From positions 558,001-622,000 of the forward strand of contig JAJCZU010000003.1 of NCBI GenBank assembly GCA_029262235.1: 64,000 nucleotides of DNA. The letters run 5' to 3'. Below the pieces are notes generated by a model. The model was given only the letters and a program-made list of their open reading frames with translations. It had not been told where the DNA came from and did not search any database. A program made the translations under genes and the position numbers. Origin of the DNA: Candidatus Eiseniibacteriota bacterium (GTDB taxonomy: Bacteria > Orphanbacterota > Orphanbacteria > Orphanbacterales > Orphanbacteraceae). This document shows, piece after piece, positions 1-64,000 of the stretch. The first letter of the stretch is position 1, and each line of letters begins with the position of its first letter.

Positions 1-1338
1 GTTCTCGCGATTTTCGCCCTGGAGTTCCTGCTGCGCGTCGCGACCTACAGCCCCCCTTCACTCAAAGTATTCCGGCGCCCCCGGATCAAGCGCTTCCGCT
101 CGCATGTGCTCGCGCGGCTGGCTTTCGTCATGCGACCGATCATCCTCATCGATCTCGTGGCCGTGCTCGCGTTCTTCCCGGAGCTGCGCGGGCTCCGTGC
201 GCTGCGGCTTCTTCGCCTGCTTCGCACCACCCGGGTCTTCAAGTATCGCAATCCGTTCGCGATCGTTCTGCACTCGCTGGAGGAGAACGGCCTCCTGTTT
301 ACCTTCGCATTTACCATTCTCGGATCCGCGACGCTGCTCGGAGGGCTCAGCATTTATCTCGTGGAGGTCAAGGCGAACCCCGCGGTCAACGGGATCGTCG
401 ACGGACTCTGGTGGGCGCTCGTCACGATCACCACGGTCGGGTATGGAGATATCACGCCGGTCACGACTCTCGGTCGCGTCATTGGCGGTGGAATGATGAT
501 CGCTGGAATGTTTACGCTGGCGCTGTTCGCCGGTATCGTCGGTTCCAGCCTCGTGACCGGGATGCTGAGCATCCGGGAGGAGCAGTTTCGCATGAGCGAT
601 TACATGAATCACGTTGTGGTATGTGGTTTTGACGAGAGCACCCGGCTGCTCCTGGAGGCCTTGAGGAGGGAACTCGATGTCGAGGAGACGAAAGTCGTAA
701 TTATCGACCAGCATGAACGCCCGCGGGAGGTCCCGCCGGACATCGCGTGGGTGCAGGGAGACGCGACGAAAGAGAGCGAACTCGACAAAGTCCGTGTCAC
801 GCACGCGACGGCGGTCATCGTCACGGGATCACGGGACGACACTCCGGGCGTAGCCGATGCGCGCACGATCCTGACGCTCTTCACGATCCGGGCGTACCTG
901 GGTGATCGCGAGAACGAGCTCCGCCTTCGCCACAAGCCTCTTTATCTCGTGGCCGAGATCCTGGACGCGGAAAATGTGGACCACGCGATCAGCGCGGGGG
1001 CCGACGAAGTGATCGAGACGCGTCGGATCGGGTACTCCATGATCGCGCACGCGATCGGGTACCACGGAACGGCGGCTGCCATGAGCCGCGTGATCATGTC
1101 GGGCGCCTACAACGTGTATCTCGGGCACATGCCGAAGCAGCCCGGGAACGACATCTCGTACGGGGATCTCCTGATCAATCTGGAACTCTCGAAGCGGGGC
1201 GGACTCGTGATCGGCATTCGCAAACCGTCGGGCGAGGACTTCATCAATCCTCCCAAGGACTATCGGATCGAGCACGGGACACTGCTGATCTATCTTGCGC
1301 GGAAGCCTCTTCTCGAGCCGCCGAAGGGAAGAGCATGA
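1..1338 (+). CDS. Potassium channel with TrkA-N regulatory domain (5' end missing)
   Basis: The reading frame is open from base 1, so the N-terminus lies outside the window; 445 residues are visible. The first residues resemble transmembrane segment S3 of six-helix channels. They are followed by an arginine-rich S4-like stretch (RALRLLRLLRTTR) and a pore helix with the selectivity filter TTVGYGD at codons 144-150. After the inner helix comes a TrkA-N/RCK-type Rossmann domain (HVVVCGFDESTRLLLEAL, then VVIIDQ and a WVQGDAT segment) and probably a TrkA-C-like tail. It should be an inner-membrane K+ channel gated by a cytoplasmic nucleotide- or ion-binding RCK domain. The S4 positive charges suggest a voltage-sensor ancestry as in Kch/KvAP, although voltage gating cannot be shown from sequence. 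Confidence 0.93.
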   Translation, partial: VLAIFALEFLLRVATYSPPSLKVFRRPRIKRFRSHVLARLAFVMRPIILIDLVAVLAFFPELRGLRALRLLRLLRTTRVFKYRNPFAIVLHSLEENGLLFTFAFTILGSATLLGGLSIYLVEVKANPAVNGIVDGLWWALVTITTVGYGDITPVTTLGRVIGGGMMIAGMFTLALFAGIVGSSLVTGMLSIREEQFRMSDYMNHVVVCGFDESTRLLLEALRRELDVEETKVVIIDQHERPREVPPDIAWVQGDATKESELDKVRVTHATAVIVTGSRDDTPGVADARTILTLFTIRAYLGDRENELRLRHKPLYLVAEILDAENVDHAISAGADEVIETRRIGYSMIAHAIGYHGTAAAMSRVIMSGAYNVYLGHMPKQPGNDISYGDLLINLELSKRGGLVIGIRKPSGEDFINPPKDYRIEHGTLLIYLARKPLLEPPKGRA

Positions 1339-1390
1339 GAGGGCGGAGCGCAATGACCCTGTTCCTGCGCCTGCCGGCGTGTATGAGCGA

Positions 1391-2710
1391 ATGAACATGT
1401 CCAGTACCAGCCGTATTCCAAAGCTGATTGCAGACAGCTTCACGAGTATCGCGGTCGCTCTTTTGCTCTTCTTTCTGACGGAGTCCGTGCTGCGGATTCT
1501 TTACCCTGAAAAAGTTCTGGAGATCGCGACGGCGCGTCTCGAACTGCAGGATCTTGCCTACGAGCACAATCCCCGCTACGTGGTTGCCCTGAAGCCCGGC
1601 GTCACGAAGACGTTTGCGCAGTCCGGCGACGAGGGCGTCAGAAGAGTGCAATGGAAGACCAACAAGGATGGCTTCCGTGGCGCGGAATTGATGTCCCGGC
1701 CGGGAGCGAGGGTCATGGTATACGGCGACTCGAATATCCAGGCGAGATTTTCGCCTGCGGACCGTTCCTATCCGGGAAGGCTCGCGCGATATTTGAACCG
1801 CGGTCAGGGAACGGAGATCGAAGTCGTGAATGCCGGCGTGGTCGGCTTCGGTCCCGACCAGAGCCTGCTCAAGTTCCTGACCGAGGTCGACCGCTGTCAG
1901 CCGGACATCGTCATCTTCCATATGTTTGCCGACAATGATTTCGGCGACGCCATTCGAAACAGGCTCTTCGAGGTCGGCCCGAACGGGGAACTCGCCGAAA
2001 CCGGCTTGCAGCCTGCCGTTGACCCCCTGCTCCGCGGCCCCGAGTCTCGCCTGTTGATTGCCAGAGCCGCGACCAAAGCCTGGGATCGATTGCGGGGTGG
2101 AACGATCGAGACGGAGAAGGCGGTTGACGACCTTTCGTTTCAAAACACATCGGTGATTGAAGCGGCGAAGAACATCGAGGCGCGACTCGCCCTGAGCGCA
2201 CGCGAGTTCGAGGTTTACAGAAGCGGGTACGCGAAACGGCATTCCCATTTTGCCGACCACTACGACATCGACCTTTCTCTTCATCCGACAAGTGAATCCG
2301 CCCGGGCCAAAGTTGCGCTGATGGCTGCGATCCTGAAGGAGGCCGCTGCGGCGGCAGCGGGCAAGGGGGTTGCGTTCGTCGTTTTGATTCAGCCTTCTTC
2401 CCGCGACATGACCACGCACCTGCGTCCGAATTACGAAGACTTTCGCGAATACGGGCAGTACCGGCAGGATTTCCTGACAGGAACGATCGACGAGATCTGC
2501 GATCGCCTTCGAATCCACCGGATCAATCTCTTCCCCGTGTTCGCGGAAAACGATCCCGAGGCGCTTTTTTTCGGCACGAATAACGATCATTGGAACGACA
2601 AGGGGCAGGACCTCGCCGCCCGCGTGACGGCGCAGTATCTGCGAGAGCACTTCGACGAACTGCTGGCGGGCACGGCGTCAGAATCGATATCTGATAAGGT
2701 CACGCCATGA
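1391..2710 (+). CDS. Membrane-anchored SGNH/GDSL-family hydrolase
   Basis: 439 residues. I chose the ATG at 1391 (alternative 1397) because the hydrophobic N-terminal anchor (about residues 15-32) follows directly and the upstream reading frame is basic, non-conserved sequence overlapping the channel gene. The SGNH block I motif G112-D113-S114 follows a beta strand (VMVYGDSN), and a C-terminal D399-H400 pair in the motif NNDHWN fits the block V catalytic Asp/His. These hydrolases often act as O-acetylesterases on cell-surface glycans, but the substrate here is unknown. The stop overlaps the start of the next gene by 4 bp (ATGA), so the two are translationally coupled and probably act together in the envelope. 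Confidence 0.82.
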   Translation: MNMSSTSRIPKLIADSFTSIAVALLLFFLTESVLRILYPEKVLEIATARLELQDLAYEHNPRYVVALKPGVTKTFAQSGDEGVRRVQWKTNKDGFRGAELMSRPGARVMVYGDSNIQARFSPADRSYPGRLARYLNRGQGTEIEVVNAGVVGFGPDQSLLKFLTEVDRCQPDIVIFHMFADNDFGDAIRNRLFEVGPNGELAETGLQPAVDPLLRGPESRLLIARAATKAWDRLRGGTIETEKAVDDLSFQNTSVIEAAKNIEARLALSAREFEVYRSGYAKRHSHFADHYDIDLSLHPTSESARAKVALMAAILKEAAAAAAGKGVAFVVLIQPSSRDMTTHLRPNYEDFREYGQYRQDFLTGTIDEICDRLRIHRINLFPVFAENDPEALFFGTNNDHWNDKGQDLAARVTAQYLREHFDELLAGTASESISDKVTP

Positions 2711-4149
2711 ACGCTCTGCCGAAACTGCTCTGGTTCGCGTCAGTTCTCGTGGTTCTTCCGTTCGTGCTGCTCTCGCTTTACACGCACCCGCAGGCGGACG
2801 ACTTCTGGTACGCGAACGAGACTCTCGACAGGGGCTACCGGGAGTGTCTCGCCTGGCACTGGCAGGAATGGGGAGGGCGGTATTCGTCAGTCGCCGTGAT
2901 CGCGGCCATCCCGGAACTGCAGTCCGCGATCGGCAGCGACATGATCTCCGGGTACCGCTATGTCGGTATCAGCGCCCTGGCCTTTTCGTTTCTCGCCATC
3001 TTCGCCAGCGTCAGAGTCCTGGCCGGGCGTGCTTCGTCGCGAACGGTTCTGCTGGCGGGTTCCTCTCTGCTGTTCGCTCTTTTCGTTACCCGCGTCCCCT
3101 CTCCGTCGGAAGAGTTCTACTGGATGAACGGAGTCAGCGCGGTTACGGCCGGTTGCTGGCTGCTGCTTTTCCAGGTAGCCGTCATGCTGTCTTTCTCCCG
3201 TGAATTCGGTTCTGCCGGCGTTCCGACGCGAATCGCGCGCGTCCTTGCCGGCGCGGCACTCGGTCTGATCGTCACGGGCTTCAGCGAACCGGTTGCGTTT
3301 GCCGTGCCTGTCATCGCTCTTCTCGGAGTCGGCGCGACGTTCGTGCTCCGCCACTCCTCGGCCCTCCTCTGGCGCCTCGTTCTGGCAGCCGGCATCGCGG
3401 GCATGGCGCTCTCTTTCACGGCACCCGGGAATGCCGTGCGGAGCGATCACTACAAGGATGTCCTGCATACGAGGACGGGCTTGTCGCATCTCGACTTCTC
3501 GGTGCCTCGCGCGGTGATCGAATGGGGGACTCATGTCAGCGCCTGGTCGGTCGACCCGGTGCTTCTCAGTTCCACGATCCTGCTTCTGCCGGTTGCCTTC
3601 GCCTCGAACGCACGCAATCCGTTTACGAAGATCAAGCAGCGAAAATCCGCCCTGGTCGTGTTTCTGTGCGCATGGATGGGACTCGTCTTTGCCGCGTTCT
3701 TCATGCCGCTCTTTGCGGGTGGTTATCTGCCGCCACGCCTGGTCAACACCGCCTACCACTTTTTCCTGATGGGCTGGTTTGCGTGCGTCTTTCTCTGTGT
3801 CGGCCTGTTCTTCGGCGCAACGCGGACGCTGCTGCTTCCCGCCCGGGTGAGGGTGCCTGCGCAGGTCGTGCTTCTCGTCGGGCTCTTCGCCTCGGGTAAC
3901 TTCTTCGAAGCCACGAGCGATCTCGTCCGGAAGGCGCCGGACTACAGCCAGGACTACATGGCGCGATACGAGTTGATCGAGCAGGCGCTGGGCGAAGGAA
4001 ACCCGGATCTGGTCGTTCCGCCGCTCAGGCACGCGACCATTCCGAAGACGATTCATTTCCGGGACATCGGACTCGACCCGGAGAACTGGAAGAACGTCGA
4101 ATGTGCGGAATACTTCGGGCTGCGCTCCATTGCAACCTCAAGGTACTGA
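2707..4149 (+). CDS. Polytopic membrane protein, DUF6056-like (GT-C-like)
   Basis: 480 residues with about ten or more hydrophobic segments. The N-terminal loop after the first helix contains HPQADDFWYAN and later WGGRYSS, which I associate with the DUF6056 family of polytopic proteins resembling GT-C glycosyltransferases: an acidic pair in the first extracytoplasmic loop, then a W-x-GRY motif. Function is not established for the family. Transfer of a sugar or other group from a lipid carrier outside the inner membrane is a reasonable inference. It overlaps the SGNH hydrolase gene by 4 bp, suggesting a two-gene unit for surface-polysaccharide modification. The family name is given from memory of its motif. 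Confidence 0.7.
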   Translation: MNALPKLLWFASVLVVLPFVLLSLYTHPQADDFWYANETLDRGYRECLAWHWQEWGGRYSSVAVIAAIPELQSAIGSDMISGYRYVGISALAFSFLAIFASVRVLAGRASSRTVLLAGSSLLFALFVTRVPSPSEEFYWMNGVSAVTAGCWLLLFQVAVMLSFSREFGSAGVPTRIARVLAGAALGLIVTGFSEPVAFAVPVIALLGVGATFVLRHSSALLWRLVLAAGIAGMALSFTAPGNAVRSDHYKDVLHTRTGLSHLDFSVPRAVIEWGTHVSAWSVDPVLLSSTILLLPVAFASNARNPFTKIKQRKSALVVFLCAWMGLVFAAFFMPLFAGGYLPPRLVNTAYHFFLMGWFACVFLCVGLFFGATRTLLLPARVRVPAQVVLLVGLFASGNFFEATSDLVRKAPDYSQDYMARYELIEQALGEGNPDLVVPPLRHATIPKTIHFRDIGLDPENWKNVECAEYFGLRSIATSRY

Positions 4150-4202
4150 CGCGGGTTTCCTGCTTGCCTTCGCCCCCTCCGGCGTGTATGACGAAGGTCA
4201 TC

Positions 4203-4907
4203 ATGTCGCACATCGGAACCCTCAATGAGAAACCGCTGCACGCATCGCTCAAGGAGTGGTACGCCCGCCCGGGCGATCGCTTCGAAGTGCGCGTCGACCG
4301 CTTCGTGATCGACATCGTACGGGACGATCTGCTGCTCGAGATCCAGACCGCGAGCCTCTCTTCGATGAAGGTCAAGCTCGCTGAGCTCGTGAAGTCCCAT
4401 CGTGTGCATCTTATCTATCCGATTGCGCAGGTGAAGCACATCGTGAAGGCCGCGCGGGACGGGGCGCCCGCATCGACACGCAGGTCGCCGAAGCGGGGGC
4501 GGGCCGTGGAGCTCTTTCGCGAAATGGTGAGCTTTCCCGAACTGATCGCGCATCCGAACTTCACGCTTGAAGTGTTGTTGACGCGGGAAGAGGAAGTACG
4601 CCGCGCTGCCCGCAATCTCAACTGGCGAAGACGAGGCTGGAGGGTTGAAGAGCGCCGGCTTCTGGAAGTGCTCGAAAGCAGGCATTATCGCGAGCCGTCG
4701 GACTGGAGAGCGTTCGTGCCGAAGGGCCGCGACTGCTTTACGACGGCGGAACTGGCGGGGGGGCTTGCGATTCCCCGCGATCTCGCGCAGAAAACGGCCT
4801 ACTGCCTGCGCAAGGCAGGCGTCATTCGACAGGTGGGCAGGAGGGGGCGGGCGAACCTTTACAGCGCGGATCGGGGCGCCGGCGACGCGCCGGCTGCGCG
4901 CGACTGA
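4203..4907 (+). CDS. Conserved hypothetical: PD-(D/E)XK-like N-terminus plus winged helix
   Basis: 234 residues from the ATG at 4203, which has a GAAGG five bases upstream; an in-frame ATG at 4188 lacks one. The N-terminal third starts MSHIGTLNEK and contains E18, D37 and an E46-I-Q48 motif, followed by lysines at 56 and 58 and a strand HLIYPI. The spacing of an acidic residue, then E-x-Q in a following strand, then lysines on a helix, is reminiscent of the PD-(D/E)XK nuclease core. The last 60 residues (FTTAELAGGLAIPRDLAQKT then a glycine/arginine wing) look like a winged helix-turn-helix. I do not know a characterised member. A DNA-targeting or regulatory role is inference. The gene sits alone between the membrane-protein pair and asparagine synthase. 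Confidence 0.7.
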   Translation: MSHIGTLNEKPLHASLKEWYARPGDRFEVRVDRFVIDIVRDDLLLEIQTASLSSMKVKLAELVKSHRVHLIYPIAQVKHIVKAARDGAPASTRRSPKRGRAVELFREMVSFPELIAHPNFTLEVLLTREEEVRRAARNLNWRRRGWRVEERRLLEVLESRHYREPSDWRAFVPKGRDCFTTAELAGGLAIPRDLAQKTAYCLRKAGVIRQVGRRGRANLYSADRGAGDAPAARD

Positions 4908-4976
4908 CGATGCCCTGGAGAGCCCGTTCGATCGGATCAATGTGTCAAAAGTGTGATCACAGGAGCGGCACTCGCC

Positions 4977-4982
4977 GATAAT
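4977..4982 (+). promoter_or_regulatory. Candidate -10 box for leaderless asnB transcript
   Basis: GATAAT lies six bases before the asparagine synthase ATG at 4989, and no Shine-Dalgarno sequence lies at a normal distance. A transcript starting 6-7 nt after this box would begin at the start codon. The same arrangement recurs at several other genes in the window. No convincing -35 hexamer is visible. Confidence 0.4.
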
Positions 4983-4988
4983 CGGACC

Positions 4989-6956
4989 ATGTGTGGAATC
5001 TGCGGAAAACTGGACCCTCGCGGTGTCACAAAGGCCGCAATCGGGCGCATGGCGGCCAGTCTGGCCCATCGGGGCCCGGACGAGGAGGGCGTGTTCGTGG
5101 ACGGGCCGGTCGGGCTCGGCCATCGGCGCCTCTCCATCATCGATCTTACCGGCGGACAACAGCCCATGCAGAGCGCCGACGGCTCTCTTCGCATCACTTT
5201 CAATGGCGAAATCTACAACTATCGTGAGTTGCGGGCGGAACTCGAAGCGCTCGGACGCCATTTCGTCACACAGTCCGACACCGAGGTCATCCTCGCGCTG
5301 TACGAACAGAGGGGCCGTGCATGCGTCCAGTCCCTTCGCGGCATGTTCGCATTCGCCATCCACGACGCAAAGGCCGGTCGACTTTTCCTTGCGCGCGATC
5401 ACCTCGGACAGAAGCCGCTCTACTACACGTATAATGGAGAACAGTTCGCGTTTGCGTCAGAGATCAAAGCGCTTCTCGCCGACGATCCGTCGCTTCGCGA
5501 GATGGACGAAAAGGCCCTTCATCAGTATCTGACATTGCGCATCATCGCCTCGCCGCGCACCATGTATCGCCGCATCATGAAACTCCCCCCCGGACACGCC
5601 CTCGTTTTCGAAAGGGGATCCGTTACGGTCGAGCGCTACTGGAATCTGTCATACGAACCGAAAGACCATCGTTCCGAGGACGACTTGCTGGAGGAGCTGG
5701 ACGCACACATTCTGGATGCCGTGAAGTATTGCATGGTGAGTGACGTTCCCGTGGGAGCGTTTCTGAGCGGCGGTCTCGACTCGGGGCTCGTCGTCGGCAT
5801 GATGGCGAGGCATTCCGCGGGCGGAAGCTACGAGAGCGCCCGGATACCTCGCGGGTCGGGGGGCGCATTTCCCACGTTCTCCGCCGCTATTCCGTACGCC
5901 GAATACGACGAGAGCCCCGTGGCCGCGCTCGTCAGTCGCCAGTACGGCACAACCGGGACGATCGAGACGCTCGACGCTTCGATCGTCAACATGCTTCCCG
6001 AGATCGTGTGGCATCTGGACGAGCCTGCGGACCCCCTTTCGCTCTGCACCTACTTCATCTCGAGCATCGCGCGCAAACATGTCAAAGTCGTCTTGTCCGG
6101 TGACGGTGGCGACGAACTCTTTGCCGGGTACGACCGATACGGCGGGAACCGCTACATCAATCGCTACGCCATGCTGCCACGCTATCTGCGCGAACATTTC
6201 GCCCGCAGCGTCATCGACCTCATTCCCGATCGATTCAGCCAGAAGAGCCTGAGTCAGAAGCTGCGCTGGGTGAACCGTCTCTCACTCGTCGATCCCGACT
6301 GCCGCTACGCGCGCAGTCTCGGTCATTTCTTCTTCACGGAAGAGTTTCGGAGCGACCTTTACGGCGAACGACTCCAGTGTGCCGTGGCCGGCTATGATCC
6401 CGAGGAAGGGCTCGATCACTATTTCGCGGAAGTGGATGAGCGCGAACCGATCGACCGCATGCTGCACGCCGACACCATGATTCGTCTTCCCGCCCATTCG
6501 CTGATGATTCTGGATCGCATGTCGATGGCGCATGGCCTGGAAGCGCGCTCGCCCTTCCTGGATCACAAGCTCGCAGAGTTCGCCGCGACCCTGCCCGTCC
6601 AGCTCAAAGTGAAGGGACCCCGTCTTCGTTATCTCCAGAAGCGTCTCGGCAGGCGGTACCTGCCGGACGAGGTCTTCGCATCCGGGAAGCGCGGCTTCGG
6701 ATCCGGTCTTACGTATCTTCTCGATGCCGCATACCGTGGACTCTTCGACGTTTTTCTGCGGGACTCTCATCTCGTGAGGGAAGGTTATCTGCAGCTCGCG
6801 GCGGTGAAGAGAATTTTCGACGACCATCTCATGCACAAGGTCGACCACCACAATCGACTCTGGCTCCTCTGCCACGCCGAAGTCTGGTATCGGATGATGA
6901 TCGAAGGGGCCACCGTGGATGGGATTCGCGCGGAGATGCGGGACGCCGCGGTCTGA
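4989..6956 (+). CDS. asnB: Asparagine synthase (glutamine-hydrolysing), AsnB type
   Basis: 655 residues. It makes asparagine from aspartate, ATP and glutamine in the cytoplasm. The start at 4989 is fixed by the family rule that the catalytic glutaminase cysteine is residue 2 (MCGICGKL); an upstream in-frame extension would destroy this N-terminal nucleophile. The N-terminal Ntn-hydrolase domain shows LAHRGPDEEG and FNGEIYNYRELR. The C-terminal synthetase domain has the pyrophosphate-binding motif S260-GGLDS, then LSGDGGDELFAGYDRY and the LEARSPFLDH motif. Length fits class-B bacterial enzymes. Homologues also occur in surface-glycan gene clusters where they amidate sugars, so the specific substrate is not certain. 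Confidence 0.93.
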   Translation: MCGICGKLDPRGVTKAAIGRMAASLAHRGPDEEGVFVDGPVGLGHRRLSIIDLTGGQQPMQSADGSLRITFNGEIYNYRELRAELEALGRHFVTQSDTEVILALYEQRGRACVQSLRGMFAFAIHDAKAGRLFLARDHLGQKPLYYTYNGEQFAFASEIKALLADDPSLREMDEKALHQYLTLRIIASPRTMYRRIMKLPPGHALVFERGSVTVERYWNLSYEPKDHRSEDDLLEELDAHILDAVKYCMVSDVPVGAFLSGGLDSGLVVGMMARHSAGGSYESARIPRGSGGAFPTFSAAIPYAEYDESPVAALVSRQYGTTGTIETLDASIVNMLPEIVWHLDEPADPLSLCTYFISSIARKHVKVVLSGDGGDELFAGYDRYGGNRYINRYAMLPRYLREHFARSVIDLIPDRFSQKSLSQKLRWVNRLSLVDPDCRYARSLGHFFFTEEFRSDLYGERLQCAVAGYDPEEGLDHYFAEVDEREPIDRMLHADTMIRLPAHSLMILDRMSMAHGLEARSPFLDHKLAEFAATLPVQLKVKGPRLRYLQKRLGRRYLPDEVFASGKRGFGSGLTYLLDAAYRGLFDVFLRDSHLVREGYLQLAAVKRIFDDHLMHKVDHHNRLWLLCHAEVWYRMMIEGATVDGIRAEMRDAAV

Positions 6957-6983
6957 GGAACCGGTCAGCGGCATGCGCAGGAA

Positions 6984-9900
6984 TCAATACTCGTTGAACC
7001 AGTTGACTTCCATACCCGACTGATCGCTTTGTCCGTAAAGCGTTCTGATACGGAAGTGGCGCGACAGGATGTAGTCGAGGCTGATAAAGAACACCGAGCT
7101 TTCGATCGCCTGTTCGTATTCGAGCAGAACCTTTCGGCTCACGTACTTGCCGAGAACCAGCGAGCTTCCTTTCGTTTCTCCGCGTGTGCTCCGGATGCGG
7201 ACCATGTCGATGCCGAGCTGGTCCGCCAGTTTCGCTTCCAGCCTGCCGGTGCCGAACGCGGTCGCGATGTCGGTTGCGCGCCGCTGTACGAGATCCACCT
7301 GATTGTTATTGAGCTCTTCGAGTGGTCGCCCGAACAGCAGGAACGACATGATGTCCCCTTCGGGCATCGGCGGCTCCGAGGACAGCACGAGTTCGGGCTC
7401 GATCAGCGTGCCGCCGACGGCGAGCCTGACGAGTGTGCCGTCGAGGTTGATCGCGAGTCGGATATCGAGCGTGGGATTCAGCTCGGCGTCGCCGTAGAAC
7501 ACAATGTTGCCCGACTCCATCCGGAACGTTCTTCCGAGCAGCACAAACGTGCCGCGCGTCGCGCCGAGCTCTCCGGTGACGGCGGGGGCGCCGCCCTTGT
7601 AGCCGAGCGAAAGGTCGCCCGAGAGTTCGACTTCGAGTCCCTGTCCGCGGATCCAGAGGCCGGACGGAATCGAGAGATTGATTTCGACGTCGGGGTTGAC
7701 CGTCGGGATCGTTTGTACGACACCGTTCCGAACCGTCACGGAATCCGTACCGTCCGTATCGCTCCCCGCGTACTCGGGAATCTCCCATAGAACCGCGTTT
7801 CCCTCGGCGGGCAGCAGGTTCTGCGGATCTTCGGGAATGCGGAGCAAGCCACGGTCGATTGTCACGTCGCCTCGGACACGCGGTTCGCGCCGCGTACCCG
7901 CAAGCCGAAGTTCGCCACGTCCTCGAATCTGCGACCGGTCGGCGGCCTTGACGTACATCTGTTTCGTGCGAAGCGTGCCCGACAGAGAAGGATTCCCGAC
8001 GGGGCCCTCCGCGCTGAACTCGACGCGCACGTCCCCTTCCGCAGAGGAACCTGCCGGGAACCAGCGCGCGTAGTCCTCGAGCTTCAACTCCTCGGTGCGC
8101 GCCTCCAGAAAGAGGACACCGGTCGAGTCCCGCGTGATCTCGAACGGATAGATACTGATATGCGTCGGGTCACGGAGCGACGCTTCGGCGACGGTACTCC
8201 CCGCCCGCTGGACGTCGAGTCGCGCTTCGATTCCGCTGTCGTCGATCGAATGCGCGGTTGCAAGTACGCGATGATCGCTCAGGTTCGGGATGGACGGGAA
8301 CGTGACCGAGGCCGATCCGTCGAATGACGGCCGTGCCGCCGTCCCCGCAATCGTGAACGTGCCGCCTGCTTCCGCCCAGGGCGTCGGCTCGTCCGGCTGT
8401 GCGGGAAGAGGCACCGGCAGCGCGTCGAAGCGAACGTCGACAGCAAGCGGTCCGTCGAACGGCGTCAGCGCCGGCGGGAAGACGCTTGTGCGGGCCGGGA
8501 CGTTTGCGTCGAGCGTGAAGAGATCGCCTGCCTGATCGACGGCGTTCATGCGGGCGACGATTCCCGTTTCCGTTCCGTCCAGTTCGAGCAGGACGGCGAC
8601 GTTTTTTCTTGAGCCGAGATCGAGACCCTCCGCCCGTGCCGTGAGTGTGATTCGTGCGGGGCCCCTCGCGGTTGCGTTCAGTTCGATGCGATCCGGCACG
8701 GTGCCTTCGGGCAGGCCGGGGGCCAGGCCTTCGGGTATTGCGAGGGAGACGTGCGCCGTCAGATCCGCGCTGTCGGGAGTCGCGATGCCGTCCACGCGAA
8801 TCGTGCCCATCGTTCCCGACAGGTCGAGGCCCTTGACCGTCAGTCGTTCCGATTCGGGATCGAGCATGATCTCGAAGGCCTGCGTGCTTCCGAGTGCCTG
8901 ACCCGTATGCGCGAAGGTGAGCGAATGGCCGCGCACGATGACGAGGGATTCGTCGCGATCGAAAAGGGCGTCGAACGCGAGCTTCAGATCCGGACCCGCG
9001 GCATCGACCGTGACCCGCCCGGGAAGATACGGTGCGGCGAACGGCCCCCGCCAGTTCACGGATGCACGGTCGAGCAAAACGCCTCCGGTGCGCGATCCCG
9101 GCCCGAGATGCAGGGCCGCGACCAACGAGTCGCCGTCCCGTTCCGCGTGACCCGCAAGCGAGTCGATCGCAAACGCCGGCCCGTGCGCGCGTCCGTTCAG
9201 CGTCATGCGCACGTCTGGTGAGGAGGGGGCGCCCGAAGCGACGAAGTCTCCCGCGATGCGCAGCGAGTCAACGGGCATGGAATCCGGCGCGAAGTCGAGA
9301 ATGCCGGTCGAAACTTCGTACGTTCCGTCCAGGCTGAGTGAGTCAGGCGCGATCCGTCCGGACGCGCGCAGGCGCAAACCCCGGAGTACGACAAGCGCGG
9401 AGTCCACGCCATATACGTTGCCGTCGACGAACCCGTGCGCCGCGAGCGAGTCGATCCACCCGTCCGGCTTGACGGAAAGCGATCCCGCAACGCGCGGTTT
9501 CGTATCGAGGCCGGTGCCGTCGACCGCGATCCGCCCCGCGAGACGTCGCCCGGACTCGACGGGAAGCGCGGGGGAGAGAACGCTCGGCCCCGGCAGTTCG
9601 AAGTCGAGCGCGGCGTCTGCCCGGCCGCCGTTCGCGTCGTTTCTGTATTCCAGCGAACCGTCGACGACGAACGGGCGCTCCCGTGACCAGCGCGCGCGAA
9701 GCGTGTCGCGTGCGGCCGCTTCGATCCGGCGAACGAGCGCCGCAGGAGGCTCGGGCCATCGGCCGGCAACATTGGCGGACGCGCGATCGGACGACGCAGA
9801 ACCGTTCAGCGTCAGCTGCCCGAAGTCCCCCGTCACACGCAGCGAAGAGAACGCGATCGTACCCGCCTCACGGTCGATCCGGATCTGCGCGGGCACCGCC

Positions 9901-11429
9901 CCCAGGGTCGGGGCGCGGTTTCCCCGTGGATCTTCGTCCGCGCTCGACGCGGGATCCGGTTCGACTACGCGAATCGGTCCTGCCACGACACGGGCGAAGG
10001 ACGCATCGCTCTTGACGGCCACGTCAGCACGAGCGAAATCGGTTCGCACGTAAAGAGCAAGATCGATCGAACCGTCGGGAAGGGTGTGATTCGCGTCGAT
10101 GTCGATGCGCCGGATCGCCGGGGCGGAACCGACTGCGGTGAGAAGAATCGTCGCCTTCGTCGAGAGTGAGTCGAGTGGCCCGTTCGACTCGAATGTCAGC
10201 GATCCGGTAACGGGCGGAAGTGAATCTGAAGCGCTACCGAGCAGGGGCGCGAGTCCGCGGAGGCTCGTGATGGCGACACGACCGCGGCCACCCGCCATTC
10301 CGTCCCGCAGGCCGAACGAACCGCGCGCATCGATGCCGTCGAGCGAGAGCGTGATGCTGTCGGCGCGCACATGATTTTCGCCCCACAGGATCCGCGCATC
10401 GAAGTTCCGAATCCAGTCGTTCGGTCCGGCGCTCGCCGTGACCGCGCCCGCACCATCCGCGGCGGACCACTGTCCGTCGAGCGTGAACGGAAAGCCCGCG
10501 AGATCCGGAACGCTCGCGAGCGACGGGCCGAGGGGCGCGTAGCCGCGTAGCCTTTCGACGTCGGGCATGTCCCCGCGAAAGTCGAAGCGGACCGGGGACG
10601 CCCGATTCGCGGCATCCCACGCTACCGTGCCTTCGATCTGCGTGTTCCCCGCCGCGCCGTTCGCGTCGATCTCCCGAAGGGTGATCGCATATTCGCCGGC
10701 CGGTTCCTCCAGGATTTCGACCCGAAGCCGATTGTCAGGCGCGATGCCGATTACGGCTTCGAAAGCGGTAGGCGCGTTCCTGCTCACGGCGGCGCTCGCC
10801 GCTTCGAGGCGCCACACGCCGTTCTCGTCTTCCGCGCTGAGTTCCTGGAGCACGATTGCGGGATCCGTGCCGGCGCGATTGTCAATCGCCGCCTGCATGT
10901 GGAAGTTCACGATTTTTGCGCCGCCCAGATCGAGCGCCGTCCCCGAGATCGTAAAACTGCCCAGGCGCGCCGACGGGATGTCCTCGATCGCGCCGGACCG
11001 CAGCGGGAAGAACAGGCTCCTCTTGTGCGGCGGGGGCGGGTCGTGGTCGCTGTCCGGCGCGAACGCCTGCTGTAGTCGAACCAGGTCGAGAGCGACGCCG
11101 GTGATTCTGACCGATTCGATGTTCAGATCGCGCCGCAGAAGAGAAGAGACCTGGACCAGAACGGCGGCTGTGTCCGCCGCGAACAGTGTGTCGGCATCCT
11201 CCGTCATGGAAACGTTTTCGAATACGATCGATCCGAGCGCGGGCCACCGGACACTTTCAACGTGAAGTTCCGCTGTGAGTTTGCCCGCAATCCGCTCGAT
11301 AAAGTACCGCAGCAGCATCGTGCGCGGAGTCTCGAGCCCGATCGACAGAATTCCCGTCAGCAGAAGCGCGATCGCAAGAAGCGAAACGACGGCGAGGGCC
11401 CGCTTTCCGATACGCAGAAAACTCGTCAT
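6984..11429 (-). CDS. tamB: Translocation and assembly module subunit TamB (AsmA/DUF490 family)
   Basis: 1481 residues from the ATG at 11429. An N-terminal signal-anchor (about residues 8-28) is followed by a very long beta-rich, Asp/Gly-repetitive periplasmic region typical of AsmA-like bridge proteins, and a C-terminal TamB/DUF490 domain (GTFVLLGRTFRMESGNIVFYGDAEL.., PEGDIMSFLLFGRPL). TamB spans the periplasm and works with the outer-membrane protein TamA in outer-membrane biogenesis, probably including lipid transport. The gene begins 8 bp after the tamA stop, so the two are one operon. Members of the family vary widely in sequence and length, and 1481 is near the usual range for this group. 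Confidence 0.9.
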   Translation of the reverse strand: MTSFLRIGKRALAVVSLLAIALLLTGILSIGLETPRTMLLRYFIERIAGKLTAELHVESVRWPALGSIVFENVSMTEDADTLFAADTAAVLVQVSSLLRRDLNIESVRITGVALDLVRLQQAFAPDSDHDPPPPHKRSLFFPLRSGAIEDIPSARLGSFTISGTALDLGGAKIVNFHMQAAIDNRAGTDPAIVLQELSAEDENGVWRLEAASAAVSRNAPTAFEAVIGIAPDNRLRVEILEEPAGEYAITLREIDANGAAGNTQIEGTVAWDAANRASPVRFDFRGDMPDVERLRGYAPLGPSLASVPDLAGFPFTLDGQWSAADGAGAVTASAGPNDWIRNFDARILWGENHVRADSITLSLDGIDARGSFGLRDGMAGGRGRVAITSLRGLAPLLGSASDSLPPVTGSLTFESNGPLDSLSTKATILLTAVGSAPAIRRIDIDANHTLPDGSIDLALYVRTDFARADVAVKSDASFARVVAGPIRVVEPDPASSADEDPRGNRAPTLGAVPAQIRIDREAGTIAFSSLRVTGDFGQLTLNGSASSDRASANVAGRWPEPPAALVRRIEAAARDTLRARWSRERPFVVDGSLEYRNDANGGRADAALDFELPGPSVLSPALPVESGRRLAGRIAVDGTGLDTKPRVAGSLSVKPDGWIDSLAAHGFVDGNVYGVDSALVVLRGLRLRASGRIAPDSLSLDGTYEVSTGILDFAPDSMPVDSLRIAGDFVASGAPSSPDVRMTLNGRAHGPAFAIDSLAGHAERDGDSLVAALHLGPGSRTGGVLLDRASVNWRGPFAAPYLPGRVTVDAAGPDLKLAFDALFDRDESLVIVRGHSLTFAHTGQALGSTQAFEIMLDPESERLTVKGLDLSGTMGTIRVDGIATPDSADLTAHVSLAIPEGLAPGLPEGTVPDRIELNATARGPARITLTARAEGLDLGSRKNVAVLLELDGTETGIVARMNAVDQAGDLFTLDANVPARTSVFPPALTPFDGPLAVDVRFDALPVPLPAQPDEPTPWAEAGGTFTIAGTAARPSFDGSASVTFPSIPNLSDHRVLATAHSIDDSGIEARLDVQRAGSTVAEASLRDPTHISIYPFEITRDSTGVLFLEARTEELKLEDYARWFPAGSSAEGDVRVEFSAEGPVGNPSLSGTLRTKQMYVKAADRSQIRGRGELRLAGTRREPRVRGDVTIDRGLLRIPEDPQNLLPAEGNAVLWEIPEYAGSDTDGTDSVTVRNGVVQTIPTVNPDVEINLSIPSGLWIRGQGLEVELSGDLSLGYKGGAPAVTGELGATRGTFVLLGRTFRMESGNIVFYGDAELNPTLDIRLAINLDGTLVRLAVGGTLIEPELVLSSEPPMPEGDIMSFLLFGRPLEELNNNQVDLVQRRATDIATAFGTGRLEAKLADQLGIDMVRIRSTRGETKGSSLVLGKYVSRKVLLEYEQAIESSVFFISLDYILSRHFRIRTLYGQSDQSGMEVNWFNEY

Positions 11430-11437
11430 GCGGGCAC

Positions 11438-13210
11438 TCAAAACGGATGCCCCACGATCGCGTGAAAAACAGAGCGGTTTTCGGTGTCGTCCAGTGTCGT
11501 GAGTCTGTAAGCCCAGTCGGCACGGACCGCCCCGATGGGCGTCCGAAAGATCAGGCTCGGTCCGGCGGCCGCTTCCAGTTCGTCGGCGCGTACTTCGTCC
11601 CGTTCGGCCCAGACCTGGCCGGAGTCGACGAAAAGAGCGCCGCCTACGATGCCCGCAATCGGGAAGCGCCACTCGAGCGACGCCTCGAACAGCGCCTCGC
11701 CGCCGAGCGGAGAACCGTCACTGTCTTTCGGGCCCAGTTTCCGTCGCTGGAATCCGCGCATCGAATACGCGCCGCCCGCGTAGAAACGCTTGTTCGGCAG
11801 GAGGTCGTCTGACCCGGTCGTCGGACCTGCCGCGCCGACGGTAAGGCGCCCGGCGAACACGGTTCCGCCGGCAGCGCGATACATCGCCCCGGTGGAAGCC
11901 GCGGCAAGGAAATGGCTCTCGGAGAGCGCGCCGGGAAGGCCCCACTCCATATACGACTCCCAGCGGGAACCGCTTGTCGGGAAGAGCCGGTCATCCGCGG
12001 TGTTCCGGTCGTTCGAGAATCGCATCGTTGTCAGAAGGCCGTCCCGGCCGCTGAACGCATCGGGATCATCGGACTTTTCCTCGACCTGTACGTCGCTCAC
12101 GGAAAGCGCGGCCGTGCGTGTGCTGAACAGTGACGGCCGCCGACGGATCGTCAGCTCGCCGCCGGTTTCGCGTAATCCATACGATTCTTCATCCTCGCGC
12201 TCGCTCTTGATCGAAACGGCCGCATAGTTGCGCGTGCCGAACAGCGTATGCGTCCATGTGGAGAGTCGTCCGCTCTGAAGGAAGCGCGAGAACGTACCCG
12301 AAATCGAGCCGCCTCGTCCGCCCCGGAACAAGTTGCGATGTTCCCACCGGGCGCGGGAGCGCACGCCTTCGTCTGTCCAGAATCCCAGACCCCATTCGAC
12401 CGAGCGCGGTTTTCGTTCCGTGAGTTCGGCGACGAGATCGATCTCGCCCGGTCCCACCGAGTCGATCCGAACGCGTACGAGCCGGAAAAGGCCGAGAAGG
12501 CGGAGGTTCGTCGATGCTTCTTCGACAACGGTGGGGTGATAGCGGGAGCCGGAGCGGATGTTTACCGTCTGCGTCACGACAGGAACGAGATCGTCACGGA
12601 TCCCGGGGGCCGAGACGCCACGAAACGAGTACAGATCTCCTGCTTCTGCACGAAACGTAACGGAGACGGAGCGCGCGCTGCCGGGCTCGACGCTCCAGGC
12701 CACCGTCGCGAACGCATGGCCGCGCTCCCTGAGCCGGCGTTCGATGAGAACCGCCGTGCTCTCTGCCGCGCTCTCACGGAAGACGGCGCCTCGGACAAGC
12801 GGCAGGTTCGCGCGCGTTTGCCCGGCCGCGGAAGGGGATCCGATGACGTCGAGTGCGCCGACGAGCACCGGCTCCCCGGGATCGATGCGAAGCACGATGC
12901 GCACGGTTCGCTTCTCGCGGCGGGGTTCGTACTCCGGCGTAACGCGTGCGGCGGGGTACCCGTTTCGCGCCAGGAAGAGTCGCACGCGGGCGAGGTCACC
13001 CTCGAGCACGCGCGCATAGAATTCCACGCCGGCAGTGAGGATGAGCCCGCGACGAATCGCATCGAGGTCTTCCGGAGCCCCGCTTACTTCGAGCGACGAG
13101 ACTTTCCAGCCACGAAAATCACTTGCGGTCCACGCGGCCGCGTATCCCGTCTGCGCGACGAGGAGCAGCAGAAGGAGCAGCAGAAGAATCAGTAGGTTCT
13201 TATGTATCAC
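11438..13210 (-). CDS. tamA: Outer-membrane TamA/BamA-family (Omp85) protein
   Basis: 590 residues from a GTG at 13210, which directly yields a clean signal peptide: MIHKN, then a run of leucines, then GYAAA. A second GTG at 13219 is possible. After the signal come POTRA-like modules (about residues 25-250: SLEVSGAPEDLDAIRRGL, then VLVGALDVIGSP, then FRGVSAPGI). A 16-strand beta-barrel follows, with FYAGGAYSMRGFQRRKLGP matching the conserved barrel loop-6 motif region, and a C-terminal phenylalanine as in outer-membrane barrels. It partners with TamB, encoded immediately downstream. It lies 31 bp after a serine hydrolase gene in the same direction, so it may be part of a four-gene unit starting at 15640. 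Confidence 0.88.
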   Translation of the reverse strand: MIHKNLLILLLLLLLLLVAQTGYAAAWTASDFRGWKVSSLEVSGAPEDLDAIRRGLILTAGVEFYARVLEGDLARVRLFLARNGYPAARVTPEYEPRREKRTVRIVLRIDPGEPVLVGALDVIGSPSAAGQTRANLPLVRGAVFRESAAESTAVLIERRLRERGHAFATVAWSVEPGSARSVSVTFRAEAGDLYSFRGVSAPGIRDDLVPVVTQTVNIRSGSRYHPTVVEEASTNLRLLGLFRLVRVRIDSVGPGEIDLVAELTERKPRSVEWGLGFWTDEGVRSRARWEHRNLFRGGRGGSISGTFSRFLQSGRLSTWTHTLFGTRNYAAVSIKSEREDEESYGLRETGGELTIRRRPSLFSTRTAALSVSDVQVEEKSDDPDAFSGRDGLLTTMRFSNDRNTADDRLFPTSGSRWESYMEWGLPGALSESHFLAAASTGAMYRAAGGTVFAGRLTVGAAGPTTGSDDLLPNKRFYAGGAYSMRGFQRRKLGPKDSDGSPLGGEALFEASLEWRFPIAGIVGGALFVDSGQVWAERDEVRADELEAAAGPSLIFRTPIGAVRADWAYRLTTLDDTENRSVFHAIVGHPF

Positions 13211-13217
13211 GGTGGTC

Positions 13218-13223
13218 ACTATA
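13218..13223 (-). promoter_or_regulatory. Candidate -10 box before tamA
   Basis: TATAGT on the minus strand, seven bases before the GTG at 13210. No Shine-Dalgarno sequence precedes either GTG candidate. The position suggests an internal, leaderless promoter for tamA-tamB inside the longer operon. Confidence 0.35.
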
Positions 13224-13241
13224 TAGGAAAACCGGGCGGGG

Positions 13242-14201
13242 TCAGCGTGTGTCGGGGGGCTCGGGCGCCATGAGGTCTTCGACGACCGGCAGCAGGTCCC
13301 GCAGGATCTGCTCTCCGTTCTCACTTTCGACCATCCCTACGAGAATGTACCGCCGCCATTGAACGCCCAGCACGAGCACGGAATCGGAGTGCCACTGCTT
13401 CCACGTACCCGACTTGCGGAAGATCCGCGCAAGCGGCGCCCTCTCTTCGATCATGTGCACGAATTTGTGATGCACGCCCGGATCGGCGAGATGAGCCAGG
13501 ATCTGGCGAGACCGATCAGGTGAAATGATGCGACCGTACGCAAGCATATAATAGAGACGACATACCTGCGTGACCGTCGCGGCGTGCGACAGGCCGAGAA
13601 TCGGGTCGGGGTGACGGCCTCCGGTCTTCGCGTACATCTTCCCGACCCAGAGGCCGCCTCCGCGCTCCGGATCGTAGAGTTCGTATTCGGGCGACCGCAG
13701 CACTTCCTCGATCGTGTCGAATCCTACGCGCTCAATCATGCGCGTTGCGGCCGCATTGCTCGAGACACGAATCATCTGGTCCATGTCTTCCGCGACTTCG
13801 GGCGTCAGTGCGATAAGACCGCGGTCGATGGACTCGTATGCGGCGAGCAGAATCGCGACTTTGGGCAGGCTGGCCGCGTACATCATCGTGTTCCCGTTCA
13901 CGCGGGCAAAGCGCGGGCCTGCGGGATCACTGAGATCGACCACGCCCACGGCGAGTTTCTTCGCACGCACGAGTTTGTTCCATTCCGGGTTCGCTTTGAG
14001 AACCGCATCGAGTTCCTTCTGGAATGAAGGATCGAGCTGATCGTAGAGCGGGACCCAGTTCGAATCCGCTATGGTAAACGGGACATCCGCGTCAAAAGAA
14101 GGGGGAGGGGCGTCTTCGGCTGCGGCACTCGAAACGGCGAGCGCGAGCAGCAGCGCCAGGGCCCCGAAGAAGGTCATTCGATTCCGGTTTTGATTTTTCA
14201 T
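13242..14201 (-). CDS. Exported serine hydrolase, class-A beta-lactamase/PBP fold
   Basis: 319 residues. The signal peptide is at about residues 9-28 (FFGALALLLALAVSSAAA). All three active-site motifs of the beta-lactamase/penicillin-binding fold are present and in order: S111-L-P-K114 (SxxK), S147-S-N149 (SxN) and K263-S-G265 (KTG equivalent). I see no omega-loop Glu of true class-A beta-lactamases at a confident position, so a peptidoglycan hydrolase or esterase role is more likely than antibiotic resistance. The start codon overlaps the stop of the nucleotide transporter by 4 bp, indicating translational coupling. A paralogous but divergent protein with the same motifs is encoded at 18687-20036 on the other arm of the locus. 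Confidence 0.85.
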   Translation of the reverse strand: MKNQNRNRMTFFGALALLLALAVSSAAAEDAPPPSFDADVPFTIADSNWVPLYDQLDPSFQKELDAVLKANPEWNKLVRAKKLAVGVVDLSDPAGPRFARVNGNTMMYAASLPKVAILLAAYESIDRGLIALTPEVAEDMDQMIRVSSNAAATRMIERVGFDTIEEVLRSPEYELYDPERGGGLWVGKMYAKTGGRHPDPILGLSHAATVTQVCRLYYMLAYGRIISPDRSRQILAHLADPGVHHKFVHMIEERAPLARIFRKSGTWKQWHSDSVLVLGVQWRRYILVGMVESENGEQILRDLLPVVEDLMAPEPPDTR

Positions 14202-15640
14202 TGAGGGATGATCCTCCGATACTCACGCCAGAGATGATACGCCAGGTATGTCCAGACCAGAACGAGCAGGATGTTGAAAATGAGATAATCGCGCGGCTCG
14301 GCGCCGAGCATCCTCGTACCGATCAGAATCGTGAGCGCCGCGAAACCGTCTCCGAGACGAACGAAGAGCGTGTCCACGGCGGACTTCGCCTTGTAGATCA
14401 TGGCGGGGGTGACCGGCAGCCAGAGGAGCTGCCGTGCCGTGTTGTTGACCGAGTAGTTGGCGGAATTCTCCGCGATCTTGATCACACGGATCACCGCCAG
14501 CGCCGGCACCAGCGCCATCAGCGAGTACGCGAGCAGGGAAACGAACGGCGTCAGGAACAGCAGAGTGCGAAAGCCCCCGTACTTGAGAAAGCGAGAGACG
14601 AAGAACGCCTGGATCACGAGCGCGGATATGTTGACCCAGAAATACAGGCTCCCGTAGAACGCGGTAATGGTGGATTTGCGGTAATTGCTGAGTTCGGCCG
14701 CATCGACGATTCCCGCGTTTGCGGCTTCGTGTTCGATCGAATCGTTGATCACTCCGAACAGGATGTTGTCCCCGTTCGTGACGGTCCATGTCATCGTGAT
14801 CGCAAGCAGAGCGGCGTACACGATATAGCGGTTGCCGAAGATGATTTCGAAGACACCTTCGTCTCCCGGGGCGGCGGGGCCGTCCGGCTCTTCAGCGTCT
14901 GCTTCCGCCGTGGTCGTCGTTTCGCCCCGCTTTTCGGCGAGTCCCGTGAGATAGGTCGCGAGTCCGAGCGGAATGACGGCGAGGAGAATGAGATGGTACG
15001 GGTCGAGCGTCCCCGATCGCGTGAATTCCGAAATCCACGACCCCATGGCACCGCCCGCGGACGCTCCGATCGCGATCATGGGAAACAGGCGCTTGCCGCG
15101 TCCGAAGCGATAAAAGTCGGCGGCGAACGCCCAGAACTGTGCGACGATCGTGACTCCGAAAATGCCGACCCACAGGTAGAAGGCGATGCCGGCAAACGCA
15201 TCCCAGCCGCGGGCCACATCGGCGGGGCGCATGATCCAGAAGAGGATGAGATTCGCGCAGAAGAACAGCGAAACGTACGTGACGAGCTGCAGGCGGTTCC
15301 AGGAGCCGGCCGCACGCGCGTAAAGAGGAACGATCACGAGCAGCAGAATGCTCTGGGCGAAACTCGAGTACGCTTTCAGTTCGATCTTGGAGAGACCGCC
15401 GACGTCCGAAACGGCCAGCCACCCTTCCCGGATCGGCTTTACGAGATAGTAGGCGGTCAGCACGAGGAAGACGTTCACCAGCAGGATGAGACCGGTCGTG
15501 CCCTCGCCGGACCGGACGTCAGTAAATGCGCGCAGAAGCCGGTCGATGATGCCGGAGCGGGGAGAGGCGCTGTCGTGTTTGGAAATCGTCACAGGCACTC
15601 TCACGAAATAAATGATGGGCGCAGGCAGGTTATGTGACAT
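14198..15640 (-). CDS. ATP/ADP-type nucleotide exchange transporter (Tlc/AAA family)
   Basis: 480 residues from the ATG at 15640 (an in-frame GTG at 15655 is possible). About 12 transmembrane segments. The N-terminal region VRSGEGTTGLILLVNVFLVLTAYYLVKPIREGWL, followed by helix 4-5 motifs (AADFYRFGRGKRLFPMIAIGASAGGAMGSW), is characteristic of the ATP:ADP antiporter (TC 2.A.12) NTP/NDP exchange family, known from Rickettsia, Chlamydia and plastids. Free-living bacteria also encode relatives, mostly uncharacterised. Established members exchange nucleotides across a membrane; direction and substrate here cannot be read from sequence. It overlaps the serine hydrolase gene by 4 bp and is divergent from a predicted exported dikinase, which suggests it could supply ATP outside the cytoplasm. 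That role is inference. Confidence 0.82.
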   Translation of the reverse strand: MSHNLPAPIIYFVRVPVTISKHDSASPRSGIIDRLLRAFTDVRSGEGTTGLILLVNVFLVLTAYYLVKPIREGWLAVSDVGGLSKIELKAYSSFAQSILLLVIVPLYARAAGSWNRLQLVTYVSLFFCANLILFWIMRPADVARGWDAFAGIAFYLWVGIFGVTIVAQFWAFAADFYRFGRGKRLFPMIAIGASAGGAMGSWISEFTRSGTLDPYHLILLAVIPLGLATYLTGLAEKRGETTTTAEADAEEPDGPAAPGDEGVFEIIFGNRYIVYAALLAITMTWTVTNGDNILFGVINDSIEHEAANAGIVDAAELSNYRKSTITAFYGSLYFWVNISALVIQAFFVSRFLKYGGFRTLLFLTPFVSLLAYSLMALVPALAVIRVIKIAENSANYSVNNTARQLLWLPVTPAMIYKAKSAVDTLFVRLGDGFAALTILIGTRMLGAEPRDYLIFNILLVLVWTYLAYHLWREYRRIIPQ

Positions 15641-15666
15641 CGGAACCGCCCGCACAGTCTACGATC

Positions 15667-15705
15667 ATGCTGGCGATTGTGCCAGTATGCTGGCGATTGT
15701 GCCAG
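15667..15705. promoter_or_regulatory. Tandem dyad-symmetric repeat in divergent promoter region
   Basis: Two head-to-tail copies of a 20-bp unit (ATGCTGGCGATTGTGCCAGT; the second copy matches the first 19 bases). Each contains the hyphenated palindrome CTGGC-6 nt-GCCAG. A third, looser copy with the same half-sites follows at about 15703-15718. They lie in the 100-bp gap between the divergent transporter and dikinase operons, so they are good candidates for a shared operator. Confidence 0.5.
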
Positions 15706-15741
15706 CCGGTTCGCCAGCTTCAGTGAAGAGGGGGGGCACTC

Positions 15742-18690
15742 ATGTCAGGCAGGACTTTGGTCGGTTTCATTCTCGCAGTCATGACCGGGGGAGCCGGCAG
15801 CGCGCAAGCGGCGCCACCGCTCCTTGAACCGGTTCACCCCGATTCGCTCATTGTCGCGCGTGAAATCGTGCAGAGAATGAAGACGGGCGACCGGGGCCCG
15901 TACAAACGGATTCGCTGGTACTGCAAGGACGGCGCCGTGCTGGCGCCCGAGCCTTATGCGTGCGTCGAGCATGGCGGGGGGCATCAGTACGCGGAGTATT
16001 CCGCCGATCGGGAACGCCTGGCGCGCATGGGGTGGTCGGTCGGTACGATCATTACGGCGTTGACGCCGGAAGAGTACCTTGCGCCTGCGGGGCGCCGTTA
16101 CCGTTTGCGCCAGTTGCCCGTCGAGCGATACCTGACCGACGTCGACGACGGCTGGGTACTTCGGAAGGCGCAGTTCTATCGCGGGCGCGTGCAGATCGAA
16201 GACGAGGAGTACTTCGGGCAGCAGTTGCTTCAGTCCGTTCTCGCCGACCGGGAATTCGTCGCTTCGCATTTTCTTCTGATACGGGAACTCGTGCGGGCCG
16301 TGCCTCACAGCAGAGGGGGGGACAAGACGCGGAGCGTGCGCAGGATCGCGCAGGAAATCGCCGAGAAAGATCCGACGTTCGAGAAACTCAGGGTCAAGAT
16401 TCATACGAATCCCGCGTTCGAAGATGTGGCCGCCGTCAAGCGCTGGGCGGACGCCGCCTCGGCCCGCAGCGCAGCGCCGGAGCTGATCGCGTCCGCGAAG
16501 ACGCTCATGAGCGATCTGACGGCGCTCCACGGTCCGGCCGGACGCAAGGCGAGGCTCGAGTCGCTTGCCAGGCGCATCACGCGCAATCCGATGATCGGGA
16601 TCGATGCCGACATCGGACGTGTTCTCGCCGGAACGCCCGCGGCGCGCATTGCCTCGCTGGGCAGAACCCTCCGTCTCGTGCGGGAGGCGGTCGAACGTTC
16701 CGACGCGCCGGAGGCTTCGCTCGACCTTCTCGATCTTTCGCTCGAGATCGAGGACGAGCTCACGAGTTCCGGTCTTGAGTACTTGCGAACGGGCGACGGC
16801 ACGCGGCGCAGTTCGCTCGAGGTCGTTTCCTCGCTTGCCGCCGGTGCTTTCGGTGCGGGCCTGCTTTCCGAAGGGGAGCGCCTTGCGATTACGATGCCGG
16901 TCGACAACCTGCTCGCGGCTCAGTCGATCAGCCCCGCGGAGTATCTCGCCGCGCTGCAGCCGCTTCGCCGCGCCGGTGGCTGGGCGCTCGGGACCGTACG
17001 TTTCACGTTCGCCGAGGCGCTCACGCGTTTCAAGGAACTGGAGCCGAAGTCCTCGTTCTTTCCCGACGATGTGCTCCGAGGTTCGTCCATGCTGGTACTT
17101 GCGGATCTGACGAACCGCCTGCTGACGGACGCGGAGGAATGGAACGGCGTGAAGCATCGCATTCTCGGCGAAGCGATGAGTCGCGTAGTCGGCCTGAACC
17201 CCGGGCTCGCCGCCGGCAGGCTGCGCGTTCTGACCGCGGCCGAACTCGAGCATCCGGTCGTCGATCCGAAGGAGATCGTGGTGCTCCCCGAGACGATTTC
17301 CGAACTGGGGCCGGTGGCCGGCATTCTGACGCTGGCGGAAGGCAACATTCTTTCTCACATTCAGCTGCTGGCGCGAAACCTCGGGATTCCGAACGCGACA
17401 CTGTCGCCGGTTGCGCGCCGCCGGATCGCGGAAAGCGACGGCATGGATGTCGTGCTTGCCGTCGGAAGCAACGGCGCGGTTGTTCTTTCGCTGGCGCAGG
17501 ATCTGCCGGCGGATGCGGCGAACGTAATGACCCGCACCGCGGTGGAAACGGCGCAGAACGCGGCCGTCAAGATCGACGCGCCGGCGCCGGATCTCGGCGT
17601 GCGCCGTCTCGTGCCGCTCAGGGAACTGAGGTCCGCGCTGTCCGGGAAGGTCGTGGGGCCGAAAGCGGCGAATCTGGGTGAGCTTGCGAAAATCTTTCCG
17701 GAGTACGTCGCTCCCGCGATCGGCATCCCGTTCGGGATTTATGCGAACGAAGCGATGCGTGCCGCCGATCCCGCTCCCGCCCGTCTCAAGAAAGCGTTTC
17801 AATCGCACCGCGCGGGCGCGCTCAGCGACTCGGCACTGGCGGCCGAAGTCGAAAACGTGCGTGTTTCGATCGCGGGACTCACTCTTTCAAGCGAGCTGCG
17901 GGACGAGATTCGCAAAGCCATGGCGCGGGACTTCGGCCCGGCCGGAACATACGGCTTCTTCGTGCGGTCCGACACGAACGTCGAGGATCTTCCGGGGTTC
18001 ACCGGCGCGGGGCTTAACAAGACGATCCCGAATATCGTCGATCAGGAACGCCTCTGGACGGCCATTCCGGAAGTCTGGTCGTCGCCTTTCACGGCGCGCG
18101 CGATGGCGTGGCGCGGACGGATCCTGACGCGCCCCGAAGAAGTGTACCCTTCCGTGCTGCTCATGAAGAGCGTGGCCGCCGAGAAGTCGGGCGTGATGGT
18201 AACGGCGGACATCATTCACCGGGGAGAAGGGCTCACGATCGCAACCGCATGGGGCGTGGGCGGCGCCGTCGACAATGAGGCGGCAGGGACCGTCGTGATC
18301 CGCCCGGACGGTTCGGTCGAGACGATCGCCGAAGCGAAGGCGCCCTATTGCCGCAGGCTGGCAGCAGCCGGCGGGCTGGAATGGGTCGAGGCGACATCCG
18401 GCCCGGTCCTGACGGAGCAGGATCGTGCGCAGCTCGTGAAGCTTGCCGCGGTCGTCGAGTCGCGACTCGTCAGGGAGAAAGGACCGGACGGCGATCCGTT
18501 GCCGTGGGACATCGAGTTCGGATTCGAACGCGGCGAGCTCCGACTCTTTCAGATACGCCCCCTGATCGAACGCGGTCAGGTGAAAGCCGACCGCTTCGTA
18601 CGCGCGTTCGATTCCGGTGCGGTGCGCACGGAGGGCCGCGTCGATCTGGACAAACCACTTCCCAGGTTCGAATCGGGAGCGTCACCATGA
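15742..18690 (+). CDS. Predicted exported dikinase, glucan-water-dikinase-like (PEP/pyruvate-binding domain)
   Basis: 982 residues. The N-terminus MSGRTLVGFILAVMTGGAGSAQA reads as a short signal peptide with an AQA-A cleavage site. Residues about 30-490 are helical with no domain I recognise. A phosphohistidine swivel domain follows, with the motif LSHIQLLARNLGIP carrying candidate catalytic His539. The last 350 residues are the ATP-binding domain of the PPDK/PEP-synthase group: V638-GPKAANLGEL (Lys641), V741-RSDTNVEDLPGFTGAGL, and DIEF..FQIRP near 923-940. His-swivel before a C-terminal ATP domain, together with the VEDL-AGL-IPN and LSH-ARN patterns, matches alpha-glucan water dikinases rather than PEP synthase. 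No C-terminal PEP-binding TIM barrel is present. The substrate is unknown. Export is odd because ATP is normally absent outside the cytoplasm. Confidence 0.82.
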   Translation: MSGRTLVGFILAVMTGGAGSAQAAPPLLEPVHPDSLIVAREIVQRMKTGDRGPYKRIRWYCKDGAVLAPEPYACVEHGGGHQYAEYSADRERLARMGWSVGTIITALTPEEYLAPAGRRYRLRQLPVERYLTDVDDGWVLRKAQFYRGRVQIEDEEYFGQQLLQSVLADREFVASHFLLIRELVRAVPHSRGGDKTRSVRRIAQEIAEKDPTFEKLRVKIHTNPAFEDVAAVKRWADAASARSAAPELIASAKTLMSDLTALHGPAGRKARLESLARRITRNPMIGIDADIGRVLAGTPAARIASLGRTLRLVREAVERSDAPEASLDLLDLSLEIEDELTSSGLEYLRTGDGTRRSSLEVVSSLAAGAFGAGLLSEGERLAITMPVDNLLAAQSISPAEYLAALQPLRRAGGWALGTVRFTFAEALTRFKELEPKSSFFPDDVLRGSSMLVLADLTNRLLTDAEEWNGVKHRILGEAMSRVVGLNPGLAAGRLRVLTAAELEHPVVDPKEIVVLPETISELGPVAGILTLAEGNILSHIQLLARNLGIPNATLSPVARRRIAESDGMDVVLAVGSNGAVVLSLAQDLPADAANVMTRTAVETAQNAAVKIDAPAPDLGVRRLVPLRELRSALSGKVVGPKAANLGELAKIFPEYVAPAIGIPFGIYANEAMRAADPAPARLKKAFQSHRAGALSDSALAAEVENVRVSIAGLTLSSELRDEIRKAMARDFGPAGTYGFFVRSDTNVEDLPGFTGAGLNKTIPNIVDQERLWTAIPEVWSSPFTARAMAWRGRILTRPEEVYPSVLLMKSVAAEKSGVMVTADIIHRGEGLTIATAWGVGGAVDNEAAGTVVIRPDGSVETIAEAKAPYCRRLAAAGGLEWVEATSGPVLTEQDRAQLVKLAAVVESRLVREKGPDGDPLPWDIEFGFERGELRLFQIRPLIERGQVKADRFVRAFDSGAVRTEGRVDLDKPLPRFESGASP

Positions 18691-20036
18691 TCCGAAGTTA
18701 TCGAGCCGGGAGACCGGCCTTCCTGTTTCTGATTGCGGCCGGCGTTTTCTTTCTGACAAACGCGCCGTCGTTCGGTTATCCGCTCGACGGATTCGAAAAA
18801 ATGAGCATCGGCCGTCTCGACGCCTACGCGAAGATTCAGGCAGGGGGAAAGGGGACGCTGCTTCCTCCGGGCGCTCTTCTCCCTTCGAGCGCGATCCGTC
18901 TGCATCTCGCCGAGACCAGTCCCGACTGGGAGCTGACGGAAGCGGCGAAAGACCCCGTGCTGCAGAGCGCGATCGAGTCGCTCTTTCGCGGACGCGATCC
19001 CTCCTACGCCATCACCGTGATCGATATCACGGATCCTGACAACATCGCATGGGCGGGCCTTCGCGAAGACCGGGCGCAGCTCCCCGGAAGCGTCGGCAAG
19101 ATCCTCTGCATGACGGCGCTGTTCGACGGGCTGGCGCGCGCGTTTCCCGACACGCTCGACCGCGCGCGCGTGCTCAGGGAAACGGTCATCGAAGCGACCG
19201 ACTGGGTCATGTGGGATTCGCACAAGGTCCCGCATTACGATGCCGCATCCCGCGTGAACCGTTTTGCGACGATCACTCCGGGAAACCGCTTCAACCTCGC
19301 CGAGTGGATCGACCATATGATTTCGTCCTCCGCCAACTCGGCCGGTGCAACAGTCTGGAAGGAAGCGATTCTGCTGCATCACTTCGGCGCTTCCTATCCG
19401 CCTTCGCGCTCGGAAGAAGTCGACTTTTTCGCGCAAACTCCGAAGAGCGAACTGCAGGAGCTGCAGCTTGCCGTGATCCGCGAGCCGCTCGCAAGGGCCG
19501 GTATCGACATCAGCCAGGTGCAGCAGGGGACGATGTGGACGAAGGGGGGGCAGCAGAAGATTCCCGGCGTGCAGTCGTTCGCGACGCCGCGCGAACTCGC
19601 GCGTATCCTTCTCCGCATCGAGCAGGGGCGTCTCGTCGATTGCTGGTCATCTCTGGAAATGAAAAAGTTTCTCTACATGACGAAGAAGCGGTACCGCTAT
19701 GTCTTCGCTCCCGAGCTGCACGAATCCGCCGTCTACTTCAAAAGCGGCTCGTTCTACAAGTGCAGGGAGGAAGAGGGCTTCGCGTGTGCGAAGTACAAGG
19801 GAAACGTGACGAACATCATGAACTCGATCGCGATCATCGAGTCGCCCGCGGCGCCGGGCCCCGACCAGAAGGTCTATCTCGTTGCGCTTACATCGAATGT
19901 CCTTCGCCTGAACTCGGCCTGGGATCACTCGCGGATCGGGGCCGCGATCGACCAGGCGATTCGCACGCGAAAAGGGGTGACCATCGATTATTCCGGGGGA
20001 AATCGCGAACAGGAAGAGGCGGGGCGGGGGGACTGA
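18687..20036 (+). CDS. Exported serine hydrolase, beta-lactamase/PBP fold (second copy)
   Basis: 449 residues. The ATG at 18687 overlaps the dikinase stop by 4 bp, and the protein then begins with a signal peptide (MIRSYRAG, then a hydrophobic run to about residue 30). The active-site motifs are S135-V-G-K138 (SxxK), S215-A-N217 (SxN) and K352-S-G354. Between them is an insert of about 130 residues that the 319-residue relative at 13242-14201 lacks. Four cysteines near residues 148-368 may form disulfides. The gene is translationally coupled to the dikinase, so a shared envelope process is likely. It could act on peptidoglycan, on a glycan ester, or as a catalytically altered binding protein; the sequence does not decide. 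Confidence 0.8.
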   Translation: MIRSYRAGRPAFLFLIAAGVFFLTNAPSFGYPLDGFEKMSIGRLDAYAKIQAGGKGTLLPPGALLPSSAIRLHLAETSPDWELTEAAKDPVLQSAIESLFRGRDPSYAITVIDITDPDNIAWAGLREDRAQLPGSVGKILCMTALFDGLARAFPDTLDRARVLRETVIEATDWVMWDSHKVPHYDAASRVNRFATITPGNRFNLAEWIDHMISSSANSAGATVWKEAILLHHFGASYPPSRSEEVDFFAQTPKSELQELQLAVIREPLARAGIDISQVQQGTMWTKGGQQKIPGVQSFATPRELARILLRIEQGRLVDCWSSLEMKKFLYMTKKRYRYVFAPELHESAVYFKSGSFYKCREEEGFACAKYKGNVTNIMNSIAIIESPAAPGPDQKVYLVALTSNVLRLNSAWDHSRIGAAIDQAIRTRKGVTIDYSGGNREQEEAGRGD

Positions 20037-20154
20037 CCGAAGCCCGCCGGATCTCCCCGATGCCTGCTTTTCGAGCCCTCGGGCAGTCGAAGAGGCGATA
20101 TTCCGGCCCTGCTGGCTCGTACTCTGTTTGTATAGAAAAAAGATAGACAAAAAC

Positions 20155-20183
20155 TTGACAGATCCCTCTCGTGCATGTACATT
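20155..20183 (+). promoter_or_regulatory. Sigma-70-type promoter for the fasciclin gene
   Basis: A perfect TTGACA (-35) at 20155-20160, a 17-bp spacer, and TACATT (-10, four of six matches) at 20178-20183. It is 74 bp upstream of the fasciclin start. This is the best -35 element in the window. Confidence 0.6.
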
Positions 20184-20256
20184 CTCCTCTGTCGGCGGCA
20201 ACTTCGCCGGCATATCCAATCGGCAATCGATAACGGAAACGAAGGAGAAAGAAACC

Positions 20257-20781
20257 ATGAGACGGAACAAGGGAATGATCGCAGCGGCAGTCGCTCTTCT
20301 GATCGGCGGCGCCGGCATCTCGCAGGCCCAGGCGGCGGACATCTACGATACGGCGAAAGAAGCCGGGGCGTTCACGATCCTGCTGACGGCCATCGACGCG
20401 GCCGGTCTCGAAGAGACGATTCGGACCACGGAACTGACGGTCTTCGCCCCGACGGATGAAGCCTTCCAGGGCCTGCCGGCGGGCACGATCGACAAGCTTC
20501 TCGCCAACACGGACCTGCTCACGGAGCTCCTGACCTACCATGTAGTGGTCGGCACTGTGGAAGCCAAGGACGTCGTACAGCTCAAAGAAGCCACGACGTT
20601 CCAGGGTGAGAACGTCAAGGTCAGCACTCCGGCCGGCAAATCCGTCCGCATCAACAACGCTACGGTCGTGACGGCCGATGTCGCGGCGGACAACGGTGTC
20701 ATTCACGTCATCGACAAGGTACTGATGCCGAAGAATTTCATCGGCAAGCTGAATAAGACGAACGCCGAAGCCAGGTACTAG
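20257..20781 (+). CDS. Secreted fasciclin (FAS1) domain protein
   Basis: 174 residues. The start at 20257 is supported by AAGGAG nine bases upstream and by a signal peptide (MRRNKGMIAAAVALLIGGAGISQAQAA). One FAS1 domain fills the mature protein: DIYDTAKEAGAFTILLTAIDAAGL, then LTVFAPTDEAFQGLPAGTIDKLL (H1 box), then YHVVVGTV, and NGVIHVIDKVLMP (H2 box). FAS1 domains mediate adhesion and protein or carbohydrate binding at cell surfaces. Single-domain secreted FAS1 proteins are common in bacteria and are often highly expressed, which fits the strong promoter and the hairpin downstream. Monocistronic. Confidence 0.92.
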   Translation: MRRNKGMIAAAVALLIGGAGISQAQAADIYDTAKEAGAFTILLTAIDAAGLEETIRTTELTVFAPTDEAFQGLPAGTIDKLLANTDLLTELLTYHVVVGTVEAKDVVQLKEATTFQGENVKVSTPAGKSVRINNATVVTADVAADNGVIHVIDKVLMPKNFIGKLNKTNAEARY

Positions 20782-20816
20782 ACAGTATCCGGACACCACG
20801 CGATGTCTGCTGCGCC

Positions 20817-20847
20817 GCGCCCGGTCCACCAGGACCGGGCGCCTGTT
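20817..20847 (+). terminator. Hairpin downstream of the fasciclin gene
   Basis: A perfect 11-bp stem (GCGCCCGGTCC, loop ACCA, GGACCGGGCGC) followed by CTGTT. The T-tract is poor, so termination may be inefficient, but the stem is very stable and sits 36 bp after the stop. Confidence 0.5.
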
Positions 20848-20940
20848 CGACGTGAACGCGGATTCCGAACTCGGGCGACCAGTCGCTCAAGATGTTCGGT
20901 GGCTGCTGCAGCGGCGCGTTCCAGCAGTTCGGATCCAGGC

Positions 20941-23900
20941 CTAACGGATCAGGACGAGCTTCGTTACGACCCGCTCATCGCCGGCACGAAGCACTCCGAA
21001 GTAGACGCCCGACGGGGCGTCGCTTCCGCCGGTGCGCTTTCCCTGCCATGCGAACTGATGCGTGCCGGCGGGCAGGTACGCGTTGACGAGCCGCGTCACG
21101 AGGGCACCCCGCGCGTCATGGATATCGAGCCGCGCGTGCCCGGCTTCCGCGAGCGCGAATGAGAGCGTCGTAGTCGGATTGAACGGATTCGGTACGCCCG
21201 CCAGGGTGAGGGGCCCGGCCGGAGGCACTTCGCCCCCTGCTACATCGGTGACCGTGCTCCTGAAAACAGGGCCCATCACTTCGACCCCGCCCGCCTTCAA
21301 TTCACCCTGCAGGTAATACTCGCGGTCCGATGGCGCGTTCGCGTCTACGTATTCGAACGTGACTTCGCCGCTCAATTCGGAAACATCCTCGAGCATCAGC
21401 AGCTCATACTCATCGTCCGGAATGCGACCGCCGACCAGATGCATGCGCAGGAACCGTGATGCGTTCGCTACGGTCCAGTCCACACGAACACCGGCCTGCT
21501 CTTCGACCGGATTGATCGTGCCGACCGGCTGCGACGGTGGCGGCACGGGCAGGAAGTACTGGCAGAGCGGGCTTCCGCAAACCGTAATCTCGCAGTTCCG
21601 CGTCACGGTGCTGTAGTTGTCCTGCAGCGTCACGGTGAACGGATACTTGCCGACCCCCGCGCTGGTTGTCCCCGTTACGAGCCCCGTGACCGGATTGATG
21701 TCGAGGCCGGGCGGGAGGCCAAGCTGCGACCAGGTGAACGGGGGGTATCCGTCGTTTGCCTTGAACCGTGAAGGGGCCGTGTATGCCCTGTTTCGCCTCG
21801 CGAGAGGCAGCGGGCAAACCGGTTTGCTGAAATCGATTGAAACGAGCGCGCTGCATTCCGCGTAGGTGCCGCAAACCCCGTGAGGTTCGGTGAATGTGAC
21901 CGTCTCGAGGTCGGTCGAGAAATACGCGGACTCGGGCCCGTGCAGCAGGAAGCCGACGCACGGTCCGGACGTGACTTCGTAAACGAGCGAACCGAGCGTA
22001 GCGGGGAACGTGACCGGGTTCGAAAGCGAGAAGTCGGTCGACTGCGCAAGCCAGCACTGCATGCGCGGGTAGAGGGCCGAAAGGCTGTCGGGAACGTTCT
22101 TCGGCTGCAGCGGAATGTCTGTCCATCCGGCGGGCGTGTTGTAGGCGAACGTATCGATCAGCACGGATTCGGAATCGATGGCGCAGAATGTGCACCCCCA
22201 GCTGTAGGTCGACGAGAAGCCGGCGATGAAGAGATCGAGCGTGTCCACGGTACCGATCGAATCGAAGAGCGTGCCCATGTCGATGGCGGGATCGCATATC
22301 ATGTCGCCGTCGCGGTCGAGCCCGAGGAAACTCGGCCCGATCGTAACTTCGCAGTTCGTGATGTCCGCGAGTCCGAGCTGGTCGACGGCCGATACGACGA
22401 ACGCGAAAGTGCCGGCGCTCAGCGGAGTTCCGCCGATTTCCCCCGTTGCGGAATCGATGTCCATCCCCGCGGGCAAACCCGCCTGCGACCACGTGTAGGG
22501 GGGCCACCCGCCGCTCGCCGAGAAAACAGATCCGGCAGGGTAGAGTTCGTTCGGGTCAGAGTCCGGAAGCGGGCACGCCGGAGTGTTCTGGTGGATCGTG
22601 AGCGAATCAACGACGAGGATCGAGCAGTCACGCGATGCGGAGTCGCCCTGATCGGCAACCGTCACTGTGAACGGAAAGTTGCCGACCGTGTTCGGCGTGC
22701 CGGAAAGCTCCCCGGTTGCAGTCCCGATCGTAACCCCCGGCGGAAGTCCGGATGCCGACCATGTGATCGGGGGAATGCCCGCGAACGATTGAAAGACGTA
22801 GCCCGCGGGGATCGGCAGGGCACGCACCGCGAAGGGCAGGGGGCAGGCCGGATTCAACGTGTCGATCGTAACGGCGAACCCGGCGGCGATCGCGCAGGCT
22901 CGTTCGTCTGTGATTCCGAGAGAATCCGTAACGGTAACGGTGAATGCGAAGTATCCGGTTTCGTTCGTCGTGCCGCCGATTTCGCCGGCCGGGGAAAGGG
23001 TGAGCCCCGCGGGCAATCCGTCGGCGGACCAGACGTGCGGCGGAATCCCGCCCGCGGCCTGGAAGACCGTGCCGGCAGGGTAGGGCACGCCAGGGGTCGC
23101 GATCGGAATCGGGCACGCGGGCTGGAGCGTGTCGATCGCGAGATCCGCGATGACCCGAAGGCTGCATGTGCGCGACGCGATCGATGCGAAACGCTTCCCT
23201 TCCGAATCGGCCACGTTTACTGTGAATACGAATTTGCCGACTTCCGTGGGAGTGCCGATCAAGAGCCCGTTGTCCCCCTGCACGACCATTCCCGCGGGAA
23301 GTCCGGTGCCCGACCAGACGAAGGGCGGAACGCCCCCGATGGCCAGGAACTGTACGTTCTGCGGATACGGAACCGAGAGGGCGCCGGGCGGAACGGGGCA
23401 GGCGGGGTCGAATGGATCGATGGCCACATCGGCACCGACGACGAGTGAGCATGCGCGCGCCGCCTGAGCGCCGACACTGTCGGTCACCATCGCCGTGAAC
23501 ACAAAACTGCCCATGACCGACGGCGTGCCGACGATTTCACCCGTTGCCGCATCGATGTCGAGGCCGGCCGGCAGCCCGGACTGTGACCATGTATGCGGGA
23601 GAACGCCCCCGGCCGCCACGAACGTGACCCCGCCCGGATAGACGTCGCCCACGTGACCGGGCGGAACAGGACAGAGGGGGGCGAACGGATTGACGGAAAG
23701 CGGCACGCCGCACGGTTGGTTCGCGCATACGTCCTGCGGGTTCGTGAAGAGGACAGACTGGAAATCGGTTGTCAGGTAGCCGCTCTTCGGTCCGTGAATC
23801 AGGAAGCCGACGCATGTGTCCTGGGCAACTTGATATGAAATGCTGCCGAGGCGGGCCGGCAGCCCGATCGGACTGCTGAGGTTGAAGTCGACCGCTTGAG

Positions 23901-24276
23901 CAAGCCAGCACCTGGCCTTCGGGAACAGGCCGCTGACCGCCGCGGGGACAGCGTCTTCCAGCAGGTTGATCGTCGTCCAGCCGGCCGGTGTTTCATAGAG
24001 AAAAGTGTCGAGGATCACGGAGTTCGAGTCGATCGCGCAGAACGTGCAGCCCCAGCTGTAAGTGCTGTCCGCGGCATCGATGAACAGATCGATCGTATCG
24101 CGCATGCCTGCCGTTGCGCTCGCGATGCCCATGTCCGACGGCGCGTCGCAGGCCAGGTCGCCATTGCGGTCGAAGCCGATGAAACTCGCAAATGCACTGG
24201 GACAGAAAAGCGCGATCGACAGAAAGAAGGCGAGGCAGAAGAGGGGGACGGGATCGTGCCGTTTACCGCAATTCAT
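20941..24276 (-). CDS. Large secreted mosaic protein: duplicated module, six putative Ig domains, C-terminal sorting domain
   Basis: 1111 residues with a signal peptide (to about residue 30). Module A (about 31-188) begins FIGFDRNGDLACD and includes the fingerprint TYSWGCTFCAIDS. Five He_PIG-like Ig domains (about 190-665) each carry a signature such as PPYTWSQAGLPAGMDID followed by GEIGGTP. A second copy of module A (about 665-820, FLGLDRDGDMICD, TYSWGCTFCAIDS) is followed by a sixth Ig domain, a fibronectin-like segment, and the FlgD-like C-terminal domain (VPNPFNPTTTLSF...SGVYFGVL..KLVLIR). The cysteine pairs in module A and the recurring CPLP linkers suggest disulfides. It is probably a surface-displayed or secreted adhesive protein; no catalytic motif is seen. 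GGAG lies upstream of the ATG. Confidence 0.88.
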   Translation of the reverse strand: MNCGKRHDPVPLFCLAFFLSIALFCPSAFASFIGFDRNGDLACDAPSDMGIASATAGMRDTIDLFIDAADSTYSWGCTFCAIDSNSVILDTFLYETPAGWTTINLLEDAVPAAVSGLFPKARCWLAQAVDFNLSSPIGLPARLGSISYQVAQDTCVGFLIHGPKSGYLTTDFQSVLFTNPQDVCANQPCGVPLSVNPFAPLCPVPPGHVGDVYPGGVTFVAAGGVLPHTWSQSGLPAGLDIDAATGEIVGTPSVMGSFVFTAMVTDSVGAQAARACSLVVGADVAIDPFDPACPVPPGALSVPYPQNVQFLAIGGVPPFVWSGTGLPAGMVVQGDNGLLIGTPTEVGKFVFTVNVADSEGKRFASIASRTCSLRVIADLAIDTLQPACPIPIATPGVPYPAGTVFQAAGGIPPHVWSADGLPAGLTLSPAGEIGGTTNETGYFAFTVTVTDSLGITDERACAIAAGFAVTIDTLNPACPLPFAVRALPIPAGYVFQSFAGIPPITWSASGLPPGVTIGTATGELSGTPNTVGNFPFTVTVADQGDSASRDCSILVVDSLTIHQNTPACPLPDSDPNELYPAGSVFSASGGWPPYTWSQAGLPAGMDIDSATGEIGGTPLSAGTFAFVVSAVDQLGLADITNCEVTIGPSFLGLDRDGDMICDPAIDMGTLFDSIGTVDTLDLFIAGFSSTYSWGCTFCAIDSESVLIDTFAYNTPAGWTDIPLQPKNVPDSLSALYPRMQCWLAQSTDFSLSNPVTFPATLGSLVYEVTSGPCVGFLLHGPESAYFSTDLETVTFTEPHGVCGTYAECSALVSIDFSKPVCPLPLARRNRAYTAPSRFKANDGYPPFTWSQLGLPPGLDINPVTGLVTGTTSAGVGKYPFTVTLQDNYSTVTRNCEITVCGSPLCQYFLPVPPPSQPVGTINPVEEQAGVRVDWTVANASRFLRMHLVGGRIPDDEYELLMLEDVSELSGEVTFEYVDANAPSDREYYLQGELKAGGVEVMGPVFRSTVTDVAGGEVPPAGPLTLAGVPNPFNPTTTLSFALAEAGHARLDIHDARGALVTRLVNAYLPAGTHQFAWQGKRTGGSDAPSGVYFGVLRAGDERVVTKLVLIR

Positions 24277-24319
24277 GATGACGCTCCGCTATCGACTGGA
24301 TACCCGTCCTGACCTCGAT

Positions 24320-24328
24320 AGTTTAGCA
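24320..24328 (-). promoter_or_regulatory. Weak extended -10 candidate for the Ig-domain gene
   Basis: Minus strand TGC-TAAACT about 44 bp before the ATG at 24276. It matches the TGn extended -10 layout seen at other genes here; the hexamer matches four of six positions. No -35 is visible. Confidence 0.25.
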
Positions 24329-24430
24329 CTTAATCGAAACGCGTGCAAATGCGTGCGCCCGGGAGCGGTGTGGAGCATCGGGCGGGAGTGATTCCTGTGG
24401 CTTCACCATTCCGCGCGTGCACCGGAACTC

Positions 24431-24439
24431 TGATACAAT
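24431..24439 (+). promoter_or_regulatory. Extended -10 promoter candidate for the lipase-like gene
   Basis: TGA-TACAAT, an extended -10 with five of six hexamer matches, 74 bp upstream of the preferred GTG start at 24514. No clear -35. It is divergent from the Ig-domain gene. Confidence 0.4.
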
Positions 24440-24513
24440 AGCAGGGGGGGCATGTGACGATTCGCCCGCAACGATGCGCCTGCAACACATATCCGATTGA
24501 GGGAGCCATTTCC

Positions 24514-26775
24514 GTGAACAGAATCACTTTGTCCGTTTGCGCCGCGACGATCATTGCCATTGGTTCGCTTGCCGGGATCGCACGAGCCGCCGATGAGGTC
24601 CCGCTGCGTGCCGGTGCGGGCCTGCTGTCCGCGCTGGAGAACATCGAGCCCGCGTATATTCCGAGCGGCATTCTCTACGACCGCGTGCTTCCGCTTTCGC
24701 GCGTCGAAGAACACGACGGAACGAGTTTCGAGCCGGTGAGCTGGCGCCGGTGGAAGCAGATCGTGCATGAAATGCAACGGGCCCAATCGGAAGGAACCCC
24801 GATCGCAGGCCAGGACGCGATCGACCGCGCCGCGGCTTCGGCATCGAGAGGCGGCACGCCGGTTTCGGGCCGGTTCGGGGAAGCGATTCCCGTCGGCATT
24901 CTGAACTTCACGTATGACCGGTTCACGGAGAACGCGTTCGAATCGGGGGCGGCACGGATCGACGGCGAGGTCGTGGCCATCACGCGCCCGAGCGCTTTCG
25001 AGTCGCGGCGCGCGTTTGCTGTCGCCCCTGCGCGCGGGCGTACGTATCGCGGCGAGCAGGTCGTGTTTCAATTCGATCCTGCGCTCTTTCTGACGAACGG
25101 CGCGGCCCGGCCGGTTACGATCGACGCAGACTTCGGAGACGGCGCCGGCGAGCGCACGTTCGATTTCGGCGAGGAAGTCGTCGTGCGCTACGGGTCAGTC
25201 GGCACGAAGACGGTTCGCGTCAGCGTATCCTTCGATGACGGCACGCAGTGGTCATCGGCGTTTCTTTTTGACGTCATCACGCTGGTGGCGCCGCTTCCGA
25301 ACGACACGCTCTCGATCACGGCAACGATTCCGTACAACGGCGAGTTCGCGGGCGGCGAGGCCTACGTTTACCTCGCGCCCGCTCACTCGCAGATCACGCA
25401 GCCCGTGGTAGTGATCGAAGGTTTCGATATCGACAACAGCCTGAACTGGGATGAGTTGTACGCGCTGCTGAACGACGAGAACCTGATCGAAGATGCGCGC
25501 GCGCAGGGGTTCGACCTCGTCGTCATGAACTTCGCGGATGCCACCGATTACATTCAGAAGAATTCGCTCGCGGTCGTCGAGTTGATCGAACAGGTGCAGG
25601 GAGTCGTTTCGCCGGGGACCACGTTTCCGCTGATCGGCGCGAGTATGGGCGGTCTTTGCGGACGCTATGCGCTCTCCTATATGGAAACGAACGCGATCCC
25701 CCACAGCGCGCGCACGTATATCTCGTTCGACACGCCGCACAACGGCGCCAGTATTCCGCTCGGTATGCAGTACTGGCTCGATTTCTTTTCCGGGCAGTCG
25801 GCCGAAGCCGCGACGCTGCTGGCGAGCCTCGATCGGCCCGCGGCGCGCCAGATGCTCGCGTATCATCACACGACTCCGCCCGGGGCGACCGGCGCCAGCG
25901 ATTCGCTGCGCGGCGCCTTCGATGCGGAACTCGCGTCGCTGGGCGATTATCCCGCCACCACGCGAAACGTTGCAGTCGCGAACGGAAGCGGCGCGCAGGC
26001 AGGGCAGGGATTCGCGGCGGGTGATCAGGTCATCTTCTGGGAGTACGACAGTTTCCTCGTCGATATACGCGGCAACGTGTGGGCTGTACCGGACGGCGGG
26101 CCCTCGCAGATCCTGCAGGGCGAAATCAATCTCATTCTGCTTCCTTCCGACATCATGGACGTGAGCGTTTCGGGAACCCTCCCGTACGACAACGCGCCGG
26201 GCGGATCCCGGAACTCGATGGCGCAGATGGACGCGACCGAGGCGCCGTACGGAGACATCATCGCGCTTCACGACGACCACTGCTTTATTCCGACGATCAG
26301 CGCGCTCGACCTCGCCACATCCGATCTCTTCTACGACATTGCCGGCGAACAGAATCTGCTTTCGATGACGCCGTTCGACGCCGTCTACTTTCCCGTAGCG
26401 AATCAACCTCATGTGGACGTGACCACGGAGAACAAGGCGTGGCTGCTTGATGAACTCGGCCAGATGCCGACCGGAGTCGCCGGTTCTTCGATTCCCGACG
26501 TGCTCGCGCTCGACCAGAACGTGCCGAACCCGTTCAACCCGACGACTTCGATCTCGTATTTCGTGCGCGAGGCGGGTTACGTGAATCTGGCGGTGTACGA
26601 TGCGCGTGGCGCGCGGGTTACGGTTCTCGTGAACGAAACGCGGCCGGCCGGGGCAAACCGGACGACATGGGACGGAACGAACGAGCGTGGTGAAGCCGCA
26701 GGGTCGGGCGTTTACTTCTACCGGCTCACGGGACAGGGTGCCGGGGTGACGCGCAAGATGGTGCTCGTCAAATAG
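24514..26775 (+). CDS. Secreted alpha/beta-hydrolase with C-terminal sorting domain
   Basis: 753 residues from the GTG at 24514, which has GGGAG eight bases upstream and is followed by a signal peptide ending IARAAD. An in-frame GTG at 24454 would add 20 unlikely residues. Residues about 170-260 look like a PKD-type beta domain (DADFGDGAGERTFDF). From about 300 an alpha/beta-hydrolase fold begins with VVVIEGFDIDNS. The nucleophile elbow is G-A-S377-M-G-G, followed by FDTPHNGASIPLG, as in lipases and PGAP1-like esterases; the acid and histidine are further on (a DDHC motif is one candidate for the His). The C-terminus is a FlgD-like domain (VPNPFNPTTSISYF...GVYFYRL..KMVLVK). Probably a secreted lipase or esterase. 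Confidence 0.85.
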   Translation: MNRITLSVCAATIIAIGSLAGIARAADEVPLRAGAGLLSALENIEPAYIPSGILYDRVLPLSRVEEHDGTSFEPVSWRRWKQIVHEMQRAQSEGTPIAGQDAIDRAAASASRGGTPVSGRFGEAIPVGILNFTYDRFTENAFESGAARIDGEVVAITRPSAFESRRAFAVAPARGRTYRGEQVVFQFDPALFLTNGAARPVTIDADFGDGAGERTFDFGEEVVVRYGSVGTKTVRVSVSFDDGTQWSSAFLFDVITLVAPLPNDTLSITATIPYNGEFAGGEAYVYLAPAHSQITQPVVVIEGFDIDNSLNWDELYALLNDENLIEDARAQGFDLVVMNFADATDYIQKNSLAVVELIEQVQGVVSPGTTFPLIGASMGGLCGRYALSYMETNAIPHSARTYISFDTPHNGASIPLGMQYWLDFFSGQSAEAATLLASLDRPAARQMLAYHHTTPPGATGASDSLRGAFDAELASLGDYPATTRNVAVANGSGAQAGQGFAAGDQVIFWEYDSFLVDIRGNVWAVPDGGPSQILQGEINLILLPSDIMDVSVSGTLPYDNAPGGSRNSMAQMDATEAPYGDIIALHDDHCFIPTISALDLATSDLFYDIAGEQNLLSMTPFDAVYFPVANQPHVDVTTENKAWLLDELGQMPTGVAGSSIPDVLALDQNVPNPFNPTTSISYFVREAGYVNLAVYDARGARVTVLVNETRPAGANRTTWDGTNERGEAAGSGVYFYRLTGQGAGVTRKMVLVK

Positions 26776-26790
26776 CTTCACCATGCCGAG

Positions 26791-27036
26791 TCAGCGCGGC
26801 GAATCGACCGACGTTGCTGCCGGCGCGCGCGCGGGAAGATGCCGCGTGTCGCCGCCGTGGCTCGTAAGGCAGTACCCCCCCAGACTCACGATGGAGGTCG
26901 CGACCACCGTTCCGGTGAACAGCACGAGCATCACCAGAGCGAGCACGCGACGCCGCAGCGTGAGCCTGCGGGGCACAGACGAGAAGTCCCCGGGAAACTG
27001 CGTGATTCCGATCGAGTCGACGTGTGGCGTTTTCAT
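26791..27036 (-). CDS. Small single-pass membrane protein with VDSIGIT motif
   Basis: 81 residues, starting MKTPHVDSIGITQFPG, then a basic stretch RRLTLRRR and one strong transmembrane segment (ALVMLVLFTGTVVATSIVSLGGY). I recognise no family. No Shine-Dalgarno precedes the ATG; instead the ATG overlaps (ATGA) the stop of an upstream in-frame segment that contains the same VDSIGIT peptide encoded with different synonymous codons. This is the only annotated feature in the 374-bp gap between the two exported-protein genes, apart from the -10 box at 27135. It could be a tiny signalling or membrane peptide. The evidence for coding is the helix plus the codon pattern of the duplicated motif. Confidence 0.45.
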   Translation of the reverse strand: MKTPHVDSIGITQFPGDFSSVPRRLTLRRRVLALVMLVLFTGTVVATSIVSLGGYCLTSHGGDTRHLPARAPAATSVDSPR

Positions 27037-27107
27037 ATCCGATATACGAATGCGAAGCCGCGCTGTGACGCGTCAGGGAGTTCTGTGATACCGATGCTGT
27101 CGACACG
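27033..27107 (-). other. Upstream coding remnant sharing RVDSIGIT motif
   Basis: The minus-strand frame ending at 27033 reads RVDSIGITELPDASQ and ends VYRI, with a TGA that overlaps the ATG of the small membrane protein. VDSIGIT here uses GTC GAC AGC ATC GGT ATC ACA; the copy in the next gene uses GTC GAC TCG ATC GGA ATC ACG. The differences are synonymous, including a two-class serine codon switch, which suggests both copies have been translated. I find no ATG in frame nearby, so this may be a broken or unusually started leader peptide or a decayed tandem duplicate. Confidence 0.35.
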
Positions 27108-27134
27108 ACATGCCCGGTCCGCGCCGATCCGGTC

Positions 27135-27140
27135 TATAAT
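27135..27140 (+). promoter_or_regulatory. Consensus -10 box, leaderless candidate
   Basis: A perfect TATAAT six bases before GTG (27147) and nine before ATG (27150) of the next gene. A transcript from it would start at or within a base or two of the start codon. A GAAGGGG overlaps the spacer but is too close to serve as a normal ribosome site. No -35 is visible. Confidence 0.5.
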
Positions 27141-27149
27141 GAAGGGGTG

Positions 27150-28511
27150 ATGACTACCCGAGCGCGACAACGACAATGGCAGCGGCGCCCCTGCACCGCA
27201 ATGCTGTGCCTGCTGCCGGCACTGGCTTTCTTCACGCGACCCGCCCATTCCGCAGAGTTCGTCGATGGCCTGACGGACGATGTCGGGCTCTTCAATTCCA
27301 TCGCACTCGATTCGGCGGGATTTCCGCACTGCAGTTACTATGACAATACGAAGCAGGATCTCCGTTATGCGTCGCGGGAGTCAGGCTCCTGGGTGACAGA
27401 ACCTGTCGATACGCTGAATAAGGTCGGGCTTCATACATCGCTCGCCATCGACGGCACGGGCAATCCACACATCAGCTATTTTTACGACGCGACGGACAAT
27501 TTGCGGTACGCGGTGAAGATTGCGGGCGTCTGGGCCCTCGAAACGGTCGATGTTGCCGGGAATGTCGGGTTCAATACGTCGATCGCTCTCGATGGGTCGG
27601 GCCATCCCCGCATCAGTTATCATGACGCTTCGAAGGGCGATCTCAAATTCGCGGAGAAGAACGCGGGAGTCTGGAGCATTGTCACGGTCGATTCGCTGCA
27701 GACGACCGGATCCTACACGTCGCTTGCATTGAACAGCGCGGGCGAACCCTCCATCAGCTATCACTCCGGATTCCCGAGTCGCAATCTGAGATTCGCGACG
27801 CGATCGGGTGGGGCGTGGACAACCGAGACGGTGGACGCGCCGGGAACGGTCGGCCTTTATACCTCGCTCGCGCTCGATGCCGCGGGCGAACCGCACATCA
27901 GCTATTACGACGCCACGAACGGCTGGACCAGGTACGCGTTTCGAGACGCGGGCGCCTGGACGATCGAGGTCGTCGACTCGGCGTCGGCCGCCGGTTCCAC
28001 CACGTCGATCGCAATCGATGCGAATGGCGCCCCGCTCATCCTCTACAAATCGGGAACGACGCCCACGCTCCGGCTGGCGCGGCGCCTGAACCAGATCTGG
28101 TCTTCGGTGGTTGTCGAGCCGGGCCCCCACGACAGCGGCACGTACGGCTCGCTTGCACTCGATGCATTCGACTCCCCGCACATCGCTTTCTACGACGGTA
28201 CAGAGGGCGCGCTCTATTACTCTACGGTCGTGGTGACGAGCACGGCTTCGGCCTCGCCGTTCTCCGGGATCACGTTCGAAGCGCGGCCGAACCCCGCCGT
28301 GGGCGGAAGAACGACGATCGTCTTCCCGCAGGCAGCGGGGCGCGCGGGCGGTGTCGAAATTTATGACCTGCGCGGCCGGCTGGTCCGGACGCTGGGATCC
28401 GGCGCGTCGTGGGAGGGAAGGGACGACGCAGGGCGCCAGGTGCCGGCCGGCGCCTACTTCATTCGATTGCCCGGTCGCACGGAGACGAGAAAGATTCTGG
28501 TTCTGCGGTAG
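27150..28511 (+). CDS. Secreted repeat protein (propeller-like) with sorting domain
   Basis: 453 residues, with an arginine-rich N-terminus and hydrophobic signal segment (MLCLLPALAFFTRPAHSA). About seven repeats of about 45 residues follow, each with the pattern [YF]TS[IL]ALD..G.P.ISY.D.....L.[YF]A...G.W..E.VD, from residue 35 to about 360. They probably form a beta-propeller. Similar repeats are found in secreted proteins of uncultured bacteria, with no assigned function. The last 80 residues are a shortened FlgD-like domain (RPNPAVGGRTTIVF...VEIYDLRGRLVRTL..AGAYFIRL..KILVLR). The start could be GTG 27147 or ATG 27150. Confidence 0.85.
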   Translation: MTTRARQRQWQRRPCTAMLCLLPALAFFTRPAHSAEFVDGLTDDVGLFNSIALDSAGFPHCSYYDNTKQDLRYASRESGSWVTEPVDTLNKVGLHTSLAIDGTGNPHISYFYDATDNLRYAVKIAGVWALETVDVAGNVGFNTSIALDGSGHPRISYHDASKGDLKFAEKNAGVWSIVTVDSLQTTGSYTSLALNSAGEPSISYHSGFPSRNLRFATRSGGAWTTETVDAPGTVGLYTSLALDAAGEPHISYYDATNGWTRYAFRDAGAWTIEVVDSASAAGSTTSIAIDANGAPLILYKSGTTPTLRLARRLNQIWSSVVVEPGPHDSGTYGSLALDAFDSPHIAFYDGTEGALYYSTVVVTSTASASPFSGITFEARPNPAVGGRTTIVFPQAAGRAGGVEIYDLRGRLVRTLGSGASWEGRDDAGRQVPAGAYFIRLPGRTETRKILVLR

Positions 28512-28521
28512 CCTGCGCGTT

Positions 28522-29481
28522 TCAAGCTGCCGATTCCTCCTCGCGCTGTTCCTGCCACTCGATGGCGAGGTTCACGATCTCTTCCGATGCTTCCTGAACG
28601 ATTGCTTCGAGTTCGGGGGACTGATTCGCCGCCGCGGCATGGCAGGCATTCACCTGCTCCAGGACCGCACGGCAACCGTCCACGACCGCGAGAACCCACT
28701 CGCTCGCCCATTTGTCCGCAGAACCGGAGATGACGTACAGCTCTTCACGCGGGGTTGCAGCACAATCGGAGTCCCCGCTCTCCGAACTCCCCGTGCTTTC
28801 TGCGCTGTTGGCCGAAACTCCGTGCTGAGCTTCCCATGCATCGACCTCCGTAATTGCGGCGTCGCATTCCGTGCACCAGTTCTCGAATGAACTGCTGAGC
28901 GAGGAGAGTTCCACTTCGGCGTTTCCGACGGAACGAACGGCCGCCGGGCTCGGGGGATTGCCGAGCGAGGGCAGATTGTTCAGCGCACCACGAACCTGGC
29001 TCATGTGTTTCTGAATGGAGCGCGCCCGTTTCGCGATCTTGTGGAGCGTGTGCAGATCATCCTGGATGTCGCGCTTCTGAATCTTCTTCAGCGTACCCTT
29101 CGCCTGCGCGGTGATTTTGCGCCTGGCGCCGGACGCGACCTTGCCGGTGCGCGCCGCAATCCTGCTGGAATCGTCCCGCAGTCGCGTGCGCAGCTTGCCG
29201 AGCCTGCCCGAGAAACGCGGGAAGGCTGTTTTCGCCTCGGCGGTGCGGAACGAGGTGAGAGGCTTGTCGTTTCGAATCAGGCCTCCGATCCTGGAATTAC
29301 GAACCCCGGCATGACGGGCAGCCGAGCTCGCGATTCGTTTGCAGAGGGACTTTCCGCCTGTGATTGCCTTCCCGGCTTTCTTCACCACAGTCAGCTTCCT
29401 GGCCACCTTGATAACCCGGCGCGAGGTGGCGAGCACTTTTGCTACGCCCAATGCAGTCGCTGCTCCTACTGCCATTTTCAT
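28522..29481 (-). CDS. Hypothetical protein, basic N-terminal half and acidic Cys-containing C-terminal half
   Basis: 319 residues from the ATG at 29481 (ATG at 29475 is equally possible; GGGAG lies 3 or 9 bases upstream respectively). The N-terminus (MKMAVGAATALGVAKVLATSRRVIKVARK) is mildly hydrophobic then basic. Residues 1-170 are Lys/Arg-rich; 160-200 look like a coiled coil (TLHKIAKRARSIQKHMSQVR). The C-terminal third is acidic, with cysteines at CTEC, DCAA, VDGC and NACH. I recognise no family. It converges on the exported repeat protein gene with a 10-bp gap. The opposing halves suggest an intramolecular or nucleic-acid interaction, but that is speculation. Confidence 0.65.
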   Translation of the reverse strand: MKMAVGAATALGVAKVLATSRRVIKVARKLTVVKKAGKAITGGKSLCKRIASSAARHAGVRNSRIGGLIRNDKPLTSFRTAEAKTAFPRFSGRLGKLRTRLRDDSSRIAARTGKVASGARRKITAQAKGTLKKIQKRDIQDDLHTLHKIAKRARSIQKHMSQVRGALNNLPSLGNPPSPAAVRSVGNAEVELSSLSSSFENWCTECDAAITEVDAWEAQHGVSANSAESTGSSESGDSDCAATPREELYVISGSADKWASEWVLAVVDGCRAVLEQVNACHAAAANQSPELEAIVQEASEEIVNLAIEWQEQREEESAA

Positions 29482-29745
29482 CGTCTCCCGTCCGGGCGCG
29501 GACGCCCTGCTCGTGTGTTTCCCGGCGCTGCGGCCATTGCCGAGCTGTGTTTCTATCCAGGGAAACACGTTCTCGAGCGGGAAGGGGCAGAAATATCTTC
29601 CGGCGTAGAGCGCACTCCGCCCCTGGTTTCGGCGGGATACTCCATTGCATTCGCAATCGGATCTCGCTACGATCCTGGCAGAACTGTGGTCGATGACCCA
29701 CTGACGGCAACCGAGCCTGCATGGCTCAAAGGGAAGGACAAACGG

Positions 29746-29850
29746 ATGGCCAAGGACAAGGACGCTCGCAAGAAGGACCCGAAGAAGAAGGCGGAGAAGA
29801 CGCTCAAGGAAAAGAGAGCGGATAAGAAATCGAAGAAGTCGAAAGGCTGA
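29746..29850 (+). CDS. 34-residue lysine-rich peptide
   Basis: MAKDKDARKKDPKKKAEK and onward: half the residues are lysine or arginine. A GGGAAGG lies nine bases before the ATG, a good ribosome site. It is divergent from the hypothetical gene at 28522-29481. Small, extremely basic proteins of this sort occur in bacteria as nucleic-acid or ribosome-associated peptides, but composition alone cannot establish a role. It may be a chance frame in A-rich sequence. Confidence 0.4.
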   Translation: MAKDKDARKKDPKKKAEKTLKEKRADKKSKKSKG

Positions 29851-29967
29851 TCCGGATCGCGTCTTTTGACGTGTCTTGAGCGTCAACTGATTGAGTGAAC
29901 CGTGCGCTCTGCCCGAAGCACGGTACTGTTGCCCTTCTCCAGGGCGACCGGTATGGCCGCGGTGCTT

Positions 29968-30972
29968 TTACGACCGCGTTTGATCCCACGTGCGCAACTG
30001 GTGCATGTAGTTCGCACGGAAGAGCACCTGCGGATCGGGGCAGGTCCGTATCGTCATGCTGCCCCTCATCTGCGCTAGTGACCGGTATTCCTTCTCTTCC
30101 ATCCAGATCGTCATCTCGGACTTGATGCGCGCGAGATTGTCGATGCCCTTCTGATAAAGCGAGGAGACCATCTGCACCGCGGAGGCGCCGCTCATGATCG
30201 CTTTCACGGCATCCTCGGCCGTGTGCACGCCGCCCGTCACGGCAAGTTCCGTGGACTCGAGCGTGCCGGACAGAATCGCGAGCCAGCGGAGGCGGAGCAG
30301 CAGTTCCCGCGAATCGGAAAGCTTGAGGTCCGACGCGAATGCCAGCTCCTCGACGTCGATGTCGGACTCGAAGAACCGGTTGAAGAGAACGAGGGCGTCG
30401 GCGCCCGCCGTCTCGAGCTGCCCGGCGAAGTGGGGAAGTGCGGTATAGAACGGCGACAGTTTCACCGCGAGCGGAATCGCGATCTGGTCCTTGACTTCAC
30501 GCACGATCGTAACCGAACGCCCCTCGATTTCGCCTGCCGAGAGATGAGCCTCGGTTACTACATTATATAGATTCAGTTCGAGCGCGTCGGCGCCCGCCTC
30601 GGCCAGCAGGCGCGCGTACTCGAGCCAGCCGCCCCGCGTATAGCCGTTCAATGACGCGATCACGGGAATGTCGACGGCGTCCTTCACGCGGCGCACACGT
30701 TCGAGGTACGCGTGCGGCCCGATGACGAACTCTTCGGGCTCGACGAAATACGAACTCGCTTCTCCGTGCGAATTCGCGTGTGAGTCCGTGGAGTGCAGCG
30801 TGGCGAGCGATTCCAGATGAATCTCCTCTTCGAAGAGTGAAGGGAGCACGAGCGCGGCCGCTCCCGCGTCCTCCAGTCTTCGTGCGCCGTCCGGCGTTTC
30901 GGTGAGAGGACTCGCCCCGGCAATGAAGGGATGCGGCAGGTCGAACCCGAGATACGTCGTCGACAGATTCAT
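29968..30972 (-). CDS. Dihydroorotate-dehydrogenase-like protein (PFOR-associated)
   Basis: 334 residues. A TIM-barrel FMN flavoprotein of the dihydroorotate/dihydropyrimidine dehydrogenase family: N-terminal MNLSTTYLGFDLPHPFIAGASPLT, then IPVIASLNGYT, ALELNLYN (substrate-side Asn-rich motif), LAVKLSPFY, and the phosphate-binding end VTGGVHTAEDAVKAIMSGASAVQMVSSLY. The catalytic base cysteine or serine of pyrD enzymes is not evident, so it is probably not the pyrimidine enzyme. It starts two bases after the pyruvate:ferredoxin oxidoreductase stop. This two-gene arrangement is known from many anaerobes, where the second protein is thought to be an accessory oxidoreductase of unknown substrate. 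Confidence 0.85.
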   Translation of the reverse strand: MNLSTTYLGFDLPHPFIAGASPLTETPDGARRLEDAGAAALVLPSLFEEEIHLESLATLHSTDSHANSHGEASSYFVEPEEFVIGPHAYLERVRRVKDAVDIPVIASLNGYTRGGWLEYARLLAEAGADALELNLYNVVTEAHLSAGEIEGRSVTIVREVKDQIAIPLAVKLSPFYTALPHFAGQLETAGADALVLFNRFFESDIDVEELAFASDLKLSDSRELLLRLRWLAILSGTLESTELAVTGGVHTAEDAVKAIMSGASAVQMVSSLYQKGIDNLARIKSEMTIWMEEKEYRSLAQMRGSMTIRTCPDPQVLFRANYMHQLRTWDQTRS

Positions 30973-30974
30973 GA

Positions 30975-34553
<3,579 letters not shown>

Positions 34554-34587
34554 GGCAACTCCACGGATGTCGGCGATTCCCTCTTGA

Positions 34588-34593
34588 ATTGTA
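34588..34593 (-). promoter_or_regulatory. -10 candidate upstream of nifJ
   Basis: TACAAT on the minus strand (five of six), preceded by TG, 34 bp before the nifJ ATG, leaving room for the GGAG ribosome site. No recognisable -35. Confidence 0.35.
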
Positions 34594-34656
34594 CAGGATT
34601 TCGCCACGCGCGGCACGGGGTCAATTGGCAGAAGCGGCCGGGGGTTCGGTTTCTAC

Positions 34657-35340
34657 CTACTCGGAAGCCTCGCACGAAAAGCCGGCCCGGATCGCGTCGA
34701 GGTCATCCCAGACGGCGTGATCGACATCCTGAGGCGACAGAGCGAAGAACACGACCAGGCGTTCCTGTGCGGGACACGGGAATACGTCGCCGCGAATATG
34801 AAGCGTTACCTGTTCGAGGGTGACGAACGGGTCGAACGTCTCGGCAACGCCGGAAAACGATGCGCCCTCGTTCGCTTCGATGGAAGACGCAAAGTGCGCT
34901 CCGCTGATATCGAGTTCGCGCGATTGCGCGACGGCGTCGGCCAGCCCCTGGAAATAGGAATCGAGATAGATCGAAAGCGAGTCGGCGTCGGTCTCGCTGT
35001 CCAGGTTCACCCACCAGATGAACGCGTAGCTCCAGAACTGTTCGCTGTCGGCATCGAACATGCCGGGCGAAAAGCGCAGTTCCTCCAGGCCCTCGTACGG
35101 AAGGTCCGGCGCGAAACCGAGGGGGAACGGAATCGTCTCCGTGCGCCACCCCTCGGGAACGGGCATCGAGAAGGGGAGTTGGATTTCCGGTTCGATAGCC
35201 GCCGCGGCAGTGTCTGAGGTCGCTGACTCTTCGGCGACCGGGGGCGTCGCATCTTCGTCGGCGCGGGAAACGGCCGGCGACAGCGCGCCGAGCCCCAGGA
35301 AAATGGCGATGGGAATCGAAAGGACCAGGTTCGGCTGCAT
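34657..35340 (-). CDS. Exported hypothetical protein
   Basis: 227 residues. AAGGAT is just upstream of the ATG. The signal peptide ends about AVSRA (residue 26); an acidic Thr/Ala/Glu-rich linker runs to about 55; then a compact domain includes MPVPEGWRTETIPFPLGFAP, FWSYAFIWWVNLD and FALSPQDVDHAVWDDLDAIRAGFSC. Two cysteines (FPCPAQ and FSC) could pair outside the cytoplasm. I recognise no family. It is separated from nifJ by 104 bp and may have its own promoter. Probably periplasmic. Confidence 0.72.
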   Translation of the reverse strand: MQPNLVLSIPIAIFLGLGALSPAVSRADEDATPPVAEESATSDTAAAAIEPEIQLPFSMPVPEGWRTETIPFPLGFAPDLPYEGLEELRFSPGMFDADSEQFWSYAFIWWVNLDSETDADSLSIYLDSYFQGLADAVAQSRELDISGAHFASSIEANEGASFSGVAETFDPFVTLEQVTLHIRGDVFPCPAQERLVVFFALSPQDVDHAVWDDLDAIRAGFSCEASE

Positions 35341-35433
35341 ATCCTTCTCCGCTCTCGTGAAATGGAAGATGTGATTCTGAAGATTAGCACAAAGGGGATC
35401 CGCGTTCGCAACACTCGCCCCGCAGGGAAAGCG

Positions 35434-35988
35434 CTACATGAGATCCATCAGGCTCGACTTGCAGAGTTCCTTGATCCCGCAGATCGTCAGAATTCCGAGC
35501 AGAACGACGGCCACCGTAAGCAGATCCCATTCGTTCAATACGAAGCCCAGCGCGAGACCCGCCGCGGGAGGGTGTTCCGTATCCGTGATGACCATGATGA
35601 ACATCGCGATGCCGGTAGCGATCGCGGCGAACGCGATGCTCTGGTCGATCCCGAGGAGCGCGGGGGAGAGGTTTGTCGATGCCGTATTCAGAAACGAAAA
35701 CGCGCACCCCGTGAGAGTGCCGACAACATATCCGCCGACGAGATAGCGGGGACGCGCGCGCTCCCGCCGCGGCATCGTGAACACGATGAAACTCGTGGCC
35801 CCGAGCGCCGCGATCAGCACCGTTTGCTCGAACGCGTCGAGCAGCGTAAGGGTCAGAAAGATCGCGACCATTGCCGCCACGCATTGAAACACGTACCGGC
35901 CCGCATGGTGGCGAAATTTCGGATCCAGAAATCGCCAGGAACGCCGCGCTTTCGTCTCCGCATTCAATGATGTCGTTCGTGTGCCCAT
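35434..35988 (-). CDS. HPP-family integral membrane protein
   Basis: 184 residues with four or five hydrophobic segments. The family signature is present: ITDTEHPPAAGLALGFV (the H-P-P of the name), preceded by AALGATSFIVFTMPRRERARPRYLVGGYVVGTLTG. HPP proteins of cyanobacteria have been linked to nitrite transport across membranes; other members are uncharacterised, and some carry C-terminal CBS domains, which are absent here. It lies in the same direction as the preceding exported-protein gene, 93 bp away. Confidence 0.85.
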   Translation of the reverse strand: MGTRTTSLNAETKARRSWRFLDPKFRHHAGRYVFQCVAAMVAIFLTLTLLDAFEQTVLIAALGATSFIVFTMPRRERARPRYLVGGYVVGTLTGCAFSFLNTASTNLSPALLGIDQSIAFAAIATGIAMFIMVITDTEHPPAAGLALGFVLNEWDLLTVAVVLLGILTICGIKELCKSSLMDLM

Positions 35989-36137
35989 CTCATACGAAGT
36001 TTCGGCTCAGGCAGGATCGGCCCCGCGTGGTCCGATGCGTGCCGGGGGCCACCGGGGGAACCCGTGGCTCTTTGTGGGAAGGATAGTCAGGAGATACGGC
36101 GATTTTCGGGTGATCTCAGGATTGATCTCCGGGCGAT

Positions 36138-37907
36138 CTAGCGAAGGGTGTCGTCCCCGGTACCGGGGACGGTCAGTTCGTCGAACGGCCCGGTGAGTTC
36201 GTCGAACCGATAGAGAAGGATCGTTTTCCCGACGCGCGCCACCGGTTCGTGCCGCTCCAGCCAGAGATACCCTCCGCCGCCCTTGGACTTGAGCGAACAG
36301 AGACTGATGGCGACCCATCCCTTCGCGGGCGTGTCCGGTTCGAGTTCGTGCACGGCCCGGGCCAGGTCGTGCTTCGCGAGATCCGTTCGCCCGAAGTACG
36401 CGATCGTGAGTTCGTCGATCGCACGCTCATGGCACGCGTCGCGCAGCCTGTGAAGATCCTGCCCCCAGTCGAGATCGCTGTTCACGAGAATCCTTTCGGG
36501 ATGCGAACCGGCGAGCTCGTTGAAGTACGAAAGATAGTCCGGGTGCGCCCGCGCTGTTCCGATCAGGAGCCAGAGCAGAAGCGCGCCCGCCAGAAGCCTG
36601 CCGAAGGGGCGCCGCGCTGTCGATTTCCAGAGTACTGCCGCGCCGTACCCCCCGACGATGGAAAGAAGCGGATAGATCGGAAGAACGTGGCGGAGTCCGA
36701 TATTCACGTTGCTCGCCATTCCGAGAGCCAGAACCGTGCCCGCGAAAAGCAGGGGGCCGGCCCGTTCCCATGGCCTTCGTCGTGCGCCGGGGCGCAGCGT
36801 GTGTGCGGCGCCCGCGATGGCCAGCGCGAGAAACGGAAGAGGCGATTTTAGGAGAAGGCCCACGGGAAAGAAGCGCCAGTCGGACGATTTCTTGATTTCC
36901 CCGAGCAGGTAGGAGAAATGCCCCCGTCTGTTCTTCTGTACGAGCGTCGAAAGGCCGTTGCGAAGTTCGGGGATGTACGGAATCGGAAGTTCGAGTGCCG
37001 TGTACACGACCGAACGAACAGGCCCGGGCAGGCTCAGCTTTTCGTCGAGTGCGCTGTGCGGGCGATCCGCTTTCGTCGTGATCTGAAACGTGCGGGCCCC
37101 GTAAGCTCCCCAGAGCACCAGCACGACGGCGCATGCGGCGACCGCGAAACCGCGCGCGATAGCGCGGGCAGACGGAAGCCGCTCGCCCGCCCACCAGCGC
37201 CACACCTGCAGGACGCCCGCGCAGGCCGGGAAGTAGAGTAGCGCCGAAAACTTGGAAGCGATCGCAAGGCCGGCCGCGATGCCGAACAGCAGGCCGCGCC
37301 CGATCGTGGGCTTTGCGAGCCAGCGGGTCCAGGCGAACAGCGCAGCGATGAAAAGAGAGGTGAAGATCATGTCCGTCGTGGCGACGCCGGCGTGTGCTAG
37401 AGCTACAGGTGCATTCGTGTAGAGAACGAGCGCGAAGAAAGCGGCCCCGTCCCCGGCAGTCGCCCGTGCCCAGAGCCAGAGGCACAAAGCGCCGAGCGCG
37501 AAGAACGGCAGTACGCCGAGCCGCGCGAGCGTGAGCTCCCGTTTGTACAGTCCGCGCCCGTGCAGAAGTGCGATCCCCTCATCGTACATACGCGGGCCAT
37601 GGTCGAAGCGCGCGCCGTCGATCCACAGCAGCATTGCCGTCATCATGCGTGCAAAGGGCGGGTGCAGGTTTTCGTACTGGTACGTGCGCGTGGCGAGAAG
37701 CTCCATGCCCGCGGCGATGTGAGCCGGTTCATCGTACGTATGACTCAGCACGCCGTACGTCAGGATGATCCGTGCCAGTGCGATCGCGATCAGAACGACG
37801 GCCGCGGTCAGGGCGAGAGGTCGGGGAGGACCGGGAGTCGTGAGTGGGCCGGGAGGGCCGGGAGTGGGAGATCCGTGCGACGATGAGCTCGTGAGGAGTG
37901 GTGCCAT
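36138..37907 (-). CDS. GT39/PMT-like membrane glycosyltransferase
   Basis: 589 residues from the ATG at 37907. The N-terminus is Pro/Gly-rich (about residues 8-30) before the first helix. The first extracytoplasmic loop has HTYDEPAHIAAGMELL with an Asp-Glu pair, the catalytic/metal motif of GT-C enzymes of the PMT_2/GT39 group, followed by LHPPFARMM. About ten to eleven helices follow and then a soluble C-terminal domain (VNSDLDWGQDLHRL). It should transfer a sugar from a polyprenyl-phosphate donor on the outer side of the inner membrane. Acceptor unknown. It is divergent from the kinase gene at 37986. Confidence 0.87.
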   Translation of the reverse strand: MAPLLTSSSSHGSPTPGPPGPLTTPGPPRPLALTAAVVLIAIALARIILTYGVLSHTYDEPAHIAAGMELLATRTYQYENLHPPFARMMTAMLLWIDGARFDHGPRMYDEGIALLHGRGLYKRELTLARLGVLPFFALGALCLWLWARATAGDGAAFFALVLYTNAPVALAHAGVATTDMIFTSLFIAALFAWTRWLAKPTIGRGLLFGIAAGLAIASKFSALLYFPACAGVLQVWRWWAGERLPSARAIARGFAVAACAVVLVLWGAYGARTFQITTKADRPHSALDEKLSLPGPVRSVVYTALELPIPYIPELRNGLSTLVQKNRRGHFSYLLGEIKKSSDWRFFPVGLLLKSPLPFLALAIAGAAHTLRPGARRRPWERAGPLLFAGTVLALGMASNVNIGLRHVLPIYPLLSIVGGYGAAVLWKSTARRPFGRLLAGALLLWLLIGTARAHPDYLSYFNELAGSHPERILVNSDLDWGQDLHRLRDACHERAIDELTIAYFGRTDLAKHDLARAVHELEPDTPAKGWVAISLCSLKSKGGGGYLWLERHEPVARVGKTILLYRFDELTGPFDELTVPGTGDDTLR

Positions 37908-37914
37908 GTCCTTC

Positions 37915-37923
37915 AGAATAGCA
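37915..37923 (-). promoter_or_regulatory. Extended -10 for the GT39 gene, leaderless candidate
   Basis: Minus strand TGC-TATTCT (four of six) with seven bases to the ATG at 37907. A GAAGG sits in the spacer but only two bases from the ATG. It is back-to-back with the kinase -10 box. Confidence 0.35.
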
Positions 37924-37968
37924 CCGTGGCCCCATACGGCCGAATGCGATTCCGCCTGTTTCCGGGTG

Positions 37969-37977
37969 TGATAGAAT
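37969..37977 (+). promoter_or_regulatory. Extended -10 for the kinase gene, leaderless candidate
   Basis: TGA-TAGAAT (five of six) ending eight bases before the ATG at 37986; no Shine-Dalgarno sequence lies in the spacer. It implies a transcript beginning at or near the start codon. Confidence 0.4.
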
Positions 37978-37985
37978 CCGAACAA

Positions 37986-40346
37986 ATGAGTTCCGAAGAA
38001 CACAAGAAGCGTGTGCGCGCCCTGTTCGATGTGGTGATCGAGCTCCCCCCGGAAAAGCGGGAACTCTATCTGGAACTGCAGTGCGCCGGAGAGCCGGAAG
38101 TACGCCGCGAACTCGACGAACTCATCCACCATGACAGCGCCACGAAAGAGATTCGGGTCGAACCCGTACTCGACCGCATGCATCCGCAGGAAGACCCCGC
38201 ACAGATCGACAAATACAAGATCCTCGGCCGTCTCGGCGAAGGAGGTTTCGGCGATGTGTTCGAAGCCGAGCAGACGGAACCGTTCCATCGCAAAGTCGCC
38301 ATCAAGGTCGTGAAGGCGGGGATGGACACGCGCGCCGTACTCGATCGGTTCGAGGTCGAGCGTCAGTCACTTGCGCACATGAGCCACCCCGGCATCGCCC
38401 AGGTCTTCGACGCGGGTGTGACCGACCGCGGTCGATCTTACTTCGTGATGGAACTCGTCGAGGGGCAGTCGATCACTCAATATGCCGACAGCCACAAGCT
38501 TGCAATCTCCGCGCGCCTCGACCTGTTTCGGAGCGTGTGCGACGCGGTGCGCCACGCGCATCAGCGCGGAATCATTCATCGCGACCTCAAACCCTCCAAT
38601 ATTTTAGTCACGAAGGAAAACGGAAAACCTCTCGTCAAGGTCATCGACTTCGGTATTGCCAAAGCGACGGGCGGCGGGCTCTCGAACGAAACGATGTTCA
38701 CGGAAGAGGGGCAGTTCGTGGGGACGCCCGAGTACATGAGCCCGGAGCAGGCAGTCATGCGGGGCGACATCGATGTGCGTACTGACGTCTATTCGCTCGG
38801 CATTCTGCTCTACGAAATGCTGACGGGAACATTGCCGTTCGACGCGAAGACGCTTCGCTCCTCGAGCATTGCCGGGATTCAGGAGATCATTCAGAACGAG
38901 AGCGCGAGGAAGCCGAGCACGAAAGTCCAGGGAGACGGCTCGACAGAGCGGGCCGCGCAGAGACGCACGAATCCGGCGCGCCTCGCCCGGGACCTTCACG
39001 GGGATCTTGACTGGATCGTCCTGAAGGCGCTCGAGAAAGATCGCGATCGGCGGTACGAGTCCGCGAGAGCTTTCGCCATGGACATCGAACGGTACGACCG
39101 TGACGAACCGGTCGAGGCGGGCCCCCCGAGCATCGCCTATCGTGCGCGCAAGTTCGCGAAGCGTTACCGGGTTCCGCTCGCGGTAGCGGGCATCGTTCTC
39201 GCCAGTATCGGATACGCGTTCTTCGAATCGAACAGGCAGCGCGTTGTTGCGGAACGCGCGCTGGAAGAAGCCGAGGAGATGACCCGATTCCTGACGGGTA
39301 TGCTGAGCGCCGTCGACCCGCGCCAGGAAGGTAAGGACGTCACGGTGCGCGCCATGCTCGAAGAGGGTGCGAAGACCGTGCGCGAAGATTTCGCGGAGAA
39401 GCCGCTGGTCAGGGCGCGTTTGCTCTTCTCGATCGGAAGAGCGTTCCACGGGCTCGGCCTCTTTCAGGATGGTCGCCCGTTTCTCGAGGAGGCGGTCGCG
39501 ATCCGCGAGGACCTCCTGGCCGACAATGATCCGGATCTCGCATTTACCAACAACGTGTTCGGGATGACGCTGTTTCAGCTCGGGGAGATTCCCGAAGCGC
39601 GTCAGCACTACGAGCGTGCGATCGATGTCTGGCGCAACGCCTACGGGGAAGAGCATCAGAACGTGGCGACGGCGCTGAACAATCTGGGAAACACGTACTG
39701 GGCGACGGGCGAGTACGACGAAGCGCTTCCCATCATGCGTATGTCCCTTGCCATCCGGGAGAAAGTGCGCGGCCCCGATCACCTGGATGTCGCGCAGTCG
39801 CTGAACAACCTCGGCGCGCTCGCCGCCACGAACGGCAACTTCGCCGAGTCTGCGGAATACTTCGAACGCGCTCTCGTGATTCGCGAAAAGCATCTGCCGC
39901 CGGACCACCCGGACATCTCCCAGACGATTTACAATATCGGTACGACGAAGATGCTGGCGGGCGACCACGCCGGGGGCGTTCCGTTTTTCGAGCGCGCGCT
40001 GGCCGTACAGGAGAAGACGCTCGGGCCGAAACATGTCGAAGTCGCGCTCTCCGTCGGGGCACTCGCGAATGCCATGAGCCTTGCGGGGCAGTATTCCGAA
40101 GCGGACGCGCAGTTCGACCGCAGCCTCGCGATCCAGCGGGAAGCTCTCGGGCCCGAGCACGCGGACGTGGGGCGCACGCTGGCCGCCTACGGCTATCACG
40201 AAAGGCGCAAGGGGAACCCGGCGAAGGCGAAACAGTACCTCGAGCAGGGGCTGCAGCTGCTCGAGAAAGCGGGTCAGCAGGACCACGATGACGCCGTGAA
40301 GGCGCGCCGGGTGCTCGCCGAAATCGAGGCCGGGCCGCACTCGTAG
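37986..40346 (+). CDS. Transmembrane Ser/Thr protein kinase with TPR repeats
   Basis: 786 residues from the ATG at 37986. The N-terminal 60 residues (RVRALFDVVIELPPEKRELYLELQC) are the usual cap of this kinase group. A Hanks-type kinase domain (about 78-370) has GRLGEGGFGDV, VAIKVVK, HRDLKPSN (catalytic Asp200, Lys202) and D221-FG, plus GTPEYMSPEQ. One transmembrane helix lies at about 396-413. From about 480 onward there are at least seven 42-residue TPR repeats of the kinesin-light-chain type (ALNNLGNTYWATGEYDEALPIMR). All catalytic residues are present. The TPR part would be extracytoplasmic if topology is standard, sensing protein partners. No sigma-factor gene is adjacent, unlike its paralogue at 45188. 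Confidence 0.93.
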   Translation: MSSEEHKKRVRALFDVVIELPPEKRELYLELQCAGEPEVRRELDELIHHDSATKEIRVEPVLDRMHPQEDPAQIDKYKILGRLGEGGFGDVFEAEQTEPFHRKVAIKVVKAGMDTRAVLDRFEVERQSLAHMSHPGIAQVFDAGVTDRGRSYFVMELVEGQSITQYADSHKLAISARLDLFRSVCDAVRHAHQRGIIHRDLKPSNILVTKENGKPLVKVIDFGIAKATGGGLSNETMFTEEGQFVGTPEYMSPEQAVMRGDIDVRTDVYSLGILLYEMLTGTLPFDAKTLRSSSIAGIQEIIQNESARKPSTKVQGDGSTERAAQRRTNPARLARDLHGDLDWIVLKALEKDRDRRYESARAFAMDIERYDRDEPVEAGPPSIAYRARKFAKRYRVPLAVAGIVLASIGYAFFESNRQRVVAERALEEAEEMTRFLTGMLSAVDPRQEGKDVTVRAMLEEGAKTVREDFAEKPLVRARLLFSIGRAFHGLGLFQDGRPFLEEAVAIREDLLADNDPDLAFTNNVFGMTLFQLGEIPEARQHYERAIDVWRNAYGEEHQNVATALNNLGNTYWATGEYDEALPIMRMSLAIREKVRGPDHLDVAQSLNNLGALAATNGNFAESAEYFERALVIREKHLPPDHPDISQTIYNIGTTKMLAGDHAGGVPFFERALAVQEKTLGPKHVEVALSVGALANAMSLAGQYSEADAQFDRSLAIQREALGPEHADVGRTLAAYGYHERRKGNPAKAKQYLEQGLQLLEKAGQQDHDDAVKARRVLAEIEAGPHS

Positions 40347-40390
40347 TCACGAGCGGATGCTCACCAGTGCGATCACCGGGAAACGGGCGC

Positions 40391-40444
40391 CCGAGAGCCC
40401 GGAGAGCCCGGAGAGGCCGGAGAGGCCAGAGAGGCCAGGAGGGC
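40391..40444. repeat. 9-bp tandem repeat, six imperfect copies
   Basis: Units such as CGGAGAGCC, CGGAGAGGC and CAGAGAGGC run head-to-tail in the gap between the kinase stop and the next promoter. The minus strand could encode repeated Gly-Leu-Ser, but there is no supporting gene. Probably a slippage-prone minisatellite. Confidence 0.7.
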
Positions 40445-40472
40445 GTTTGCCGCCGCTTCCGTGCATTTCCTG

Positions 40473-40501
40473 TTGAGTTACCGCAATGTTTCCGCTATAG
40501 T
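40473..40501 (+). promoter_or_regulatory. Sigma-70-type promoter for the exported protein at 40572
   Basis: TTGAGT (-35, 40473-40478), a 17-bp spacer, and TATAGT (-10, 40496-40501). Both hexamers match at four or five of six positions with ideal spacing. The leader of about 65 nt contains a GGGAG ribosome site. Confidence 0.6.
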
Positions 40502-40571
40502 AATGATGATTCATTCCTGCCCTCAGTCTGAATTCCAGTAAGAAAAATTGGAGCACCAGGGAGAAACATCA

Positions 40572-41279
40572 ATGGAAAGAAAGCGATCGTATCGGTACAC
40601 ACTTGCCGTATTGGGCCTCTGTGTCGCGTTCTGCGCGATGCCGGGCGTTTCTGAAGCGGCGACGGTGACCTACCAGCTTCACAGCCATCCAGACGGGAAT
40701 CAGAATCCCCCGCCGTATGGCCTCCGCCTGAACGGCCTGTTCGGGGGGGGAGCTTACACGTTCGACTTCGACTACACGAGCATCACGGAAGATGCCGACG
40801 TGAAGCTCGAGTACGATGACGTGACGGAGGAGATTCATATCTTCGGCCGCGCCTACGGCGGCAAAGATGCCGGGACGGATTACGATCCCGGATTGTCCGG
40901 ATGGGTGGACATCGATTTCACGTACCGTGCCAACGTCGTGAACGGCGACACTCCTTCGGGAGGCGCCGGTCCGGGTCTGTATGTGGATCCGGAAGACCTC
41001 ACCAACAACGGCACTGTGACGCTTGACGGCTGGGGCGGCAATGCCGTGCTCGCTATCAACGACAAGCAGGGTGCCAACCCGTACTCCTTCGGTTTCGATA
41101 ACGACATCGATTCCAAAGGGAACGCGGGGATCATGAACGACCCGAACATCTTCTCGGGATCGGGCTGGGTGCAGGGCGTCGACATTACGGACGGCGACTG
41201 GATCTTCACGGGCGAACTGCTGACGCCGAGCGCGACCGAGACGGCCAGCTGGGGCAGCGTGAAGGAACTCTTCCGCTAG
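40572..41279 (+). CDS. Secreted beta-rich hypothetical protein
   Basis: 235 residues; GGGAG lies upstream of the ATG at 40572. The signal peptide ends about GVSEAA (residue 29). The mature protein is acidic, with Asp/Gly/Asn-rich strands (YTFDFDYTSITEDADVKLEYDD, DYDPGLSGWVDIDFTYRANVV, YSFGFDNDIDSKGNAG). This is like secreted proteins that carry choice-of-anchor domains, but no C-terminal PEP-CTERM anchor or sorting domain is present. No family recognised. It is flanked by a good promoter and a strong terminator, so it is an independent and probably well expressed gene. Confidence 0.78.
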   Translation: MERKRSYRYTLAVLGLCVAFCAMPGVSEAATVTYQLHSHPDGNQNPPPYGLRLNGLFGGGAYTFDFDYTSITEDADVKLEYDDVTEEIHIFGRAYGGKDAGTDYDPGLSGWVDIDFTYRANVVNGDTPSGGAGPGLYVDPEDLTNNGTVTLDGWGGNAVLAINDKQGANPYSFGFDNDIDSKGNAGIMNDPNIFSGSGWVQGVDITDGDWIFTGELLTPSATETASWGSVKELFR

Positions 41280-41305
41280 TCTGTGACAGATTGCATTGCA
41301 GAAGA

Positions 41306-41334
41306 GGCTCGGACTTCGGTCCGGGCCTTTTTTT
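41306..41334 (+). terminator. Rho-independent terminator
   Basis: A nine-bp GC-rich stem with one G-T pair (GGCTCGGAC, loop TTCG, GTCCGGGCC) followed directly by seven Ts. It is 27 bp after the stop of the secreted protein gene. This is the clearest plus-strand terminator in the window. Confidence 0.9.
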
Positions 41335-41378
41335 GTGCGATTGTTCGGGGGCAGGGCCGGGGCCCGTTCTTGCGAGCC

Positions 41379-42185
41379 TCAGCGGGCGACGACGATCAGA
41401 ACGGACCGGCGTACGTTATCGGCGAGAGCTTCGAGCGACTGCTCCTGGCTCGTGATCGAATGCGCGGGCTGAAGTTTGTCCGGAAGCGACTCGAGCAGGC
41501 GCTGCACTTCCGCAATCTTGACGGCGATGTTCAGGTTCGGCAGCAGGATCGGTTCGTCGAGGCCGGGGTTCCGCACCGCGAGCATCGACGAAATGACGCC
41601 CACGACTTCGCCCTTCAGGTTGAGCAGGGGACCACCGCTGTTCCCCGGCTGGATCGGGAGCGACGTCTGGTAGTGGAAAGGGTCGTCGTTCAGACCGTTC
41701 GTACCGCTGATGATTCCCTGCGACACTTTGGGGGAACGACCCATGACGTCGACGCGTGGGAATCCCACCGTAAACACGCTCGCGCCGAGGCGCGAACCGA
41801 TGTCCGCCATCGGGAGGCACGTGATCTGTTCACCGCTCTTGATCGCGAGAAGCGCGATGTCGAGTTCCTCGTCGATCAAAACGACGTTCGCTTCGTATTC
41901 GACCCCCGTGTCCGCTACGAGAACGATGTCACCCGTTTTCGCGATGATGTGCCATGCCGTGACCGCATATCCGGGCGCAACGGACCACGCGGTTCCGGTC
42001 GCGAGATTCGCGTTCTCCATCTTGTTGTGGGCCGGCAGCTCTGTCGCAAGGGGTTCGGGGACGGGGTCATCGGCCCGTGCGGGGCCACCCGTCATGATCA
42101 GGGCGAGGGTCAGCCCCGTCGCGGCCCATCGTGTGATAAGCGGGCCGTTGACTGCAGGGGCGTGAGACTGCCTCTTCTGGATCAT
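41379..42185 (-). CDS. Exported trypsin-like serine protease (HtrA-like, no PDZ)
   Basis: 268 residues from the ATG at 42185. A hydrophobic signal peptide (about residues 19-38, ending PARA) precedes a chymotrypsin-fold protease domain with H79 (AVTAWHII), D109 (EELDIALL) and S183 (QPGNSGGPLLNLKGEVVGV). The arrangement is that of DegP/HtrA proteases, but the protein ends soon after the protease domain and has no PDZ domain, so regulation by PDZ is absent. Likely periplasmic, in protein quality control or processing. The gene is 59 bp downstream of the nucleosidase gene and could be in the same transcript. Confidence 0.88.
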   Translation of the reverse strand: MIQKRQSHAPAVNGPLITRWAATGLTLALIMTGGPARADDPVPEPLATELPAHNKMENANLATGTAWSVAPGYAVTAWHIIAKTGDIVLVADTGVEYEANVVLIDEELDIALLAIKSGEQITCLPMADIGSRLGASVFTVGFPRVDVMGRSPKVSQGIISGTNGLNDDPFHYQTSLPIQPGNSGGPLLNLKGEVVGVISSMLAVRNPGLDEPILLPNLNIAVKIAEVQRLLESLPDKLQPAHSITSQEQSLEALADNVRRSVLIVVAR

Positions 42186-42244
42186 GCTCGAAGTTTCGGC
42201 TTGCAGGGGATTTCCTTGAGTTTTCGTGCGGGGGCGTCCTCGGA

Positions 42245-43063
42245 TCAATCGAGTCCGGCAAGCACGGCCATAGTGATGCGGGCCGCATTCTCCGATGCGA
42301 GGGCGGCGTAAGTGCGGAATTCGTTCTGCGCCCCTCCCTGCGCGCGATCCGAAACGGAGCGCACGGCCAGAAACGGGATGCGCCTCGTGTGAGCCACGCG
42401 CGCGATCTCCGAAGTCTCCATGTCGACAGTCATGGCGGAGAAATGATCGTATATCCACGATGTCTGCTCTTCGCTGCTGATGAACCGGGCGCCCGTGACC
42501 CCGTTTCCGCCGACATCCACGCGCGGGGTGTAAGTGAGGCAGTCGCCGAGGCGAGGACAGATCACCATCTGCGGCTTCCTGACCGATCGCGCGACGGCGA
42601 CGAGTTCCGGACAGGCGGGGTACCATTTCGTTTCGTCGTTCATGAGGCCGACGTCATGTCGCGTCCAGCGCTCGGCGATCGAAACGTCTCCGATTCGAAG
42701 CGTCGGATCGATTCCTCCTGCCACGCCCGAAAACAGAATCGCGTCAGGCATGAACGCGTCTACGAGTGTTTCGGTGGAAGTGACGGCCCCCTCGAGCCCC
42801 ACACCCGCGAGCGAGAGCACCACGTTTTTCCCCGCGAGTTTTCCGTGATGAAACAGAACGCCTTCCACGATCGTGGTCTCCGAGACCGCGGTGGCCTCGA
42901 GCAGGAACGAAAGCTCGACCGGCATGGCGGAAACGATGGCGTAGAGCGGAGGATCGTCCGCGTTCGCGATCCAGTCAGGGATCGTGTTCGTCGGCCCCGA
43001 ACAGGCGGCAAGGAGCAGCGGGATTGCGAAGACGTAAAGGATCAGCGAAGAAAGACGGCGCAC
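42245..43063 (-). CDS. Lipoprotein of the MTA/SAH nucleosidase (phosphorylase) family
   Basis: 272 residues from a GTG at 43063 with AGGAG five bases upstream. The N-terminus (MRRLSSLILYVFAIPLLLAACSGP) is a lipoprotein signal with lipobox LAAC, so the mature protein should be lipidated on Cys20 and lie in the envelope. The catalytic domain is PNP_UDP_1/MtnN-like: YAIVSAMPVELSFLLE, VVLSLAGVGLEGAVTSTE, DAILFSGVAGGID, TVDMETSEIARVA (ribose-binding and catalytic Glu/Met) and RSVSDRA (catalytic Asp). Known MtnN enzymes are cytoplasmic. A lipoprotein form implies cleavage of periplasmic nucleosides, or a derived function. Additional cysteines occur at WYPACPE and ICPRLGDC. Confidence 0.85.
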   Translation of the reverse strand: MRRLSSLILYVFAIPLLLAACSGPTNTIPDWIANADDPPLYAIVSAMPVELSFLLEATAVSETTIVEGVLFHHGKLAGKNVVLSLAGVGLEGAVTSTETLVDAFMPDAILFSGVAGGIDPTLRIGDVSIAERWTRHDVGLMNDETKWYPACPELVAVARSVRKPQMVICPRLGDCLTYTPRVDVGGNGVTGARFISSEEQTSWIYDHFSAMTVDMETSEIARVAHTRRIPFLAVRSVSDRAQGGAQNEFRTYAALASENAARITMAVLAGLD

Positions 43064-43109
43064 GGCAGCTCCTGCAGAAGGGGGAGGATGTGCCTTTCGG
43101 TTCCCTTTC

Positions 43110-43118
43110 AATATAGCA
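43110..43118 (-). promoter_or_regulatory. Extended -10 promoter for the nucleosidase lipoprotein
   Basis: TGC-TATATT on the minus strand (five of six with the TGn extension), about 46 bp before the GTG start. The leader contains the AGGAG site. No -35 hexamer is evident. Confidence 0.45.
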
Positions 43119-43144
43119 CGCGTTCCCGTGAACATTCCGGCGCG

Positions 43145-43180
43145 CCTGGAACAAACACGAAGCCTGGAACAAACACGAAG
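43145..43180. repeat. Perfect 18-bp tandem duplication
   Basis: CCTGGAACAAACACGAAG occurs twice head-to-tail. The second copy overlaps by one base the hairpin downstream of the disordered-protein gene and supplies the T-rich tail of that hairpin on the minus strand. Probably a recent slippage duplication. Confidence 0.85.
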
Positions 43181-43212
43181 CGAGGGACGAACCTCATGGG
43201 CGCGTCCCTCGC
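43163..43212 (-). terminator. Hairpin terminator for the gene at 43235-44497
   Basis: A perfect 10-bp stem (GCGAGGGACG at 43180-43189 paired with CGTCCCTCGC at 43203-43212), followed on the minus strand by TTCGTGTTTGTTCC. The tail is T-rich but interrupted. It is 22 bp after the stop. Confidence 0.55.
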
Positions 43213-43234
43213 TCGTTTCGATTCGGGCAGGAAC

Positions 43235-44497
43235 CTACTGCGCTTCGGGCGCGATGCCTCCCGCGTCTTTCGCGCGCTTCGCGGCGGCCGCGATCTCTTC
43301 TTCAGTCGGTGCGTATACACCGCCTTCGCCGTAATTCCCCGTGTACGTTTCCGAATCGACGTGTGCGTATTCGCCCGCGGGCCCCTGTACGTTGTCGCCC
43401 GGGTTGACTTCGGATCCGGCCTTCGCTTTCATTTTCATCTGCTGATACTGGTCCGTGAACTCGCGGGCGACGTCCGGTCCGCCCTCGCTTTCCGGCGTGC
43501 GGTCTTCGGTCGCGCCGCCGTTCCCCTTTTTCGCGGCGTTCGTAACTGCCGTCGAGCCGTCAACGTTCGTGCCGCCGGATTCCTTCGCGGCCTCCGCCGC
43601 CTGCTCGATGCGTTCCTTCTCGCCGAGGCCCGTGCTCTCGGCGCCGGCGTTCGCGTCGAGTTCCGCGTCGATCTGCTCTGCCGCTTCCTGCGTCGGCGTT
43701 TTGCCACCGGCCGCGGCTTTGCCGGATATCAGATTCGAGAAACCTTCCTTGACCGTGTCCTTGAAGTCGTCCGTCCAGTCGCGCTCTTCCTCTGGCCCCT
43801 TTGCTCCCGGGTCGACTCCCCCCGTCTCCGCGCCCGGCGTATCGTTTGCCGGCGGCTGGCTGCCGTCCGTGCCGGGGCCCTTGCCGAGCTCCTCCGACAC
43901 CGCGCCTGCCCACCGGTTCGCGCCCTCGAAGTCGCCATTGGCCGCCGCTTCGAACGCCTTCTCCTTGTAAGCGTCGATGGTCCCCTGCACATGCGGGGGC
44001 AGCTTTCCCGCTGCGCTGCGATCCATTCCCGCGTGCGGGTTTCCGATCCCCGTCTCCATCGTGCCGACATCGGCGTCGCCGCCGCGCCCGTCGCTGTACT
44101 TGCCAGGGCCGCTGAATGCGAGATCGCCTCCGGCCGGTCCGTGATCGGGGCGCAGCGCCTCGTCCACCTTGTACTCCTGAGCAGGGCCGGCCGGCATCTG
44201 CGCGCCGCCCGGCAGGTGGGCGCTCGTCTCGGGTTTGGCGCTCGAGGGCAGCTGCCCTTCGCCCACTCGAGCCTGGTGTTCCGGTTTGACCGCGTCGCGC
44301 TCCGTTTCGCGGGCTGCTACGCTGACAGGCGGCTTGATGAGGCTCGTCAGTCGGCTGTTCATCGACTTCGTGAGCCCTTCCGCAGCCGCCGACATGCTCT
44401 TCTGCGGCGGAGAATCGTTCTTCTTCGCCTTGTTCTTTGCGGTGTCCTGCGTCTCGCTGCCCGCCTGATACGTGTTTCTGTTTCCCGTGACCTTCAT
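43235..44497 (-). CDS. Hypothetical hydrophilic, probably disordered protein
   Basis: 420 residues. The ATG at 44497 has AAGGAG eight bases upstream. The composition is dominated by Gly, Ala, Glu, Lys, Asp and Pro. There is no signal peptide, no transmembrane segment and no cysteine. Short helical segments occur (GTIDAYKEKAFEAAANGDFEGANRWAGAVSEEL and PTQEAAEQIDAELDANAG), separated by long GP/GS-rich linkers. No family recognised. It is divergent from the ECF sigma factor gene, with 116 bp between them, and starts MKVTGNRNTYQAG. A role as a cytoplasmic scaffold, spore or stress protein, or kinase substrate is possible but unsupported. Confidence 0.72.
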   Translation of the reverse strand: MKVTGNRNTYQAGSETQDTAKNKAKKNDSPPQKSMSAAAEGLTKSMNSRLTSLIKPPVSVAARETERDAVKPEHQARVGEGQLPSSAKPETSAHLPGGAQMPAGPAQEYKVDEALRPDHGPAGGDLAFSGPGKYSDGRGGDADVGTMETGIGNPHAGMDRSAAGKLPPHVQGTIDAYKEKAFEAAANGDFEGANRWAGAVSEELGKGPGTDGSQPPANDTPGAETGGVDPGAKGPEEERDWTDDFKDTVKEGFSNLISGKAAAGGKTPTQEAAEQIDAELDANAGAESTGLGEKERIEQAAEAAKESGGTNVDGSTAVTNAAKKGNGGATEDRTPESEGGPDVAREFTDQYQQMKMKAKAGSEVNPGDNVQGPAGEYAHVDSETYTGNYGEGGVYAPTEEEIAAAAKRAKDAGGIAPEAQ

Positions 44498-44613
44498 GAT
44501 CGTTCTCCTTTTCCGGTATACTCTCGATACCCGGTTCGTGGTTTTGACCACTACGCGTCGTTCCGGAGTGAAATACGACAGGCAGCCCGCGCTTTTTTTC
44601 GAAAGTTGCGCCT

Positions 44614-45195
44614 TTGCCGGACTCGAACGACATCACGCGGATGCTGCACGACGCGAGCGGTGGCTCGCGGGCGGCCGCAGACGAGCTCCTTCCCGTCGTT
44701 TACGACGAATTGCGCCGGCTCGCCCAGAGCCGGATGGCCGATGAGCGGGGCAACCACACGCTCCAGGCGACCGCGCTCGTGCACGAGGCGTATCTGAAGC
44801 TGGTCGATCAGACCCGTGTGGTCTGGCAGAACCGGGCGCACTTTTTCGCCGTGGCCGCGAAGGCGATCCGGCGCATTCTGATCGACCACGCCCGCGCGAA
44901 GCGAAGCGCCAAGCGCGGCGGCGACGACGCCCCCCTTTCTCTCGACGATGCCCTCACGGTTCCCGCGTCATCCGGCGATCCCGGTCTCGACTTTCTCGCT
45001 CTGCACACCGCTCTCGAAAAGCTCGCACTCGAAGACTCCGTGAAGGAACAGGTCGTCGAACTCCGTTTCTTCGGGGGGCTCACAGGAAAAGAGACGGCGG
45101 AAGTGCTCGGTGTCGATCCGCGCACCGTCGACCGCTACTGGCAGTACGCGCGCGCCTGGCTCTACCGCGAACTCACGGAGGGCGCCGATGAGTGA
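44614..45195 (+). CDS. ECF-type RNA polymerase sigma factor (TIGR02999-like)
   Basis: 193 residues from a TTG at 44614. I chose it because the resulting N-terminus MPDSNDITRMLHDAS aligns with the usual 'D-I-T-x-L-L' start of this sigma group; the only ATG alternative (44641) removes it. Region 2: ELLPVVYDELRRLAQSRM, TLQATALVHEAYLKLV, RAHFFAVAAKAIRRILIDHAR. Region 4: ALEDSVKEQVVELRFFGGLTGKETAEVLGVDPRTVDRYWQYARAWL. The group is common in Acidobacteria and Planctomycetes, where it is linked to Ser/Thr kinases. The stop overlaps the kinase start by 8 bp, so they form a regulatory pair: the kinase may control the sigma factor by phosphorylation. Confidence 0.92.
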   Translation: MPDSNDITRMLHDASGGSRAAADELLPVVYDELRRLAQSRMADERGNHTLQATALVHEAYLKLVDQTRVVWQNRAHFFAVAAKAIRRILIDHARAKRSAKRGGDDAPLSLDDALTVPASSGDPGLDFLALHTALEKLALEDSVKEQVVELRFFGGLTGKETAEVLGVDPRTVDRYWQYARAWLYRELTEGADE

Positions 45196-47983
45196 CGACC
45201 CAGGGCGCCCGTTCGCGGCCGATCTCTTCGCGAAGGCGATGGATCTCGCACCTCACGCTCGTTCCGCGTGGCTGATAGAAGCGTGCGCGGGGGACGACAC
45301 TCTTCGTGCGGAAGTCGAATCTCTTCTCGCAGCTCACCGGAGCGCCGCGGACTTCTTGAACACACCGCCGTTCGATGCCGACCTCGGCGCGCACGAATCG
45401 ATTGCTCCGGAAGACTTGTCCGGGCGCACGATCGGTTCGTACCGTCTCGTTCGCATGCTCGGCTCGGGCGGAACGGGCACGGTGTATCTCGCGGAAAGGG
45501 CGGATGCCGAATTCGAGAAGCACGTCGCGGTCAAACTGATCCGGCGCGGCATGGATACCGACCACATCATTGCGCGCTTTCAAAACGAGCGCCGGCTGCT
45601 CGCCGCGCTCGAACACGCCGGCATCGCGCGCATGATCGACGGCGGTGTCACGGAAGACGGACGCCCGTATCTCATTATGGAGTACGTAGAGGGTGTTCCG
45701 ATCGACCGATACTGTGATACGCACGATGTTTCGCTCCGCGAGCGCATCGCCCTCTTTCGCACTGTGTGCGACGCGGTGCATCACGCCCACAGAAACCTCA
45801 TCGTTCATCGCGATATCAAACCGGGAAACGTCTTCGTGAGCACGTCCGGCGAAGTGAAGCTTCTCGACTTCGGCATTGCGAAGGTGCTCGACGTGGAAAC
45901 GGGCGCGGGCGAAGCTTCGAGCGGCGGCGTTACGGTAACGGGCCTTCGCATGATGACGCCGCGCTATGCGAGCCCGGAGCAGGCGACCGGGCAGCCGATC
46001 ACGACTGCGACAGACGTCTATTCGCTCGGCATCGTCCTTTACGAACTATTGACGGGAACACGCCCTTACGATCTGGCCACGGGTTCGGCTGCCGAAATCG
46101 AGCGTGTGATTCGTGAGGAAGATCCCGCGCGTCCGAGCGCGGCGCTCGAGAAGCGTCTGCGTGATGCGCGTGATCAGGGCGCGTCACGGCGCGCGCGCGC
46201 ACTCACCGGAGACCTCGACAACATCGTGCTGAAGGCGATGAGCAAGGCGCCACCTGACCGGTACGGGTCGGCGGAACAGTTTGCGGACGACCTGGGGCGG
46301 TATCTCGACGGGCTTCCCGTCAGCGCGCGCGCCCACACCCTTCGCTATCGCGCTGCGAAGTTTCTGCGCCGGAATCGCGCTCTTGCTGTGGCAGGCGCGA
46401 CCGTGTTCGTGCTTCTGGTCGGCGCTACGGCTATCACCACGACGTTGTATCTGCGATCCGAGCGCGCTCTCACCGAGGCAGAGTCACAGCGACGCAAAGC
46501 GAATCGTGTGAGCGAGTTTCTGCAGGAGCGCATGAGCGCCGTCGATCCGGTAGAGACGCAGAGCGGTGATGAAGTGACCGTTCGCGAGCTCCTGCGCGAG
46601 GCTGCGGATCGGATCGAGCAGGATCTCGGAGAAGACCCCGACGTAGCGGCCGCCATGCACAGAACGATCGGCAATACGTACAAGAATCTCGGGGACTACG
46701 CGAAGGCGGAAGAGCATCGTCGCGCGGAGATCGCGTTGCTCGAGCCGATGTTCGCGGATGACGCGCCCGCGCTCATCGATGCGCGGCTCGCACTCGGCCG
46801 CGTGCTTTTCGAACGCGGAGAGCATGCCGCTGCGGAGAGCCTGTTTCGCGAACTTCTGCCCCTGGTCGAAAACGACGACTCGGAAGCAGGGCGGGCCCTT
46901 GTTGCGAGCGTCTACCGTGACTTCGGCGACGTTCGCATGGCACGAGGCGCTTACGAGGAAGGACGCGAGTGGCTCGAGCGGGGACTTGCGCTTCGCCGGG
47001 CGCTTCCGGGAGAACGAGACGAAGAGCTTGCCGGCGATCTCAACTCGCTCGGTCTGCTGCTCGTGCGCACGGGCAACTATGAGCCGGCCGTCACGCACTT
47101 TCAGGAAGCCATCGAACGCATGAAGAACGTCCGGGGCGATCACCATACGTTCATCGGGCAGATCGAGAACAACCTCGGCTGGGGATACGGGCACCAGGAA
47201 CGGTGGGAAGAAGCGCTCCCTCACTTCCGCGAGGCGCTTGCGAACTATGACGGCGTACTGGCGAACGACCACCCGTTCGCGCTGATGGCGAGAGGGAACT
47301 TTGCGCAGGCCTTGCAGTCGGTGGGGGACTGGGAAGAGGCCGAGCGCGTGTATCTTGAAGTGATCGCGGGTTTTCGCTCGCGATACGGAGACCGGCACGC
47401 GAATGTCGGTCACGCACTCAACAATTACGCGATGATGGTCGATCGCCGGGAAGATCATGATGCCGCCGCCGCTCTTTATCGCGAGGCGCTCGGCATTTAC
47501 CGGGAGCAGCTGGGTGACGACCACCCGTACGTGGCGGTAGCCAGGCACAATCTGGCGGGAGTGCTTCGCTCGGCAGGCCAGGGCGCGGAGGCGGAGAAGG
47601 AGTGTCGCGCCGCGCTTGCGCTGCGGAGACGCATTCTGCGGGCGGGCCACCCCGACATTGCCCGCTCGACCGAACTCCTCGGCACTCTCCATACGGACCG
47701 TGGTGAGTTTCGGGAAGCCGAGCCGCTGCTGAACGAGTCCTTCGCGATCCGGAAGGAAGCCTTACCCGCAGGCAACGCCGTTACGGCCTACAGCGAACTT
47801 CTTCTTGGACTCTGCCTCTTCGAACTCGGTCGAACGCAGTCGGCCGAAGAACATCTTGCGCGCGCCCGGGAGGACCTTCTTGCGGCGCACGGGGAAGACG
47901 ACGCCCGTACGCTGCAGGCCCGCGCCGCGCTCGATCGTCTTCGCAACGCCGAGCCGCCCGTCGGAAACGGGGAGACCCGTTAA
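45188..47983 (+). CDS. Transmembrane Ser/Thr protein kinase with TPR repeats, sigma-factor partner
   Basis: 931 residues from the ATG at 45188, eight bases inside the sigma-factor gene. An N-terminal cap (FAKAMDLAPHARSAWLIEACAGDDTLRAEVESLL) is followed by a Hanks kinase domain (about 80-380) with MLGSGGTGTVYLAE, VAVKLIRRGMD, HRDIKPGN (Asp209, Lys211), D227-FG and MTPRYASPEQ. A transmembrane helix lies at about 398-422 (VAGATVFVLLVGATAITTTLYL). The rest is nine or more TPR repeats, including the kinesin-light-chain type (ALNNYAMMVDRREDHDAAAALYREAL). All catalytic residues are retained. It shares layout with the kinase at 37986 but is clearly diverged. Confidence 0.93.
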   Translation: MSDDPGRPFAADLFAKAMDLAPHARSAWLIEACAGDDTLRAEVESLLAAHRSAADFLNTPPFDADLGAHESIAPEDLSGRTIGSYRLVRMLGSGGTGTVYLAERADAEFEKHVAVKLIRRGMDTDHIIARFQNERRLLAALEHAGIARMIDGGVTEDGRPYLIMEYVEGVPIDRYCDTHDVSLRERIALFRTVCDAVHHAHRNLIVHRDIKPGNVFVSTSGEVKLLDFGIAKVLDVETGAGEASSGGVTVTGLRMMTPRYASPEQATGQPITTATDVYSLGIVLYELLTGTRPYDLATGSAAEIERVIREEDPARPSAALEKRLRDARDQGASRRARALTGDLDNIVLKAMSKAPPDRYGSAEQFADDLGRYLDGLPVSARAHTLRYRAAKFLRRNRALAVAGATVFVLLVGATAITTTLYLRSERALTEAESQRRKANRVSEFLQERMSAVDPVETQSGDEVTVRELLREAADRIEQDLGEDPDVAAAMHRTIGNTYKNLGDYAKAEEHRRAEIALLEPMFADDAPALIDARLALGRVLFERGEHAAAESLFRELLPLVENDDSEAGRALVASVYRDFGDVRMARGAYEEGREWLERGLALRRALPGERDEELAGDLNSLGLLLVRTGNYEPAVTHFQEAIERMKNVRGDHHTFIGQIENNLGWGYGHQERWEEALPHFREALANYDGVLANDHPFALMARGNFAQALQSVGDWEEAERVYLEVIAGFRSRYGDRHANVGHALNNYAMMVDRREDHDAAAALYREALGIYREQLGDDHPYVAVARHNLAGVLRSAGQGAEAEKECRAALALRRRILRAGHPDIARSTELLGTLHTDRGEFREAEPLLNESFAIRKEALPAGNAVTAYSELLLGLCLFELGRTQSAEEHLARAREDLLAAHGEDDARTLQARAALDRLRNAEPPVGNGETR

Positions 47984-48046
47984 TTGATGGGGAATCGGCC
48001 GCAACGTGTTAGTTTTACTGTGAAACATGCAAACAAAGGAGCGCTC

Positions 48047-48634
48047 ATGTCTGACGATCCGAAAGATACGGGAATGGATGCGAACGAAAGTGCGGGGCAG
48101 GGAGGAGCCGACGAAGGGAAAGCGGCACCCGTAAACGAGGCTGCCACACCCGGCGCGACCCCCACCGCGAGTGCCGGCTCGACGGGCGCACCGAAGAAGG
48201 CCGATCCCGTGAAACGCTTTCTCGCCGTGTTCATCGACGGCCTGATCGCCGCCATGATGTCTCTGGTTCTGGGAGTCGTGATTCCGGTGCTCGGATTCTT
48301 TCTCGGCGCTCTGCTCGGCGCGGCCTACATGCTCGTGCGCGACGGATTGACGCTCGAGTTCATGGACCAGCGATCGCTCGGCAAGAAGCTGCTCAAGCTT
48401 CGCCCGGTCCGACTCGACGGCAGCCGTCTCGATCTGAACGATTCGATGAAGCGCAACTGGGTCTTCGCTGTGCCGAACGGTCTGCAGGCGATTCCGATCC
48501 TCGGGCAGATTCTCGGCAGCCTGCTCGGTATTGTGCTGGGCATCGTCGAGTGCATCCTCGTGCTGACGGATCCCGAGGGACGCCGGTGGGGCGACAAGCT
48601 CGCGAACACGCGCGTAATCGAAGTCGACGAATAG
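48047..48634 (+). CDS. RDD-family membrane protein
   Basis: 195 residues; AAAGGAG lies upstream of the ATG at 48047. The first 60 residues are acidic, Ala/Gly/Pro-rich and probably cytoplasmic. Then the RDD domain follows: RFLAVFIDGLIAAMMSLVLG (here R-x-x-A-x-x-x-D in the first helix), a second helix pair (VIPVLGFFLGALLGAAYMLVRDG), SLGKKLLKLRPV and a C-terminal helix with DPEGRRWGDKLANTRVIEV. RDD proteins have been tied to Na+/H+ transport in a few cases, but the family is diverse. It lies 12 bp before ytoQ. Confidence 0.87.
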   Translation: MSDDPKDTGMDANESAGQGGADEGKAAPVNEAATPGATPTASAGSTGAPKKADPVKRFLAVFIDGLIAAMMSLVLGVVIPVLGFFLGALLGAAYMLVRDGLTLEFMDQRSLGKKLLKLRPVRLDGSRLDLNDSMKRNWVFAVPNGLQAIPILGQILGSLLGIVLGIVECILVLTDPEGRRWGDKLANTRVIEVDE

Positions 48635-48646
48635 AGGGCGCGGGGC

Positions 48647-49099
48647 ATGAAGACGTGGACCGTTTATCTGTCAGGCGAAGTGCATACGAACTGGCGTGAC
48701 GAGATCGAAGCCGGCGCGCGCGCGGCGGATCTCGCGGTCACATTCACCGCGCCTGTCACGAATCATGCGAACAGTGACGATTGCGGCGCTGCGATTCTCG
48801 GCGCCGAGCCCGACCCCTTCTGGCATGACCACAAGGGTGCGAAGATGAACGCGATTCGCACGCGCACGCTTCTCGAAAGCGCGGATATCGTCGTGGTTCG
48901 TTTCGGCGACAAGTATCGACAGTGGAACGCGGCTTTCGACGCGGGCTATGCGGCCGCGCGCGCCAGGCCGCTTATCGTGCTACACGATCCTGAGCATCGC
49001 CACGCGCTGAAAGAGGTCGACGCGGCGGCGTACGCGGTGGCCGAATCGCCCGACCAGGTCGTTCGCATTCTGCGCTACGTGTTGACGGGCGCGCTGTAG
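48647..49099 (+). CDS. ytoQ: YtoQ-family protein
   Basis: 150 residues. The full-length match in features is VYLSGEVHTNWRDEI at the N-terminus, APVTNHANSDDCGAAILG, DPFWHDHKGAKMNAIRTRTL, VVVRFGDKYRQWNAAFDAGYAAA and LIVLHDPEHRHALKEVDAAA. The family fold resembles nucleoside 2-deoxyribosyltransferases, and B. subtilis YtoQ is the named member, with no established function. Cytoplasmic. Probably co-transcribed with the RDD gene, 12 bp upstream. Confidence 0.88.
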   Translation: MKTWTVYLSGEVHTNWRDEIEAGARAADLAVTFTAPVTNHANSDDCGAAILGAEPDPFWHDHKGAKMNAIRTRTLLESADIVVVRFGDKYRQWNAAFDAGYAAARARPLIVLHDPEHRHALKEVDAAAYAVAESPDQVVRILRYVLTGAL

Positions 49100-49113
49100 G
49101 GGACGACTGCGCG

Positions 49114-50160
49114 CTACTTGATCAGAGTAAATTTGCGTGTCACGGTCTCGTGCTGCGTTTGGAGCTGCAGAAAATAGACGCCTGACGGCAGCGTGGAAGT
49201 GTAGGGAATCGCGTGTATCTGCGCGGGGAGCGGCGCGTCGCGGAGAAGCGTTTCCTCGAGCCGGCCGCGCGCATCGTATATCCGGAGCGACACGGGGCCA
49301 GGCTCGCGGAGATCGATCGAGAAGGTCGTGGCCGGGTTGAACGGGTTCGGGGCCACGTGCAGCGTGCTGACCGTGCGCGGGACGCCGGTGTCGGTCACTT
49401 CGGTCGGAACCGGGTACTGATTGATCCATAAATCATCCAGGAAGATGTGCGAAGTGCCGGACTGATTGTAGATGTCGGCCGCAAAGCTCCCTGCCGTGTT
49501 CTGGAGCGCGGGCGAGGAATCGAAATCGTCGATCGTCCACGCGGCGGGTTCCGTGTCCGTCTCGGGCCACACTTTCGCCTGCAGCCGCGTCGTGCCTGCG
49601 TCGAACTGCGTGACACGAAAGCGAAGACGATAGCGCGTATCGTTCTGCAGACCGCCCGCGACCGGATTGTAGCCGGTCGAGAACTGTGTCTCGACTCCGT
49701 TCAGCTCCCGCCAGAGACCGAGGTCCTCGGGCCACCCCCAGCCGCCTTTCAGGAACATCGCGTACCCCTGCCCGAACGGGATCGTGTCCTGAAGCGACCC
49801 GCCGTTCTGCCTTACATAGAATCCGAAACCCTGCTGCGCGACGTTCTCGAACTCGATCGTAACCTCGACCTCCACGTCCGTCTCGGAAAAGCCCGGCAGA
49901 ATCATGCGCGCCACCTGGGCGGTGTTGCCGTTCATGCGCCCGCGGTTCGACTGCAGGTCGTGCACCGTCACGATCGAGGTGGAGGCATACCACGGCGAGG
50001 GCCAGTCCGATCCGTCGGGACCGTCGAAACTCTCCGCGTACGGAAGCTGGGCGAAAGCGGACGTCGCGCCATTCAGAATCGCCATGCACGCAACCAGCGA
50101 AGCAAAAAGCAAACAGTGGCGCGCGGAGGAGGCGGTGCGCTGAAACAGGCTGATGTTCAT
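49114..50160 (-). CDS. Secreted protein with lectin-like domain and sorting domain
   Basis: 348 residues if it starts at the ATG at 50160. ATGs at 50166 and 50169 are in frame, and an AGGAGG about 13 nt before the latter would favour it; a TATAAT box overlaps those upstream ATGs. After the signal peptide (ending SAFAQ) comes a jelly-roll-like domain (YAESFDGPDGSDWPSPW, then DVEVEVTIEFENVAQQGFGFYVRQNGG and IDDFDSSPALQNTAGSFAADIYNQSG), similar in outline to concanavalin-type domains of secreted hydrolases. The C-terminus is the FlgD-like domain (APNPFNPATTFSIDL...VSLRIYDARGRLEETL...SGVYFLQL..KFTLIK). Likely surface-exposed. Confidence 0.83.
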   Translation of the reverse strand: MNISLFQRTASSARHCLLFASLVACMAILNGATSAFAQLPYAESFDGPDGSDWPSPWYASTSIVTVHDLQSNRGRMNGNTAQVARMILPGFSETDVEVEVTIEFENVAQQGFGFYVRQNGGSLQDTIPFGQGYAMFLKGGWGWPEDLGLWRELNGVETQFSTGYNPVAGGLQNDTRYRLRFRVTQFDAGTTRLQAKVWPETDTEPAAWTIDDFDSSPALQNTAGSFAADIYNQSGTSHIFLDDLWINQYPVPTEVTDTGVPRTVSTLHVAPNPFNPATTFSIDLREPGPVSLRIYDARGRLEETLLRDAPLPAQIHAIPYTSTLPSGVYFLQLQTQHETVTRKFTLIK

Positions 50161-50167
50161 GTTCATC

Positions 50168-50173
50168 ATTATA
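50168..50173 (-). promoter_or_regulatory. Consensus -10 box overlapping upstream ATGs
   Basis: TATAAT on the minus strand, seven bases before the ATG at 50160. It overlaps the first of three in-frame ATGs, so a transcript from it can only use the third. A strong AGGAGG lies just upstream of the box and would be used only by a longer transcript. Confidence 0.4.
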
Positions 50174-50343
50174 GACTAAAATACCTCCTTTTCGGGCACG
50201 CGTCCCCGCACGCCGGTTCGTTGCCCCGATAAACTGCAAGTCTCATACCGTCATCCGTCCTGACAGGGTCAGAATCGTGCGGGAGGAACCTTGGGCGCCG
50301 CAAATACTCCCTTCGAACGATTGAACGAAAGGACCGGGATCTC

Positions 50344-51225
50344 ATGAAACGCGTCTTATGCTTTCTCATTGCCGTATTCTCCGCCGCCACTCTGCTCGCC
50401 GTGAGTGCGGGCGCCGATATCGTCGAACCGGGCCGCCGCTACGCGGGCGAAGTGATGCTCGAGTTTCCGGCGATCGGCGCGTCCTTCACGCTGCCGGCAG
50501 GATGGATCGCGGTTCTGCCGGAGGGCGCCGAACTTCTCATCATGCAGAACGAGGCGACCGGCGCGTATCTGTTCGCGACCGGAGACGAAATGACAGTTGC
50601 CGAAGCGCTGGGCGTCATGGGTGCGCCGATCGATCTCGGAGACGGCGTCGTGCTGAAGCCCGAGGGTGACGTGACGCGCGACGGAAACCAGCTGCGAAAC
50701 GTGTACGCGGTTTCCGGCGGGGAGGGGCCGCTGTTCGGGTACGTGAACACGATCATCGGTGATGCCGGCATCGGCGTTTCGTTCGTCGGGATCGGTCCTC
50801 CCGATGACACCGAGGCGCTCAAGAGCGTCGTGGAGCGCGTCGGCCGTTCTCTCTCACTGGTTCCGGTCGCGCCGGTCGCGCAGGCGCAGCAGGGCGGCTC
50901 CGGTACATGGCAGGACGAACTCGCGGGCCGCAAGCTCACGCACTTCTTCACGCGAACGGGATACACGGAAGAGGACTACATGTGGCTTTGCGCGGACGGC
51001 CGCTTCTATCACAGCACGCAGGCCGGTGGATTCGGCGGCGGGGCGAGCGGAGCGTTCGCGTCCTCGTACGGCGGGCGATGGAGCGCGACTGGCGATGCGG
51101 GCGCAGGCACGCTCGTCCTTCGCTACAACGACGGCCAGTCCGCGACGTACGCGCTTTCATGGGACGGCACGAAGCTGTTCCTCGACGGAAAGCGATACTT
51201 TCGCGAGGCCACTGACTGCCGCTGA
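50344..51225 (+). CDS. Exported two-domain hypothetical protein
   Basis: 293 residues; GAAAGGA lies upstream. The signal peptide ends about VSAGA (residue 24). The first domain (about 40-175: FTLPAGWIAVLPEGAELLIMQN, VYAVSGG, ALKSVVERVGRSLSLV) has the outline of the PsbP-like/DUF1795 fold of small periplasmic proteins. The second (about 190-293: ELAGRKLTHFFTRTGYTEEDYMWLCADGRFYHST, GRWSATGDAGAGTLVLRYNDGQSATYALSWDGTKLFLDGKRYFR) resembles lipocalin-like beta-barrel domains with the LCADGRF motif. A Gln/Gly linker joins them. No function known. It converges on the TonB-dependent receptor gene. Confidence 0.75.
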   Translation: MKRVLCFLIAVFSAATLLAVSAGADIVEPGRRYAGEVMLEFPAIGASFTLPAGWIAVLPEGAELLIMQNEATGAYLFATGDEMTVAEALGVMGAPIDLGDGVVLKPEGDVTRDGNQLRNVYAVSGGEGPLFGYVNTIIGDAGIGVSFVGIGPPDDTEALKSVVERVGRSLSLVPVAPVAQAQQGGSGTWQDELAGRKLTHFFTRTGYTEEDYMWLCADGRFYHSTQAGGFGGGASGAFASSYGGRWSATGDAGAGTLVLRYNDGQSATYALSWDGTKLFLDGKRYFREATDCR

Positions 51226-51237
51226 CGCCGCGCGTGA

Positions 51238-53652
51238 TCAGAACCGACTCGTCAGGCTCACCCCGAGCGACGGCAGGATCGTGAACCACATTTCGTCGTC
51301 GCGCACCAGTTTCTGTCCCCCGCCCGGTTCCGAAAGCCGGAAGTAATCGTATCCGAACACGTTCGCGTGATTCGTCATGTTGACGAGTTCCGCGAAGAAG
51401 CGCACGTCGCCGTGCTTCGTGCGGAAATCCTTCGTCGCGCGCATGTCGAGCCTGTGATAGGCCGGCAGGCGCGACCCGTAGATCTCGATCGGACGGATCG
51501 TGAAGTCGGGCTGCCCTTCCTCGTTCGTAATCGGCACGAGTTCCTCGAGCGTCCCCGGCCAACCCGTATGAAACGCGTACGACGTGTTGATCGACCAGTT
51601 GCGCGAGAGCCGGTACGTGCAGTCGAGGTTGAGCGCGTGGCGCTGATCCTGCGGGTTCGGATGCGTCCTGTCGTAGACGAGCTCCGAGGGATCGTTCACG
51701 TTGTCGATCCGGCTCACTTCCTCCTCGGCCAACGAATATGCGTAGCTTCCGCGCATCATCACACGCTCGCTCAGTCGCTGGTCGTAATAGAATTCGACGC
51801 CCTTGCCTGTCGTGCGATCCGGATATACGAGAATGCGATCTTCATTCGTTTCGGGGAAGACGTCGATCCCGCCTTTCCAGCCGCGGTACACGGGGCGCAG
51901 GTCCGTGCCTTCCTTCGTATACGCTTCGATCCGCAGCGTCGCGCCGTTCGCGAACAGCTGTTCGAAGCCGGCCGTGAACTGCTCGCTCTTCTCTGATGAA
52001 TAGTAATCTTCCTGCCCGTTCAGGAGCGCGAGGTCCTGAATCCCCTGAATCTGGCGATAGATCCCCCAGCCGAGGCGCACGCGGCTCGACGGCGTGAGGT
52101 CGAGCAGCGCGTTGACGCGGGGGCTGACGTCGCTGTCGCCCGTATACGAGGCGCGGTCGTGGCGCACACCCGTTTCGAGCGTGAACGCATCCCACGGCCG
52201 TACGCGGTTCGAGAAATAGAGCCCGAGCGTCGTGCCGTCGCGGTTGTAGTTCGTTTCGGTCACGACGGGAAAGTAGCCGATGCTGTCGGGCGTCGAGTCT
52301 TCCGGATGCTGGCTGACGGAATTACGAAACGTATAGTCGGTCGTGAAGCGTTTGCAATCGATGCCCGCCTGAAAGAAGAGCCGCGGCATCGGTTCGAAGA
52401 GCCAGTCCTGCTTCGCGCCGAGCACGTTGTAGTCATGCTTGTTCGATACGGAGTACAGCTCGCCCGGCATTTCCGTGAAGTATTCGGAACCGCTCCGGTC
52501 GCGCGTCACGAGACCCGCGGAGAGCAGGCTGCGCACGATCAGGGCGTCCGAGAACGTGGAGCGCAGCGTGGTCCAGACGTAGGAGTTGCCGTACGTGTTG
52601 TTCGCGAGTTCCTGTGTCTTGATCGAGTCCTGAAAACCGGCCGTGGCCTGGGCGTCGAACGTGTAGGAATCGCCGGCGTGGAGCGCGTGCAGCGCGATGG
52701 TGTGCGACGTGTTCAGGTCGTACTGCACCTTCGAAAACAGATCGTAGTAAGTCGGGGAGGGGAGGTCGTTCTGATTGACGATCTTGAAGACGAGGTCGAG
52801 ATACCCGCGGCGCCCCGAAACGAACCAGGAGCCGCGGTTGTCGGCAAAGCGCCCTTCGGCGAGTGCCCGCGCGTTCATGAAGCTGATGCCGACGCTGTAA
52901 CGCTTCTGATCGGCCGGCGGCCTGCGGGAAGCGATGTCGAACACGCCGCTGCGCTTGTTGCCGTACTCGGCCGGAAATCCGCCGGTAAGAAGCTGCACGC
53001 CCTCGATCGTTTCGACATCAATAATGCTGATGGCGCCCTCGTTGAAATCCTTCAGGTGATACGGCTCGTAGATTTCGAGTCCGTCGAGCAGGATCAGCGT
53101 TTCGTCGTGCCGGCCGCCTCGAATCGAAAAATGCGCGTTGTAATCACCGGACGAAAGCCCCGGCATCCGGTTCACGGCACGGAACACGTCTTCGCCGAGC
53201 TGCGGCACGAGCTGCATCTCGGCGCGGCTCATGGTCTTCCGCGCGGAGGGACGGCCGTCCATGAACGAGAATGCACCCGGACTCACGGTAATCTCCCGCA
53301 GGCGGAACACGTGCGGGGCGAGGCGGACGGTTGTGGGAAGACCGCCGACGCCATCGGGCGCCCGCACGAACTCCACGTTATAGGAGGCGTGGCTGATCTG
53401 AAACGTGAGCGCGCCCTCGGGCAGGCCGGCGAAAGTGAACGAGCCGTCGCTTCCCGTGATCATGACGCGCGCCGTCCCTTCGAGCAGCACATCCGCATGG
53501 GGCACGCCTTCGCCCGTGCCGGCGTCGACCACCCGTCCGCTCCAGGAAGCCGTCTGCGCCGCGGCTCCCCCCGCGAGGAGCGCGAGCGCCGCCGCGACCG
53601 CGAAGATCGCCCCCGGCATGGTCAGGGGGAAAGAGCTTGATTTCGCCATCAT
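51238..53652 (-). CDS. TonB-dependent outer-membrane receptor
   Basis: 804 residues from the ATG at 53652, with GGGAGG seven bases upstream. Signal peptide (ending GGAAAQ), then a carboxypeptidase-regulatory-like beta domain (SGRVVDAGTGEGVPHADVLLEGT, ITGSDGSFTFAGLPEGALTFQI). The plug domain follows (EDVFRAVNRMPGLSSGDYNAHFSIRGGRHDETLILLDGLEIYEPYH, VQLLTGGFPAEYGNKRSGVFDIASR), then a 22-strand barrel ending in phenylalanine (LGVSLTSRF). It imports a ligand using TonB energy; the substrate cannot be read. No SusD-like gene or known riboswitch lies beside it. Its neighbours are a secreted hypothetical protein and a secreted subtilisin. Confidence 0.92.
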   Translation of the reverse strand: MMAKSSSFPLTMPGAIFAVAAALALLAGGAAAQTASWSGRVVDAGTGEGVPHADVLLEGTARVMITGSDGSFTFAGLPEGALTFQISHASYNVEFVRAPDGVGGLPTTVRLAPHVFRLREITVSPGAFSFMDGRPSARKTMSRAEMQLVPQLGEDVFRAVNRMPGLSSGDYNAHFSIRGGRHDETLILLDGLEIYEPYHLKDFNEGAISIIDVETIEGVQLLTGGFPAEYGNKRSGVFDIASRRPPADQKRYSVGISFMNARALAEGRFADNRGSWFVSGRRGYLDLVFKIVNQNDLPSPTYYDLFSKVQYDLNTSHTIALHALHAGDSYTFDAQATAGFQDSIKTQELANNTYGNSYVWTTLRSTFSDALIVRSLLSAGLVTRDRSGSEYFTEMPGELYSVSNKHDYNVLGAKQDWLFEPMPRLFFQAGIDCKRFTTDYTFRNSVSQHPEDSTPDSIGYFPVVTETNYNRDGTTLGLYFSNRVRPWDAFTLETGVRHDRASYTGDSDVSPRVNALLDLTPSSRVRLGWGIYRQIQGIQDLALLNGQEDYYSSEKSEQFTAGFEQLFANGATLRIEAYTKEGTDLRPVYRGWKGGIDVFPETNEDRILVYPDRTTGKGVEFYYDQRLSERVMMRGSYAYSLAEEEVSRIDNVNDPSELVYDRTHPNPQDQRHALNLDCTYRLSRNWSINTSYAFHTGWPGTLEELVPITNEEGQPDFTIRPIEIYGSRLPAYHRLDMRATKDFRTKHGDVRFFAELVNMTNHANVFGYDYFRLSEPGGGQKLVRDDEMWFTILPSLGVSLTSRF

Positions 53653-53835
53653 GAGTCGGCCTCCCGGGGTTTGCATGGAACTGCTGGGGAAAATGGTACG
53701 CAGGAAGCATGAGAATTGCGTGAAAGAAGCCGAAACGGACGAAACAAGATCCGTAGAGAGCAACGAAGGCCCAGCACAACGATCGCGTGCGGGAATCTAC
53801 CCGCGCGAGCCCGACCACTTAATTCGGAGGCACTC

Positions 53836-56800
53836 ATGCACAATCCCCGCACCAGTCCCGAGAGAACCGTTCTCGCAGGGATCCGGATCTTCGCCATTCT
53901 TCTCGCCTGCTTCTTCTTGACGACGCTCGCAACGACGGGCTCCGAGGCGAGCAGGATCGCGCCCGATTCGGAACCCGCAGCTTCCTTCGAGCCCGCCTGG
54001 GAGAGTGATCCCTGGATTCGTCAGGCTCGATCCGGCGCGACGCCGCTGCGAGCCGCCTCGCATTCCGCGCGCATTCATCTCGCATCCGGCTATACGATCG
54101 ATCCGGGTGCTCCGGATCCCCTGGCCGCGGTTCCGGCGAGTCGCAAGACCGAAACGCCGGCCGGCTCGGCGCGGGGGCACTTCCTCGTGCAGTTCGACGG
54201 ACCCATTACGCAGGAAGACAAGGCGAGGATTGAACGCGAGGGGGGGCGCGTCCTCTTCTACGTTCCTGAATACACGCTGCTGATTGAAGCAGGGGGCGAC
54301 GATTTCGCTCGGATTACGGACGGCCCGCGCGTGCGCTGGGGCGGTCACTTCGCTCCCGCCTTCAAGATGAGCGACCGTATCCCGGCGCACGCCAAGGGTG
54401 TCAGCGAGTTCTCGGTTCTCGTATTCCCGAGCGGATCGATGGACCTCGTGAAGTCCGAGGTCGCCAGTCTGGGCGCTACGATTCGTGAGGAATCGGACAA
54501 CGGGATCAACAAGCTCTTTCGGATCGAAATGGACGCTGCGCGCGCGGCGGAACTGGCGAAGCTCGAAGCGGTCGCCTGGATCGAGCCGTACGTCGCGCCG
54601 CAGCTCCTGAACGACCTTTCGCAGTGGGTGTGCCAGACCGACGTCGTGGATGATCGCCGTGTATGGGACATGGGGATCCGGGGCGCGGGACAGGTCATCA
54701 ACGTTCTCGACAGCGGTATCCGCACTTCGCATCTGCAGTTTCTCGACTCGAGCGTGCCGCTTCTCGACTTCGGCGACTACCCGACGCACCGCAAGGTCAT
54801 CGCGTACAAGAAATCGACCGAATCCCCGAACATCCTGTTCGGCGACGAAGGGATCAACGTCTGGCACGGCACGCACGTGTCCGGCACCGCGGCCGGCAGT
54901 GACGATCCGAACGGCGACGTCGACCTTCGCGACGGAAACGCCAAGGACGCGAAGATCTACTTCCAGGACGGTGGCGGGGCCCAGGAAGGGATCCTGCTGC
55001 AGATCGACCTGAACAACGTGTTTATTCACCCGTACAACGGAAACGCCGGCGGTGTCGCGCGCATCAGCAGCAACAGCTGGGGCGGGTCCGTCGCGGGCGC
55101 CTACGATCTTTTCTCGATGACGGCTGATCAGTTCATGTATGAACATCCTGAGTTTCTTCTCTGCTTCGCGAACGGAAACGACGGCTCGCCGATGACGGTG
55201 GGGAGCCCCGCTACCGCGAAGAACGTGCTGTCTGTCGGCGGCACCCAGAACGGAACGAGCGCGAATCTCATCTACAACTCGACGAGCCGCGGTCCGACGG
55301 CGGACGGCCGCTTCAAACCGACGATCTGCGCGCCCGGCCAGAATGTGTGGTCGGCGAACGGTGGGACCGACGCGGCGTACTGGCCGCTTTCGGGAACGAG
55401 CATGGCAACGCCGGGCGCGGCGGGCAGCGCGGCGCTCGTGCGCCAGTATCTGACGGACGGGTGGTATCCGACCGGCGCGCCGGTGCCGGCAAACGCGATG
55501 GCCACTCCTTCGGCGGCACTCGTGAAGGCGATGCTCGTGAACAGCGGGCAGAACGACGTTTCGGGCTTCACGTCGCCCGATTACAACATCGGCTGGGGGC
55601 GCGTGAACACGGACGACGTGCTGACGTTTCCCGGTGACTCGCGCAAGCTCGCGGTCGTCGATCATACGCAGGGACTGCTGACCGGCGAGTACGTCGAGTA
55701 CCAGGTCGAAGTCGCGAACGGCACGATCCCGCTCAAGGTGTCGCTCGTCTGGACGGACTACCCGGGCAGCCCGCTCGCCACGGTGCAGCTCGTGAACGAT
55801 CTCGATCTTTCGGTTTCTGACGGCATCACCACGTACAAGGGCAATCGATATTCCGCCGGACAGTCTGTTGCTGGCGGCGCGCACGACTCGCTGAACGTCG
55901 AAGAGAACGTGCGCGTGAACGCGCCGTCGGCGGGAACCTGGACGATTCGCGTCGACGCGTCGAACGTCCCGTTCGGGCCTCAGGACTTCGCGCTCGTCGT
56001 TACGGGCGGGCTCGCGACCGATGTCGCTCTCGTGACCCTCGACCGTGCGGTCTACGGCGCGGGTGACCATCTCGCGATGCGCGTTGTCGATCTCGACGCT
56101 GCGGGTTCGTCGGTCGACGTCGCGGTTACGAGCGACACCGAACTCGGCAATGAAACGGTGACCTTGAACGGCGGGAACGGCGTGTTCCAGGGCACGTTCC
56201 CCACCGCGGCCTTTGCCTCGTGGCTCGGCGATGGACAGCTTTCGGTCAGTCACGGCGACGAAGTGACCGTGACGTACGACGCCAGTTCGAAGAGCGGCAC
56301 GCTGGTGGCGACGGCGCACATCAATATGAACGGCCCGGTGCTTTCGGGCGTCGCCGTGGAAGAGGCCGGGCAGACAGCGGCCACGATCGTGTGGTCTTCT
56401 TCCGCGCCTTCGAATTCGAAGATTTACTACGGGACGACGCCGGCGCTCGGCAGCGAAAGCGCGGTCGATCCCGCTCTGGTCGCCGCGCATCGGATCACCG
56501 TGAACGGCCTTACGGCCAATCAAACCTACTACTACGATGTGGAGTCGGCGGACAATCAGGGCAATACCGTGCGCGACGATAACGGCGGCGGTCATTATAC
56601 GTTCACGACCAGTGGCAAGAAGGACGTGCTGCTCGTCATCGGCGACGCGACGTTCGACCTGCGCTCGTACTACGAGGACGCGTTCGGAAGCGCGGGCTGG
56701 TCGTACAACGTCTGGGAAGGGGCGGCCGCGAGTACGCCGTTCGTGGGTGACGAAAACGCCGGGCTTGCCTCGTACAAGGCGGTCATCTGGCAGGTCGGCT

Positions 56801-58308
56801 CCGAACAGTACCCGCCGTTCACCGACGCCGCGCGCGATTCGCTCGTGCGATACAACGACGTGGGCAGCCGGTGGACGTGTTTCTCCCACGACGTCGCATG
56901 GGACTTCAGCGATCCGAGCTCACCGGACTTCTCGGTCGATCGCAAGGACTGGTTCGAGACGGAACTCCATGCCGTTTATGTGGAAGATCCGGGTACGTGG
57001 GGGACGAACGTCGGGTATGCGGCCGATCCGATCTCCGGCGCGTACACGGGCGGAATTTCCTACACGGCGCACCGGTCGGGCGCGGCGGGTGACGAGGTGC
57101 TCGGGCAGGCGGGTTCCGGCACGGTCGCCGACGCCTGGCAGAACGACGACATCGTGCCCGGCCCGGTCGCGATTCGCTGGACGGGGGGCGGCCCCGTGGG
57201 GAGCCCGGGCGAATCGATCTGGTCGGGAACGGCCAACAAGTTCGTCGGCAACTTCTACGAATGGGTCGGTCTGAACCGCAGTACGTCGAACGATGTTGCG
57301 CGCGCCGATGTACTCGACAAGACGTTGCAGTGGCTGATCGGCCACGATCATCCGGATGTCGCGCTGACATCCGCCACGGGCGGCGAAACGTATACAGGCA
57401 CATCGGCATCCATCGCATGGACGGAGTCGGTCGATGCGGGACTCTCCGCGGCCGCGCGTCGCATCTACTACAGCGACAACAGCGGCTCGGGGTGGACGCT
57501 GATCACGGGGAGCGCCGGACCGAGTCCCTACAACTGGGATATCAGTGCGATCCCGAACGGCGCGCAATATCGCGTACGGATCGAAGTCGAAGATGACGGC
57601 GCACCCGTTCTGGCGGGGTCGGCTTCTTCCGGGGCCGACTTTACGATCGATCGTCCCGGCGGTGATACGCGCGGACCGATCGTCCAGGCAGGGTCACCCG
57701 TCGTCGATCCGAATCCGATGTACGTCGTTACGAGTTCGGCATTCACCGCTACGGTCAGTGACGTGACGACGGGGAACGCCAACGTGACCGCAGCCGAATG
57801 GTCGTCCGGTTCGACGCCGGCACCGGCCGGCAGCGGAGCGGCGATGAGCGGTGCATTCGGTTCGCCGACGGTCTCCGTGTCGGCGACCGTGCCCGGTTCG
57901 TCACTCGGCGCGGGCTACGACACGCTCTGGGTGCGCGGGCAGGACGCGAACGGGCAGTGGGGCGCCGCCGCCTCTCTGCGGGTGATCGTGACAAGTGATC
58001 CGGCAACGGATGTCGCCGGTGGCGTACCGACGCGTCTCGCGCTGCACGGCAATCGGCCGAACCCGTTCAATCCGACGACCGCGATTGCATTCTCCGTGCC
58101 GGGGGATGCGCGCGTTACGCTCGACGTTTACGATCTTGCGGGACGTCGCGTGAAGACGCTCGTCGACCGTAGCATGAGCGCCGGCAATCACACCGTGAAC
58201 TGGAGCGGAGTCGATGACGCGAACCATCCCGTGGCAAGCGGCATCTACTTCTACCGACTTCGATCGGGGGCGGAGGAAGCCGTCGGTCGCATGATCCTGA
58301 TTCGCTGA
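53836..58308 (+). CDS. Large secreted subtilisin-family (S8) protease with accessory and sorting domains
   Basis: 1490 residues. CGGAGG lies five bases before the ATG. Signal peptide to about residue 40; propeptide-like region to about 265, including an inhibitor-like segment with LEAVAWIEPY. The S8 domain has the complete triad D292 (VLDSGI), H344 (HGTHVSGT) and S522 (SGTSMATPG), with the oxyanion Asn probably in CFANGNDG. A P-domain-like beta module follows (about 600-740), then a fibronectin type III domain (about 830-925), a GATase-like alpha/beta segment starting KDVLLVIGDATFDLRSYYED (about 930-1150), a beta domain with cadherin/Ig features, and the FlgD-like end (RPNPFNPTTAIAF...GIYFYRLRSG..RMILIR). 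Secreted, probably surface-retained, degrading protein. Confidence 0.93.
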   Translation: MHNPRTSPERTVLAGIRIFAILLACFFLTTLATTGSEASRIAPDSEPAASFEPAWESDPWIRQARSGATPLRAASHSARIHLASGYTIDPGAPDPLAAVPASRKTETPAGSARGHFLVQFDGPITQEDKARIEREGGRVLFYVPEYTLLIEAGGDDFARITDGPRVRWGGHFAPAFKMSDRIPAHAKGVSEFSVLVFPSGSMDLVKSEVASLGATIREESDNGINKLFRIEMDAARAAELAKLEAVAWIEPYVAPQLLNDLSQWVCQTDVVDDRRVWDMGIRGAGQVINVLDSGIRTSHLQFLDSSVPLLDFGDYPTHRKVIAYKKSTESPNILFGDEGINVWHGTHVSGTAAGSDDPNGDVDLRDGNAKDAKIYFQDGGGAQEGILLQIDLNNVFIHPYNGNAGGVARISSNSWGGSVAGAYDLFSMTADQFMYEHPEFLLCFANGNDGSPMTVGSPATAKNVLSVGGTQNGTSANLIYNSTSRGPTADGRFKPTICAPGQNVWSANGGTDAAYWPLSGTSMATPGAAGSAALVRQYLTDGWYPTGAPVPANAMATPSAALVKAMLVNSGQNDVSGFTSPDYNIGWGRVNTDDVLTFPGDSRKLAVVDHTQGLLTGEYVEYQVEVANGTIPLKVSLVWTDYPGSPLATVQLVNDLDLSVSDGITTYKGNRYSAGQSVAGGAHDSLNVEENVRVNAPSAGTWTIRVDASNVPFGPQDFALVVTGGLATDVALVTLDRAVYGAGDHLAMRVVDLDAAGSSVDVAVTSDTELGNETVTLNGGNGVFQGTFPTAAFASWLGDGQLSVSHGDEVTVTYDASSKSGTLVATAHINMNGPVLSGVAVEEAGQTAATIVWSSSAPSNSKIYYGTTPALGSESAVDPALVAAHRITVNGLTANQTYYYDVESADNQGNTVRDDNGGGHYTFTTSGKKDVLLVIGDATFDLRSYYEDAFGSAGWSYNVWEGAAASTPFVGDENAGLASYKAVIWQVGSEQYPPFTDAARDSLVRYNDVGSRWTCFSHDVAWDFSDPSSPDFSVDRKDWFETELHAVYVEDPGTWGTNVGYAADPISGAYTGGISYTAHRSGAAGDEVLGQAGSGTVADAWQNDDIVPGPVAIRWTGGGPVGSPGESIWSGTANKFVGNFYEWVGLNRSTSNDVARADVLDKTLQWLIGHDHPDVALTSATGGETYTGTSASIAWTESVDAGLSAAARRIYYSDNSGSGWTLITGSAGPSPYNWDISAIPNGAQYRVRIEVEDDGAPVLAGSASSGADFTIDRPGGDTRGPIVQAGSPVVDPNPMYVVTSSAFTATVSDVTTGNANVTAAEWSSGSTPAPAGSGAAMSGAFGSPTVSVSATVPGSSLGAGYDTLWVRGQDANGQWGAAASLRVIVTSDPATDVAGGVPTRLALHGNRPNPFNPTTAIAFSVPGDARVTLDVYDLAGRRVKTLVDRSMSAGNHTVNWSGVDDANHPVASGIYFYRLRSGAEEAVGRMILIR

Positions 58309-58321
58309 TTCTCGATTCGGT

Positions 58322-58373
58322 GGCCGCCGCGCGCGCTTCAAACTGCCGCGCGGCGGCCGACCGCTTTCTGTTA
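58322..58373 (+). terminator. Terminator after the subtilisin gene
   Basis: A perfect 12-bp stem (GGCCGCCGCGCG and CGCGCGGCGGCC, 13-nt loop) followed within a few bases by GCTTTCTGTT. The T-tract is interrupted, but the stem is very strong and sits 13 bp after the stop. Confidence 0.6.
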
Positions 58374-58397
58374 TTCGCTCAGACTGTGACTCGCGTA

Positions 58398-59348
58398 TCA
58401 GGCCCCCGCGGGGAGCAGGCACGCTTTCGCAATCGCTTCCACATGACGATGGTCGGTTCCGCAGCAGCCGCCGACAACGGCGAGCCTGCGCAGCTTCTTT
58501 CTGATCTCCCGATACTGCGCGCCGAGTTCGACGGGATTGCCGTCGTCCAGAACCTCGCTTGCGTCGAGTTCCTCATGGCTCATGCAGGAAGCATTGGCGC
58601 GAAGCCCGCGAATACGATCCGTCCACGAAGCGCCTTCATCCATCGTGGACTCGAAGTGAGTCGGATGCGCGCAGTTGATCATGTAGTAAGCCGGCCCGTC
58701 GGCTGTACGCCGGTCGACTTCCTCGATCGCGGCCCGCAGGCTTTGCCCGGAGGGAAGGCGACCGTCGGTTTCTACCGTGAATGAAACCGCAACCGGGAGC
58801 CCCGCTTCGCGCGCCGCGTGTACGATTCCAACGGCTTCCGGCACGTTCGTCATCGTGAGCGCGCCTGCCATGTCCGCGCCCGCCTGGCGAAAGGCCGCGA
58901 TCTGGGGGCGATGATAGGCCGCGGCTTCCGCCGGTGTCATCGTGGTATCCGCCACGTACCCGTCCCCGCGCGGGCCGATGCATCCGCTGATCACGACAGG
59001 CGTCACTTCACTCGCGAATTCCGCACGCACCTCGCGCAGCAGGCGAATCGAGTCACGGTTCGCTTCGGCGAGCGCTTCCTCGGAGTAGCCGAGCTGCGCT
59101 CCCCAGTCCGGGTTCGCGCGCCACGTGACGCTTTCGAGCACGATCCCCGTACCGTGACGCCTGGCGATGTCGATATAGAGCGCGAAGTAGTCCCGCAGCC
59201 GTTCGCGCCCCCCCGGACGCTTCAGGAGATCGAATGCGGCGAAGGCGGGGAGTTCGATCCCGTCGTGAAAAACGAGCGTCGTTTCCAGGCCGCCGTCGGT
59301 CAGTAAGAGTCCGCCCGCAAGCTGTGGCAGGCGATTCGAGTCACTCAT
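58398..59348 (-). CDS. Homocysteine S-methyltransferase family protein
   Basis: 316 residues. AAGGAG lies ten bases before the ATG at 59348 and only one base before an upstream in-frame ATG at 59357, so 59348 is preferred. The barrel begins LLLTDGGLETTLVFHDGIELPAFAAFDLL. The three zinc-binding cysteines are present: one in the motif MINCAHP and two in the motif VVGGCCGTD. The enzyme transfers a methyl group from S-methylmethionine or SAM (or related donors) to homocysteine, giving methionine; betaine-dependent relatives share the motifs. It appears monocistronic. Confidence 0.9.
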   Translation of the reverse strand: MSDSNRLPQLAGGLLLTDGGLETTLVFHDGIELPAFAAFDLLKRPGGRERLRDYFALYIDIARRHGTGIVLESVTWRANPDWGAQLGYSEEALAEANRDSIRLLREVRAEFASEVTPVVISGCIGPRGDGYVADTTMTPAEAAAYHRPQIAAFRQAGADMAGALTMTNVPEAVGIVHAAREAGLPVAVSFTVETDGRLPSGQSLRAAIEEVDRRTADGPAYYMINCAHPTHFESTMDEGASWTDRIRGLRANASCMSHEELDASEVLDDGNPVELGAQYREIRKKLRRLAVVGGCCGTDHRHVEAIAKACLLPAGA

Positions 59349-59484
59349 GATACCCATGCTCCTTCTCGTATGGTTCGGAGCGCGATCAGCCGCGTTCCTG
59401 TTCTCTACTGACAGATACGCAGGAAGGAACCCGAGCCCGCCAAAGAAAATGGCGGCTCGAAAGCGGGTGGGTTAGGATAGGTCC

Positions 59485-60642
59485 ATGAACCGGCCTCTGC
59501 TTTTCCTGCTGCCTCTCCTGATCGCCGCCTGTCCGGTCGCGGCAGGACCTCTCGACGGGATGACACTCTCCTGGACATACGATTCGGGCGGCTGAATCTT
59601 CGTTGCGCCCGAAGTTTCGGGCGACCGCGTCTATATCGGGTCGTGCTCCGGCCGATTCGTCTCGCTCGATCTCGCGACCGGCGAGCCGATCTGGGAATAC
59701 GACATCGTTTCGGACGGCGCGCAGAATTTCCACGGCGACATGATACTGAACGACACCCGCGCAATCGTGCCGACAGACGGGCAATCCGGGTTTATCTACT
59801 CGTTCGATCTCGCCACGGGTGAACCTACCTGGAAGTTGAGCGCGGGGAGCGGAGTCGCCGTCGATCTCGTTGAACACGATGGTCGCGTGTACGCATTCAC
59901 GCTGCAGAGCGAAGTGATCGCACTCGACCCGGCCGATGGCGCGATCATCTGGCGCCGCGCGTTCCACAGGGAGGGGGCGATCCATCGCTTCATGGGACTC
60001 GTTCCCGGGGTCGCCGGTTCGATACTGGTGGTCGGCTGTCTCGACGGTTTCGTGCGCGCTCTCGATCGGGAAAACGGCGAAACCGTCTGGGAGCGTGATG
60101 TCGGCGCCGGCGTTACGAGTTCCGTGCTCGCCGCCGGAGATGTCGTCGTCACAGGAACGGTCGATTCCACGTTCCACGCGTTCGCGGTTGCGGGCGGCGA
60201 CACGGTACGCTCCGCGAAAGCGGACGGGGAGCCGCGTGGCAAGCTCGTGGCGCTCGACGGAAAGGGTTCGTTCGCGGCTTTTCTCGCACGGAACGCGTGG
60301 GAGGGACGCATCACGCGATGGAGCCCCGATCTCGTGCGCGAATGGGTCGCGCTGCCGCCGAACGGATCCGCGTGGATATCGCAGCGTCCCTACCTGCTTG
60401 GTGAACAGTGGATCCTGGCCGGCACGTCAAGCGGTGTGATCGGAGTGATCGACATCGATTCCGGCGAGCTCGTACAGGAGTTCGCGGTCGAACCGGAACA
60501 CGACTGGGACGGCGACGGCCTGCGGTCGTTCGGCTTCACTGAGAGAAAGCTGTTCGTCGGTTCCGTGCGCGGAGTGCTCTACTGCTACGATCTTCCGGTC
60601 GAAAAAAAAGGCCGGCCTCCTGAAGAGACCGGCCTTCGTTAG
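59485..60642 (+). CDS. PQQ-type beta-propeller lipoprotein with in-frame TGA at codon 37
   Basis: 386 codons from the ATG at 59485, with TGA at 59593-59595 (codon 37) in an otherwise uninterrupted frame. Before it: a lipoprotein signal (MNRPLLFLLPLLIAACPVA, lipobox IAAC) and the start of the first blade (LSWTYDSGG). After it: IFVAPEVSGDRVYIGSCSGRFVSLDLATGEPIW and six or so further PQQ-like blades (ALDPADGAIIWRRAF, ALDRENGETVWERDV, VIDIDSGELVQEF). Homologous blades usually have a polar residue or proline at the stop position, so CGA to TGA is a simple explanation. A hairpin sits just downstream, so recoding (selenocysteine) cannot be excluded. Translation could otherwise restart only deep inside. 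Role unknown; BamB-like propellers assist outer-membrane assembly. Confidence 0.72.
59607..59622 (+). other. Hairpin 11 nt after the in-frame TGA
   Basis: A perfect inverted repeat, GCCCGAA-GT-TTCGGGC (six pairs closing a four-base loop), with its apex about 19 nt downstream of the TGA. Bacterial selenocysteine elements are hairpins with apical loops roughly 16-37 nt after UGA, usually with a G in the first positions of the loop; this fits loosely. It may equally be ordinary coding sequence. Confidence 0.3.
60602..60636 (-). terminator. Rho-independent terminator for the M13 peptidase gene
   Basis: On the minus strand an eight-bp stem (AAGGCCGG and CCGGCCTT, 13-nt loop) is followed by a run of Ts; the plus strand shows eight As at 60602-60609. 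It lies 34 bp beyond the peptidase stop and is embedded in the last codons of the convergent propeller gene. Confidence 0.88.
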
Positions 60643-60669
60643 CTGGGCATCGCGCCCCGCAACCACATT

Positions 60670-62745
60670 CTACCAGATATGAACGCGCTCTTCCGGCGGC
60701 AGGTACATCGGGTCGCCGGGCTTCACGTCGAAAGCGGCGTACCACGCGTCGATGTTACGCACGATTCCGTTCACGCGAAACTCCGGCGGGCTGTGCGGAT
60801 CGGCCGAAACACGGGTCAGCATGGTTTCGTCGCGCATCTTGCCGCGCCAGATCTGGGCGTAGCTCAGGAAGAAGCGCTGGTCGCCGGTCAGGCCGTCGAG
60901 AACGGGCGCTTCCTGCCCCTTCAGGCTGAGCTTGTACGCGTGGTAGGCGATCTCGAGGCCACCGAGGTCGCCGATGTTCTCGCCGAGCGTGAGCTCTCCG
61001 TTTACGAACACGCCTTCGAGCGGGCTGTACCCGTTGAACTGGGCAACGAGCCTGTCGGCCTTCCCTTTGAACTTCGCTTCGTCTTCCGGTGTCCACCACT
61101 CGCGAAGGACGCCGTCCCCGTCCGACTTCCGACCCTGGTCATCGAAGCCGTGCCCGATTTCGTGCCCGATTACCGCGCCGATGCCGCCGTAGTTGACAGC
61201 GTCATCCGCGTACGGATCGAAGAAGGGCGGCTGCAGAATGGCAGCGGGGAAAACGATCTCGTTCAAGCCGGGATTGTAGTAGGCGTTCACCATCTGCGGC
61301 GGCATGTGCCACTCGCCCCGATCGATCGGTCCGCCGAGTTTCGCCCGATCGTATTCGTATTTCCACTCGGCCGTACGGTTCACGTTGCCGACGAGGTCGC
61401 CGGGCATGACCTTGAGCGCGGAGTAGTCCTTCCACTTGTCCGGATACCCGATTTTTACGGTGAACTTCGCAAGCTTCTCGCGTGCTTCCACTTTCGTTTC
61501 TTCGGACATCCATGCGAGGTTGTCGATCCGCTCCTCGAACGCGACGATCAGGTTTTCGACAAGCCGGTCCATGCGGTCTTTCGACTCCTGCTTGAAGTGA
61601 CGCTCCACGTAGAGCTGGCCGACGCTCTCGCCCATGCCGCGGTTCATCAGGTTCACGAAACGCTTCCAGCGCGCCCGCTGTTCTTTCGCCCCGGTCATGG
61701 CCGTTGAAATGAAACGGAACTGGGCTTCATCGAATTCTCTCGGCAGAAGCTGTGCGTTGCGGCTGACGAGCGATGCCTTCATGTACGCCTGCCACGTGGG
61801 GATCGGCGTGTCTGCGAAGACCTTCGCCATGCCCGTATACGCGCTCGGCGTCTCGATTACGAAATGCGTCTCGTCGGCAAGTCCGAGGCCGGCGAGATAC
61901 ACTCCCCACGGGAAACCGGGGGCGGACTTCGCGAGTTCATCGGGAGTCATTACATTATAGGTCTTGTCCCGGTCGCGTGTTTCCGCACGTTCCCAATGCG
62001 CTTCGGCGAGATTCGTTTCGAGCGCGATCACGGTATTGGCGCTGGCCTCCGGGTCCTTGTCGTCGATCAGCATGAAAACGTCAGTGAGGTACTCGCGATA
62101 GCTCGAGAGCGCTTTCTGGAAACGCTCGTTTTCCGTATCGAGATAGTAGGAACGGTCGGGCAGCGTGATTCCGCTCTGATCGAAGTGGGCGCGGTAGATT
62201 TCCGGATTCTTCGAATCCTGGTCGACGTAGTAGGTGAAAGGCGACTGCCTGCCGGCGCGCGCTCCCGCGGCGAGATGGCGCGCCACTTCTTCGTACGAAG
62301 ACAGTTTCTCGATGGCGGCCAGCGAGGGCGCGAGAGGTGCGAGACCGTTCCCTTCGATCGACTCCTCGTCGAGATAGTCTTTGTAGAGGGTGCCCACTTT
62401 GAACATGACGCTGTTCGGATCGACCTGCGCGCCAGCGGATTCGTCGAGGATCTTCTTCACGTTCTCTTCCGATTCGATCCGAAGCTGGTAAAACGAACCG
62501 AACGACGAAAGGTCTTCGGGAATTTCATATTCGCGAAGCCATGTTCCGCTGGCGTGCTGGAAAAAATCCTCGCCGGGGGAGACAGCCGGATCGATCGCGT
62601 CGAGTTCGATGCCCCAGTTTCCCAGTTTCGCCTTGCCGGATTCGCCGGGGATGATATCGGCCGCGAGCGGGCCGGGGCTGCCGAGCGACAGCACGGCGCA
62701 GACGAGCGCGCCCCCCGCGATTCTCTTCATGATCGGATCGTTCAT
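60670..62745 (-). CDS. pepO: M13-family zinc metallopeptidase (neprilysin/PepO-like)
   Basis: 691 residues from the ATG at 62745, with GGGAG seven bases upstream. The signal peptide ends about GPLAAD (residue 30). The N-terminal M13 domain begins DPAVSPGEDFFQHASGTWL. The peptidase domain has VNAYYNPGLNEIVFPAAILQPPFFD (substrate backbone-binding NAYY), the zinc motif H528-EIGH532, the second metal ligand in GENIGDLGGLEIAY (Glu then Asp), and a C-terminal VHIW like the family's C-x-x-W end. It cleaves oligopeptides. A signal peptide puts it in the envelope, unlike cytoplasmic PepO of lactic bacteria. The symbol is by family resemblance. Confidence 0.93.
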   Translation of the reverse strand: MNDPIMKRIAGGALVCAVLSLGSPGPLAADIIPGESGKAKLGNWGIELDAIDPAVSPGEDFFQHASGTWLREYEIPEDLSSFGSFYQLRIESEENVKKILDESAGAQVDPNSVMFKVGTLYKDYLDEESIEGNGLAPLAPSLAAIEKLSSYEEVARHLAAGARAGRQSPFTYYVDQDSKNPEIYRAHFDQSGITLPDRSYYLDTENERFQKALSSYREYLTDVFMLIDDKDPEASANTVIALETNLAEAHWERAETRDRDKTYNVMTPDELAKSAPGFPWGVYLAGLGLADETHFVIETPSAYTGMAKVFADTPIPTWQAYMKASLVSRNAQLLPREFDEAQFRFISTAMTGAKEQRARWKRFVNLMNRGMGESVGQLYVERHFKQESKDRMDRLVENLIVAFEERIDNLAWMSEETKVEAREKLAKFTVKIGYPDKWKDYSALKVMPGDLVGNVNRTAEWKYEYDRAKLGGPIDRGEWHMPPQMVNAYYNPGLNEIVFPAAILQPPFFDPYADDAVNYGGIGAVIGHEIGHGFDDQGRKSDGDGVLREWWTPEDEAKFKGKADRLVAQFNGYSPLEGVFVNGELTLGENIGDLGGLEIAYHAYKLSLKGQEAPVLDGLTGDQRFFLSYAQIWRGKMRDETMLTRVSADPHSPPEFRVNGIVRNIDAWYAAFDVKPGDPMYLPPEERVHIW

Positions 62746-62860
62746 AGTTTCTCTCCCAGTCATCGTCGTTTCAGGTCGGTAAGTGGCACGGAGCCGGATT
62801 CGAGTGGTGCAGCAAAGAATCGTAGCATACAGAACGCGTGTTTATCCATCCCCGCGGAAG

Positions 62861-62869
62861 TGCTACATT
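62861..62869 (+). promoter_or_regulatory. Extended -10, leaderless candidate
   Basis: TGC-TACATT (four of six plus the TGn extension), six bases before the ATG at 62876; there is no Shine-Dalgarno sequence. No -35 hexamer is visible. Confidence 0.4.
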
Positions 62870-62875
62870 GCCAGC

Positions 62876-64000
62876 ATGTTAAAGCTCTTCGTCATGAACG
62901 TTACGGGGCTCGATTCCCGGTGGATCCGCCCCGAAACCATGCCGTTTCTGGCCGAAGCGCGTTCCCGCTGCCCGGCGCTTACTCTTCGAAACTATCCCAG
63001 CAACGATATTCTGCCATCGATTCTGACCGGAACGTATCCGCCGGAGCACGGAATCTGGGGCGTGCGCCTCAAGGAGGAGCAGCCCGCGGGGGCGGGCGCC
63101 GGCATCATGCCCGACTTTCTGGCAACTTCGGCCCAGTGTCTGCGCCACTGGATCACGGGCGAGTTCGATCTGAGCGCGATCCCGCCATGGCGTCGCAACC
63201 GATTCGAGATCACGCGGAGCAAGTACCGCCGTTTTGCAAGGCCATGGGACGTGCTCTCCGAGATCGGCGGGTGCGTTTCGGTCATGGGGGCTGTCGGGCG
63301 TGACCAGACCCGCTACCAGTTTCGCAGTCCGTCCGACCCGGTGAGGGAAGTGCTTCCCGACTGCGCGAACGGCGACGTGGCTCTCGACTGGCTCGAACTG
63401 TACACGATCAACCGCATCCAGCAGTGGTACGCGGATTCCGTGCGCGTCGGGCGCTGGTACGGGAAGGTCGATGCGTTCGTGAAGGCGGCCTGCGAGAAGT
63501 GTGCGAAGAACGGTGTCCTGCCCGTTCTCGTGAACGAGCACGGCCACGAGCCCGTGCGACGCAACATCGACCTGCGCGCCGCGCTGAAGAAATCGGGGCT
63601 TTCCCGCGACGAGTATTCGTATTTTCTCGAGCTTCCCATGGTGCGATTCTGGTTTCATACGGAGCGTGCCAGGGAAACGATCGGGAAGCTGCTCGGCGAA
63701 ATGGAAATGGTGCACGTGTTCCGACACGACGAAATGGCACCGCTCAATCTCGATTTCGGGGGCACGAGCTACGGCGAACTCTTCGGGTTTCTAGAACCCG
63801 GCAACATATTCTTTCCGCATGATTTCCATCACCCGCTCGGTAATTTCTATCTCGGTCTCGGCGACAGGAAGCAGTGGCCGCGCATTATGGACGCCAGGCA
63901 GCGGAGCAACTGCGGCTACCTTCCCGGCAACGACTGCGAGAAAGGGATCTTCCTCGTGTTCGACGAGTCGCTGCGCGTGACGGCCGCTGCGGGAGAGCCG
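62876..64000 (+). CDS. Alkaline-phosphatase-superfamily protein (type I phosphodiesterase-like), 3' end missing
   Basis: 375 codons are visible from the ATG at 62876, and the frame is open at the window end. The N-terminus MLKLFVMNVTGLDSRWIRPETMPFLAEA follows the superfamily pattern of a first metal-ligand Asp followed by 'P-x-L' helix residues. LPSILTGTYPPEHGIWG is the signature following the nucleophile in phosphodiesterase/nucleotide-pyrophosphatase relatives, and VLVNEHGHEPV resembles the DHG metal-binding motif with Glu replacing Asp. LEPGNIFFPHDFHHPLG is histidine-rich. No signal peptide, so cytoplasmic. Substrate unknown. Confidence 0.8.
   Translation, partial: MLKLFVMNVTGLDSRWIRPETMPFLAEARSRCPALTLRNYPSNDILPSILTGTYPPEHGIWGVRLKEEQPAGAGAGIMPDFLATSAQCLRHWITGEFDLSAIPPWRRNRFEITRSKYRRFARPWDVLSEIGGCVSVMGAVGRDQTRYQFRSPSDPVREVLPDCANGDVALDWLELYTINRIQQWYADSVRVGRWYGKVDAFVKAACEKCAKNGVLPVLVNEHGHEPVRRNIDLRAALKKSGLSRDEYSYFLELPMVRFWFHTERARETIGKLLGEMEMVHVFRHDEMAPLNLDFGGTSYGELFGFLEPGNIFFPHDFHHPLGNFYLGLGDRKQWPRIMDARQRSNCGYLPGNDCEKGIFLVFDESLRVTAAAGEP

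Follow-up and report, generated by a model that had tools for sequence, protein, structure and literature searches.

The window analysed here, a stretch of 64,000 nucleotides taken as a whole, carries two divergent gene pairs, B and A on the minus strand and C and D on the plus strand, with the members of each pair overlapping, and the features of the locus are the following.

6984 to 11672, minus strand: ORF of a TamB-like gene (PF04357, 2.9e-48)
11438 to 13219, minus strand: TamA-like Omp85 gene (PF01103, 3.6e-44)
13242 to 14201, minus strand: A, predicted exported serine hydrolase (PF13354, E 1.7e-15)
14198 to 15592, minus strand: B, Tlc/NTT-type inner-membrane carrier (family profile, AlphaFold/Foldseek)
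15670 to 15705, no strand: tandem palindrome pair between the divergent genes (motif count in the window)
15742 to 18690, plus strand: C, predicted exported dikinase-type phosphotransferase (PPDK_N, 2.4e-25)
18687 to 20036, plus strand: D, predicted exported serine hydrolase (PF13354, E 1.8e-6)

The preliminary description had placed four genes here in two divergent, overlapping pairs, and this arrangement is borne out, the overlap being 4 bases in both: ATGA between the end of B (14198) and the start of A (14201), and, in the other pair, the bases from the start of D (18687) to the end of C (18690). The end given for D (20036) was also right, but its start is the ATG at 18687 rather than that of a longer TTG ORF. 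B likely starts at the GTG at 15592 (the longest ORF would start at 15655), about 150 bp from the ATG of C at 15742. In this intergenic region the palindrome CTGGC-GATTGT-GCCAG occurs twice in tandem (15670-15685 and 15690-15705), and CTGGCN6GCCAG has only 2 matches in the window against 0.08 expected; the two copies probably form an operator pair, a function that we infer. The palindromes were also looked for in L222 and L223, the two other genomes with a carrier beside C (see below), and were not found there. Directly downstream of A the minus-strand run continues with the TamA-like gene, which is probably cotranscribed with A, and then with the TamB-like gene; both were considered as parts of the module and rejected, since the acidobacterial C loci have no TamA homologue nearby. 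Neither the palindromes nor this continuation of the minus-strand run figured in the preliminary description.

The product of C begins with a signal peptide, followed by a helical N-terminal domain (residues ~30-470), a swivel domain with His539 (470-590) and an ATP-binding domain (about 637-945), matched by PPDK_N at residues 637-950 (E 2.4e-25), in agreement with the phosphohistidine and ATP-binding domains first described for it. This order, swivel phosphohistidine first and ATP-binding domain after, is that of the plastid enzymes GWD and PWD, which likewise have the catalytic His and the ATP-site residues and no PEP/pyruvate domain, a likeness drawn from architecture and residues. The swivel His and the ATP-site motifs align with those of P. 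furiosus PpsA, and H539, K641, R742, E925, Q937 and R939 are invariant among 13 aligned homologues. The preliminary description had staked its case on whether homologues of the dikinase share the signal peptide, and a signal-peptide-like N-terminal hydrophobic core is present in 13 of the 13 aligned C proteins, every full-length one included. The 440-residue helical domain, which would hold the substrate and has no Pfam match, is kept across long evolutionary distances in the 13 homologues, and it sets C apart from GWD and PWD, as do export from a bacterium, the serine-hydrolase partners and the lack of a starch-binding domain: neither a starch-binding (CBM) domain nor a GWD-specific Pfam model was found at E<=1 in the 13 C members. 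Because no carbohydrate-binding domain was detected, the glycan substrate proposed earlier is unsupported, and an envelope glycan as the target is a guess.

By sequence and by fold alike, the closest solved ATP-binding domains are those of rifampin phosphotransferase (Rph; Foldseek TM 0.81 of target) and PEP synthase. In these enzymes, however, the ATP-binding domain comes first and the swivel last or in the middle, they are cytoplasmic, and their rifampin and PEP domains are missing from C. A PEP/pyruvate TIM-barrel domain was sought in C and not found, C scores 95 bits with the PEP synthase/PPDK equivalog (cut-off 598), and it falls far under the NCBIfam cut-offs of the rifampin phosphotransferase and PEP synthase models. 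In the tree of C the row of the L223 fragment is unreliable (wrong frame, 21% of columns). The prediction that C is an exported dikinase-type enzyme with serine-hydrolase partners is well supported.

A and D had rightly been called exported serine hydrolases. Both match PF13354 and have the PBP-A-like active-site set SxxK, SxN and K[ST]G, namely SLPK at 111, SSN at 147 and KSG at 263 in A (invariant in 8 homologues), and SVGK at 135, SAN at 215 and KSG at 352 in D (kept in 13 homologues, in which the pair Cys359/Cys367 is also conserved). Signal-peptide-like hydrophobic cores are found in 13/13 aligned D and 7/8 aligned A proteins, the one exception (L053) lacking the N-terminal core because its ORF start is wrongly extended. 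PBP-A of Thermosynechococcus elongatus, a DD-peptidase (PMC11189452), has the same SxxK, SxN and KSG motifs and, like A and D, falls in the class A beta-lactamase family without ExxLN, a motif expected between SxN and KSG that no A or D sequence has at that place; the resemblance differs in degree, with a weak profile match for A (E 0.003) and no PDB match found for D.

The linkage of these genes is conserved. In Acidobacteria C and D are adjacent at 19 of 20 loci; taken by set, they adjoin each other at 14/15 acidobacterial loci, at 4/4 further full-length C loci and in L222 and L224, and A lies within ~3.5 kb at 8 of the 15, at all 4 of the further loci and in L222 and L223. When a profile of C alone was used as the query, the matches included two genomes that do not belong to the family of the window, L222 and L223, and in both of them a Tlc-type carrier and A stand beside C, with L223 (a 4.6 kb contig of a MAG that is 82% complete) repeating the divergent layout of the window. 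The association of the genes in relatives, on which the preliminary description had made itself depend, is therefore not absent: two unrelated genomes show the linkage of carrier and C, and C-D-A recurs across Acidobacteria. Its pairing of each hydrolase with one partner is not conserved, A being usually found beside C-D and not beside the carrier. We know of no similar gene context in which PBP-A accompanies a dikinase. We conclude that these genes form a real, conserved envelope module, and apparently an undescribed one; in the literature searched, mostly openly accessible papers, no extracytoplasmic dikinase system was described.

That B is a carrier of the Tlc family also holds. The carrier of the window itself has no Pfam or NCBIfam match, TLC (PF03219) included, and TLC is matched by 6/9 of its aligned relatives. 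Searched against the PDB, the family profile of B finds Chlamydia Npt1 (8.3e-32) and AtNTT1 (2.2e-22), and the AlphaFold model of B (pLDDT 83) has AtNTT1 as its best Foldseek match (9j3m, TM 0.78), AtNTT1 and Npt1 structures filling all of the top four places. B differs from these NTT/Tlc carriers (TC 2.A.12) in its identity of ~18% and in belonging to an uncharacterised free-living clade, and the evidence on its specificity is mixed, since the fold is that of Tlc/NTT but Gly and Asp stand at the positions of AtNTT1 E245 and K527.

We hypothesise that the locus encodes an extracytoplasmic phosphotransfer module made up of C, D and A, with nucleotide reaching it through B, and we assign this whole reading a probability of roughly 0.45. 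The exported C would take a phosphoryl group from ATP onto the swivel His539 and pass it, as in GWD and PWD, to a substrate in the envelope that its helical N-terminal domain would hold. D and A, as PBP-A-like active-site serine hydrolases, would act on the substrate of C before or after its phosphorylation, and what they act on would most likely be peptidoglycan, or a peptide or ester attached to peptidoglycan. B would bring adenine nucleotide to C and return the spent nucleotide, with ATP moving out and ADP or AMP, perhaps with Pi, moving in. The genes, their export signals, the intact catalytic residues, the conserved linkage and the fold of the carrier are what the analysis shows; the enzymatic activity, the substrate and the solute carried by B are what we infer, and a supply of nucleotide to C by B is plausible. 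The logic parallels that of plastids, where GWD works in a compartment fed ATP by an NTT carrier. Dikinases produce AMP, and a carrier limited strictly to ATP/ADP exchange would not take it back, which counts against a supply through B; for this reason, and because E245 and K527 are replaced, the substrate of the carrier is the weak step.

In the alternative that survives best, which we consider unlikely, the C-D-A module is real and includes B, but B moves a solute other than an adenine nucleotide, for example the phosphorylated product or a cell-wall fragment freed by C, D and A, and ATP reaches C otherwise. AtNTT1 needs four residues for ATP/ADP exchange, and mutants in E245 and K527 lose most of it (PMC3306366). 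Two of the four are replaced in B, with Gly at the E245 position, as in most of the close clade, and Asp at that of K527 (ATP binding); at the position of E385 B has Asp where most relatives, as well as L222 and L223, have Glu, and for K155 (ADP binding) a conserved Lys is aligned in one alignment and two columns off in another. The characterised NTTs, moreover, form one small clade of the family, the free-living clades being untested (PMC5381601), and the close relatives of B adjoin genes for Omp85 and exported metallophosphoesterases, not kinases. Against another solute, Foldseek ranks NTT1 over other MFS carriers for B, and the carrier of L222, which is of a distant Tlc branch (22% identity to B, with 48% for that of L223), has Asp, Glu and Lys at the positions of E245, E385 and K527; since a carrier of another branch keeps these charged residues, the linked carriers share their family and not a special substrate.

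It is quite unlikely, in our judgement, that C-D-A is a genuine envelope module with the carrier a mere neighbour, C using ATP that has leaked or been released outside. No carrier was found next to C at the ~20 acidobacterial loci where it was looked for, most of these genomes having it elsewhere, and C is missing from many of the genomes that carry B-type carriers (28/29 carrier genomes in the phylum sample); of genomes with a full C, G105 gave no carrier match and G380 no match to the close carrier clade. These absences also count against the preferred reading. Against a mere neighbour stand a linkage that recurs in three unrelated genomes and with two Tlc branches, two of these genomes having been found with C alone, and a divergent promoter region common to two of the three. 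Carrier and A are also close in L103 and L106 (Paludibaculum-like genomes), where a carrier-A operon was rejected because an opposite-strand gene sits between them; their closeness is retained as weak evidence, and it comes from a single lineage. In Acidobacteria the carrier occurs in 4/5 genomes with C and 18/66 others in the order sample (p 0.03), and in 4/5 and 6/28, respectively, in the phylum sample (p 0.02), both values being uncorrected for ancestry. A count of carriers in 297 genomes is a lower bound, since five candidates were scored per genome and the carrier of G075 was missed and found otherwise, and it was left out of the significance tests.

Finally, an exported drug-inactivation cassette, in which C would phosphorylate an antibiotic as Rph does and A and D would resemble beta-lactamases, is highly improbable: it draws on Rph as the nearest solved ATP-binding domain and on the class A beta-lactamase fold family of A and D, but the latter have no ExxLN at the expected place, Rph is cytoplasmic and differs in domain order, the long-range conservation of the helical domain of C is unlike that of drug-resistance cassettes, and on plasmids even the best matches extend over no more than about half of C, with 26% identity.

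Enzymes that use ATP are generally regarded in bacteria as mostly confined to the cytoplasm, for want of any supply of ATP beyond it. An exported dikinase that is conserved and keeps its catalytic residues runs counter to this picture, and under the preferred reading, a phosphotransfer module fed by B, the linked NTT-family carrier is a testable answer to the source of nucleotide outside the cytoplasm. It is also a first genomic clue to what such carriers might do in bacteria that live freely, which a survey of the family had not answered (PMC5381601). The C/D/A/B gene set, found here and in unrelated bacteria, suggests an undescribed envelope phosphorylation route. As a tentative generalisation, some free-living bacteria may carry out ATP-dependent phosphorylation outside the cytoplasm with an exported GWD-type dikinase fed by a dedicated Tlc/NTT carrier, while two hydrolases of PBP type would remodel the envelope polymer once phosphorylated; if true, this would be a bacterial counterpart of the NTT-fed GWD of plastids and would give the NTT carriers of free-living bacteria a use. 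Acidobacteria also have another family of exported dikinases, shorter than C, that shares with it the half made up of the swivel His and the ATP-binding domain.

The four-gene layout of the preliminary description was borne out: two divergent pairs of overlapping genes, B-A on the minus strand and C-D on the plus strand, lie among the following features.

6984-13219, minus strand: TamA-like then TamB genes, the TamA-like start lying twenty-odd bases past A
14201 to 13242, minus strand: A, exported serine hydrolase
15592 to 14198, minus strand: B, Tlc/NTT-type carrier, start taken as the GTG at 15592
15670-15705: two tandem 16-base palindromes (CTGGC-GATTGT-GCCAG, 20-base period) between the divergent B and C
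15742-18690, plus strand: C, exported dikinase-like protein
18687-20036, plus strand: D, second exported serine hydrolase
20941-24276: large exported protein with repeated, putative Ig-like domains and a FlgD/T9SS-like C-terminal tail

Both overlaps, B/A and C/D, span four bases, and the gap between B and C is about 150 bp, provided that B starts at GTG 15592. The palindrome has no other copies within the window (0.08 expected), and the pair is probably a single operator region serving both directions. The TamA-like/TamB envelope-assembly genes follow the carrier-A pair directly on the same strand and may be co-transcribed with it.

Of the 15 homologues that a scan with C returned, 14 carry labels of Acidobacteria groups and one (L054) lies on a contig labelled Acidimicrobiia; the C gene of this last falls well inside the Bryobacterales group, and the contig is probably from a mislabelled or mixed MAG. 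D directly follows C in 14 of the 15 loci, the genes mostly overlapping, and A lies at most about 3.5 kb from D in eight, being immediately convergent in five of these. By genome searches, 12 of the 15 genomes with C hold a single A and none has an extra copy; A is therefore dedicated to the C-D setting. D and A also adjoin all four further full-length C genes of a 297-genome acidobacterial sample. The linkage across these 15 and four loci argues that C, D and A form a genuine module, and we consider it very likely that they act as a functional unit. The SxxK, SxN and KSG motifs are kept throughout A and D, and in both the ExxLN motif of class A beta-lactamases is missing at its expected place. 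A also shows a weak relationship to the DD-peptidase PBP-A (PMC11189452).

Ahead of the PPDK_N ATP-binding domain of C (residues 637-950, E 2.4e-25) lies a swivel domain, and the LSH motif in it aligns with the part of P. furiosus PpsA that holds the catalytic histidine. In domain order, the feature compared here, C is like GWD/PWD (glucan and phosphoglucan, water dikinases), with the swivel before the ATP-binding domain, and unlike PEP synthase, PPDK and rifampin phosphotransferase (Rph); C has no PEP/pyruvate domain. In the AlphaFold model of C (pLDDT 72) the ATP-binding domain superposes on its Rph counterpart (TM 0.81 with normalisation to Rph, the target), and residues 30-470, which have no Pfam match, form a helical domain, presumably the substrate domain. 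H539, K641, R742, E925, Q937 and R939 are invariant in an alignment of 13 C homologues, all 13 with a signal-peptide-like N-terminus. Cysteines are likewise invariant in aligned homologues of C (C61 and C74, in the N-terminal domain) and of D (C359 and C367), which fits an oxidising compartment. Exported dikinases are more than a one-off, since 13 of the 297 acidobacterial genomes (L147-L157, Acidobacteriota) encode proteins of another, shorter family, about 640 residues long and with clear signal peptides; this family has the same swivel-histidine and PPDK_N half as C, with an N-terminal part unlike that of C, and neither D nor A nor the carrier is conserved next to its genes.

Whether the carrier belongs to the module was judged from other loci and from its co-occurrence with C across genomes. 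In the acidobacterial C loci the carrier does not adjoin C. A search of 386 genomes of the window's domain, in which only a C profile served as query, found just two besides the window's own, and a Tlc carrier stands in the cluster of both. By our estimate, even a genome with four Tlc carriers would have a probability of about 1% of holding one of them within 5 kb of C by chance. One locus (L223 in genome G719, on a short contig of an 82% complete MAG) repeats the window's layout: C and a carrier with 48% identity to B are divergently arranged, and A follows the carrier. The other (L222 in G538) has the order C, D, carrier (opposite strand), A, and its carrier, 22% identical to B, groups with a different Tlc branch, a long-branch placement to be read with caution. 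Tlc-type carriers are present in all 15 genomes of the first C set. In small samples of related genomes, such carriers occur in 4/5 genomes with C versus 18/66 relatives in an order sample (p 0.03), and in 4/5 versus 6/28 in a phylum sample (p 0.02), neither p value being corrected for common descent. In one lineage, represented by a pair of close Paludibaculum-like relatives, A is not beside C-D but about 1.6 kb from the carrier, an arrangement that is not an operon. The Tlc carriers at the loci found with C alone, together with their greater frequency in genomes with C, tie B to the module, and its membership is likely.

As to what B moves, the preliminary description had called it an ATP/ADP-type exchanger. 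AtNTT1 residues K155, E245, E385 and K527 were located by the only offset fitting all four, and substitution at K155, E245 or K527 costs the protein its nucleotide binding or exchange (PMC3306366). At the four positions B has K (alignment-dependent), G, D and D; in the L222 carrier, D, E and K stand at the positions of E245, E385 and K527. Assignment to the Tlc family, with the fold of the characterised carriers AtNTT1 and Npt1, thus stands, but the replaced residues weaken the case for ATP/ADP exchange by the window protein. A further difficulty is that a dikinase reaction leaves AMP and Pi from ATP: a carrier working with C should accept AMP, and if it does not, the model calls for an exported adenylate kinase.

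We hypothesise that C phosphorylates an envelope polymer, that D and A would process this same polymer, and that B would supply or recycle nucleotide, a model to which, as a whole, we give a probability of about 0.45. It builds on the observed genes, conserved linkage, export signals, intact active sites and carrier fold, from which every catalytic step, the polymer, and the direction and substrate of B are extrapolated. Among the seven genomes of the window's phylum in the collection C is present only in the window's own, so that either acquisition of the module by transfer or its loss elsewhere is probable.

The same genome encodes a paralogue of B (42% identical). Close relatives of B, this paralogue included, have exported metallophosphoesterases as neighbours, joined in Acidobacteria by Omp85 proteins, which suggests an older envelope role. 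Exported calcineurin-like metallophosphoesterases, with Omp85-family proteins as well in Acidobacteria, adjoin stand-alone and HEAT-type carrier relatives in several lineages, a separate conserved cluster (loci L057, L058, L060, L098, L100, L102, L104, L107, L109 and L110). At L060:5659-9815 (genome G051) two Tlc carriers are encoded in tandem by overlapping genes; one is a stand-alone carrier, the other a long one with a C-terminal extension that is probably made of HEAT repeats.
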